Of a stretch of 43,701 nucleotides of DNA, positions 1 to 43,701 are shown piece by piece. This DNA is from Acidimicrobiia bacterium (GTDB taxonomy: Bacteria > Actinomycetota > Acidimicrobiia > Spongiisociales > ZC4RG35): the NCBI GenBank assembly GCA_009837815.1, contig VXSV01000135.1, positions 1 to 43,701 on the forward strand, written 5' to 3'. The position numbers and the translations under genes were made by a program. How positions within the stretch are numbered: the stretch's first letter is position 1; each line of letters opens with the position of its first letter. The notes beneath the pieces are model-generated. The model saw only the letters and a list, made by a program, of their open reading frames with translations. It was not told where the DNA came from and made no database searches.

Positions 1-746
1 CTGCGATCCCGGCTCCGGCCGATCCTTGTGCGGGGCGGGCGGGCGTTGCCGACTACCTCCGCCGGGGGGCCCTCTTCGACTATCTGGCCTTCGTCGAAAA
101 GCACGATGCGGTTGGCCACTTCCCGGGCGAAGCCCATCTCGTGGGTGACAGCCACGATGGTCATCCCGGTCCCGGCTAGCTCCTGCATAACCTCCAACAC
201 CTCTTTGATCATCTCCGGATCGAGAGCCGAGGTCGGCTCGTCGAACAGCATGATCTTGGGATCCATGGCCAAGGAACGGGCGATGGCCACCCTCTGCTGC
301 TGGCCGCCCGAAAGCTGGCCGGGATACTTGGCGGCCTGTTCCGGGATCCCTACCCGCTCCAGGAGGGCCATGGCGCGCTCCTCGGCGTCCGAGCGGGAGC
401 GCTTGCGTACCCAGACCTGCGCCAGGGTGATGTTCTGCATCACGGTGAGGTGTGGAAACAGGTTGAACTGCTGGAAGACCATCCCCACCTCCGACCGAAT
501 CCGCTCTATGTTGCGCACATCAGAAGTCAGCTCGATTCCAGCCACCACGATCCGCCCCTCCTGGTGCTGCTCCAGGCGATTGATGCACCGTATGAAGGTC
601 GACTTGCCCGAGCCCGACGGACCGATTACTACCACCACTTCGCCTTCCTCGACGGAGGTGGTCACCCCTCGCAGGGCCTGGAAGTCCCCGAACCACTTCT
701 TCACGTTCTCACAAACGATGATCGGATTGGCTGCGCCGTTGTCCAT
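1..746 (-). CDS. Polar amino-acid ABC transporter ATP-binding protein (GlnQ/AapP type), 3' end truncated by the window edge
   Basis: Minus-strand translation gives Walker A IGPSGSGKST, signature LSGGQQQRVAIARSLA and Walker B DEPTSALDPEM; ATG at 746; open to the left edge, so absent from the ORF track. Confidence 0.93.
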   Translation of the reverse strand, partial: MDNGAANPIIVCENVKKWFGDFQALRGVTTSVEEGEVVVVIGPSGSGKSTFIRCINRLEQHQEGRIVVAGIELTSDVRNIERIRSEVGMVFQQFNLFPHLTVMQNITLAQVWVRKRSRSDAEERAMALLERVGIPEQAAKYPGQLSGGQQQRVAIARSLAMDPKIMLFDEPTSALDPEMIKEVLEVMQELAGTGMTIVAVTHEMGFAREVANRIVLFDEGQIVEEGPPAEVVGNARPPRTRIGRSRDR

Positions 747-763
747 CTGCTGCTCCCTCTTGA

Positions 764-2503
764 TTACCGGGTGCCCACGCCTAATCGTCTCTCCAGTCGC
801 AGGCTGGCCCGACTGAAGCTGAAAGCAAAAATCCAATACACCAACGCCGCCAAAAGCAGGTTCTCCAGAATGCTCCCCAAGGAGTCGGGCTGGTTGGGCA
901 CGATGTCGCGCGCCACCCGCAAGAAGTCCGCCAGCCCGATGATGGCTACCAGTGAAGTGTCCTTGAAGAGGGCGATGGCCTGACCGACCAGCGCCGGAAT
1001 GACCACCCGCAGAGCCTGCGGGAGAGTGATGAGCATGGTCATCTGGGCAGTGGTCATTCCCAACGCCCGGGAGGCCTCCGACTGACCTTTCGAGACGGCT
1101 TGCAGGCCTCCCCTGACGTTCTCGGCAAGGTAAGCCGCAGAGAAAGCGGTAATCGCCAATAACGCCTTGGCCTCGCCGGCGAAGTCGAGTCCCGGCGGCA
1201 GGAACCGGGGAATCACCTTGTCGCCGAAGAACAGCACGGTTATGAGGGGAACGCCTCTCACCACTTCTATGTAGACGATGGAGAGTATCCGGAAGATCGG
1301 CATGGAGGAGGTGCGCCCCAGAGCCAGCATCACCCCCAGAGGAAAGGACAGCGCCGTGCCCCCCACCGCCAGCAGGATGGTGAGGTTGATGCCGCCCAGG
1401 AAGTGCCCACGGGTGGCCAGGTCGGTCGATCCGATGCCCATCAGGAAGAAGTACAGGGTGCACAGCCCTCCGGCCAGCCACGTCCAGTAGAAGACTCTAC
1501 GCGCCTTGGGACTGGCGGCGAACGTGGGCGTGGCCAAGGAAAACAGCGTCAGCAGCAGAAACAGCACCCGGATGGCCATCGGCCACTGGATGGCCCAGGA
1601 ATAGATAGCGACCGCACCCAGGAGGAAATTCACCCCGGCCGCCTGCTCCCGTCCCGCCCGGCTCACCACCCGGATCACCGCCGGTCCAGCCGCTATCAGA
1701 AGGCATGCCCATGGCAGCCAGGGCGTCACCTCTTCCCAGACCAAGCTGGGGTTGCGCTGAATGTGCAGATAGATAACGGGAAAGGACAACACCCACAGAA
1801 TGGTGATCACCCTCTTGATCGACCGGGCCGAAAGCCACTGGCTCACCAGTTTCCCGAACCAGTGAAACGCCACCACCACCAATGCGGTAACCGTCAGAGG
1901 CCAGGTGGTGCTGGACTCAAGCGGCATGTACCAGACCAAACCCACCAGCAGGGCTCCCACGATGGCCAGCACTCTCGCCACCGAGACCTCTCTTTCCTGT
2001 CGCACCAGACGCATGGTCCCCACTCCCACCCCGAAGAGCGCCACCCCTCCAACAACCAGAACCGTCTGGGTGGCGCTGCCGGCGGGAGACCACAATGAAA
2101 GCACCCCCACAACCAACGCAGTGGCCCCTATCGCTCTCACGGAAGCCACCACCTTGATCACCGACACCTGCCCCCCCATCCCCCATGAGGCGGTGGAGAA
2201 ACCTGCAAGCGCGGCCACGATCCACAGCGACCACCACATATTGAGCAGGTCCTCTCTCGGGTAGGCCTCCACCACGTAGTTGGCGGCGTTGGGGGGCATC
2301 ACTTCCCATCGGCGGTCGGGACTGAACACGAAACGCAACACCCCCAGGATCAACAGCAACAGCCCCGCGGTGAGCATCACCGTCAGCGTTCCGTTGAACC
2401 CCGAGTTGAAGAGGTTCTTGCGCGCCCAGTCCAGCCACCCGATCCGAGAGGCCTTGGGGGGAGGCTCCGCAGGCAGGGGAAGATCGAAGGATTCCTCGTT
2501 CAT
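764..2503 (-). CDS. Amino-acid ABC transporter permease (AapM/HisM type) with a long N-terminal multi-TM extension
   Basis: 579 aa; C-terminal half has the permease EAA-type region (GQSEASRALGMTTAQMTMLITLPQALRVVIPALVGQ); adjacent to the ATPase and second permease. Confidence 0.88.
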   Translation of the reverse strand: MNEESFDLPLPAEPPPKASRIGWLDWARKNLFNSGFNGTLTVMLTAGLLLLILGVLRFVFSPDRRWEVMPPNAANYVVEAYPREDLLNMWWSLWIVAALAGFSTASWGMGGQVSVIKVVASVRAIGATALVVGVLSLWSPAGSATQTVLVVGGVALFGVGVGTMRLVRQEREVSVARVLAIVGALLVGLVWYMPLESSTTWPLTVTALVVVAFHWFGKLVSQWLSARSIKRVITILWVLSFPVIYLHIQRNPSLVWEEVTPWLPWACLLIAAGPAVIRVVSRAGREQAAGVNFLLGAVAIYSWAIQWPMAIRVLFLLLTLFSLATPTFAASPKARRVFYWTWLAGGLCTLYFFLMGIGSTDLATRGHFLGGINLTILLAVGGTALSFPLGVMLALGRTSSMPIFRILSIVYIEVVRGVPLITVLFFGDKVIPRFLPPGLDFAGEAKALLAITAFSAAYLAENVRGGLQAVSKGQSEASRALGMTTAQMTMLITLPQALRVVIPALVGQAIALFKDTSLVAIIGLADFLRVARDIVPNQPDSLGSILENLLLAALVYWIFAFSFSRASLRLERRLGVGTR

Positions 2504-4030
2504 CTACCTCTCCACCAGTTGGGTGCGCCGGTTGTAGTAATTGATCAGAACCGAGATCAGCAGGCTGATGGTCAGATAGAAGGCCATCCAGATCAGGATC
2601 ACCTGGATGGTGTCCCCGGTCTGGTTGAACATGGTCTGTCCCACCTGCACCATCTCCGGGAAGGCCACCGCTATTCCGAGGGATGTGTTCTTCGAGAGGT
2701 TCAGATACTGATTGCCCAGCGGGGGGAGAATCACCCGGAATGCCTGAGGCAGGATCACCATGCGCAAGAGTTGTCCCCGTCGCAGCCCCAGGGCGTAACC
2801 GGCTTCGCTCTGGCCCTTCGGAACCGACAGAATCCCCCCTCGCACGATCTCGGCGATGAACGACGCTGTGTAGAGGGTCACCCCCATCCAGATCCCGAAG
2901 AAGGACGGAGTCATGGTCAAACCGGTACCGGCGATCTGGGGGAAACGGCCCGGAACCTCAACCGAGGGAGACCCGATGGCCAATGGCGCTCCCGAGCGGA
3001 GAAACTCGAACTTCTGCTCGCAGAACTCCAGCAGGTATTGGAGCACGTTGGTTCCCACCTCGGTTGCGGCCGGCAGCAGCATCAAGACCGCTGCGCCGCC
3101 TGCGCCCAGCACTCCGGCCAGGATCATCCGGAAGTAGTCGTCGTCGGTGAGTTTGGCCAGTCCCGCCGGACTTCGCCGGGACTCGAGGAAGCGATGAATC
3201 CACCGCCACCCCAGGTAAAGGGAGACCAACGCCAGGATCACCTGGAAAATAAACACCGGAATGGCGCCCACCGAGGCTGCCAGCAACATGAACAACCAGC
3301 CGAAGGCGCCGGCCAGAGGATGGGCGAACCAGCCCACAACCGCCCATGCCAAGAAGGCCGCCAATGCCCAGGTACCCGGACGGGTGGACTCTCCCAGCGC
3401 CTCCGCTCGTCGCATCCGGGTGCGGTAGGCCCAGCGGGCGGTCAGCAGACCGGCCACCAGAAACGCCCCCCACTGCCAGAAGGTCTCCTGGGGGAAGGGC
3501 CAGGCGAATGACACCCCTTTGCGGCTTACCAGGAGGACTCCGGGAATGGGCCCCGAACTGTCTTCTTCCAGGACGGGAAAGAGGGTCGAGGCAAGGAAGA
3601 ACCAGAACACGACCTGCACCAGCACCGGGATATTGCGAAGGGTCTCCACGAATACAGTGGCCAGTCGCGACGCCAGCCAGTTGGAGGAGAGCCTGGCAAT
3701 GCCGACCACTGCTCCCACCACCGTGGCGGCGGCGATCCCCGACAGGGCGACGCGCAGCATATTGACCGCCCCGGTGTAGAACGCCTCGAGTCCGGTGCTC
3801 GGCTTGATGAAGATGCCTTCACCCAGTTGGATGCCGGGCGGATCCGTCAGAAGATCCCAGTCGAGTGACAGCCCCTGGGCTCTCATGTTGGCTGTAGCCT
3901 CGCCGATCAGCACCGATCCCAGAGCAAGCACTCCGAACAGCGCTCCGATCTGCGCGGCCCACTTGAGAAAGGTGGCGTTCCGCCAGAGCGGCGGTCGCTT
4001 GGGCGAGGCAAGGATGGTTCGGTTCGACAA
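2504..4030 (-). CDS. Amino-acid ABC transporter permease (AapQ type)
   Basis: 508 aa; GQSEAGYALGLRRGQLLRMVILPQAFRVILPPLGNQYLNLSKNTSL motif; abuts the next permease. Confidence 0.9.
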   Translation of the reverse strand: MSNRTILASPKRPPLWRNATFLKWAAQIGALFGVLALGSVLIGEATANMRAQGLSLDWDLLTDPPGIQLGEGIFIKPSTGLEAFYTGAVNMLRVALSGIAAATVVGAVVGIARLSSNWLASRLATVFVETLRNIPVLVQVVFWFFLASTLFPVLEEDSSGPIPGVLLVSRKGVSFAWPFPQETFWQWGAFLVAGLLTARWAYRTRMRRAEALGESTRPGTWALAAFLAWAVVGWFAHPLAGAFGWLFMLLAASVGAIPVFIFQVILALVSLYLGWRWIHRFLESRRSPAGLAKLTDDDYFRMILAGVLGAGGAAVLMLLPAATEVGTNVLQYLLEFCEQKFEFLRSGAPLAIGSPSVEVPGRFPQIAGTGLTMTPSFFGIWMGVTLYTASFIAEIVRGGILSVPKGQSEAGYALGLRRGQLLRMVILPQAFRVILPPLGNQYLNLSKNTSLGIAVAFPEMVQVGQTMFNQTGDTIQVILIWMAFYLTISLLISVLINYYNRRTQLVER

Positions 4031-4140
4031 CGTGTTTCTTGGTTCCGCGTTAGGACCGGGTGAGGATCCCCCGGTGCGGCCTTGAGTCTAGGGATGGGAG
4101 ACCCGGAATTCAACGGTTTAGGGGTCCTCGTCCCTACGTT

Positions 4141-4164
4141 TATGTGCCTATGTGCCTATGTGCC
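4141..4164. repeat. Three perfect tandem copies of an 8-bp unit (tatgtgcc), overlapping the argH stop codon
   Basis: Direct reading: tatgtgcc tatgtgcc tatgtgcc; argH stop (cta on the + strand) at 4156-4158. Confidence 0.95.
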
Positions 4165-5541
4165 GTTGGAGGACTGTGACTCCTCGCCGGAGAGCTCCGC
4201 GCGGAGCTGAGCGATCTGATCGGCCACGCTTTGCGGGCTCCCTCCCCCGGGGGTGGCCCTCCGCCTGACCGAGACGACCGGGTCCAGGAGGTCCAGGTCG
4301 GAAGGCTCGAAAGCGGGATGCGTCTGGGCAAGGTCGGAGAAGCTGAGGGACGAGAACTCCCGATCGTCCGCATCCAGCCGGGCCGCCATCGCTCCGGTGA
4401 CCCGGTGCGCTTCCCGGAATGGCACCCCCCTCCCCACCAGAGCTTCGGCCAGATCCAGCGCCGCGGTCTCCGGGGCGGGCGGCGGCGGATGAAACCGGGC
4501 AGACGCCAGCAGCCCGGCCAGAGCGGATGTGCCGGCCGCCAGGTCGTCATCCACCCCGAAGAGGTGTTCCTTGTCTTCTTGCAGGTCGCGGTTGTACGAC
4601 ATGGGCAGGCCTTTTTCCAAGGCCAGCATGGCAGTGAGTGATCCGATCGCCCCGGCAGCCTTCCCCCGCACCAACTCCGCGACGTCGGGATTCTTCTTTT
4701 GTGGGAGGGCCGAGGACCCGGTGGCAAACTCGTCCGCCAGGGTGACCCAACCGAACTCCCGGGTGGACCACAGGACCAAGTCCTCTCCCAGCCGGGAAAG
4801 AGAAACCAGGGCGCGGGCGCAGCACCACACGTACTCGGCGGCCCGATCCCGGGAGCCGACTGCGTCCAGAGAGTTGGCGAAGGCGGTGGACATGTCGAGC
4901 AGCGACGCGGTCCTCTGCGGCGACAGGGGAAGCGACGATCCCGCCGAGGCCCCGGCGCCGAGCGGAGAGCAGTCCAGCCGGCCGGCCAGATCCAGGAAGC
5001 GGCGCCGGTCCCGAGCCGCCATCTGCCCGTAGGCCAGCAGGTGGTGGGCGAAGAGGGTAGGTTGAGCCTGCTGGAGATGGGTGTATGAGGGGACCACCGC
5101 CCCGGGGCCCACCCGTTCCGCCGCTGCCACCAGGACCAGCGCCAGACGAGCCAGCCCCTCGGCGTGGCGCAATGCTCCCCGCCGCATGTACAGAATGAGA
5201 TCCAGGGCTACCTGATCGTTGCGGGACCGGCCGGTGTGAAGCTTGCCCCCCACCGATCCTATGAGTTCTATCAGGCGCCGCTCGACCGCCGAGTGAACAT
5301 CCTCGTCGTCGTCGCTGAACATGAACGCTCCCGACCGGGCCTCCTCGGATAAGGTCTGGAGTCCGGCGATGATTGTCTCCGTCTCCTGCTTGGACAGGAT
5401 CCCCACTTCTCCGAGCATGGTCACATGGGCTATGGAACCCTCGATGTCATCCGCCAGGAGGCGGCGGTCGGCGGTCGAGACGGTGAAGTTCCACATCGCC
5501 GATGCGGGAACCCCTCCCAGCCTCCCTTCCCAGAGGGTCAT
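4156..5541 (-). CDS. argH: Argininosuccinate lyase
   Basis: 461 aa; lyase signature region GSSALPQKKNPDVAELVRGK; HTGRSRNDQVALD; next to argG. Confidence 0.96.
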   Translation of the reverse strand: MTLWEGRLGGVPASAMWNFTVSTADRRLLADDIEGSIAHVTMLGEVGILSKQETETIIAGLQTLSEEARSGAFMFSDDDEDVHSAVERRLIELIGSVGGKLHTGRSRNDQVALDLILYMRRGALRHAEGLARLALVLVAAAERVGPGAVVPSYTHLQQAQPTLFAHHLLAYGQMAARDRRRFLDLAGRLDCSPLGAGASAGSSLPLSPQRTASLLDMSTAFANSLDAVGSRDRAAEYVWCCARALVSLSRLGEDLVLWSTREFGWVTLADEFATGSSALPQKKNPDVAELVRGKAAGAIGSLTAMLALEKGLPMSYNRDLQEDKEHLFGVDDDLAAGTSALAGLLASARFHPPPPAPETAALDLAEALVGRGVPFREAHRVTGAMAARLDADDREFSSLSFSDLAQTHPAFEPSDLDLLDPVVSVRRRATPGGGSPQSVADQIAQLRAELSGEESQSSNGT

Positions 5542-5545
5542 TATC

Positions 5546-6735
<1,190 letters not shown>

Positions 6736-6739
<4 letters not shown>

Positions 6740-7212
6740 GTCATCTCTCCGATCTGCTCCAGTCGCTTCTTCACGCCCCGACCGCCGGACGGTCGATCCG
6801 CCACCACCAGGATGGTGTCGTCACCTGCCACGGTTCCCAGAACGTCGCCGACCTCCCCCGTCTCCAGGGAGGCGTCCAGAGCCGAGGCCACCACCGAGGC
6901 GGCGCCCGGAAAGGTCCTCATCACCACCAGGTTGGCGGATGCCTCTATCGACAGTGTGTAGGAGTTGATCACCCTTCCCAGCCTTCGTTCCGGGTCTATG
7001 GGGTCCTCCGCTTCGGCGTTGCGCGAGTTCAGCCTATAACGGCCGTCCTGGTCCTTCACCACCCCGATGTACCGCAGGTCCCGCGATACGGTGGATTGGC
7101 TGACCGCGAAACCCTCCTCGGCCAGGGCCTCCGCCAACTTCGCTTGCTCCCCGGCCCCTCCCCGAGCGAGCAGGCCGCGCAATGCCCGCCTCCGGGCTCC
7201 GGCAGAACTCAC
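6736..7212 (-). CDS. argR: Arginine repressor
   Basis: ArgR wHTH ([17 protein letters not shown]) and C-terminal oligomerisation domain (GDDTILVV). Track ORF starts at 7320, but the GTG at 7212, 2 bp past the argD stop, gives the expected N-terminus [15 protein letters not shown]. Confidence 0.9.
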
Positions 7213-7213
7213 T

Positions 7214-8416
7214 TCAACCCTCCCCGCCGATCGCACCCGCCAGAGCCGCGCCGAACCTCGAAATCGCCTCGGCCGTCTCTTCGCGGCTGATGGTGAGCGG
7301 TGGAGCGAACCGGACTGCATCGGGCCGGACGTTGTTGACCACCAGCCCGAGTTCCAAAGCCCGCCGGGTGATCCCCGCCGCCCACTCTCCTTCCAGAACG
7401 GCTGCCAACAGCAATCCCCGACCCCGCACTTCCATCACGCCATCCAGGGCGCTGAGACCCTCTGAGAACTGGCGCGAGCGCGCCCGACAGTTGGCCAGCA
7501 GGTCCCGCTCGGCGATCTCGTCCAGAACAGCCAGGGCCGCCGCGCAGGGAACCGGACCGCCGCCGAAGGTGGTGCCGTGGTCGCCGGGGCCGAAAGCGGT
7601 AGCGACCTCCTCCCGGGCCATGCAGGCGCCGATCGCCAGGCCGTTGGCCAGGGCTTTGGCCACCGTGGCGATGTCCGGCTCGAAACCCAGTCCCTGCCAG
7701 GAAAACATGTGCCCCGTGCGCCCCATGCCTGCTTGGACGTCGTCGATTATCAACAGGGCCCCTTTCCGGTCGCACATCTCCCGGACCTCTTGGAGGAACT
7801 CGGCGGGGAGGGGAATCACTCCCCCTTCTCCCTGGGTGGTCTCGATCATCACCGCCGCGGTGCGATCCGAAACAGCACGATCCAGGGCGGCCACATCCCC
7901 GGTGGGAACCTGAAAAAACCCGGGGGGAAGGGGCTCGAAGGTCTCCTGTTTGGCGGGTTGGCCGGTGGCGGCCAGAGTGGCCAGAGTGCGCCCGTGGAAA
8001 GAGCCCAGGAGAGAGATCACCTCATATCGGTGCGGGCCGTGCCGTTTCTGGGCGAACCTCCGAGCCAGCTTGATGGCGGTCTCATTGACGGTAGCACCGC
8101 AGTTGGCGAAGAACACCCGGTCCAGCCCCGAGAGAGCCGACAGCCTCCCGGCCAGGCGCACCATCGGCTCGGTGTAGAAGATGTTGGAGACGTGAACCAG
8201 TTGCGACAACTGGGCGCGGGCGGCCTCCGCCACCCTCGGGTTGGCGTGTCCGACCGCCACCACCGCCAAGCCGGTGAGACAGTCCAGGTAGGAGCGCCCC
8301 TCCCGGTCGAACAACCAGACTCCCTGTCCTCGGGTGAACACCACCGGTGTCCGACCATAGGCCGGGATGAGTTTGCGGTCGGCCTTCTCGATCCAATCCG
8401 TGACTTGCGGGTTCAC
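7214..8416 (-). CDS. argD: Acetylornithine aminotransferase
   Basis: 400 aa class-III aminotransferase; LLIIDDVQAGMGRTGHMFSWQ motif; within arg cluster. Confidence 0.94.
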   Translation of the reverse strand: MNPQVTDWIEKADRKLIPAYGRTPVVFTRGQGVWLFDREGRSYLDCLTGLAVVAVGHANPRVAEAARAQLSQLVHVSNIFYTEPMVRLAGRLSALSGLDRVFFANCGATVNETAIKLARRFAQKRHGPHRYEVISLLGSFHGRTLATLAATGQPAKQETFEPLPPGFFQVPTGDVAALDRAVSDRTAAVMIETTQGEGGVIPLPAEFLQEVREMCDRKGALLIIDDVQAGMGRTGHMFSWQGLGFEPDIATVAKALANGLAIGACMAREEVATAFGPGDHGTTFGGGPVPCAAALAVLDEIAERDLLANCRARSRQFSEGLSALDGVMEVRGRGLLLAAVLEGEWAAGITRRALELGLVVNNVRPDAVRFAPPLTISREETAEAISRFGAALAGAIGGEG

Positions 8417-9318
8417 TGTTCCTCTCCTTCGTGGTGAATGACCATGGTCCCGATCCCCTCGGGTGTAAACATTTCCAACAGCAGGGCATGTTGGATTCGA
8501 CCGTCCAGGATGTGCGCCTGGGAGACGCCGCCTTTCATGGCTTCCACCACCGCCCTCAACTTGGGAAGCATCCCTCCCCGGAACCGGTCGACCATCATCA
8601 CCAACTCGGGCAGGGTCATCTTGGAGATGAGTGTGGAGGCGTCGGCGGGATTGCGATACACCCCCTCCACGTTGGTGAGGAACACCAGCTTCTGCGCTCC
8701 CAAACCGGCGGCCAGGGCGCCAGCCACAGTGTCGGCGTTCAGGTTGTACACCTCGCCGTCCAAACCCAGTCCCAAAGGCGCCACCACTGGTGTCATGCCG
8801 CCATCCACCAGGAATTCGATCAGAGCCGGATTCACCTCGACCAGATCACCGACCCTTCCCAGGCGGTCGTCCAGGCGGCGACAGCGGAACAGGCCCGCGT
8901 CCACCCCGCTCAAGCCCACCGCGTGTGCGCCACTGGTCTCCAGAAGGCGGGTGATCTCCCCGTTGACCTCTCCCCCCAACACTCTCCGAACCAATTCCAT
9001 GGTGCGCGAATTGGTCACTCTCAGTCCGTCCACCCAGGTGGGAGCGATCCCTTCTCTCTTCATAGCTGCGGTGATCTGTGGCCCGCCTCCGTGAACCACC
9101 ACCATCTTTATCCCGACCTGGGAGAGAAGAGCCACGTCCCTGGCGAAGGACCGGGCGAAGTTCGGGTCATCCATCGCCGAACCGCCGTATTTGACTACCA
9201 CGACTGTCCCGGAGAATCGGCGGATGTAGGGCAAAGCTTCCATGAGGATGGCCGCCTTCCCCATCGAGGAGGCGATGCGAGGCTTGAGGCGGGTAGGGGG
9301 GCTGTGGCCGGTGGTCAT
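8413..9318 (-). CDS. argB: Acetylglutamate kinase
   Basis: VVVVKYGGSAMDD and VVVHGGGPQI; internal ATG at 9318 gives an ATGA overlap with the argJ stop, whereas the track ORF (to 9690) over-extends. Confidence 0.95.
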   Translation of the reverse strand: MTTGHSPPTRLKPRIASSMGKAAILMEALPYIRRFSGTVVVVKYGGSAMDDPNFARSFARDVALLSQVGIKMVVVHGGGPQITAAMKREGIAPTWVDGLRVTNSRTMELVRRVLGGEVNGEITRLLETSGAHAVGLSGVDAGLFRCRRLDDRLGRVGDLVEVNPALIEFLVDGGMTPVVAPLGLGLDGEVYNLNADTVAGALAAGLGAQKLVFLTNVEGVYRNPADASTLISKMTLPELVMMVDRFRGGMLPKLRAVVEAMKGGVSQAHILDGRIQHALLLEMFTPEGIGTMVIHHEGEEQ

Positions 9319-10481
9319 GACGGCTCCGCGTTGAAGGTCACGTATCCGGGGGTGAGGTCGCTGGTGAGAATCCGGGCCGTTCCCGGGCCATCCCCCACCG
9401 CCACGTCGACCGCGAAGTCTCCCGCCAGCAGCGGCTCGACCGCGGACAGATCCACACCGGTGTGGATTCCTCCCCTTGCCACCGCTGTTCCCTGGTAAGT
9501 GATGTCTATCCGGGACGCGTCCAAGGGCTCGCCGCAGGCGCCGAGGGCGGCCACCAGGCGTCCCCAGTTGGGATCGCCCCCGTAGAAGGAACAGCGCACC
9601 AGGTCGGAGTCGGCTATCGCCATTCCCATCCGACGGGCCGAGCCGTCGTCCGCGGCGCCACTCACCCGGATGGTCACCACGCGAGTGCAATCCTCTGCGT
9701 CCGCCACTATGTCACGGGCCAGCTGTGCGCACACCTTTCGCACGCCCTTTGTCAACTCCTCCGGTGACGGCTCGATCCCAGAGCGGCCGGACGCCATGAG
9801 TATCACCGTGTCATTGGTGGATTCGCATCCATCGATATTGATGGTGTTGAAAGTGTCCTCCACCGCCTCGGAGAGCACCCCCTTCAGACGTTGGACCGAA
9901 GAAACGGCGTCGGTGGTCACCACCGCCAGCATGGTGGCCATGCTGGGACGGATCATCGCTGCCCCTTTGGCCATGCCTCCCACCCGGAATCCCCCGAGAC
10001 CGGAGACCGCCGCCTCCTTTATGAAGGTGTCGGTGGTCATGAGCCCGGCCGCGGCTTGTCGGCCCGCCGACGGGCTTGGCTCGGCCCGGGCCACGAGAAG
10101 CTGCATAGCCGGAAGGATCTTGTCCATGGGCAGTTGCGGGCCGATCGGTCCGGTGGAGCAGACCAGCACCTCGGTGACTTCGCACCCCAGCGCCCCGGCG
10201 ACTGCGGCGGCCATGTCGTAGGCGGCCCGGTCGCCGACTTCCCCGGTGGCGGCGTTGGCGCAGCCCGAGTTGAGCGTCACCCCCCGAATCGTCCCCTGCG
10301 AGATCTCCATGTGCCGACGGGAAAGTCGCACCGGTGCGGCCGCCGCTCCGTTCCGGGTGAACACCGCGGCGGCAGGCGCCGGTTCCTCGGCGATCACAAC
10401 GCTCAGGTCCAAAGCGCCGGAGGGCTTGATCCCCGCCGCCGCGCCGGCCGCCCTGAATCCCTTGGCGAAGGTAACGCTCAT
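9315..10481 (-). CDS. argJ: Bifunctional glutamate N-acetyltransferase / ornithine acetyltransferase
   Basis: KGAAMIRPSMATMLAVVTTDA autocleavage-type motif, NDTVILMASG; ATG 10481 overlaps the argC stop (ATGA). Confidence 0.95.
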   Translation of the reverse strand: MSVTFAKGFRAAGAAAGIKPSGALDLSVVIAEEPAPAAAVFTRNGAAAAPVRLSRRHMEISQGTIRGVTLNSGCANAATGEVGDRAAYDMAAAVAGALGCEVTEVLVCSTGPIGPQLPMDKILPAMQLLVARAEPSPSAGRQAAAGLMTTDTFIKEAAVSGLGGFRVGGMAKGAAMIRPSMATMLAVVTTDAVSSVQRLKGVLSEAVEDTFNTINIDGCESTNDTVILMASGRSGIEPSPEELTKGVRKVCAQLARDIVADAEDCTRVVTIRVSGAADDGSARRMGMAIADSDLVRCSFYGGDPNWGRLVAALGACGEPLDASRIDITYQGTAVARGGIHTGVDLSAVEPLLAGDFAVDVAVGDGPGTARILTSDLTPGYVTFNAEPS

Positions 10482-11500
10482 GGCATCCACCCGGTGGTGT
10501 CCAGGCCGGTTGCCTCTTCCAGGCCGAATACCAGGTTGGCTGCCTGGACGGCCTGGCCGGCTGCTCCCTTCAGGAGATTGTCCAGGGCGGCCTGGGCTAT
10601 CACCATCCCGGTGTGGGAGTCGAAGAAGGCCGTGACCAGCGCCCGGTTCGATCCAGCCACCCATCGTGTCTGCGGGGGACGATCGACAACGTCCACCAGT
10701 GGGCGGCCCTCATAGGCCTTTCCGAGGATTCCCAGAAGATCTTCCCGGTCTCCCGGAGGATCGGCGGCGGGCATGGTCACCGTGGCCAGCAGTCCCCGCT
10801 GGATGGGAAGCAGATGTGGAGTGAACGTGACACGGGTGACAACGCCGGCCATCTCCAAGCCCATCTCCATTTCGGGCCGATGCCGGTGGGTCGCCACCCC
10901 GTAGGCCTGTGCTCCTTCCGCCACCTGTCCGAACATCAGGTCTGATCGGAGTGACCGTCCTGCGCCCGAGACGCCCGACAGGCAGTCGGCCACCACCGGA
11001 CCCGTGGTCAACCCTCCTGCCAGCAGCGGCACGGAGGCAAGCATCACGGCGGTCGGATAACACCCCGCCAAGGCGACCCGCCGGGCGCCTTCCAGGCTGA
11101 ACAGCTCCGGCAGGCCATATCGCCACTCGCCCAGGCGTTCGGGGGCCGGATGGGGGGCGCCATAGGCGATCTCATAGCGCTCCCCGGCGTCGAAGCGGTA
11201 ATCGGACCCCAGGTCGAACACCGCTGAGCCTCTCTCCGCCAACTCGTGCCCCAACTCATATGATGCCCCGTGGGGCAGGGCCAGGAACGCCGCGTCCACC
11301 AAGGGAATGTCCTCGGGAACCGTGTGCGACAGCCGCCGATCGCCCTTGGACAGGTGGGGATGCACCTCCCCCAGCGGGGCGCCTGCCCGGCTGTGGGCGC
11401 CGAGCCACACCAGGTCGAAGAGCGGGTGGGCGTCCAGCAGCCGGATCAACTCCCCGCCGGCATACCCGGAGGCGCCGATCACCGCCGCCGTCAGTCTCAT
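10478..11500 (-). CDS. argC: N-acetyl-gamma-glutamyl-phosphate reductase
   Basis: 340 aa; AAVIGASGYAGGELIRLL; LAGCYPTAVMLASVPLL catalytic Cys region. Confidence 0.96.
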   Translation of the reverse strand: MRLTAAVIGASGYAGGELIRLLDAHPLFDLVWLGAHSRAGAPLGEVHPHLSKGDRRLSHTVPEDIPLVDAAFLALPHGASYELGHELAERGSAVFDLGSDYRFDAGERYEIAYGAPHPAPERLGEWRYGLPELFSLEGARRVALAGCYPTAVMLASVPLLAGGLTTGPVVADCLSGVSGAGRSLRSDLMFGQVAEGAQAYGVATHRHRPEMEMGLEMAGVVTRVTFTPHLLPIQRGLLATVTMPAADPPGDREDLLGILGKAYEGRPLVDVVDRPPQTRWVAGSNRALVTAFFDSHTGMVIAQAALDNLLKGAAGQAVQAANLVFGLEEATGLDTTGWMP

Positions 11501-11529
11501 GTGAAGTCAGCCTCTCGCATCGGGACAAT

Positions 11530-11549
11530 CATATACGAATATGCGCATA
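11530..11549. promoter_or_regulatory. Candidate ArgR operator (ARG box) upstream of argC
   Basis: catatacgaatatg (11530-11543) is a 12/14 inverted repeat, overlapping the perfect palindrome tatgcgcata (11540-11549); lies ~30 bp upstream of the argC start in an operon that includes argR. Confidence 0.55.
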
Positions 11550-11564
11550 GCACCAAGCCGGTAG

Positions 11565-13313
11565 CTATCCCTGAGCATTCTCCTCGTGTCCGAGCGGATA
11601 CAGGTCTCGTTCAGGCATGGCGGGCGGTAGCGGTTCGTAGAGCCAGGATTCCACCAGATCCCGCGCCGGACCTCCCCCGGTTTCGGACACCAGCGACAGA
11701 AGGTCGGCGGTTGTTGCGTTTCCGTAGCGATGGGTGTCGTGCCAGGTCCTGAGCATCCGGAAAAAGGGTTCGTCGCCCAGGTGGTCGCGAAGAGCCACCA
11801 GGGTGAGCGCTCCTCTTCCATAGACGGAATAGTTGAAGAGGTCATCGGCGGAGGGCAGGCCGGGTGGATAGAACCGGCGGGCCGCCATCGCAGTCGCCCT
11901 CTCGATGGCCTCGGTCGTGTCGCCGGACAGGAAGAACTCCCCGGAGAACAGCCGGTAATGGTTGGCTACCTCCCGGTCGTAGTCGATCACCCCCAGAATT
12001 TCTTCCGTCCACAGCCATTGCGAGAGGGTGGCGGGCCCCTCATTGAGCCAGATGTCGCTCCAATCCGAGACCGACACCGAGTTGCCGAACCACTGGTGAG
12101 CCAGTTCGTGCACCACAACCTCCTCCTGCACCAGCGATAGGTCGTATGTAGGAAGGGTCTGATGTTCCAAGGCCAGCCCCAGTCCGGCGTCGACCACCAT
12201 GGCGCCCAGGGTGTCGAACGGATAGGGCCCGAAGAGTTCCGACAGGAATCCCAGTATGCGATGCTGGTCGGTGAAGGGGTCGATCAATTCGAGGTCCAGG
12301 CCCTCCGGATACCAGGTGGTGATCTCCAGGCCTAAGGGGTCGGGCTCTGGACGGGACGCAAACTTACCGATGCCGAGCGGTATCAGATAGGGGGCCACCG
12401 GCTGTTGCATAGACCACCGGAATACCGATGTGTCCTTCTCCTGCCGCACCTCCTCCAGGATCCCACCCGACACGGCGGTCCACCCCTCGGGGACCTCCAC
12501 TTCCACGGTCACCAGCGCCTTGTCCAGAGGATGGTCGTTGAAAGGCGCCAGGGCGGCGGAGCCGTCCGGCTCGTTCATCATGAAAAATGTCCCCTCGTCC
12601 GTGGACCAGCGGCCGCCGGAGGTGAGCCCTTGAATGGCTCGCGCCGGTCGGGAGGCCACCACCCCCTCATAGGAGACGGATACCGTCATGGGCTCTCCCT
12701 CGCCGAGCGTCCGGGACGGCGCGATGATCAACTCTTCGGAGACCTGCTCGTAGTCCGCCGGCACGCTGTTGACGATCACCGAACTGGTCTCCATACCGAA
12801 AAAGTCCAGGCTGAACAGGTCAAGATCGGTGGTGGCGACGGCCGCGATGGTGGAGGAACCCGAGAGCCAACCCGTCTCCGGGTCGAAGCGGAAGGCGATC
12901 AGGTAGCTCTCCACGTCGTAACCGGAGGCGCCGAGGGTCGGATAAAGGGCGTCGCCGATCCCTTCCCGTCCCAAAGCCTGCAGGCGCTCCCACAGAGTGG
13001 GCTCCGGCGGAATGGTGGTGGTAGTACTGGTAGCAGTGGTGGTGGTAGTAGTAGTAGTGATAGTGGTGGTGGGAGGTGTGGTCGTCGTAGTTGTAGAGGA
13101 AGTTGTCGTGGTCGATCCGGCGGCGGTGGTCACGGCCGCCTCCACCGTGGACGATGTGGCCGTGGAGGCGCCGGTTGTTGAAGTGGTGGCGGCCGGCGTG
13201 TCCCCAACGGCTCGGGTCGTGTTGTCCTGAGGGGCGACAGCAGGGTCCCCGCCGCAGGAGGCGGCAACCACCAAGCATCCGAGCAGCGTCCCGCCCGCGA
13301 TCAGTCTCTTCAT
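11565..13313 (-). CDS. M1-family (aminopeptidase N-like) zinc metallopeptidase, predicted lipoprotein
   Basis: HELAHQWFGN...WLNEG (HExxH-18-E); lipobox-like LVVAASCGG; start ATG 13313 overlaps the pcnA/cca stop; Thr-rich linker after the signal. Confidence 0.88.
   Translation of the reverse strand: MKRLIAGGTLLGCLVVAASCGGDPAVAPQDNTTRAVGDTPAATTSTTGASTATSSTVEAAVTTAAGSTTTTSSTTTTTTPPTTTITTTTTTTTATSTTTTIPPEPTLWERLQALGREGIGDALYPTLGASGYDVESYLIAFRFDPETGWLSGSSTIAAVATTDLDLFSLDFFGMETSSVIVNSVPADYEQVSEELIIAPSRTLGEGEPMTVSVSYEGVVASRPARAIQGLTSGGRWSTDEGTFFMMNEPDGSAALAPFNDHPLDKALVTVEVEVPEGWTAVSGGILEEVRQEKDTSVFRWSMQQPVAPYLIPLGIGKFASRPEPDPLGLEITTWYPEGLDLELIDPFTDQHRILGFLSELFGPYPFDTLGAMVVDAGLGLALEHQTLPTYDLSLVQEEVVVHELAHQWFGNSVSVSDWSDIWLNEGPATLSQWLWTEEILGVIDYDREVANHYRLFSGEFFLSGDTTEAIERATAMAARRFYPPGLPSADDLFNYSVYGRGALTLVALRDHLGDEPFFRMLRTWHDTHRYGNATTADLLSLVSETGGGPARDLVESWLYEPLPPAMPERDLYPLGHEENAQG
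12997..13200 (-). repeat. Low-complexity triplet-rich tract encoding a Thr/Ser/Pro linker in the M1 peptidase
   Basis: Runs of ggt/agt triplets on the + strand; minus-strand peptide TTTTSSTTTTTTPPTTTITTTTTTTTATSTTTTIPPEP. Confidence 0.85.
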
Positions 13314-14782
13314 GCCGGAGGAGGGGGGCCCGGGTCTTCCAACCCCTCGTCCAGCGCCCATTTACGGGCGATCGTCAGCGCCTCGTGCTCCGAATAGGGG
13401 CCCTCATCTATGCGCTTTTCCAGGAGAACCTGCATGATCTCACCCACTTTGGGACCCGGAGACATCCCCAGATAGGCCATGATTCGGTGACCGTTGACCG
13501 GCGGACGGAGACGCTCCAGGTCCTCCTTCTCCTTGAGCTCTGCGATACGCTGTTCCAGCTGATCGATCCGATTCTGGATGGCGGCGGCTCGGCGCCGGTT
13601 GACGGTGGTCACATCGCAACGAACCAACTCGTTCAGGTCCTCGAGAAGCGGTCCGGCGTCCCGAACATAGCGGCGCACCGCCGAATCCGACCAGCCCATC
13701 TTCAGGGTGTGTGGACGGAGATGCAACTCCACCAGCCGCGTCACGTCGTCTATAACCGCCCGCCGGTATCTCAGTTCCTCCAGGCGTCGGCGGGACAGCC
13801 GCGCGCCCACCATCTCGTGATGGTGAAAGCTGACTCCTTTGGGCCCGTAAGTGCGGGTGTCGGGCTTGCCTATGTCGTGGAGCAGGCAGGCCAGGCGCAA
13901 CACCAGCCGCGGCGAGGCTTTCTCCACCACGGCCAGGCTGTGGGCCAGGACGTCCTTGTGACGGTGGCGGGGATCCTGTTCCATCTCCAGGGAGGAGAGC
14001 TCGGGCAAGAAGTGCTCAGCCAACCCTGATCTCACCAGACCCAACAGGGCCTCGGCAGGACGGGGGGCGGTGAGCAGCTTGCTGAGTTCGTCTCTGATCC
14101 TCTCGGCCGACACGATCTGGAGGCGGCCCGCCATCTCGGCCACGGCCTGCAAGGTGGGCGCGGCAGGTTGGAACTCCAACGTAGCCCAGAAACGGAAGAG
14201 GCGAAGCATCCTGAGTGGATCGTCGGCGAAGGTCTTCTCCGGAGAAGTGGGGGTGGTGAGGACCCGCCGGGCAAGATCGGCAAGCCCTCCGAACGGGTCG
14301 ACCATCTGGGCGTCGGGCACCTTGATCGCCAGGGCGTTCACCGTGAAGTCCCTCCGCTCAAGGTCTTCTTCGATGGTGTTGGAGAAAGAGACTTCCGGAT
14401 GGCGGCTGTCGGTGCGATAAACGTCCCTCCGAAAGGTTGTTATCTCGAGGGTGCTCCCCTCTTTGATGCCGGCCACTGTCCCGAACGCCTCGCCGGTGGT
14501 GTAAACCTTCTCGGCCCAGCCTTCAAGAACGGCTTTGATCTGCGGCGGACGAGCGTCGGTGGCGAAGTCGTATTCGTCGCCGGAGCCAGGACTGGCCTGG
14601 GCCAGGAAGGCGTCCCTCACCGTGCCTCCCACCAGGTAGAGCTGGTGGCCGAACTCAGCGAAGCGGCGGCCCAGCAGACCGGGGATCTGCCCGGCAGCCA
14701 ACAACCAAGTCAGTCTTTCGGGGATCACCGGCTCAATGTTGGTAGGCATCGATTGGCATTTGCTCGGAGTTTTGGCGTTCAC
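13310..14782 (-). CDS. CCA tRNA nucleotidyltransferase with HD domain
   Basis: LVGGTVRDAFL, EYDFATDARP, RDFTVNALA, LLHDIGKPDTR; GTG at 14782 overlaps the upstream stop (GTGA). Confidence 0.92.
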   Translation of the reverse strand: MNAKTPSKCQSMPTNIEPVIPERLTWLLAAGQIPGLLGRRFAEFGHQLYLVGGTVRDAFLAQASPGSGDEYDFATDARPPQIKAVLEGWAEKVYTTGEAFGTVAGIKEGSTLEITTFRRDVYRTDSRHPEVSFSNTIEEDLERRDFTVNALAIKVPDAQMVDPFGGLADLARRVLTTPTSPEKTFADDPLRMLRLFRFWATLEFQPAAPTLQAVAEMAGRLQIVSAERIRDELSKLLTAPRPAEALLGLVRSGLAEHFLPELSSLEMEQDPRHRHKDVLAHSLAVVEKASPRLVLRLACLLHDIGKPDTRTYGPKGVSFHHHEMVGARLSRRRLEELRYRRAVIDDVTRLVELHLRPHTLKMGWSDSAVRRYVRDAGPLLEDLNELVRCDVTTVNRRRAAAIQNRIDQLEQRIAELKEKEDLERLRPPVNGHRIMAYLGMSPGPKVGEIMQVLLEKRIDEGPYSEHEALTIARKWALDEGLEDPGPPPPA

Positions 14783-15789
14783 CCCGACACACGGTCGTGG
14801 ATGTTCATCAGTCTCTCCAGGGCGCGGTGGCTGCCGGCAGAGGACAACTGGGTGGGAGTCGAGCTCTGATAGGCCCGGCCGGCCATTCCCAGGAGCATTG
14901 CCCGGGTGGACCCCGCAATGGCATCCAGGTTATAGCCGCCTTCCAGGAAAACCAGGATCCGGTTGGAGGGAACGAGTTCCAACAACTGGTCCGCCATGAA
15001 GTGGTAGTCGCCTTCGGTTAATCGCAGATCCGCCAAGGGGTCCAGGTGATGGGCGTCGAACCCGCAACTCACCAGAACCCAGTCGGGGCTATATCGGCGA
15101 AGGCGTGGGATCACCATCTCCCGGAAAAGCCTCCTGTACAAATCGCCGCCGGTCCCGGCCGGCAGCGCCGCATTGATGGTGTATCCCTCCCCCGGTCCTG
15201 CACCCACCCTCTCGAGAGCCCCCGTGCCCGGGTAGTGGGGCCATTGATGGGCGCTGATGTAGAACACATCCGGATCGTGTTCGAACTCGGCATCCGTTCC
15301 GTTGCCGTGATGCACATCCCAATCGATGATCGCCACCCGGTGGCCCCGGGTCTGGAGAAACCGAGCGGTTATCGCAGCATTGTTGAACAGACAGAATCCC
15401 ATCGCCCGATCCCGAAGGGCATGGTGACCAGGGGGTCGCACCGCCAAAAGGGCCACCGCTTCCGTCTCTCCTTCCAGAAGCCGGACCGCCTGCGGTCCCG
15501 ATCCTGCCGCACGAACAGCCGCTTCCCACGATTCGGGACCTGCCGCCGTGTCAGGATCGAACCTGCCCCCTCCAGCGGCGATCACGTCCCGGACATGGGA
15601 GATGTAAGCCGGAGTGTGGGCCAATTCCAATAAGTGATCATGGGCCTCCGGCGGTTCCACCCTTTCGGTCTCGAGGCCTGAAGCAGTCACGCCCCGCTCA
15701 ACGGCCTCCAGCCGGGCCGGTCGTTCAGGGTGACGGGGTCCGGCCTGGTGCCGGTGGAAACTGGGATGGGTCAAGTAGAGAACTCTCAC
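14779..15789 (-). CDS. Histone deacetylase / acetylpolyamine amidohydrolase family protein
   Basis: RPPGHHALRDRAMGFCLFNN, IIDWDVHHGNGT, VSCGFDAHHLDPL. Confidence 0.93.
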   Translation of the reverse strand: MRVLYLTHPSFHRHQAGPRHPERPARLEAVERGVTASGLETERVEPPEAHDHLLELAHTPAYISHVRDVIAAGGGRFDPDTAAGPESWEAAVRAAGSGPQAVRLLEGETEAVALLAVRPPGHHALRDRAMGFCLFNNAAITARFLQTRGHRVAIIDWDVHHGNGTDAEFEHDPDVFYISAHQWPHYPGTGALERVGAGPGEGYTINAALPAGTGGDLYRRLFREMVIPRLRRYSPDWVLVSCGFDAHHLDPLADLRLTEGDYHFMADQLLELVPSNRILVFLEGGYNLDAIAGSTRAMLLGMAGRAYQSSTPTQLSSAGSHRALERLMNIHDRVSG

Positions 15790-15864
15790 GGTCGCATCAG
15801 ATAGTCTGGCGCGACGTCCCTCCCCTTTGGAACCTCACAGGTCGATAATCTTCGAGTAGAACCG

Positions 15865-17220
15865 ATGCCGCCACCCCTACCCGAACGCTATCGCCTTGAG
15901 GTTCGCCTGGGCAGAATCGAGGGTGTCGAAGAGTGGCTGGCCACCGACACGGTGTTGGACCGGCCGGTACAACTGCGGGTGCTCGGCCCGGAGACGGCGC
16001 CTTCCCTGCGTGAAGATTACCTTCAAGCCGTGCGCCTCTCGACAGTGGCGGCTCATCCCAACCTGCTTTCGGTTTACGATGCAGGCGCCGTCCCCGGGGG
16101 AGTGTTCGCGGCCTACGAGTGGACCGGAGGGGCAGCCTTGTCCCACCGGCTGGCGGCCGGCGCCAAACCGAGTTCTGCCGAATTTCAACCGAACGCCGCC
16201 GGCCTGGCCGGGGCGCTGGCAACCCTGCACGAGGCCGGCATCGTACACGCCCGGATCAGTCCCAACACGATCTATTACTCGGTGGACCATCCGGCCAAGC
16301 TGGGCGGAGTGGGTCCGCCCAACGATGAAAGCACTTTCACCAGCGATGTAGTGCAACTGGTCGAGACCCTGGAGCATTGGGCGATCGGCGCGACGTCGCG
16401 GGGCCTGCCCCTCTCAGAGTTGGTGGATGGCATCGCCCCCGCCATAGACGACATCCTCGCTGACGCCGCCGCCGGACAGCTGACCTCGTCGGAGTTGGCC
16501 GCCCTCCTGGCGGCGGCCCCCGCCACCACCAACTCCTCCTCCCGGACGCCCGGCGCCTCCCGGGTCGGGGTGTGGCTGACCACTGGCCTGATAGCCACCG
16601 CGATTGGACTGGTTGGCATGGGCACCCTGCTGTCGGCCGGCTCTGTTTCACCTCCACCTTTGCAGGAATCAACCACCACCCTCACCACTACCCTGCAAAC
16701 GCCCACCGTGACAGAAGCCGCCCCTATGCCAACCGTTCAGTCCCCGGAACCGGTTGCTCCTCCCGCTCCGGTACTCACTACGACGCCACCTGCGCTGTTG
16801 GACGTCCCGATCGTGTTTACTCTCGACCCCTACGGGGGCGGAGGGGAAATGGACCACCGCCTGGGGTTCCTGGTGGATGGAGACCGTGACACCACCTGGC
16901 GAACCGAGCGCTATTTCGACCCGCTGTCGTTGATCAAGGCGGGCGTCGGGCTGGTGATGACGCCTCCTGCCGGCGCGCGACAACTCGAACTATGGGGCAT
17001 CACCCCGGGAACCGTTTACACTCTGTCCTGGGCGGAGTCTCCCAACGCTTCCCTGGAAGAATGGAGTCCGGTGGCTACCGGGCAAACCACTTCCGGCGCC
17101 TTCTTTCTCACCTTGCCTCATCAGCCGGACGGTTCCTGGCTGCTGTGGTTCACCGAACTGCCAAATGTAGGTCCCGAGAACTATTCAACTTCGATCGCTG
17201 AAGTTCGGTTTTGGGGTTGA
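15865..17220 (+). CDS. MviN C-terminal-like pseudokinase + single TM + extracytoplasmic discoidin-like (F5/8C-like) domain
   Basis: Kinase-like fold pattern with catalytic motifs lost (VAIK->VQLRV, HRDxxxxN->HARISPN, DFG->GGV); TM VGVWLTTGLIATAIGLVGMGTLL; C-term DPYGGGGEMDHRLGFLVDGDRDTTWRTERYFD...KAGVGLVM. Confidence 0.75.
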   Translation: MPPPLPERYRLEVRLGRIEGVEEWLATDTVLDRPVQLRVLGPETAPSLREDYLQAVRLSTVAAHPNLLSVYDAGAVPGGVFAAYEWTGGAALSHRLAAGAKPSSAEFQPNAAGLAGALATLHEAGIVHARISPNTIYYSVDHPAKLGGVGPPNDESTFTSDVVQLVETLEHWAIGATSRGLPLSELVDGIAPAIDDILADAAAGQLTSSELAALLAAAPATTNSSSRTPGASRVGVWLTTGLIATAIGLVGMGTLLSAGSVSPPPLQESTTTLTTTLQTPTVTEAAPMPTVQSPEPVAPPAPVLTTTPPALLDVPIVFTLDPYGGGGEMDHRLGFLVDGDRDTTWRTERYFDPLSLIKAGVGLVMTPPAGARQLELWGITPGTVYTLSWAESPNASLEEWSPVATGQTTSGAFFLTLPHQPDGSWLLWFTELPNVGPENYSTSIAEVRFWG

Positions 17221-17329
17221 ATAAACAGGTTTACGGTGGATAACGAGCGACCACCATGGTCTATATGGCAATCGCCTACCTGGTGAAGGCACAAACCGGA
17301 GGCCAACCTCGCTAGCCTCCTTTCTCGCT

Positions 17330-17623
17330 GTGCAATTCGAAGAACTGCCCACTCGCTTCGCCGATGCACTTGAAACGGTGGCCGGTCGGGTACGGGCCAT
17401 GACCGCCGACCGGATGGAAGGGTGGATCCGTACAGCCATGTTCCTCGGGATCGCAGTGGTGATCGGTGCTACCGGCCTGGTCTTCCTGCTGATCACCGCC
17501 CACCGGGCTCTGGCGATCGGCTTGGGCGCGGCGGGCTCGCTGGCCACCCTGGGAGGACTATTTCTCATCGCCGGGCTGTTGATATGGAACAGGGGAACAA
17601 CCCATCCGCGAGGTCGAGAATGA
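17330..17623 (+). CDS. Small two-TM membrane protein
   Basis: 97 aa, GTG start; two hydrophobic segments (FLGIAVVIGATGLVFLLI; AAGSLATLGGLFLIAGLLI); stop overlaps trxB ATG. Confidence 0.65.
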   Translation: MQFEELPTRFADALETVAGRVRAMTADRMEGWIRTAMFLGIAVVIGATGLVFLLITAHRALAIGLGAAGSLATLGGLFLIAGLLIWNRGTTHPRGRE

Positions 17624-18555
17624 ACGACATTCAAAAGGTGCTGATTATCGGAGGGGGGCCTGCAGGCTACACCGCCGCTTTGTACGCGGCCCGCGCCGAG
17701 TTGGCTCCCCTGGTGCTGGAAGGCAGCACCCCGGGAGGCCAGCTGATGATCACTACGGACGTGGAGAACTACCCTGGCTTTCCCGAGGGCGTGCTCGGTC
17801 CCGAGATCATGGAAAAGTTCCGAGCCCAGGCTGACCGGTTCGGCGCCCAGCTCATCAGCGAGGACGCCACCGCCGTCGACTTCTCCTCCACGCCCCTCCA
17901 AGTAGTCACCAATGGCAAGGTCCACCGTTCCCACACTGTGATAATCGCCACCGGCGCCAGCGCCAAATGGCTAGGCGTGCCGGGTGAAGAGCGACTCACC
18001 GGCCGGGGAGTTTCGGCCTGTGCAACCTGTGACGGCTTCTTCTTCAAGGACAAGGATCTGTTGGTGGTGGGCGGCGGCGACTCCGCAATGGAGGAGTCCT
18101 TATTCCTCACCAAGTTCGCTTCCTCGGTTACGATTGCCCACCGCCGTGACGAATTCCGCGCCTCCGCCATAATGGCGAGGCGCGCTCTGGCGAACCCCAA
18201 GATCAGGGTGGAGTGGAACACGGTCGTCGAAGAGATCCACGGGGAGGAACAGGTGACCGGCGTCACCCTGGTCGACACTCTTAGTGGGGAAGCCAGGCGA
18301 CAGCCTGTCAACGGAGTTTTCGTGGCGATAGGCCATCGACCCAACACCGAGCTGTTCTCCGGGTGGGTAGCATTGGACGAGCGCGGTTACATCGCTCTCG
18401 CCAATGCCGGCGGCACCGCCACTTCCGTGCCAGGGGTGTTCGCGGCGGGTGATGTGGCTGATCCCACATATCGCCAGGCCGTCACCGCCGCGGGGACCGG
18501 GTGCCAAGCCGCTCTGGACGCTGATCATTATCTTCAAAACACCGTCGGGCTGTAG
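17620..18555 (+). CDS. trxB: Thioredoxin-disulfide reductase
   Basis: GGGPAGYTAALYAARAEL, CATCDGFFFK redox site, GVFAAGDVADPTYRQAVTAAGTGCQAA. Confidence 0.97.
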   Translation: MNDIQKVLIIGGGPAGYTAALYAARAELAPLVLEGSTPGGQLMITTDVENYPGFPEGVLGPEIMEKFRAQADRFGAQLISEDATAVDFSSTPLQVVTNGKVHRSHTVIIATGASAKWLGVPGEERLTGRGVSACATCDGFFFKDKDLLVVGGGDSAMEESLFLTKFASSVTIAHRRDEFRASAIMARRALANPKIRVEWNTVVEEIHGEEQVTGVTLVDTLSGEARRQPVNGVFVAIGHRPNTELFSGWVALDERGYIALANAGGTATSVPGVFAAGDVADPTYRQAVTAAGTGCQAALDADHYLQNTVGL

Positions 18556-18586
18556 GCAGCCCGGTCAAGAAAGGAATCAACAACCG

Positions 18587-18910
18587 ATGGCGGACAACCT
18601 TCTCACTATCACCGACCAGAATTTCCAGGACGTCATCTCGGGCGACCGGCCCGTGCTGGTCGACTTCTGGGCCGAATGGTGCGGCCCCTGCCGTTTGATC
18701 GCTCCCCACCTCGAGGCGCTCGCCACAGACCATCCCGACCAGTTGGCTGTCGCCAAACTGAACATCGACGAGAACCCTCAATCGCCTGCGAGCTACGGCG
18801 TGATGAGTATCCCCACCCTCATCTTGTTCAAAAACGGGGAAGAAGTGCAGCGTATAGTGGGCGCGCGCCCCAAAGAGTGGCTCTATAAGAACATAAAAGA
18901 GCATCTCTGA
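18587..18910 (+). CDS. trxA: Thioredoxin
   Basis: VDFWAEWCGPCRLIAPHLE active site; start set at ATG 18587 (MADNLLTITDQNF). Confidence 0.97.
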   Translation: MADNLLTITDQNFQDVISGDRPVLVDFWAEWCGPCRLIAPHLEALATDHPDQLAVAKLNIDENPQSPASYGVMSIPTLILFKNGEEVQRIVGARPKEWLYKNIKEHL

Positions 18911-18998
18911 CCTGCATTAGGGGGGTTGCCGTCTGGCCGACCGGTCTCGCTCTATCCTGATGAAACAAGGGCAGTATTCTGCGATCACCAGGTAACTG

Positions 18999-19961
18999 AT
19001 GCGCCGCTACCAGCTAGGCAATTCCGGAGAGGGCGTCAGGGAAATACAGGAACGTCTCTCCGCCCTTGGGCACGGTTGCGACCGGGACCGGCCCGGAGAA
19101 TTCGGGGAGGCCACCCTGGCGGCGGTAAAGGCGTTCCAGCGGACCCGAAGCCTGCCGGCCACCGGAGTGGTGGGACAGGAATCCTGGAGGGCGCTTTATG
19201 AAGCCGGCTACCGGCTGGGTGACCGCCTGCTCTTTCTGCGGCGGCCCATGCTGCGCGGGGACGATGTCGCTGAACTCCAGAGCCGGCTGGACGCCTTGGG
19301 GTTCGACACCGGCAAGCCCGATGGCATTTTCGGCCCCCAGACGGAGCGAGGCCTGCGCGATTTTCAGTTCAACCGGGGTCTGGCGATCGACGGGATCTCC
19401 GGCCCCGAGGTCATAACCGAATTGCGTTTGGTGGCGCGCGGGGAAATGCGGGCGGGCCGAGTGACGCTCCGAGAGCGCGAGTGGCTCCGTTCGCGGCCCT
19501 CCACCCTGGTTGGCGCCCGAATCTACTTCGATCCGGCCTGTCGCACCCAGGAGGAGGCCTCGGTGAGCTGGGAGGCAGCCACCGCAGCATCAATAGCGCT
19601 CCAGCAGGGGGGCGGGACCCCCATCCTTTCCCGGGGGGTGGACAGCACTTTTCCCGAGCGGGTGCGGGCGCGGCGAGCCAATCGCATGGGAGCGGACCTG
19701 ATTGTCTCTTTCCAGCTCTCGGGCCAGCCAAAGGGGGTGATCAGCTACTTCGCCACCTCACAGAGCCATAGCGTCGCCGGCAAGTTGATCGCTTCCTGCC
19801 TGGCCAAAGCTATGGACCTGGAGGTGGTTGGCCAGGCCACGGCCATTCTCAAGGACACCCGGTCGCCGGCGGTGGTCATAGCCGTCCCCGATTTGGGCGC
19901 CACCACGGGAGAGGCCGCGGTGCTAGGCCTCAAGCTCTTTTTCGAGACCCCGATCTCCTGA
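18999..19961 (+). CDS. CwlM-like protein: two peptidoglycan-binding domains + degenerate amidase_3 domain
   Basis: Two PGB repeats (GVREIQERLSALG..., DVAELQSRLDALGFDTGKPDGIFGPQTERGLRDFQ); amidase-like RARRANRMGADLIVSFQ; no signal peptide; next to trxA as in mycobacteria. Confidence 0.82.
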   Translation: MRRYQLGNSGEGVREIQERLSALGHGCDRDRPGEFGEATLAAVKAFQRTRSLPATGVVGQESWRALYEAGYRLGDRLLFLRRPMLRGDDVAELQSRLDALGFDTGKPDGIFGPQTERGLRDFQFNRGLAIDGISGPEVITELRLVARGEMRAGRVTLREREWLRSRPSTLVGARIYFDPACRTQEEASVSWEAATAASIALQQGGGTPILSRGVDSTFPERVRARRANRMGADLIVSFQLSGQPKGVISYFATSQSHSVAGKLIASCLAKAMDLEVVGQATAILKDTRSPAVVIAVPDLGATTGEAAVLGLKLFFETPIS

Positions 19962-20075
19962 CCTAGCCGTCTCTTCGCAGATGGCGTCTGGTAAATTACA
20001 CTGTTGTAACTCTCGCTATAGGTTTCCCCCGGCCCTTGCGCCTCCATGCGTCTTTATCCTGTCTGCCTCCCCCCG

Positions 20076-20091
20076 TGTTTCACGTGAAACA
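20076..20091. promoter_or_regulatory. parS: parS centromere site 1
   Basis: tgtttcacgtgaaaca, perfect 16-bp palindrome identical to the bacterial parS consensus. Confidence 0.97.
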
Positions 20092-20135
20092 TCTCTGGGT
20101 TGCGTTGCCCGAGCGCCGCACCCGCCTTTGGGGGG

Positions 20136-20780
20136 TTGTTTCACGTGAAACATAACCAAATGGCCGGCCACGACGGGATGAATACCGTCCGGAGAGCCGC
20201 CGACTGGGCAGGGATCAGCCTAACCGCAGGCCAACTTGCTCTTCTCGGAGATCTTGCCGACTGGCTGGTCGCAGAGGCGATCCCGGCGGGCGGCCTGGGG
20301 CCCGCAGAAGGGCCGGTGGTGCATTCCCGACATCTTGCCGACTCTCTTTTGTTCGCCACCCCTTGGCGCTCTCGGCCAGGCTCCCCGGCCACCATCCTTG
20401 ACATAGGCGCCGGCGTGGGCCTTCCCGGCCTGCCTCTGGCCATTTGTTGGCCCTCCAGTCGCGTCACCCTCCTGGAGCGGTCGGCGCGGCGCTCTGACCT
20501 GGCGAAGCGTGCGGTGCGCCTCTTGGGTTTGGAGAACGTCGAAGTTGCCACCACCCAGATGCGGGAATGGGAGACCACCGCTGAACTGTTGGTGTGCCGC
20601 GCGGTGAGTTCCCCCAACCGCCTCAGAGGGGACCTGCGCAGGCTTCTCGACCCCTCCGGAGTAGCAGTGATCGGGGGTTCGCATCACACCCTGCCCAACT
20701 ATCAAGGGTTCTCGACCTGCCGGATTCCATCCAATATCCTTGGAAACCCGGTGTGGCTCCTTATCATGGACAAAACATGA
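20136..20780 (+). CDS. rsmG: 16S rRNA (guanine527-N7)-methyltransferase
   Basis: LDIGAGVGLPGLPLAICWPSSRVTLLERSARRSDL; start ambiguous: TTG 20136 (MFHVKHNQMAG, reading through parS) or ATG 20160/20175; stop overlaps parA ATG. Confidence 0.9.
   Translation: MFHVKHNQMAGHDGMNTVRRAADWAGISLTAGQLALLGDLADWLVAEAIPAGGLGPAEGPVVHSRHLADSLLFATPWRSRPGSPATILDIGAGVGLPGLPLAICWPSSRVTLLERSARRSDLAKRAVRLLGLENVEVATTQMREWETTAELLVCRAVSSPNRLRGDLRRLLDPSGVAVIGGSHHTLPNYQGFSTCRIPSNILGNPVWLLIMDKT
20137..20152. promoter_or_regulatory. parS: parS centromere site 2, overlapping the 5' end of rsmG
   Basis: tgtttcacgtgaaaca, perfect 16-bp palindrome, 61 bp from site 1. Confidence 0.97.
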
Positions 20781-21556
20781 CCTCTGCTTTGATCGCCATC
20801 ACCAACCAAAAGGGCGGCGTAGGCAAAACCACCACGTCTATCAACCTCGGCGCCGCCTTGGCGGGCTTGGGCGAATCGGTTCTGGTCCTGGATCTGGACC
20901 CCCAAGCCAACGCCACCTCCGGATTGGGCGTCAACCATGAAGAGGTTGCTGTTTCGATTTACGACATCCTGCTCAAAGACACGCCCGTCGAGGACGCCAT
21001 CGAGCCTACCGCGGTAAGAAACCTCTATCTCCTGCCCTCCACCCGACATCTTGTCGATGCCAACATCGAACTGGTGCCCATGATGGCCAGAGAACAAAAG
21101 CTGCGAAATGGTTTGCGAGAAATCGACGGGCAATTTTCCTATGTCTTGATCGACTGCCCACCTTCCCTAGGCCTGCTAACGGTAAACGCCCTCACTGCCG
21201 CTCACTACGTCATGATTCCGATGCAGTGCGAGCAATACGCCCTCGACGGCCTCATGGAACTGAATCGCACCATCGAAATGGTTCGCTCCGCTCTCAATCC
21301 CTCCCTGGAGCTCCTCGGGGTCCTCTTGACCATGATGGACGGCAGGACGCGTCTCTCCAGAGAAGTATCCGAACAGGTAAAGGGCTACTTTGGCGACAAT
21401 GTCTTTCGCAGTTATATCCCTCGTAGGGTTCGGCTGGCCGAGGCGGCATCCTATGGGGAGCCCATCGACATCTTCGACAACATGAACCGGGGCGCCATCG
21501 CCTACCGGAGACTGGCCGAGGAGCTCCGTGACCGTCTCAAAGCAAAGGGGGCATAG
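20777..21556 (+). CDS. parA: Chromosome-partitioning ATPase ParA/Soj
   Basis: ITNQKGGVGKTTTSINLGAALA deviant Walker A; VLDLDPQANATSGLG; ATG 20777. Confidence 0.97.
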   Translation: MTSALIAITNQKGGVGKTTTSINLGAALAGLGESVLVLDLDPQANATSGLGVNHEEVAVSIYDILLKDTPVEDAIEPTAVRNLYLLPSTRHLVDANIELVPMMAREQKLRNGLREIDGQFSYVLIDCPPSLGLLTVNALTAAHYVMIPMQCEQYALDGLMELNRTIEMVRSALNPSLELLGVLLTMMDGRTRLSREVSEQVKGYFGDNVFRSYIPRRVRLAEAASYGEPIDIFDNMNRGAIAYRRLAEELRDRLKAKGA

Positions 21557-21561
21557 CCACA

Positions 21562-22431
21562 ATGACCAGCCGTCGAGGAGGATTGGGCCGGGGTTTGAGC
21601 AGCACCCTGATCCCAACCGGTGAACCGGCCTCCGTTTCACCCTACCGGGAAATCCCCATCAGCCGGATCCGTCCCAACCCCTCCCAGCCCCGCACGCATT
21701 ATGACGAGGAGACGCTCCGGGGTCTGGCCCGTTCCATCATCGAGGTCGGGGTGCTACAACCCGTTGTGGTCCAGGAGGCCGATAACGGCTACACCCTCAT
21801 CTCAGGTGAGCGTCGCTGGCGGGCCGCACAACTGGCAGGCCTCGAAAGTATACCTGCCATGCTGCGACAGGCCGATGAGACCGCCGTTCTCACACAGGCG
21901 CTCATCGAGAACCTCCAACGGGAAGATTTGACTCCCTTGGAGGAAGCCTCTGCCTACCGCGACCTCATTGATCAACACGGTCTGACCCAGCAGGAGGTAG
22001 CCCATCGGGTAGGCAAAGGGCGCGCCACGGTAGCCAACAGCGTCCGGCTCCTCCGCCTGCCGCCGCCCATTCTCGAACTCCTGGAGACCGGCAAGCTCAC
22101 CGCCGGGCATGCACGGGCGCTCCTTTCGGTGTCCGACCCCAAGTACGCGACTCACATCGCCAAACGGGCCGTGGCGGAGGGTTGGACGGTTCGGCAGGTT
22201 GAAGAGGCCGCTAATGCGAGGGTCCCGCGCAAACGGGCCTCGCGCACCGCCAATACCCCTCGGCCTGCACAGATCGTCGAATTGGAGACCCGGCTCACCG
22301 ACCAGTTGGGTCTCCCCGTCTCCATCAGCTACGGGAACCAAAAGGGGAGCGTGAAGGTCGGGTTCAACTCGATTGACGATTTGCAAAGAGTCTTCGCCAA
22401 GCTGATTGCCCCCTTGTCAGAGAGGGCGTAA
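21562..22431 (+). CDS. parB: Chromosome-partitioning protein ParB/Spo0J
   Basis: RRGGLGRGLSSTLIP, RPNPSQPRTHYDEE, SGERRWRAAQLAG. Confidence 0.97.
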   Translation: MTSRRGGLGRGLSSTLIPTGEPASVSPYREIPISRIRPNPSQPRTHYDEETLRGLARSIIEVGVLQPVVVQEADNGYTLISGERRWRAAQLAGLESIPAMLRQADETAVLTQALIENLQREDLTPLEEASAYRDLIDQHGLTQQEVAHRVGKGRATVANSVRLLRLPPPILELLETGKLTAGHARALLSVSDPKYATHIAKRAVAEGWTVRQVEEAANARVPRKRASRTANTPRPAQIVELETRLTDQLGLPVSISYGNQKGSVKVGFNSIDDLQRVFAKLIAPLSERA

Positions 22432-22465
22432 ACCCACGGCCTTCACTGCCAAAAAGGGGCGTGGC

Positions 22466-23275
22466 TTAGTCGGCGCTTTCCTCTACATAGGCTATCACTA
22501 CATAGCGTTGTGGAGCTTCACCTTCTGAAAACGAACGCACATTGTCGTGCTTGCTCACTGTATCGTGAATGACCTTGCGGTCAGCAGCGTTCATTGGCTC
22601 AAGCATAAGTTCCCCCCCTTCGGCGTTCACCTGTTCTATCAGGCCTGACGCGTAGATGGCCAGAGCCTGGCGCCGGCGCATACCGTACCCGGCGATATCC
22701 ACCCGTAGTCGAGCCGACCCGTTGGTCCTGCGCTTGATGACTGACTTGGCCACGGTGTGGAGAGCCTCGATCCCGCTGCCCCGCGGGCCCACCAGAGGCT
22801 CCGTCTCTTCGCCCCTGACCTCCAAGGCAACCAGGTCGTCATCCAGCTTGATCTTCACCTCCCCATCCATGTCCACCGCCTCCAACAGACCCGCCACAAA
22901 GCTCCTGGCCACCTCAGCCTGCTCGTCCACGGAGGCAGCCGCCTTGTTCTTAGCAGGTTGCCCGCGTCCTCCGCCCGCCTTCGGCGCCTGCCTCCTCTGG
23001 GAACCACGCGCCTGGGTCTGCTTCTGCCGTTTGGGCCTGCTGTCCTGCTGGCGGCCCTTGGTCTTCTCGCCTCGTCCCCCTCGGCCGCGGCGACGCTTGG
23101 CCGGTTTGCGTTTGGCGCGCACGATGGCGTCCTGGCGGCCCACTCCCAGGAATCCTCGGGCCGGCTCCTGCAGTATCTCCCACTCCACCCTGTTCCGGTC
23201 CTTGAGGCCCAGCTCCTCCAATGCGGCCTGCTCAGCCAGTTCCACCGTTCGGGCTCGTATTTCTATCAGTTCCAT
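22466..23275 (-). CDS. jag: Jag/KhpB RNA-binding protein (Jag-N, KH, R3H) with a highly basic linker
   Basis: MELIEIRARTVELAEQAALEELGLKDR Jag-N; VGPRGSGIEALHTVAKSVIKRR KH; R3H-type ending ADRKVIHDTVSKHDNVRSFSEGEAPQRYVVI; ATG 23275 overlaps the yidC stop (TAATG). Confidence 0.93.
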   Translation of the reverse strand: MELIEIRARTVELAEQAALEELGLKDRNRVEWEILQEPARGFLGVGRQDAIVRAKRKPAKRRRGRGGRGEKTKGRQQDSRPKRQKQTQARGSQRRQAPKAGGGRGQPAKNKAAASVDEQAEVARSFVAGLLEAVDMDGEVKIKLDDDLVALEVRGEETEPLVGPRGSGIEALHTVAKSVIKRRTNGSARLRVDIAGYGMRRRQALAIYASGLIEQVNAEGGELMLEPMNAADRKVIHDTVSKHDNVRSFSEGEAPQRYVVIAYVEESAD

Positions 23276-24144
23276 TATTGGTTCCTCCTCTTCCTCCTCC
23301 TCGATTTTCTGACCGAATGGGAGTGCGGTTGAACGGGCGACGGGGGATCTCCCTCGTCTGGTTTCTCCTCCGCGCCCAGCCCTGGTGGCGGTTCCGGCCG
23401 ACCGTCCATCCAGTTGATAGCGATTTGCTGGCTCAAGCGAACCAGATTGGAAGTCGTCCAATACAGCAACAATCCCGCGGGAAAGTTCCACGAGATGAAG
23501 CCGAGGAAGAGCGGCATGATGCGGGTGAACATCTGCATTTGCCGTCTCTGCCGATCACCCGCCACAGAGACCTGGTCGCGTTGGGTGTACCACTGCTGGA
23601 TGTATTGAATGGTGATCATCAGGATCATGGTGCCCAGGTAAGGGAGCGCGGCCACAAGTCCCGTGGTGGTCGCCTGGGCTGGACTCAACGCCAAGTCCAT
23701 TCCGACGAAGATGGCCTCCTCTGCCCGGATGGCCTCCCACAGAGCGCTCCCCGCAGGCACAGGGGAGAAGTCGGTTTGCAGACCGGTGGGATCGTTCAAG
23801 ACCCGAAAGATGGCAAACAGGATGGGGGACTGGACCAGCAGCGGGCCCAAACACCCCAGCGGGGAAGCTCCGTGCTCGCGTTGCAACTCGGTCATCCGAC
23901 GCTGCATCTCTTCGCGTTGATCCCGGTAGTCCCGTCGAATACGCTGCAACTCCGGCTGTATCTGCATCATCGCCCGGCTGGACCGGGTCTGTTTCAGGGT
24001 GAGTGGAAACAGCAAGGTGTTTATCACCACCGTGACCAGGATGATCGCTATGCCGAAGCTGGGAATGAAGTCGTATGAGATGGCAAAAGACCAGCCCAGC
24101 CCCTCCTTGATCCAATCCCAAAGGGTCCACCACGGGTCTAGCAT
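23275..24144 (-). CDS. yidC: Membrane protein insertase YidC/Oxa1
   Basis: FGIAIILVTVVINTLLFPLTLKQTRSSRAMMQIQPELQRI; PAGLLLYWTTSNLVRLSQQ. Confidence 0.95.
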   Translation of the reverse strand: MLDPWWTLWDWIKEGLGWSFAISYDFIPSFGIAIILVTVVINTLLFPLTLKQTRSSRAMMQIQPELQRIRRDYRDQREEMQRRMTELQREHGASPLGCLGPLLVQSPILFAIFRVLNDPTGLQTDFSPVPAGSALWEAIRAEEAIFVGMDLALSPAQATTTGLVAALPYLGTMILMITIQYIQQWYTQRDQVSVAGDRQRRQMQMFTRIMPLFLGFISWNFPAGLLLYWTTSNLVRLSQQIAINWMDGRPEPPPGLGAEEKPDEGDPPSPVQPHSHSVRKSRRRKRRNQ

Positions 24145-24410
24145 GTTTCCACCCCTCCTGCCGGGACCGGCACCGGATCATACCCGCTCGACCCGAAAGG
24201 TTGACAACGCAACAATCGACGCACCGTCAAAACGACGCCCCTGGTAACGCCGAATCGCTCGACGGCTGTCCTGGCGTATGCCGAACAGGTGGGAAGGTAC
24301 CGGCAACGGCGTCCCAGGTTCGGGCTTATCCGCTCCTGATAGAGCTTTAGCGCGCCCAGCAAAAGCCTTGCGGACCGACCGCTTGTCCTTTGCTCAGGTT
24401 GTGCTCTCAT
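24138..24410 (-). CDS. yidD: Membrane protein insertion efficiency factor YidD
   Basis: LKLYQERISPNLGRRCRYLPTCSAYARTAVERFG. Confidence 0.95.
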   Translation of the reverse strand: MRAQPEQRTSGRSARLLLGALKLYQERISPNLGRRCRYLPTCSAYARTAVERFGVTRGVVLTVRRLLRCQPFGSSGYDPVPVPAGGVETC

Positions 24411-24741
24411 TTTCCATCACCGTTTCCAGTGCGGCTCTAAGCCACTCCACCAATGTGCGGAAGGGAACTTCCGCCACTTGCCGGGTGGCCACTACCACAT
24501 AATCACGACCTGGAGGAGGACCGACTTCCGCCAAAGCGGCGCGCAAGCGTCGCTTTGCACGATTGCGGACGACGGCCGTTCCAACCCGGCGACCGGCCAC
24601 CAGACCGATCCCTGTCCGATCTGTGGTGTTCGGCGCCGAGATGACGCTCAGGCCGCCCACCCGGCATCGCTTGCCTCCCGAGAATACCAAGCGAAAATGC
24701 CTGGAAGTCCGCAGCGGCTGGTAACGCCGGCCTATCTTCAG
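24394..24741 (-). CDS. rnpA: Ribonuclease P protein component (probable CTG start overlapping the rpmH stop)
   Basis: [26 protein letters not shown] signature; track start (TTG 24690) truncates the N-terminus; in-frame upstream codons give [26 protein letters not shown], a typical RnpA N-terminus, from a CTG at 24741. Confidence 0.85.
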
Positions 24742-24872
24742 GCAGCCAGCCGCCTGCGACCCTTGTGTCTCCGGGCCCGAATCACAGCTCGGCCCCCGCG
24801 GGTGCGCATCCGATGACGGAATCCGTGCCGCCGCTTGCGACGGCGAACCTTGGGTTGATAGGTCCTCTTCAT
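24738..24872 (-). CDS. rpmH: 50S ribosomal protein L34
   Basis: [44 protein letters not shown]. Confidence 0.98.
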
Positions 24873-25036
24873 TAACCGAACCTGCAGACTGTCGACAGCC
24901 ATGTCAAGGCTATCGCAGCAGCCCGCGGAAGTCAAGACGATACGGTCCCGCTTAGGTAGGAATGGCCGGAAAGAGGAGGCGTTTCGCGGAATCGGGCCAA
25001 AAGCCTCCCGGCCACCGGAATAATTACAACCTTGTC

Positions 25037-25042
25037 ATTATA
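25037..25042 (-). promoter_or_regulatory. Candidate -10 element (TATAAT) for the rpmH-rnpA transcript
   Basis: Reverse complement reads TATAAT, ~165 bp upstream of the rpmH ATG in an AT-rich patch; no clear -35. Confidence 0.35.
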
Positions 25043-25141
25043 TGTTTGCACCCCGGCCTTTGTGCTCGTCGAGGATTGGGTTCCTCCTAGTCTGACGATG
25101 ACCGCCTAACAACTGTTCCACGCCCGGAAGGCAGTCCTGCC

Positions 25142-26227
25142 ATGACCAGACCTCTCACGCTGGCGGAGGCCGGAAGACGCATCCGGCCTGCCGACCGAGA
25201 CGCCATGCTGCGAGCACGATCGCGGCAGTCGTCTCTAACGAAGCCGGAGGGGGCTCTTGGCCGTCTGGAGGACATCTCGATCCGACTGGCCGGCATGTTC
25301 GGCGACGAACGGCCTTCCATAGGCGGCAAGACGGTGATCGTGGCGGCGGCCGACCACGGCGTCGCTGCCCAGGGCGTCACCGGGTATCCGCAGGAGGTGA
25401 CCTCGCAGATGGCTCTCAACTTCCTCTCGGGCGGAGCTGCGGTAAGCGTTATGGCCAACTTGCTGGGAGTGCGCCAGATCGTGGTGGACGCCGGGATCGC
25501 CGGCCCGGCATTGCCTCGCCACCCGGACCTGCGCTCCATTCGCGTGGGGAGAGGCACCGGGGACATAAGCCTCGGGCCTGCCATGTCACGCGACCAGGGC
25601 ATCCAATGCGTCGAAACGGGCATCAGGCTGGCGATCGAAGTGGCGCCCGAAGAAGGCTCGCACCTGATAGCAACCGGCGACATGGGAATTGGAAACACGA
25701 CCTCCTCGAGCGCGGTGACCGCCGCAATCACCGGGCGCCCACCGGAGGAGACCACCGGCGCGGGGACGGGACGCACCGCCACCGAACTCCTCCACAAGAC
25801 CGCCGTGGTCCGTCGGGCCCTGCAGGTGAACGATCCTGATCCTTCCGATCCGCTGGACGTGCTCGCCAAGGTTGGCGGGTTCGAGATCGGTGTGCTGGTC
25901 GGCGTCATTCTGGGCGGCGCCGCCATGCGCTGTGCCGTGCTGCTGGATGGGTTCATCTCCGGGGCTTCCGCTCTATTGGCGCAAGGCCTGTGCGCCGCCG
26001 CGCGGGATTACATGATTGCGTCCCACCGGTCGGCCGAGAAAGGCCATGAAACCGTGTTGTCTCACATAGGCTTGGAGCCCCTGCTGGACTTCAACATGCG
26101 TCTCGGAGAAGGAACCGGAGCGGTGCTTGCCATCCCGATCGTGGAGGCGGCCGCGGCCTGTCTGTCCCGAATGGCCACTTTCGACCAGGCCGGCGTCTCC
26201 AACCTCCCAGACGCCAGGCAGTCGTGA
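25142..26227 (+). CDS. cobT: Nicotinate-nucleotide--dimethylbenzimidazole phosphoribosyltransferase
   Basis: LTKPEGALGRLEDISIRLAG; GDMGIGNTTSSSAV; LDFNMRLGEGTGAVLAIPIVEAAA. Confidence 0.96.
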   Translation: MTRPLTLAEAGRRIRPADRDAMLRARSRQSSLTKPEGALGRLEDISIRLAGMFGDERPSIGGKTVIVAAADHGVAAQGVTGYPQEVTSQMALNFLSGGAAVSVMANLLGVRQIVVDAGIAGPALPRHPDLRSIRVGRGTGDISLGPAMSRDQGIQCVETGIRLAIEVAPEEGSHLIATGDMGIGNTTSSSAVTAAITGRPPEETTGAGTGRTATELLHKTAVVRRALQVNDPDPSDPLDVLAKVGGFEIGVLVGVILGGAAMRCAVLLDGFISGASALLAQGLCAAARDYMIASHRSAEKGHETVLSHIGLEPLLDFNMRLGEGTGAVLAIPIVEAAAACLSRMATFDQAGVSNLPDARQS

Positions 26228-27036
26228 GCGGGCTTCGCTCAGCATTGGGCTTCCTGACAATCATTCCTGTCGGGTCCGGCTACAGAACGGGCACCGGAGG
26301 ACTGTCTTCGGCCCGCGCCTGGTTCCCTGCCGTCGGGGTGCTGCTCGGTTTTGCCCTGGCAGGCATCGATCTCCTGTTGGGCTGGGTCTACATGGCGGGA
26401 TCCGGCGCCGATGCCCAAGCCCATCCTACGCGTCACGTCCTTACCGCCGTAGTTCTGGTCACGGCCTTGGTCGCCATGACTCGCGCCCTGCACCTGGATG
26501 GGTTCATGGATACCTGTGACGCCCTCCTTGGTGGTTCCAGCCCGGAGCACCGCCGACGGATTCTTAAGGATCCGGAGGTCGGAGCCTTCGCAGTGGCGGG
26601 GGTGGTGTGTTTGCTCCTGCTCAAGGTCGCGGCCGTCTCGGCCCTGCCGGACCAGGTCCGTCCGTGGATATTGATGCTGGTCCCCTGCATCTCCCGAGGA
26701 GGAATGCTGTTGGTAATGGAGATGTTTCCTTACGTCGGGGGCGATGGTCTGGGTGCTGCATTCCTCAAGCGGCCGGGCCGGTGGCAGTTGATCTTCGGTA
26801 CCACCCTCGCGGTGCTGGCCGGCTTCGCGCTGGCGGGACCATGGAGTCTTGTCTTACTTGCCTTGGCCTTTCTTGCGGCCTGGTCGATCGGAGCCTTTGC
26901 CACCAGGCTGTTGGGAGGCGTGACCGGCGACATCTATGGAGCCGTCAACGAAACCGTGGAGGCCGTCGCCTTCCTTTGCGCTGCTCTGCTGAGCGTAGGG
27001 GCGCCGAATGTGCTGATCCCTTCGTGGTACCCGTGA
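26224..27036 (+). CDS. cobS: Adenosylcobinamide-GDP ribazoletransferase
   Basis: LRSALGFLTIIPVG; ALHLDGFMDTCDALLGGSSPEHRRRILKDPEVGAFAVAGVV. Confidence 0.95.
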   Translation: MSGLRSALGFLTIIPVGSGYRTGTGGLSSARAWFPAVGVLLGFALAGIDLLLGWVYMAGSGADAQAHPTRHVLTAVVLVTALVAMTRALHLDGFMDTCDALLGGSSPEHRRRILKDPEVGAFAVAGVVCLLLLKVAAVSALPDQVRPWILMLVPCISRGGMLLVMEMFPYVGGDGLGAAFLKRPGRWQLIFGTTLAVLAGFALAGPWSLVLLALAFLAAWSIGAFATRLLGGVTGDIYGAVNETVEAVAFLCAALLSVGAPNVLIPSWYP

Positions 27037-27575
27037 AGGGGGACATAACTTTCATCCTGGGTGGGGCTCGCTCAGGGAAAAGCACCGCCGCCGAGCGGCT
27101 GGCCCGCCGAGGCGACCGCGTGCTGTTCGTCGCCACCGCCGAGGCCCTGGACGAAGAGATGGAGAGGCGCATCCGGATCCACCGACAAGAACGGCCCACC
27201 GAGTGGGACACCCTGGAGGAGCCTCGGGCGCTTGTTTCGGCGCTGCAACCCCGTCTCGCCCACTACGAGGTCTTTCTGATCGACTGCATAACCGTATGGG
27301 TGAGCAATCTCTTGTTGGCCATGGACGACCATCCCGACGCCGAGCGCCGCGTAGTGGACGAGACGCGACGACTCCTCGACCTGATGCAGGACTCTCACGC
27401 CGCGTGGATTGTGGTCAGCAACGAGGTCGGTATGGGTATCGTTCCGGCTTCGCCTCTCGGAAGGGTGTTCCGTGATGCTCTGGGCCGGGTCAACCAGATC
27501 ATCGCCGCTCGGTCCAGCAGGGTTCTCCTGATGGTGGCGGGGCTGTCCTTCGAAGCGCCGCTCTATTCAGAGTGA
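27033..27575 (+). CDS. cobU: Adenosylcobinamide kinase/guanylyltransferase
   Basis: ITFILGGARSGKSTAAERLA P-loop; DCITVWVSNLL; VVSNEVGMGIVPASPLGRVFRDALGRVNQ; GTG 27033 overlaps the cobS stop. Confidence 0.95.
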   Translation: MKGDITFILGGARSGKSTAAERLARRGDRVLFVATAEALDEEMERRIRIHRQERPTEWDTLEEPRALVSALQPRLAHYEVFLIDCITVWVSNLLLAMDDHPDAERRVVDETRRLLDLMQDSHAAWIVVSNEVGMGIVPASPLGRVFRDALGRVNQIIAARSSRVLLMVAGLSFEAPLYSE

Positions 27576-28048
27576 CACACAAAGTTCGAGAACCCCGGTC
27601 AGAGATGGGCCCACGCCGGGCGTCAGTTGGTTCCCCGCGGCGGGACGGGTCCGCGGACGCCTTGCAGCCGCGCCTGTGAAGTCGCGACAACAACCTGTTT
27701 TGTGGCAAAAAAGCCCCAAGAGTTCGCGAAATAAAGCCCCCATAATCCCACCGGTGTCTTTCGGCAGGTAAACCCGTATGTCCACCCAGGCCGACCCCCG
27801 GTGGCCAGAAGCCCTTTCCCAGGTCAACTGGGGAATCTGACCCGATTTGCCATGCGGTGTCACCTCTTGGCGACGGCGGTTTTCCCAGTTCTTACACTTG
27901 CCCTACCGATGGACTCTTCCCTGCCGGGTGGGTCCTACCGGTTGTCCCGCAAACCCCTCTGAATCCGCCCCAGTCCCCCCAAACCAAGCCTGCGGTTCGA
28001 CAGTCGGAGTTGCACGTAGCCTCGACCCGAATCTCAGGCGCCGGAGAT

Positions 28049-29410
28049 GTGCCTGCCTTGAACCCGTCCGCCACCCGTTTCGACCACAAGGTCTTCCGTA
28101 AAGTCCTCACCGCCAGTACTTCAACCGACAACTGGTCCCGCTGGTTCAAGGACCTGCAGGTCTCCCCGAACACCTCGGAGATCGTGGTGGAGGCTCCAAG
28201 CGGGTTCGTGGCAAACCAGGTCAAGGCCCGGTTCCTCCGGGAGGTAGAGGAAGCTGCCCGTAGCGCAGGCGCCGGAACATCTCCTCTCGGCGTGCGCGTC
28301 ACGGTCAACGAGACCGACGCCGTGCGTTCCTCCAACGGCCACGCCGCCGGCGCACCGGTCCCATCCGTAGAGAAGACCACTGAGTCTCCGGCCAAGCGTC
28401 ATCCTTCCAACTTCCACCGCTTCGCCACCTTTGAAGTCGGTCCGTCCAATCGTTTCGCCCACGCGGCCGCCTGGACCGTAGCCGAGGACCCCGGCATCTA
28501 CAACCCCTTGTTCGTCTACGGCGCATCCGGAGTCGGCAAGAGCCATCTGCTGTATGCCATTGCCAATCATGCCAGAAGACGCCATCCCTCTCTCGTGATC
28601 CGCTACTGCACCGCCGAGGCCTTTGTGCAGAGTTTCATCCAAAGCGTCGGGAGACGGCGGATGGAAGACTTCCGCCGCCGCTTCCGCCAAGTAGACATGC
28701 TCCTCTTGGACGACTTCCAGTTCCTGGAGGGCAAGGAGCAGACCTTGGAAGAGTTCTTTTGGACTTTCAACAGCCTCCACCAAGACGGGAAGCAGATTGT
28801 GATCAGCTGTGATCGCCCGCCCCGAGATCTGACAGCCATGGAGGACCGTATAAGAAGCCGCGTAACCGGGGGTTTGCTGGCGGATGTGGCGCCACCCTGT
28901 CTCGAAACCCGCCTGACGATCCTCCGCCGCTTGAACGCCGGTCATTCCCCACCCTTTTCCCCCGATGTCCTCTCGATGGTCGCCGAGAGGATCACCGATA
29001 ACGTCCGTGATCTGCAGAGTGCTTTGCGCAGACTTTCTGCTTACTCCACACTCGTAAACCAGCCCTTGACCCCTCAAGCCGCGTCCGAACTGCTGGCGCC
29101 TCTCTCGGGATTCTCGCATTCTGCTCCCACTCCCGAGAAGATCATCGCTGCCTGCGCTGAAGCCTTCGACACCTCAGTGGCCGAGATCCTCGGTCGCAAC
29201 CGCCGCCCGATCCCCTCGGCTGCCCGTCGGGTGGCGATGTACCTGACCCGCGAACTCACCGACCTCTCCTACCCGCGAATCGGCAAGGCATTCGGCCGTG
29301 ACCACTCCACCGTGATCTCGGCCCACCGGGGCACCCTCGCCCAAATATCCACCAACCAACCCTTCGCCGAGCGCGTTTCAGCTATCCACAGCTCCCTCCA
29401 CACCCACTAG
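28049..29410 (+). CDS. dnaA: Chromosomal replication initiator DnaA (divergent); start uncertain
   Basis: AAA+ NPLFVYGASGVGKSHLLYAIANHA, MLLLDDFQFLEGKEQTLEEFFWTFNSL; domain IV VAMYLTRELTDLSYPRIGKAFGRDHSTVISAHR. Track ORF starts at 27857; domain I begins near FDHKVFRKVLT, so GTG 28049 is more likely. Confidence 0.93.
   Translation: MPALNPSATRFDHKVFRKVLTASTSTDNWSRWFKDLQVSPNTSEIVVEAPSGFVANQVKARFLREVEEAARSAGAGTSPLGVRVTVNETDAVRSSNGHAAGAPVPSVEKTTESPAKRHPSNFHRFATFEVGPSNRFAHAAAWTVAEDPGIYNPLFVYGASGVGKSHLLYAIANHARRRHPSLVIRYCTAEAFVQSFIQSVGRRRMEDFRRRFRQVDMLLLDDFQFLEGKEQTLEEFFWTFNSLHQDGKQIVISCDRPPRDLTAMEDRIRSRVTGGLLADVAPPCLETRLTILRRLNAGHSPPFSPDVLSMVAERITDNVRDLQSALRRLSAYSTLVNQPLTPQAASELLAPLSGFSHSAPTPEKIIAACAEAFDTSVAEILGRNRRPIPSAARRVAMYLTRELTDLSYPRIGKAFGRDHSTVISAHRGTLAQISTNQPFAERVSAIHSSLHTH
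29382..29390 (+). promoter_or_regulatory. Candidate DnaA box CTATCCACA (inside the dnaA 3' end)
   Basis: One mismatch to TTATCCACA. Confidence 0.45.
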
Positions 29411-29598
29411 ATGCTTCTCCACCGATCACCGACACCACCCCGCGCCTATTGGGGAGAGCCGCCGGCGCCGGAATACAAACAGGCTTGTAATACTCCCAGG
29501 TCTGGCCTCAATTCTCCAACCCTGTCCACAGACAACACCTATTACGAACACAACGAGTAGTTTTAAACTAAATGAAATCCTAAGAAAGGGGAACTTCT
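29411..29598. other. oriC: Probable oriC core (dnaA-dnaN intergenic region)
   Basis: 188-bp gap between dnaA and dnaN; DnaA-box-like CTGTCCACA at 29522-29530; AT-rich tract (gtagttttaaactaaatgaaatcctaagaaa); hand-counted GC-skew sign change at ~29580. Confidence 0.65.
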
Positions 29599-30687
29599 GT
29601 GAAGATCCGAGCTAACCGGGAACAGCTAGCCGATGCGTTGGGACGCGCCCAAAGAGCCGTCGGCTCGCGTGGCTCTCTTCCGGTCTTGCAAGGGCTCTTG
29701 TGCGAAGCCTCCGAGGGGAAGCTGGCAGTGACAGGTACCGATCTTGAGGTGACGGTACGGAGCGAGATCGAAGCCGATGTCGAGGAATGGGGGAAGGCGG
29801 TGGTTCCGGGGAGACTGCTGACCCAGGCGGTGAGGCGGATGCCCCCGGGCGCCGTGACGTTACGGGCAGGGGACCAGTCCGAACTCGAGATCTCGGGGGA
29901 GACTCCCCAGCCGGTTTACTCCCTGAGACAGCTCTCGGATGACTTTCCGAAGTTGGGGTCGGCAGGCGCCGGGGGAACCGAGGTCGAAGGGGAGGGCCTG
30001 ACCACGGCCATAAAGCAGGTGGCCCCCGCCGCCTCGACGGATCTTGGCCGGGCAGTCTTGACCGGGGTTCTGATGGAATCCACCTCCGAACGGCTGCGTA
30101 TGGTCGCGACAGACTCATATCGCCTGGCGCTCAGAGACCTGCCTGCCATAGGACTGGAGGCCACGGGTTTGCTGCCGGCGCGGGGATTGCGTGAGCTGCC
30201 CAATACGGTGGGCGCCAGCAAAGTCAACGTCGGCTTCACCGAACGCGAGGGTATCTTTGATTCAACAGCCGGATCTCTCCGGTTGCGCATGATCGAGGGC
30301 AATTTCCCCAAGTATGAGACCCTTCTGCCCAGTGAGTATCCAAACCAACTGGTGTGTGACCGGGAGTCCTTGTTGGAGACGATCAGGCGAATGGAGTTGG
30401 TTGCGGAGGATCACTATCCCGTCAGGCTCACGATCACCGATGGGGGAGCGGAGGTGAATGTCATACGCCAGGATGTGGGACGCGCCACCGACCATGTGGA
30501 AGGAGACTTCCATGGAGAGAGCGGCAGTTTGACGGTGGCCTTCAACCCCAGGTATCTGGCTGACGGCGTGGTGGCTACCGGCGCCGAGAAGGTGCGGTTG
30601 CGCATTATCGATGGCATGAAACCGAGCGTTATAGACGATCCCGAGCGAGAAGAGTTTCTCTACCTTTTGATGCCGGTCAACGTGTAG
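29599..30687 (+). CDS. dnaN: DNA polymerase III beta subunit (sliding clamp)
   Basis: 362 aa, GTG start; MKIRANREQLADALGRAQRAVGSRGSLPVLQGLL; C-term FLYLLMPVNV; between dnaA and recF. Confidence 0.96.
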   Translation: MKIRANREQLADALGRAQRAVGSRGSLPVLQGLLCEASEGKLAVTGTDLEVTVRSEIEADVEEWGKAVVPGRLLTQAVRRMPPGAVTLRAGDQSELEISGETPQPVYSLRQLSDDFPKLGSAGAGGTEVEGEGLTTAIKQVAPAASTDLGRAVLTGVLMESTSERLRMVATDSYRLALRDLPAIGLEATGLLPARGLRELPNTVGASKVNVGFTEREGIFDSTAGSLRLRMIEGNFPKYETLLPSEYPNQLVCDRESLLETIRRMELVAEDHYPVRLTITDGGAEVNVIRQDVGRATDHVEGDFHGESGSLTVAFNPRYLADGVVATGAEKVRLRIIDGMKPSVIDDPEREEFLYLLMPVNV

Positions 30688-31779
30688 ATGGCCCTGGCCT
30701 GGCTGGCTTTGGCGGGGTTTCGTTCCTACCAGGAGTTGCAGTGGGCGCCGTCGCCGGGGGTCAATCTGGTTATCGGGGGCAACGGAGTAGGCAAGACCAA
30801 CCTGCTGGAGGCGGTGGGGATGGTGTTCACGGGCGCCTCTTTCCGAGGGGCGCCTGACCGGGCGCTGGTCGCTTCCGGCCGGGATATGGCGGCGGTGAGG
30901 GGAGCAACCGATCAGGCTGCGCCTCACACCATCGAGATGGTCGTGCACCGGACAGAGCGACGACGGCTTCTGCTCAACGGATCCCGCCCCGGCAGACTGA
31001 GCGACTTGGCGGAGGCCGGAAGGGTGCTGGTGTTCATCCCCGAGCACCTCGAACTGGTGAAGGGCGGTCCCGGCCGGCGGAGGGACTGGCTGGATGAAAC
31101 CGCAGGTTTGCTGTGGCCCTTGTCGAGGGCCGACCAGGCTGAATACCAGAAGACCCTTCGTCACCGCAACGCCTTCTTGAAGACGGGGGACAGAGACGAC
31201 CGCGTCACGCTGGAGGTTTGGGACCATCGGCTTGCGCTCTCGGGGGCAAGGGTGATGGCAGCCCGAGCCCGGGCCTTCCACGAGGTGGCGAATGCGGTGG
31301 CGGGGGCGGTGTCAGCCATTGCCGGAATGGGCGAGCGTATCTCGATCGACTATCGGTCGGACTGGGGCGGCGCCCTTGATACAACCGTGCCGCCTGCCGA
31401 GTGGGAGCGTTGCATGCAGAAGGCATTGGAGGCTTGCCGCAACCGGGATTTCCTGGTGGGATCCACCACGGTGGGCCTGCATCGTGACGAGCCCATCCTG
31501 ACCTTGAACCAGCACGATGCGCGTCTCTACGCCAGCCAGGGTGAGCAGCGAACACTGGCCTTGGCCTTCCGCCTGGGTGTTTTCGGCGCCGTGGAGGACG
31601 TGGCCGGTTCCCGCCCCATCCTGGTGCTGGATGATGTGTTCAGCGAATTGGACCGGGACCGGGCCGAGGCGCTGGTGGAGTGGCTGCCTGCCACCCAGAC
31701 CTTCATCTCGGCTGTGGAGGAGGAAAAGACGCCGATCTCAGGGGATGTGTGGCGAGTTACGCCGGGGTGCGTCAGGTGA
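30688..31779 (+). CDS. recF: DNA replication/repair protein RecF
   Basis: GFRSYQELQWAPSPGVNLVIGGNGVGKTNLLEAV; SQGEQRTLALAFRLG; PILVLDDVFSELD. Confidence 0.95.
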   Translation: MALAWLALAGFRSYQELQWAPSPGVNLVIGGNGVGKTNLLEAVGMVFTGASFRGAPDRALVASGRDMAAVRGATDQAAPHTIEMVVHRTERRRLLLNGSRPGRLSDLAEAGRVLVFIPEHLELVKGGPGRRRDWLDETAGLLWPLSRADQAEYQKTLRHRNAFLKTGDRDDRVTLEVWDHRLALSGARVMAARARAFHEVANAVAGAVSAIAGMGERISIDYRSDWGGALDTTVPPAEWERCMQKALEACRNRDFLVGSTTVGLHRDEPILTLNQHDARLYASQGEQRTLALAFRLGVFGAVEDVAGSRPILVLDDVFSELDRDRAEALVEWLPATQTFISAVEEEKTPISGDVWRVTPGCVR

Positions 31780-32084
31780 GCCGTTCATCCTCGAACCCGA
31801 TCCCTGCGGGGCGTCACGTGGAAGAGACCTTGGCAAAGATGGGGGTTCCTTGGGTTGCGGTCAATCTGCGAATTCGCCGCGACTGGAAGGACCTGGTCCC
31901 GCAGCAGTGGCGTGACAAGGCCCGGCCCAAGGTCTTGGAGGAAGGGCGCCTGACAGTCGAGGTCCCCTCGCAGATGGACGCTGCCCTACTTCGGTACGGA
32001 ACAGCTTCATTGACCGAGCGGTTGAACGCCGGGCTGGGCTCGCGGGTGGTGACGAGTGTGAAAATAATTGTACCGCGTCGGTGA
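31776..32084 (+). CDS. dciA: DUF721 / DciA-like replicative-helicase loader
   Basis: 102 aa from a GTG overlapping the recF stop (GTGA); VPSQMDAALLRYGTASLTERLNAGLGSRVVTSVKI; recF-DUF721-gyrB order typical of actinobacteria. Confidence 0.8.
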   Translation: MSRSSSNPIPAGRHVEETLAKMGVPWVAVNLRIRRDWKDLVPQQWRDKARPKVLEEGRLTVEVPSQMDAALLRYGTASLTERLNAGLGSRVVTSVKIIVPRR

Positions 32085-32254
32085 GTTGATTAAAGCCCAG
32101 TTCAGAGGCCATGTTCGGTCGCAAAACAGCCAAAGTTAATGCAGAGATTGTCACAGGGTCCTGCTAAAATTCTTCAGTGTGGCCGGGGGTCGCCAACCTA
32201 CCTCGTCGGACGACCCGCTGCCGACAGTTCACAACAGGAGGCGTCAAACACACA

Positions 32255-34168
32255 GTGACCATCACAGAGCGATATTCCGCAAAGGACATCGTTGTCCTGG
32301 AGGGCCTGGAAGCGGTACGCCGCCGGCCCAGCATGTACATCGGATCCACCGGGCCGAGAGGGCTCCACCACCTGGTGTGGGAGGTGGTGGACAACGCCAT
32401 CGACGAGGCCATGGCCGGGCACTGCACGGTGATCGACGTGACTCTGCAGGAGGACGGGTCGGTACGGGTGTCCGACAACGGAAGAGGCATCCCGGTCGGC
32501 CTCCACACCCAAACCAGGATGTCGGCTCTGACCACCGTGCTCACCGTGCTGCACGCCGGAGGCAAATTCGAAAAAGGGTCATATCAGGTGTCCGGCGGCC
32601 TGCACGGAGTGGGCGTGTCGGTGGTCAACGCACTCTCGGAGCACCTGGACGCCGAGGTTCGCAGGGAAGGGCGGATATGGACACAGAGGTTCGAGAAGGG
32701 CTTGCCGATGGGACAGGTGGAGAAGGGCCGACGGGTCGCCCGGACGGGCACCACCATCACCTTCCTCCCCGACAACGAGATCTTCCAGGAGATTCGCACC
32801 TTCTCCCGGGCGACGGTGGCCTCCCGGCTGCGGGAGTTGGCCTATCTGAACCGAAACCTCCGGATCCAGCTGACCGATGCTCGGCAGACCCCGGCCCACA
32901 CCGAGACTTTCCAGTACAAGGGGGGGATCCGGGACTTCGTAGCTCATCTGAACCGGAAGCACGATGTTGTGAACGCCCGGCAGATCGTTGTTGAGGACCA
33001 GGATGAAGAAGCCGAGATGGAAGTGGCGCTTCAGTGGACCACGGGCTACCAGGAGAACGTGCTCTCATTCGTCAACAACATCAGGACTGCGGAGGGGGGG
33101 ACCCACGAGGAGGGATTCCGCCGCGCTCTGACCAAGGTGGCCAATGAGTACGGCCGGGCCAAGAACCTCATCAAGGAGAAGGAGTCCAACCTGACCGGAG
33201 AGGACGCCCGGGAAGGGTTGACCGCGGTGCTGTCGGTCAGGGTGAAGAACCCTCAGTTCGAAGGACAGACCAAGACCAAGCTGGGCAACACCGAGATCCG
33301 CTCCTATGTGGAGAAGGCGCTCAACAAGGCCCTCCCGGAATGGCTGGAGAAGCACTCACCCGATGCCCGGGCGATCATCACCAAGGCGTTGGGAGCGGCA
33401 AAGGCCCGGGAAGCGGCCCGCAAGGCCCGTGAGCTAACCCGGCGCAAATCGCTCCTCGAGTCGACCAGCCTGCCCGGCAAGTTGGTGGACTGCTCCAGCC
33501 GGGACCCCTCCGAGAGCGAGCTGTTCATAGTGGAGGGAAATTCGGCGGCCGGGCCGGCCAAGCAGGCCCGCGACTCCCGGGTTCAGGCCATCCTTCCCAT
33601 CCGCGGGAAGATTCTCAACGTGGAGAGAGCCCGGTTGGGGAAGGCGCTGATGAACAAGGAAGTGCGGTCGATCATCACCGCGGTGGGGACCGGCATCGGA
33701 GAGGAATTCGACATCGAGAAGTGCCGCTACCACAAGATCGTCCTGCTCACCGACGCAGATGTGGACGGCTCCCACATCCGCACCTTGTTGCTCACTCTCT
33801 TCTTCCGCAACATGCGGGGACTGCTGGAAACCGGTTACATCTACATCGCCCAGCCTCCGCTCTACCGGGTAAAGCGGGGCGCCAAGGTGATCTACCTGAA
33901 GAACGATGCGGAGTTGGAGGCGCTGCGGCGCAAACACCCCCGGATCAACCCCACCCGTTTCAAGGGGCTGGGAGAGATGAATCCCGATGAGTTGTGGGAC
34001 ACCACCATGAACCCCAAGACCCGGACCCTCCTGCGGGTGCAGACCAACAACCTGGCCGCGGTGATGGAGGAAAACGAGCTGTTCCGGACACTGATGGGCG
34101 ATGACGTCCCGGCCCGGCGAGAGTACATCAAGACCCACGCCTCCGACATCCGCTTTCTCGACGTATGA
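32255..34168 (+). CDS. gyrB: DNA gyrase subunit B
   Basis: VVLEGLEAVRRRPSMYIGSTGPRGLHHLVWEVVDNAIDEA; LPGKLVDCSSRDPSESELFIVEGNSAAGPAKQARD; start GTG 32255. Confidence 0.98.
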   Translation: MTITERYSAKDIVVLEGLEAVRRRPSMYIGSTGPRGLHHLVWEVVDNAIDEAMAGHCTVIDVTLQEDGSVRVSDNGRGIPVGLHTQTRMSALTTVLTVLHAGGKFEKGSYQVSGGLHGVGVSVVNALSEHLDAEVRREGRIWTQRFEKGLPMGQVEKGRRVARTGTTITFLPDNEIFQEIRTFSRATVASRLRELAYLNRNLRIQLTDARQTPAHTETFQYKGGIRDFVAHLNRKHDVVNARQIVVEDQDEEAEMEVALQWTTGYQENVLSFVNNIRTAEGGTHEEGFRRALTKVANEYGRAKNLIKEKESNLTGEDAREGLTAVLSVRVKNPQFEGQTKTKLGNTEIRSYVEKALNKALPEWLEKHSPDARAIITKALGAAKAREAARKARELTRRKSLLESTSLPGKLVDCSSRDPSESELFIVEGNSAAGPAKQARDSRVQAILPIRGKILNVERARLGKALMNKEVRSIITAVGTGIGEEFDIEKCRYHKIVLLTDADVDGSHIRTLLLTLFFRNMRGLLETGYIYIAQPPLYRVKRGAKVIYLKNDAELEALRRKHPRINPTRFKGLGEMNPDELWDTTMNPKTRTLLRVQTNNLAAVMEENELFRTLMGDDVPARREYIKTHASDIRFLDV

Positions 34169-36618
34169 CCGAGGAGACGCCTCCCTTGAATCCCACGCTG
34201 TACATGGGTCCCGAGATCGGTCTGACAGAAGAGATGTCGCAGTCCTTCATGGATTACGCCATGTCGGTGATCATCTCCAGGGCTTTGCCCGACGTGCGGG
34301 ACGGACTGAAGCCGGTCCAGCGCAGGATCATTTACTCCATGAACCAGGCCAACCTGGTACCGACTGGTCGGCACCGCAAGTGCGCCACGGTGGTGGGAGA
34401 CGTAATGGCCCGGTTCCATCCCCACGGCGACCAGGCCATCTATGACGCACTGGTCCGCCTGGGCCAAGACTTCAGCCTCGGCCACCCTTTGGTCGACCCG
34501 CAGGGAAACTTCGGCAGCGTCGAAGATCCGCCGGGCCAGATGCGCTATACCGAGTGCCGGTTGTCGGAGATTTCCTTATCGATGCTGGAAGGCATCGACG
34601 AGGACACGGTGGACTTCGTGGAGAACTACGACGGGGAACATCGCGAGCCGGCGGTGCTTCCCTCCCGCTACCCCAATCTTCTGGTAAACGGCGCCCAGGG
34701 GATCGCGGTGGGGATGGCCACCAACATCCCTCCCCACAATCTGGGCGAGGTTATCGACGCTTGCGTTTACCTTCTGGACAACCCGGACTGTCCGCCTGCC
34801 GACCTTCTGAAGTACGTCAAAGGGCCGGATTTCCCCTCCGGGGGACAGATCGTGGCCGACGACGCGGTGAAGGAAGCGCTTGTCACCGGTCGGGGCTCGG
34901 TCAAGGTGAGGGCGGTGGCCGAGGTCGCCGAGATCCGGCCGGGACGCACGGCCATAGTGGTCACCGAGCTCCCATACCAGGTCTCCCAGGACCGGGTGTT
35001 GAAAAAGATCGCCGACCTCGTCAACCAAAAGGAGATCGCAGGCATCGCCGATCTCCGCAACGAGTCATCGTCGCGGGTCGGCACCCGACTGGTCATTGAA
35101 TTGAAGAAGGGCGCCGTCCCCGAAGTTGTCAAGAACCAGCTCTACAAGCGGACCCAACTCCAGAGCACCTTCGGGGTGAACATGGTCGCCCTGGTGGACG
35201 GGATCCCCCGCACGATGGGCATCGCGGAGGCCCTTGGCCACTACCTCGACCAACAGATGGAAGTGGTGGAGCGGAGGACCCGCTTCCGACTCGACAAGGC
35301 CGCGGCTCGCGCCCACATATTGGAAGGCCTTTGCATAGCGGTGGATCACATCACCGAGGTGATCGCCGTGATTCGCTCCTCGGCCAACACTCCCGAGGCG
35401 CGTTCTCGCCTGGCAGACCGGTTCGAACTCTCCGAAATCCAGGCCAACGCCATCCTGGAGATGCCGCTGCGCCGCCTCACCGCCCTCGAGTCCGAGAAGC
35501 TGGCCACAGAGCTAGCCCGACTCCGGGAGGTCATAGCCGACCTTGAGGACATCCTGGCCAAGCCTCCCCGCCGGTGGGCGATCATCCGCGCCACCCTCCA
35601 GGAGGTCCGCAAGGCGCATGCCGTCGCCCGACGGAGCCGGCTGATAGGTGAGCTTGGCGAGATGTCCATCGAAGATCTCATCGCCGACGAGGAGTTGATC
35701 GTCACCGTTTCACGGAGCGGTTATTTGAAGTCGGTTAAAGCCGGCGCCTACCGTACCCAAGGGAGAGGCGGCCGGGGCGTGAAAGCCGCCGGGCTGGCCG
35801 AGGATGATGTGATCTCACACCTGGTCCATACCACCGCCCATTCGTATCTGCTGTTCTTCACCAACCGGGGGGTGGTTCACCGGTTGCGCGCCCACGAGAT
35901 CCCCCGGCAGTCCCGGACCGGCAAGGGTGTCCTGGCCCATGCCGTTCTTCCCATCCAGCCGGAGGAACGGATCGAGGCGATCATCGACACCCGAGACTAT
36001 GAAACAGTGAAGTACCTGGTGATGTTCACTCGTCAAGGGATGGTGAAAAAGACCGACTTGAAGGCTTATGACTCCCGTCAGAAGACCCTTCGGGCCATCA
36101 ACCTGTCGCCCGGCGACGAATTGGTGGCGGTACGCACCACCAATGGCGACAACGATCTGTTGATCTTCACCGAGCGGGGACAAGGACTTCGCTTCCACGA
36201 AGAGGGCATTCGCCCGTTGGGAAGAGCTACCCGCGGTGTCATCGGGATTCGGTTATTGGAGAACGACAAGGTGGTGGGCGCCTGTTCGGACATGGAGGGG
36301 AACGAGGTCCTTCTGGTCACCTCCAAGGGGTTTGCGAAGCGCACGAAGATGAGCCTGTTTGCATTGCGCAAGCGGAAAGGGCAGGGAGTTATCGCCATCA
36401 AACTTTCCAAACCGAGGGGCATGTTGGTCGGCGCCCGGGCGGTGGGGCCTGAGACCGAGGTGATGCTTATCTCCTCGCGGGGGATCGCCATTCGGACAGA
36501 GGTCTCTTCGGTAAGCACCCAGGGTCGCTACGCCACAGGGGTGAAGGCGATGCAGTTGGGCGACGACGAGACGCTGTCTGCGTTTGAGATCGTTCCCACC
36601 GAGAACGGGGACGGCTGA
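34165..36618 (+). CDS. gyrA: DNA gyrase subunit A
   Basis: [73 protein letters not shown] GyrA box. Confidence 0.98.
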
Positions 36619-36659
36619 CCGGACGGCGCCGGAAGCAGCGGCCCGCCGGTAGTCTCTGG

Positions 36660-37166
36660 ATGGTGTTGGACGCGCAGCCCACCCACTCGGTTCACCGGGT
36701 CCGCAGAATCATCCGTCGGGTGGATCCGTGGACCGTGCTGAAGGTGTCCTTCATCGTCTACATGGTGGCGGCATTCGGGTTCATGCTGGCCTCGGTGATG
36801 TTCTGGGAGGTGGTGGAAAGATCGGGCATTCCCCAGAAGATCACCGACTTTTTGATCCAGATCACCCTTCTGGATGAAGGGGAGGCGCCTTTCTCGAACA
36901 CCGAGCAATTCGTCCGGCTCTCAGCGATTCTGGCGGTCGCCTGGGCATTTCTGTCCAGCGGCCTCACCACTCTCGGCGCCATCATGTACAACCTGGTGGC
37001 CGACGTGGTGGGGGGCGTGGAGGTGGTGCTGTTGGAGGAGAACGTGGTTCCGGTGCTGGTAGCCGCCCCGCCCTCGGAAACGGTCCGGGTCCAATCGTAT
37101 ACCCCCGCCGAGCTGCCCGCTCCCACACGCTCCGATCAGCCCACCATGCTGGTGGAGTCGGAGTAG
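36660..37166 (+). CDS. DUF3566 transmembrane protein
   Basis: 168 aa; RRVDPWTVLKVSFIVYMVAAFGFMLASVMFW and LSSGLTTLGAIMYNLVADVVGGVEVVL; follows gyrA as in actinobacteria. Confidence 0.82.
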   Translation: MVLDAQPTHSVHRVRRIIRRVDPWTVLKVSFIVYMVAAFGFMLASVMFWEVVERSGIPQKITDFLIQITLLDEGEAPFSNTEQFVRLSAILAVAWAFLSSGLTTLGAIMYNLVADVVGGVEVVLLEENVVPVLVAAPPSETVRVQSYTPAELPAPTRSDQPTMLVESE

Positions 37167-37253
37167 CTCCAAGGCCGGTGTGTCGGGGCCGGATTGTGCT
37201 TTGCTGAGGTGTATCGATCAGGTCCGAGTCTCCCTACCCGGCCGGGGGAAGAG

Positions 37254-38729
37254 TCATAGGAGGAGTCCACTGGTGTCTTCGACGTCTTCCTCTCTCATCA
37301 GCATGGCGGGCAGGATGGCCAGCAGGGAAAGGAATCCGGTGATCATGAAGAGGTTCTGGAACACGGTGACGCCGGCTCCTATCAAAACGGCCTCGGTCTC
37401 CTCGAAGGTCGGTCCCAGGGCCACGTCGCCGGTCAGGCTGTAGAAGCGTTCTATGCCCCAGGCGGACAAGGCGGCCAGGCCCAACGCCATCCCCACCATC
37501 CGCGACGCCGTCACCAACGAGGCCGCCGCTCCCCAATAGTGGCCCGGGGCCGCGCTCAGAGCGCTGACTCCTATGGGCGGGATGACCAACCCGAATCCCA
37601 AACCCGCCATAACCAGGGGCAGAGTGAGCCGGGGTTCTTCCACCTGGGTTTCCCAGCCACTCATGACCAACAAGCCCGCCCCCATGAACGCCAAGCCTAT
37701 GATGCACACCGATCTCACTCCGGCCCGGCGCAGGACATAGCCTCCCACCACCGCCCCCACCGGAATGGCTGCCGTCAGCCGCAACAATTGGAGAACGCTC
37801 TCCAATGCTCCCTTCTCCATGACGGTGGCCGCCATGAGCGGCACTGCCACCAACGCGATGATCAGGGCGACCCCAACCAGGAACTGGGTTGTGTTGGAGG
37901 AGAGAAACGCCCTGGACCTGTACAGGAAGGGGGCCAGGAGTGGCTGGGCGGAGCGTCTCTCCACCATGACCAGCGCGAAAATCAAAGCGATCCCGGCCGC
38001 CGCGAAGAGGTAGGGGTACACCGACTCTCCCGAGAAAATGGCCCGCTGCGATAGCCCGGCGGTCAGAAAGATAAGGGACGCTCCCAGCACCACCGCCCCG
38101 AAATAGTCCATCTTGGCCGCGGGGTTGGGGCGATTCGGCAGGATGGCCAGAAGCCCGATGAGAATGAAACTCTGGGGTATGTCCAGCCAGAATATCCACC
38201 GCCACCCCGCCAACTCGATGATTGCCCCCCCATATAGTGGCCCCAACACCGACCCGGCTTCAGCCGCGGCCGCCACCAGCCCGATCGCAATGCCCCTCCT
38301 TTCGGGCGACACCGCCGCCACCGCCATCGCCAAACCTATGGGCACTGTGGCGCCTCCTCCGACTGCCTGGATCACTCTGGCGGAAACTATCCACTCGAAG
38401 TTGGGCGCCAGGGCCACGAACAACGACCCTACCGAGAACACCACCAAAGAGGCCTGGAACATCCTGATGCGCCCGTGGACGTCGGACAGGCGCCCACCCA
38501 AGGGCATGGCCACCGTGTAGGCGACCAGGTACCCGGTGACGATCCAGGACGCTCTGTCGAGGTCGGTGAGAGGGATCTCCAAGTCCACCATGACGCCTGG
38601 CAGGGCGGCCACCACAACGGTCTGATCCAGGGCGGTGGAAAAGACCCCCAGGCAGATGATCGCCAGAACACCCGACTCGGAGGAGGCTATTGACGTGAAG
38701 AGCTGTCTGGCGCCCTTCACTGCCCTCAC
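37254..38729 (-). CDS. MFS transporter, DHA2 (14-TM drug/lipid exporter) type
   Basis: FSTALDQTVVVAALPGVMVDL; ASWIVTGYLVAYTVAMPLGGRLSDVHGRIRMF; GTG 38729 overlaps the upstream lipoprotein stop (GTGA); track ORF start at 39089 over-extends. Confidence 0.92.
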   Translation of the reverse strand: MRAVKGARQLFTSIASSESGVLAIICLGVFSTALDQTVVVAALPGVMVDLEIPLTDLDRASWIVTGYLVAYTVAMPLGGRLSDVHGRIRMFQASLVVFSVGSLFVALAPNFEWIVSARVIQAVGGGATVPIGLAMAVAAVSPERRGIAIGLVAAAAEAGSVLGPLYGGAIIELAGWRWIFWLDIPQSFILIGLLAILPNRPNPAAKMDYFGAVVLGASLIFLTAGLSQRAIFSGESVYPYLFAAAGIALIFALVMVERRSAQPLLAPFLYRSRAFLSSNTTQFLVGVALIIALVAVPLMAATVMEKGALESVLQLLRLTAAIPVGAVVGGYVLRRAGVRSVCIIGLAFMGAGLLVMSGWETQVEEPRLTLPLVMAGLGFGLVIPPIGVSALSAAPGHYWGAAASLVTASRMVGMALGLAALSAWGIERFYSLTGDVALGPTFEETEAVLIGAGVTVFQNLFMITGFLSLLAILPAMLMREEDVEDTSGLLL

Positions 38730-39511
38730 CCGAGGTCCGGGAGTTCGATGTCGACAGAAACGTCGATGCCTTCGATGGTCAGGAGGCGGACGGTTTCGGG
38801 TGCGTCGTCGTTGTAGATCCGGCCGGCGATCCTGATCTGCTTCAGAGCGTGGTCGGTCTCGTCGATCCAGAGACCCAGGCTCACCGCATGACCCGGGTCG
38901 ACGGACGAGATGAGGTCCGACAACTGCTCTGACGACAAGGTTCCATCGACGCGGATGGTCTGGACGCCGTCCAGAGACTCCCGGCCTGCGACAACGGCGC
39001 CGTCCTTGATGGTGGTGAGCAGATCCTGCAAAGTGAAGCCCAGTCCCGAGAATTTGAATGGCACCTGCTCCAAGGGGAGGGGGTTCCACGGCGCATCTGC
39101 AGAGAGCTTGAGGTATGCCTCCTCCCCGACCGCCATCATCTCTATCTCCACAAACCCGAATCCGGGCGCCTCCACGTCAACAACCATCCTGAAGCTGTCG
39201 GGCGACTCGACCTCTGTTTCCATCCTCTTGAAGGTGGTGCCGAAGAACTTGGCGCCCGATTCCAGTTCGTCGACCATGCTGAACCTGGCGGTCGACATGG
39301 CGGCCATCACCTCTCCCGCCCCGGTCAGCAGGGCATCCACATCAACGTCCGGCGCCGGATCGGGCGAGGAGTCCCCTCCGCACCCGGCGACCAGGGAAGC
39401 CAAAGCCATCATCGCAACGGTGATGGAAAATAGCCGAGGCGGTGTCCTGGACGGCCTTGTGTCGTCGGCTCGATCGAGGCGGTTGAAGATGCTCCTCGTC
39501 AGCCACAGCAT
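38726..39511 (-). CDS. LppX/LprAFG-family lipoprotein
   Basis: Signal + lipobox LASLVAGCGG; LDGVQTIRVDGTLSSEQLSDLISSVDPGHAVSLGLWIDETDHALKQIRIAG typical of LppX_LprAFG. Confidence 0.8.
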   Translation of the reverse strand: MLWLTRSIFNRLDRADDTRPSRTPPRLFSITVAMMALASLVAGCGGDSSPDPAPDVDVDALLTGAGEVMAAMSTARFSMVDELESGAKFFGTTFKRMETEVESPDSFRMVVDVEAPGFGFVEIEMMAVGEEAYLKLSADAPWNPLPLEQVPFKFSGLGFTLQDLLTTIKDGAVVAGRESLDGVQTIRVDGTLSSEQLSDLISSVDPGHAVSLGLWIDETDHALKQIRIAGRIYNDDAPETVRLLTIEGIDVSVDIELPDLG

Positions 39512-39564
39512 GATAAAAGTCAGGGTAGCCGCATCTCTTCGAGGAGACCTGCCATCTTCCGACG

Positions 39565-39570
39565 TATAAT
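39565..39570 (+). promoter_or_regulatory. Candidate -10 element for the methyltransferase gene
   Basis: Perfect TATAAT 30 bp upstream of GTG 39600 in the divergent intergenic region; -35 not obvious. Confidence 0.4.
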
Positions 39571-39599
39571 GCCACTGCCTCGAATAGTGGAAAGGCGCC

Positions 39600-40637
39600 G
39601 TGCGACTCCGTGAACTACACAAAGGGCTGAAGGCCGCCTACCGCGGGTCTGACGTCGCTCACCGCGTTCGACGCTTCCATGGATGGAGCGACAGAGCCTC
39701 GGCGGCGGAAGTCCGGACGAGCGACTACGACCACGCCGAAACCGTGGAGGAATACTACGACCTCTGCAGCGAGTTCATGGTGTTCGGTTGGGGTGAGTCC
39801 CTGCACTTCGCCCCTCTGGCGCCCCACGAGAGCTTGGAGGAGTCCAAGATCCGACACCAGCGGTTGATGATCGCCAAGCTCGAGTTGACAGAGGGCATGA
39901 CGGTGATCGACGTCGGTTGTGGGATCGGCGGTCCGATGCGCCGTTTGGTCCGCGAGGCCGGCGTCAGGGTCGCCGGAGTAAACCGCAGCAAGATCCAGCT
40001 CGACAAGGCCAAGGCGTTGAACGCCGAGGCGGGACTCGAGCATATGGCCGACTACCTGGAGGCCAGCTTTATGGACATGGGCGCCTTCGCGGACGCCACT
40101 TTCGACCGGGGTTACGCAATCGAATCCACATGCCATGCGCCGGACAAGGTGGGGGCCTTTGCCGAGATCCACCGCGTGCTGAAGCCCGGTGCGCTGTTCT
40201 GGGGTCAGGAAATGTGCATGACCGACAAGTTCGACTCCGAAGACCCCCGGCACCGGACTATCAAACAGGACCTGATGCATGGCATCGCGCTAAAAGACAT
40301 CGCCACTACCGATGAGGTGGACAGGGCTCTGGCAACGGCGGGATTCGAGGTCATCGAAGGGGTGGACCGAGCGGTCGATGAGAACAGTGCGGTCACGCCC
40401 TGGTACCTGCCCATGGATACTCCCCACCGGAGGGGGGGAAACGCCCTACGCAGGATCCCGATGGGCCGCCGGGCAATCGTCTGGGCATCCAGCCTGGCCG
40501 AAGCCACAAGAGTGTTGCCCAAGGGGTCATCGGATGTCATCAAATTGCTGGATCAGACCGCCAAAGCTCTTGTCGAAGGCGGAAGCACCGGCCTTTTCAC
40601 TCCTCTGTACTGTTTCCTGGCGCGCAAACCTCTCTAA
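39600..40637 (+). CDS. Sterol 24-C-methyltransferase (Erg6/SMT)-like SAM-dependent methyltransferase with SMT-type C-terminal domain
   Basis: YYDLCSEFMVFGWGESLHFAP; VIDVGCGIGGPMRRLVREAG; YAIESTCHAPDKVGAFAEIHRVLKPG; CMTDKFDSEDPRH; C-term GLFTPLYCFLARKPL. Confidence 0.85.
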   Translation: MRLRELHKGLKAAYRGSDVAHRVRRFHGWSDRASAAEVRTSDYDHAETVEEYYDLCSEFMVFGWGESLHFAPLAPHESLEESKIRHQRLMIAKLELTEGMTVIDVGCGIGGPMRRLVREAGVRVAGVNRSKIQLDKAKALNAEAGLEHMADYLEASFMDMGAFADATFDRGYAIESTCHAPDKVGAFAEIHRVLKPGALFWGQEMCMTDKFDSEDPRHRTIKQDLMHGIALKDIATTDEVDRALATAGFEVIEGVDRAVDENSAVTPWYLPMDTPHRRGGNALRRIPMGRRAIVWASSLAEATRVLPKGSSDVIKLLDQTAKALVEGGSTGLFTPLYCFLARKPL

Positions 40638-40663
40638 ATCCTCTCCCCGCCGTCATACACATG

Positions 40664-40684
40664 CCGGACCGCGGACAGGTCCGG
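40664..40684. terminator. Possible hairpin terminator between the methyltransferase and tRNA-Ile (convergent)
   Basis: ccggacc-gcggaca-ggtccgg, perfect 7-bp stem, 7-nt loop; no U-tract. Confidence 0.4.
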
Positions 40685-40728
40685 GAACCAGCCTCCCTGT
40701 AGAGCCTTCGACCGGCGTCAAATCCGGT

Positions 40729-40802
40729 GGGCCCACCTGGATTTGAACCAGGGACCTCATCCTTATCAGGGATGCGCTCTAACCAACCTGAGCTATGAGC
40801 CC
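40729..40802 (-). tRNA. tRNA-Ile (GAT)
   Basis: Reverse complement GGGCTCATAGCTCAGGTTGGTTAGAGCGCATCCCTGATAAGGATGAGGTCCCTGGTTCAAATCCAGGTGGGCCCA: cloverleaf arms, TTCAAAT loop, anticodon GAT; CCA not encoded. Confidence 0.95.
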
Positions 40803-40968
40803 GGAAAACCCAAATCCTAACCCCGTTGATTTCGGGCAAGGTCCGGTTTTGGACAGGGCGCTCTTCCAGGCCGCAGGTCGCCAGGGCGCCGTGGGGCCGG
40901 CAGGAACTATCGTTCGGGGCGGGCGTGGGTTCGGTATGTCCAGAACGAGAGGCGGAGAGTTTGAGATC

Positions 40969-42315
40969 ATGAGACAGGCAGGGGCGATCGTGGTCGGCGC
41001 CGGGATCGCAGGCGTGGCGACCTGCTATGAACTGGCGGTGGTCCGGGGGGTGGAGGAAGTGATAGTGGTAGACCCCCGGCCGCCCCTTTCTCTCACATCC
41101 GACAAATCCTCGGAGTGTTATCGCAACTTCTTCCCAAACAAGCCGATGGTCGAGTTGACCAACCGATCCATCGACATCCTGGAGACCATGAAGGAGGAGT
41201 CCGACGACTTCTTCAACATGTCACGGAGGGGGTACCTTTTCGTGACCGGCGACCCCGGGCAGTTGGCGGCGCTTGCCAGAGCGGCGGAAGCCAGTTCGGG
41301 CTATGGGGCCGGCCCGGTTCGATTCGCCGGGTCTGCGGTTGATGGTGAGGAGCAAACCGGTTTTGTTGTCTACCAGACCCCAGAGGCCCTCCTGGGTCGG
41401 TTCCCATACCTAAGCGACAAAGCCCTGGGGGCGCTGCACGTTCGCCGGGGTGGCTGGTTCAGCGCCCAGCAGCTGGGCGCCTGGATGCTGGAGCAGGCCC
41501 GGAACCACGGAGCGGAGGTCGTGTTCGATGAAGTAGTGGACATAGAGACACAGCGGGGGAGTGTTGCAGGCGTGCTGCTGAGATCGGGCGCCCGGATCTC
41601 GGCCCCGGTTGTGGTCAACGCGGCCGGGCCGATGTCCAAACACCTGGCGCGCCTGGTGGGTGTCGAGTTGCCCTTGCACGCCTCCCTACACCACAAGGTT
41701 TCGTTCAGAGACCACCTTGGAGCGTTTCCCCGCGAGGCGCCCATGCTCCTTTGGACAGACCCGGTAAGCATCGACTGGAGTGAGTCAGAGAGGTCCGATC
41801 TGGCCGCGGAAGGGTTCCACGAGCTGCTGGGGGAGATAACCACCCCGGTCTTCGGTCGGCCCGAAGGGGGCATGGACTCGCCCTTCGTCGAGGCGCTCTG
41901 GAACTACCGACCCTATGTTCTGGACGAACCCACATGGCCGCCGCCGCGGGCCGACGTCATGTTTCCCGAGGCGGTGCTGCGAGGATTGTCGGACATGTTG
42001 CCGTCCCTGGCCCGTTACCGCCATCAGTTGCCCTACTCGGTGGTGGACGGCGCATACGTGATGAAGACCCCGGAGAACCTGCCGCTGATAGGGCCTGCGG
42101 GCCCCGCGGGGTTCCACCTGGTGACGGGGATGTCGGGATACGGGGTGATGATTTGCGCGGCCGCCGCCGAACTGGTCGGCGCCCAGGTGACGGGAGGCGA
42201 ACTCCCCGGGTATGCGGACAAGTTCCTTCTCAGCCGCTACGAGGATTCCGATTACCTGGCAGGCCTGGACCTGGTGGACACCGGCGAACTGGCCAAGCAG
42301 GGAGCAAAGCGCTGA
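40969..42315 (+). CDS. FAD-dependent oxidoreductase of the DAO family (sarcosine oxidase beta / dimethylglycine dehydrogenase-like)
   Basis: GAIVVGAGIAGVATCYELAVVRGVEEVIVVD Rossmann motif; SECYRNFFP; C-term GPAGFHLVTGMSGYGVMICAAAAELV; ATG 40969 preceded by an SD-like ggcggagag. Confidence 0.85.
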   Translation: MRQAGAIVVGAGIAGVATCYELAVVRGVEEVIVVDPRPPLSLTSDKSSECYRNFFPNKPMVELTNRSIDILETMKEESDDFFNMSRRGYLFVTGDPGQLAALARAAEASSGYGAGPVRFAGSAVDGEEQTGFVVYQTPEALLGRFPYLSDKALGALHVRRGGWFSAQQLGAWMLEQARNHGAEVVFDEVVDIETQRGSVAGVLLRSGARISAPVVVNAAGPMSKHLARLVGVELPLHASLHHKVSFRDHLGAFPREAPMLLWTDPVSIDWSESERSDLAAEGFHELLGEITTPVFGRPEGGMDSPFVEALWNYRPYVLDEPTWPPPRADVMFPEAVLRGLSDMLPSLARYRHQLPYSVVDGAYVMKTPENLPLIGPAGPAGFHLVTGMSGYGVMICAAAAELVGAQVTGGELPGYADKFLLSRYEDSDYLAGLDLVDTGELAKQGAKR

Positions 42316-42352
42316 CAACACATAAACATATCCAAGGCGTTGGAAGGGTGTC

Positions 42353-43701
42353 ATGACCCACCCCAGCCTCAAGATCGACCAAGCCCGATACGTCATCACG
42401 GTGGATGATCGGAGAAGGGTCATCCGAGACGGCTCGGTGGTGGTCAGGAATGGACTCATAAGCCACATCGGGAAGGCGGACGAGCTCCGCCACGTCGGCG
42501 CGGATCGGGTGATCGACGCCACCGACATGGTGGTGACGCCCGGATTCCTGAACGGCCACATGCACATCAGCTACGCGCATTCTGTCCGGGGGGTCTTCCC
42601 CGATGACGTTCCCGACCGCTTGAGACATGTATTCGCCATGCAGTCGGTGATGACGGAGGAAGAAGAGCACCTGACCACCCTGCTCGGCTTGGCCGAGCTC
42701 CTCGGGACCGGAACAACCACCCTCGTCGATCCGGGCACCACCAAATTCCCCGAGGCGTGCCTGGACGCCTATGACCAAGCCGGATGCAGGGTGATAATCG
42801 GGGAGCAGGTCCAGGACCGGGAAAACGGACTGCACCTTCCCGTCTATGACACCGCCGAAGCCCTGGAACGCGTGGAGGCTTCTGTCAAAGCACTGGACGG
42901 GCGCCTATCGGGCCGGGTGCGGGCTTGGGCGATGCCGTTTTCGCTGGAATTCTGCAGCCCCGAGTTGCTGATCGGCGCCAAGAGAATCGCCGACCACTAC
43001 GGGACGGCCCTGACCCTCCATCACTCCGGCGGCGCTCGGGCCCCCGGACCCGAGCCGACCGAGCGCCTGGCGCAGCTCGGGGTGCTCGGTCCCAACCTGC
43101 TGCTTTCCCACTGCATGGACCTGACCGACCGGGAGATAGAGTTGATCGCCTCCTCCGGCGCGGGGGTGGTCGTCTGTCCCAGCACGGTGATGAAGGCCGG
43201 CGGCAACACCGGTCGGGGGGGACGACTTCCCGAGTTGTTGGATGCCGGGGTGGCGGTGTCGCTGGGAACAGACTCCGTCAACAGCTCCAACTTCTCCGAC
43301 ATGGTGCGGTGCGTGAACATCGCGGCGACCGTCTACAAGGACGTCCGGGAAGACAACAGCCTGATACCGGCTGAAACCGCACTCGAGTTGGCCACCCGGA
43401 CCGGCGCCACAGCCCTTGGTTTCGCCGATTCCCTGGGGGCTGTCGAGGTGGGAAGGAAGGGAGATCTGGTTCTGTTCGACACCCGTCGTCCCGAGTGGCG
43501 AGCCCTGACCGACCCGGTCCGCAACCTTGTCTATTCCGCTACGGGCGACTCGGTGGACACGGTGATAGTCGACGGCAGGGTGGTTTTCGAGGCGGGCAGG
43601 CCTTGCTTCGTCGGCGACTTGTGGGAGTTGATCCAAAAGGTCGAAAAGATCGGCAAGCGGGTCCGGGCCGCCACCGGCGTGGGCTTTCCCTCCCGATGGC
43701 C
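42353..43701 (+). CDS. Amidohydrolase family protein (Atz/Trz, SsnA or MTA/SAH deaminase-like), 3' end truncated by the window edge
   Basis: VVTPGFLNGHMHISY metal-binding motif; LHHSGG; LLSHCMDLTD; VSLGTDSVNSSNFSDM; VEVGRKGDLVLFD; open to the right edge, so absent from the track. Confidence 0.88.
   Translation, partial: MTHPSLKIDQARYVITVDDRRRVIRDGSVVVRNGLISHIGKADELRHVGADRVIDATDMVVTPGFLNGHMHISYAHSVRGVFPDDVPDRLRHVFAMQSVMTEEEEHLTTLLGLAELLGTGTTTLVDPGTTKFPEACLDAYDQAGCRVIIGEQVQDRENGLHLPVYDTAEALERVEASVKALDGRLSGRVRAWAMPFSLEFCSPELLIGAKRIADHYGTALTLHHSGGARAPGPEPTERLAQLGVLGPNLLLSHCMDLTDREIELIASSGAGVVVCPSTVMKAGGNTGRGGRLPELLDAGVAVSLGTDSVNSSNFSDMVRCVNIAATVYKDVREDNSLIPAETALELATRTGATALGFADSLGAVEVGRKGDLVLFDTRRPEWRALTDPVRNLVYSATGDSVDTVIVDGRVVFEAGRPCFVGDLWELIQKVEKIGKRVRAATGVGFPSRW

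Follow-up and report, generated by a model that had tools for sequence, protein, structure and literature searches.

A sterol methyltransferase (SMT)-like gene in an actinobacterial cell raises the question of what the encoded enzyme methylates and, if the substrate is a sterol, who makes it. Steranes with 24-alkyl and 26-methyl groups are taken as signs of early sponges and algae. The window, a stretch of 43,701 nucleotides, comes from a metagenome-assembled genome (MAG) whose sponge habitat is inferred from its relatives. It carries DnaA, DnaN, RecF, GyrB, GyrA, YidC and ParA, in agreement with the origin region recognised in a first-pass annotation of the sequence.

The SMT-like open reading frame (39600..40637, + strand) is present and open, starts with GTG and encodes 345 residues. 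Two Pfam profiles match the protein: Methyltransf_11 (5e-18) and Sterol_MT_C (PF08498; 4.3e-16), the latter over residues 284–344 (40449..40631, + strand) with 59.2 bits against a cut-off of 21.7. No Sterol_MT_C match was found in the 14 control genomes. The profile result confirms the earlier reading of the C-terminus as SMT-type and of the protein as something other than a generic methyltransferase. The class-I SAM methyltransferase domain has an intact SAM-binding motif (VIDVGCGIGGPMRRL, residues 102–116; 39903..39947, + strand; translation, Pfam and alignment), and an AF2 model, used for fold confirmation only, has a pLDDT of 84 and class-I methyltransferases as its top Foldseek matches. 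Identities of 70–74% to proteins in four congeners and of 78% to a copy in a Chloroflexota MAG (G397) indicate a conserved protein, not a chance reading frame. The clade to which it belongs, termed type A, averages 35% identity to the yeast Erg6 reference and 41% to that of Arabidopsis SMT1 over about 330 residues. Similarity to these SMTs is full-length and matches elsewhere are partial. In a PDB search with the window protein, no match spanned the full length; the solved structures closest to it belong to small-molecule and geranyl-diphosphate methyltransferases, and no close SMT structure was among the matches. Together, these data support assigning the predicted protein to the SMT family, as a homologue with the SMT-specific C-terminal domain, rather than to the generic class-I methyltransferases.

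Two kinds of SMT occur in the relatives. Type A copies within the genus are 64–74% identical to the window protein, whereas type B shares about 40% identity with it. In a quick tree built from SMTs only, with no outgroup, the 86 type A sequences fall on one side of a branch with an SH-aLRT value of 100. Region I is canonical in type B (FYEYGWG) and reads MVFGWGE in type A. We aligned the 86 type A sequences with yeast Erg6 and Arabidopsis SMT1. Tyr81 (yeast numbering) is replaced by Met, Tyr223 by Gln and Trp225 by Met in 86 of 86 members; Glu82 is non-acidic in 84, mostly Val or Ile, and retained in two. In the window protein, Met60 and Val61 stand at Tyr81 and Glu82 within the altered Region I (YYDLCSEFMVFGWGESLHFAP, residues 52–72; 39753..39815, + strand), and MVFGWG takes the place of YEYGWG with its aromatics and Glu. 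Gln203 and Met205 stand at Tyr223 and Trp225 within GQEMCMTDKFD (residues 202–212; 40203..40235, + strand). Acidic residues are invariant in type A at yeast positions 98, 125 and 195, the last being Glu175 in YAIESTCHAPD (residues 172–182; 40113..40145, + strand), and those at 189, 209, 224 and 276 are retained in most members. The motifs quoted in the first-pass annotation are all found in the translation, but its claim of counterparts to all four conserved blocks is not supported as stated: blocks I and III are there in altered form (MVFGWGE for YEYGWG; QEMCMTD for YEWCMTD). Type A thus shares with eukaryotic Erg6/SMT1 the domain order, SAM motif, IESTCHAP block, Sterol_MT_C tail and most acidic residues, and differs from them at Tyr81, Glu82, Tyr223 and Trp225 and in overall sequence (about 35–41% identity to the two references).

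The aromatic residues of Region I, Y81EYGWG86, have been tied to C-24 methylation; in the nematode 4-SMT they are lacking, and that enzyme adds its methyl group to sterols at C-4 (PMC6997595). Because type A has lost these aromatics, their C-24 role and the nematode precedent lead us not to file it as a canonical 24-SMT. The resemblance to the nematode enzyme, which is only 21% identical to Erg6 (PMC6997595), is one of missing Region I aromatics and need not reflect kinship. The earlier claim of a genuine SMT acting on a sterol therefore stands in part: the family is right and a sterol is likely, as type A occurs in sterol clusters, but the label 'genuine C-24 SMT' goes beyond the evidence, since the residues that the literature connects with C-24 are missing from the window protein. 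With the aromatics and the acid of the canonical C-24 pocket replaced across the clade, type A probably departs from Erg6 either in the position it methylates or in the side chain it accepts.

It is possible, but we think rather unlikely, that the substitutions are tolerated and type A is an ordinary C-24 SMT that, like the canonical bacterial enzymes, methylates desmosterol and other delta-24 sterols. The acidic catalytic candidates other than Glu82 are largely retained. In one study, 20 of 24 metagenomic SMTs tested (8 of 10 from sponge symbionts, 12 of 14 environmental) were active on desmosterol or 24-methylenecholesterol (PMC10070321). Some of these proteins may be type A, because that study admitted matches down to 30% identity to the yeast enzyme, a level that type A passes. 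Against this reading, replacement of Glu82 and of the three aromatic residues is essentially universal in type A, and many genomes carry type A together with the canonical type B, which suggests that the two do different jobs.

We asked whether the cell could supply a sterol itself. The window genome (2.34 Mb, 94.4% complete, 156 contigs) and all 16 relatives searched yielded neither a member of the SQHop_cyclase family (squalene-hopene/oxidosqualene cyclase) nor a squalene epoxidase, and the controls for both searches matched. Both genes are missing in all five congeners; a type B SMT was not found in the window genome. With no cyclase or epoxidase found, we reject, as far as this assembly allows, de novo synthesis, which the first-pass annotation had allowed for: the cell very probably makes no sterols and, should the enzyme act on a sterol, is unlikely to produce that substrate itself. 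In this respect, the window gene differs from eukaryotic Erg6/SMT1, as it sits in a cell in which sterol synthesis was not detected. The missing genes might lie in gaps of this fragmented assembly, and an OSC with the DCTAE motif does occur in type A carriers, though in only 6 of 50 genomes. We regard such hidden synthesis as very improbable, as both genes are missing in the five congeners and in all 16 relatives searched. Of the 50 genomes, 25 lack hopene and sterol cyclases alike; those with neither this lack nor an OSC have cyclases that show the hopene-cyclase DxDD motif wherever it is readable.

The neighbours of type A genes recur in loci from many phyla and bear on the nature of the substrate. 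Within 8 kb of type A, a GPP34:P450 fusion occurs at 51 of 80 loci, a KshA_C Rieske oxygenase at 40 and a flavin amine oxidase at 30. An RND protein with MMPL, Patched and sterol-sensing domains (56.6 bits for the last) is also found nearby. The nearest solved relatives of the Rieske protein and the amine oxidase are KshA and LkcE, respectively. Among 396 genomes of the class, the fusion is present in 22 of 22 with a type A SMT and in 4 of the 374 others (Fisher p 2e-32, with genomes not independent); some of the 22 were typed by a score range of 56–68 bits rather than by reading the sequence. Counted by genus, the fusion occurs in 6 of 6 type A genera against 0 of 178 (p 2e-11; 184 genera). 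A shared sponge lifestyle could contribute to this association. In the window genome, the fusion and the RND protein with its sterol-sensing domain lie side by side on another contig (C48:42274-46931; L217:12275-16932). The Rieske oxygenase and amine oxidase that flank this pair in congeners are missing on C48 and were not found elsewhere in the genome, so the module is partial. An open-access, incomplete literature search found no description of the module or of the GPP34:P450 fusion.

The pairing of the fusion with the RND protein is conserved across phyla. Three genomes of the class (G305, G328 and G372, of which G328 is a single contig) have the fusion, and a type A SMT was not detected in them. 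A flavin amine oxidase in G038 (C7:29448-30803) is 87% identical to that of G004; as G038 has only a type B SMT, this enzyme is not tied to type A alone.

The strongest hint that type A acts on a sterol comes from two Nitrospira-group MAGs (L098 and L100), in which the type A gene follows a KshA_C Rieske gene by about 90 bp and lies near a type B SMT. L098 also encodes a squalene epoxidase-OSC fusion and a P450, and L100 encodes SdmA/SdmB-like genes. Because these copies are embedded in sterol clusters, a sterol substrate is likely for type A. Both clusters hold the two SMT types, the KshA-type Rieske oxygenase and a beta-barrel outer-membrane protein, and the squalene epoxidase-OSC fusion is present on both contigs.

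The loss of canonical pocket residues could, however, also reflect a non-sterol substrate. If the SMT scaffold had been reused for another lipid, such as a different isoprenoid or a sponge-specific metabolite, then the altered pocket, the 25 cyclase-free carriers and the affinity to small-molecule and geranyl-diphosphate methyltransferases, the nearest solved relatives where no close SMT structure was found, would all fit. We consider this unlikely, given type A copies inside the Nitrospira-group sterol clusters and a module that includes a KshA-like steroid oxygenase and a sterol-sensing RND pump.

The reading we favour, and hold to be reasonably probable from the comparisons above, is that type A is a divergent, horizontally spread clade of the SMT family that methylates the side chain of sterols from the host or from neighbours, with a changed site or substrate specificity. 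The window cell would take up a sterol made by the sponge host or by sterol-making neighbours, and the type A enzyme would then methylate the presumed sterol side chain with SAM. It probably works with the GPP34:P450 fusion and the RND lipid pump encoded on the other contig; most relatives carry the KshA-type Rieske oxygenase and the flavin amine oxidase as well. Type A recurs beside steroid-type enzymes and a transporter, a pattern suggesting that bacteria alter sterols produced by other organisms. Its presence in many phyla of sponge microbiomes, in cells mostly lacking sterol synthesis, would mean that symbionts can remodel the sterols of others, and the clade-wide pocket changes together with the linked module offer concrete enzyme candidates for missing sterol side-chain steps. 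A bolder version, which we regard as a long shot, is that type A methylates the sterol side chain at a different carbon, such as C-26 instead of C-24, and that with the linked P450 and transporter the symbionts, not the sponge, are a source of unusual sponge sterols. PMC10070321 describes the enzymes of C-26 methylation as undiscovered and names aplysterol, a 26-methyl sterol, as the main sterol in Aplysina aerophoba.

A single scan of the species genomes in GTDB with the SMT alignment gave 413 relatives, of which we examined the best 80 (65–78% identity). The gene is thus not an isolated rarity, and the earlier view that true bacterial SMTs are rare is wrong for the type A clade. By record titles, these best 80 of 413 include Chloroflexota, Acidimicrobiia, Alpha- and Gammaproteobacteria, Gemmatimonadota, Dadabacteria, Nitrospira-group bacteria, Nitrospinota, Latescibacterota and Truepera; the carriers among them are MAGs from about ten phyla, mostly from sponge microbiomes. 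Isolate names of the form jk18x denote Ircinia MAGs (PMC9531527), and we infer, as for the remaining host assignments, that the prefixes RHO, COS and IRC fit Rhopaloeides, Coscinoderma and Ircinia, which are among the sponge hosts sampled (PMC8163846). Phylum labels require 19 changes on the type A tree, where ten states imply a minimum of nine. We take the horizontal spread of type A as established.

Bacterial SMTs of sponge symbionts, including their in vitro activity, are already known (PMC10070321), as are steroid gene clusters spread among Ircinia symbionts (PMC9531527). The SMTs of Brown et al. 2023 (PMC10070321) likewise come from uncultured bacteria, sponge symbionts included, and one from Chlamydiae, which occurs without other sterol genes, was active. 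The main text of that paper names no Actinobacteria, and in the portion available neither an altered-pocket clade nor a GPP34:P450/RND module was found. Kelly et al. 2022 (PMC9531527) reported SMT1/ERG6 as enriched in Ircinia symbionts and clusters that, like type A, are horizontally spread over about ten sponge-symbiont phyla. Their clusters combine ERG24, CYP51 and lanosterol synthase, whereas type A is accompanied by GPP34:P450, Rieske, amine oxidase and RND genes, in carriers that mostly lack an OSC. The RND protein of the module resembles BstA, the sterol transporter of Methylococcus (PMC10942540), in being an MMPL/RND pump linked to sterol genes, with homology compared at the superfamily level only; unlike BstA, it is tied to a modifying enzyme, and the cells concerned lack an OSC. 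As far as could be found, the type A clade with this pocket signature, the genes that accompany it and the tRNA-linked insertion described below appear to be new.

The window SMT itself is best read as an acquired insertion against the 3' end of a tRNA-Ile gene, based on an empty site in congeners, a break in homology at the tRNA and the identity pattern relative to GyrB. In three congeners, gyrA, DUF3566, MFS, lipoprotein, tRNA-Ile, FAD oxidoreductase and amidohydrolase genes follow in the same order, at about 71–94% identity, without the SMT. Homology to them ends at 39365 and restarts at 40726, the 3' end of tRNA-Ile (gat; 40726..40802, − strand). The intervening stretch (39366..40725), without clear homology to the empty site, has an exact right border at the tRNA and an approximate left border (about 39366), and replaces about 0.4 kb of other sequence present in the congeners. 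GyrB is 94% identical to that of the four congeners and 54% to that of the Chloroflexota MAG, a pattern that the SMT inverts (see the identities above). Since the source is a MAG and the closest copies, among the best 80 of 413, lie in other phyla, a binning or assembly artefact was considered. It is barely credible: the SMT is flanked by the syntenic congener genes on a contig with gyrB and gyrA, and type A also occurs in records labelled chromosomes (e.g. OX638353.1, OX638327.1). No integrase was found beside the window SMT. A tRNA lies within 1.5 kb of type A at only 3 of 87 loci, and we reject it as a general insertion site. Another location within the same genus (L018, G002) holds a third type A variant (64%), so type A appears to have been gained or replaced repeatedly in the genus.

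The flanking genes were considered as partners of the SMT. The FAD-dependent (DAO-type) oxidoreductase (40795..42315, + strand; the frame overlaps the tRNA and the real start is probably about 40970) lies outside the insertion; it and the amidohydrolase are locus residents in congeners, as synteny indicates, and were rejected as partners. Upstream are a DHA2-type MFS transporter (37254..39089, − strand; Pfam, PDB and synteny), whose frame is probably too long at the N-terminus, and an LppX/LprAFG-type lipoprotein (38726..39622, − strand; Pfam, a weak PDB match to LprG, and synteny), whose frame overlaps the SMT start and whose true start is likely about 39511. Homologues of both (70–80% and 49–58%) occur at Chloroflexota type A loci, but congeners keep the pair without the SMT, and we rejected a transferred unit for this locus. 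The best solved relative of the MFS protein is a putative triacylglyceride transporter (8pnl), and the MFS and LprG-like lipoprotein pair (37254-39622) resembles mycobacterial lipid export. The MFS homologues adjoin type A SMTs in five Chloroflexota loci, which suggests that the pair has a transfer history of its own.
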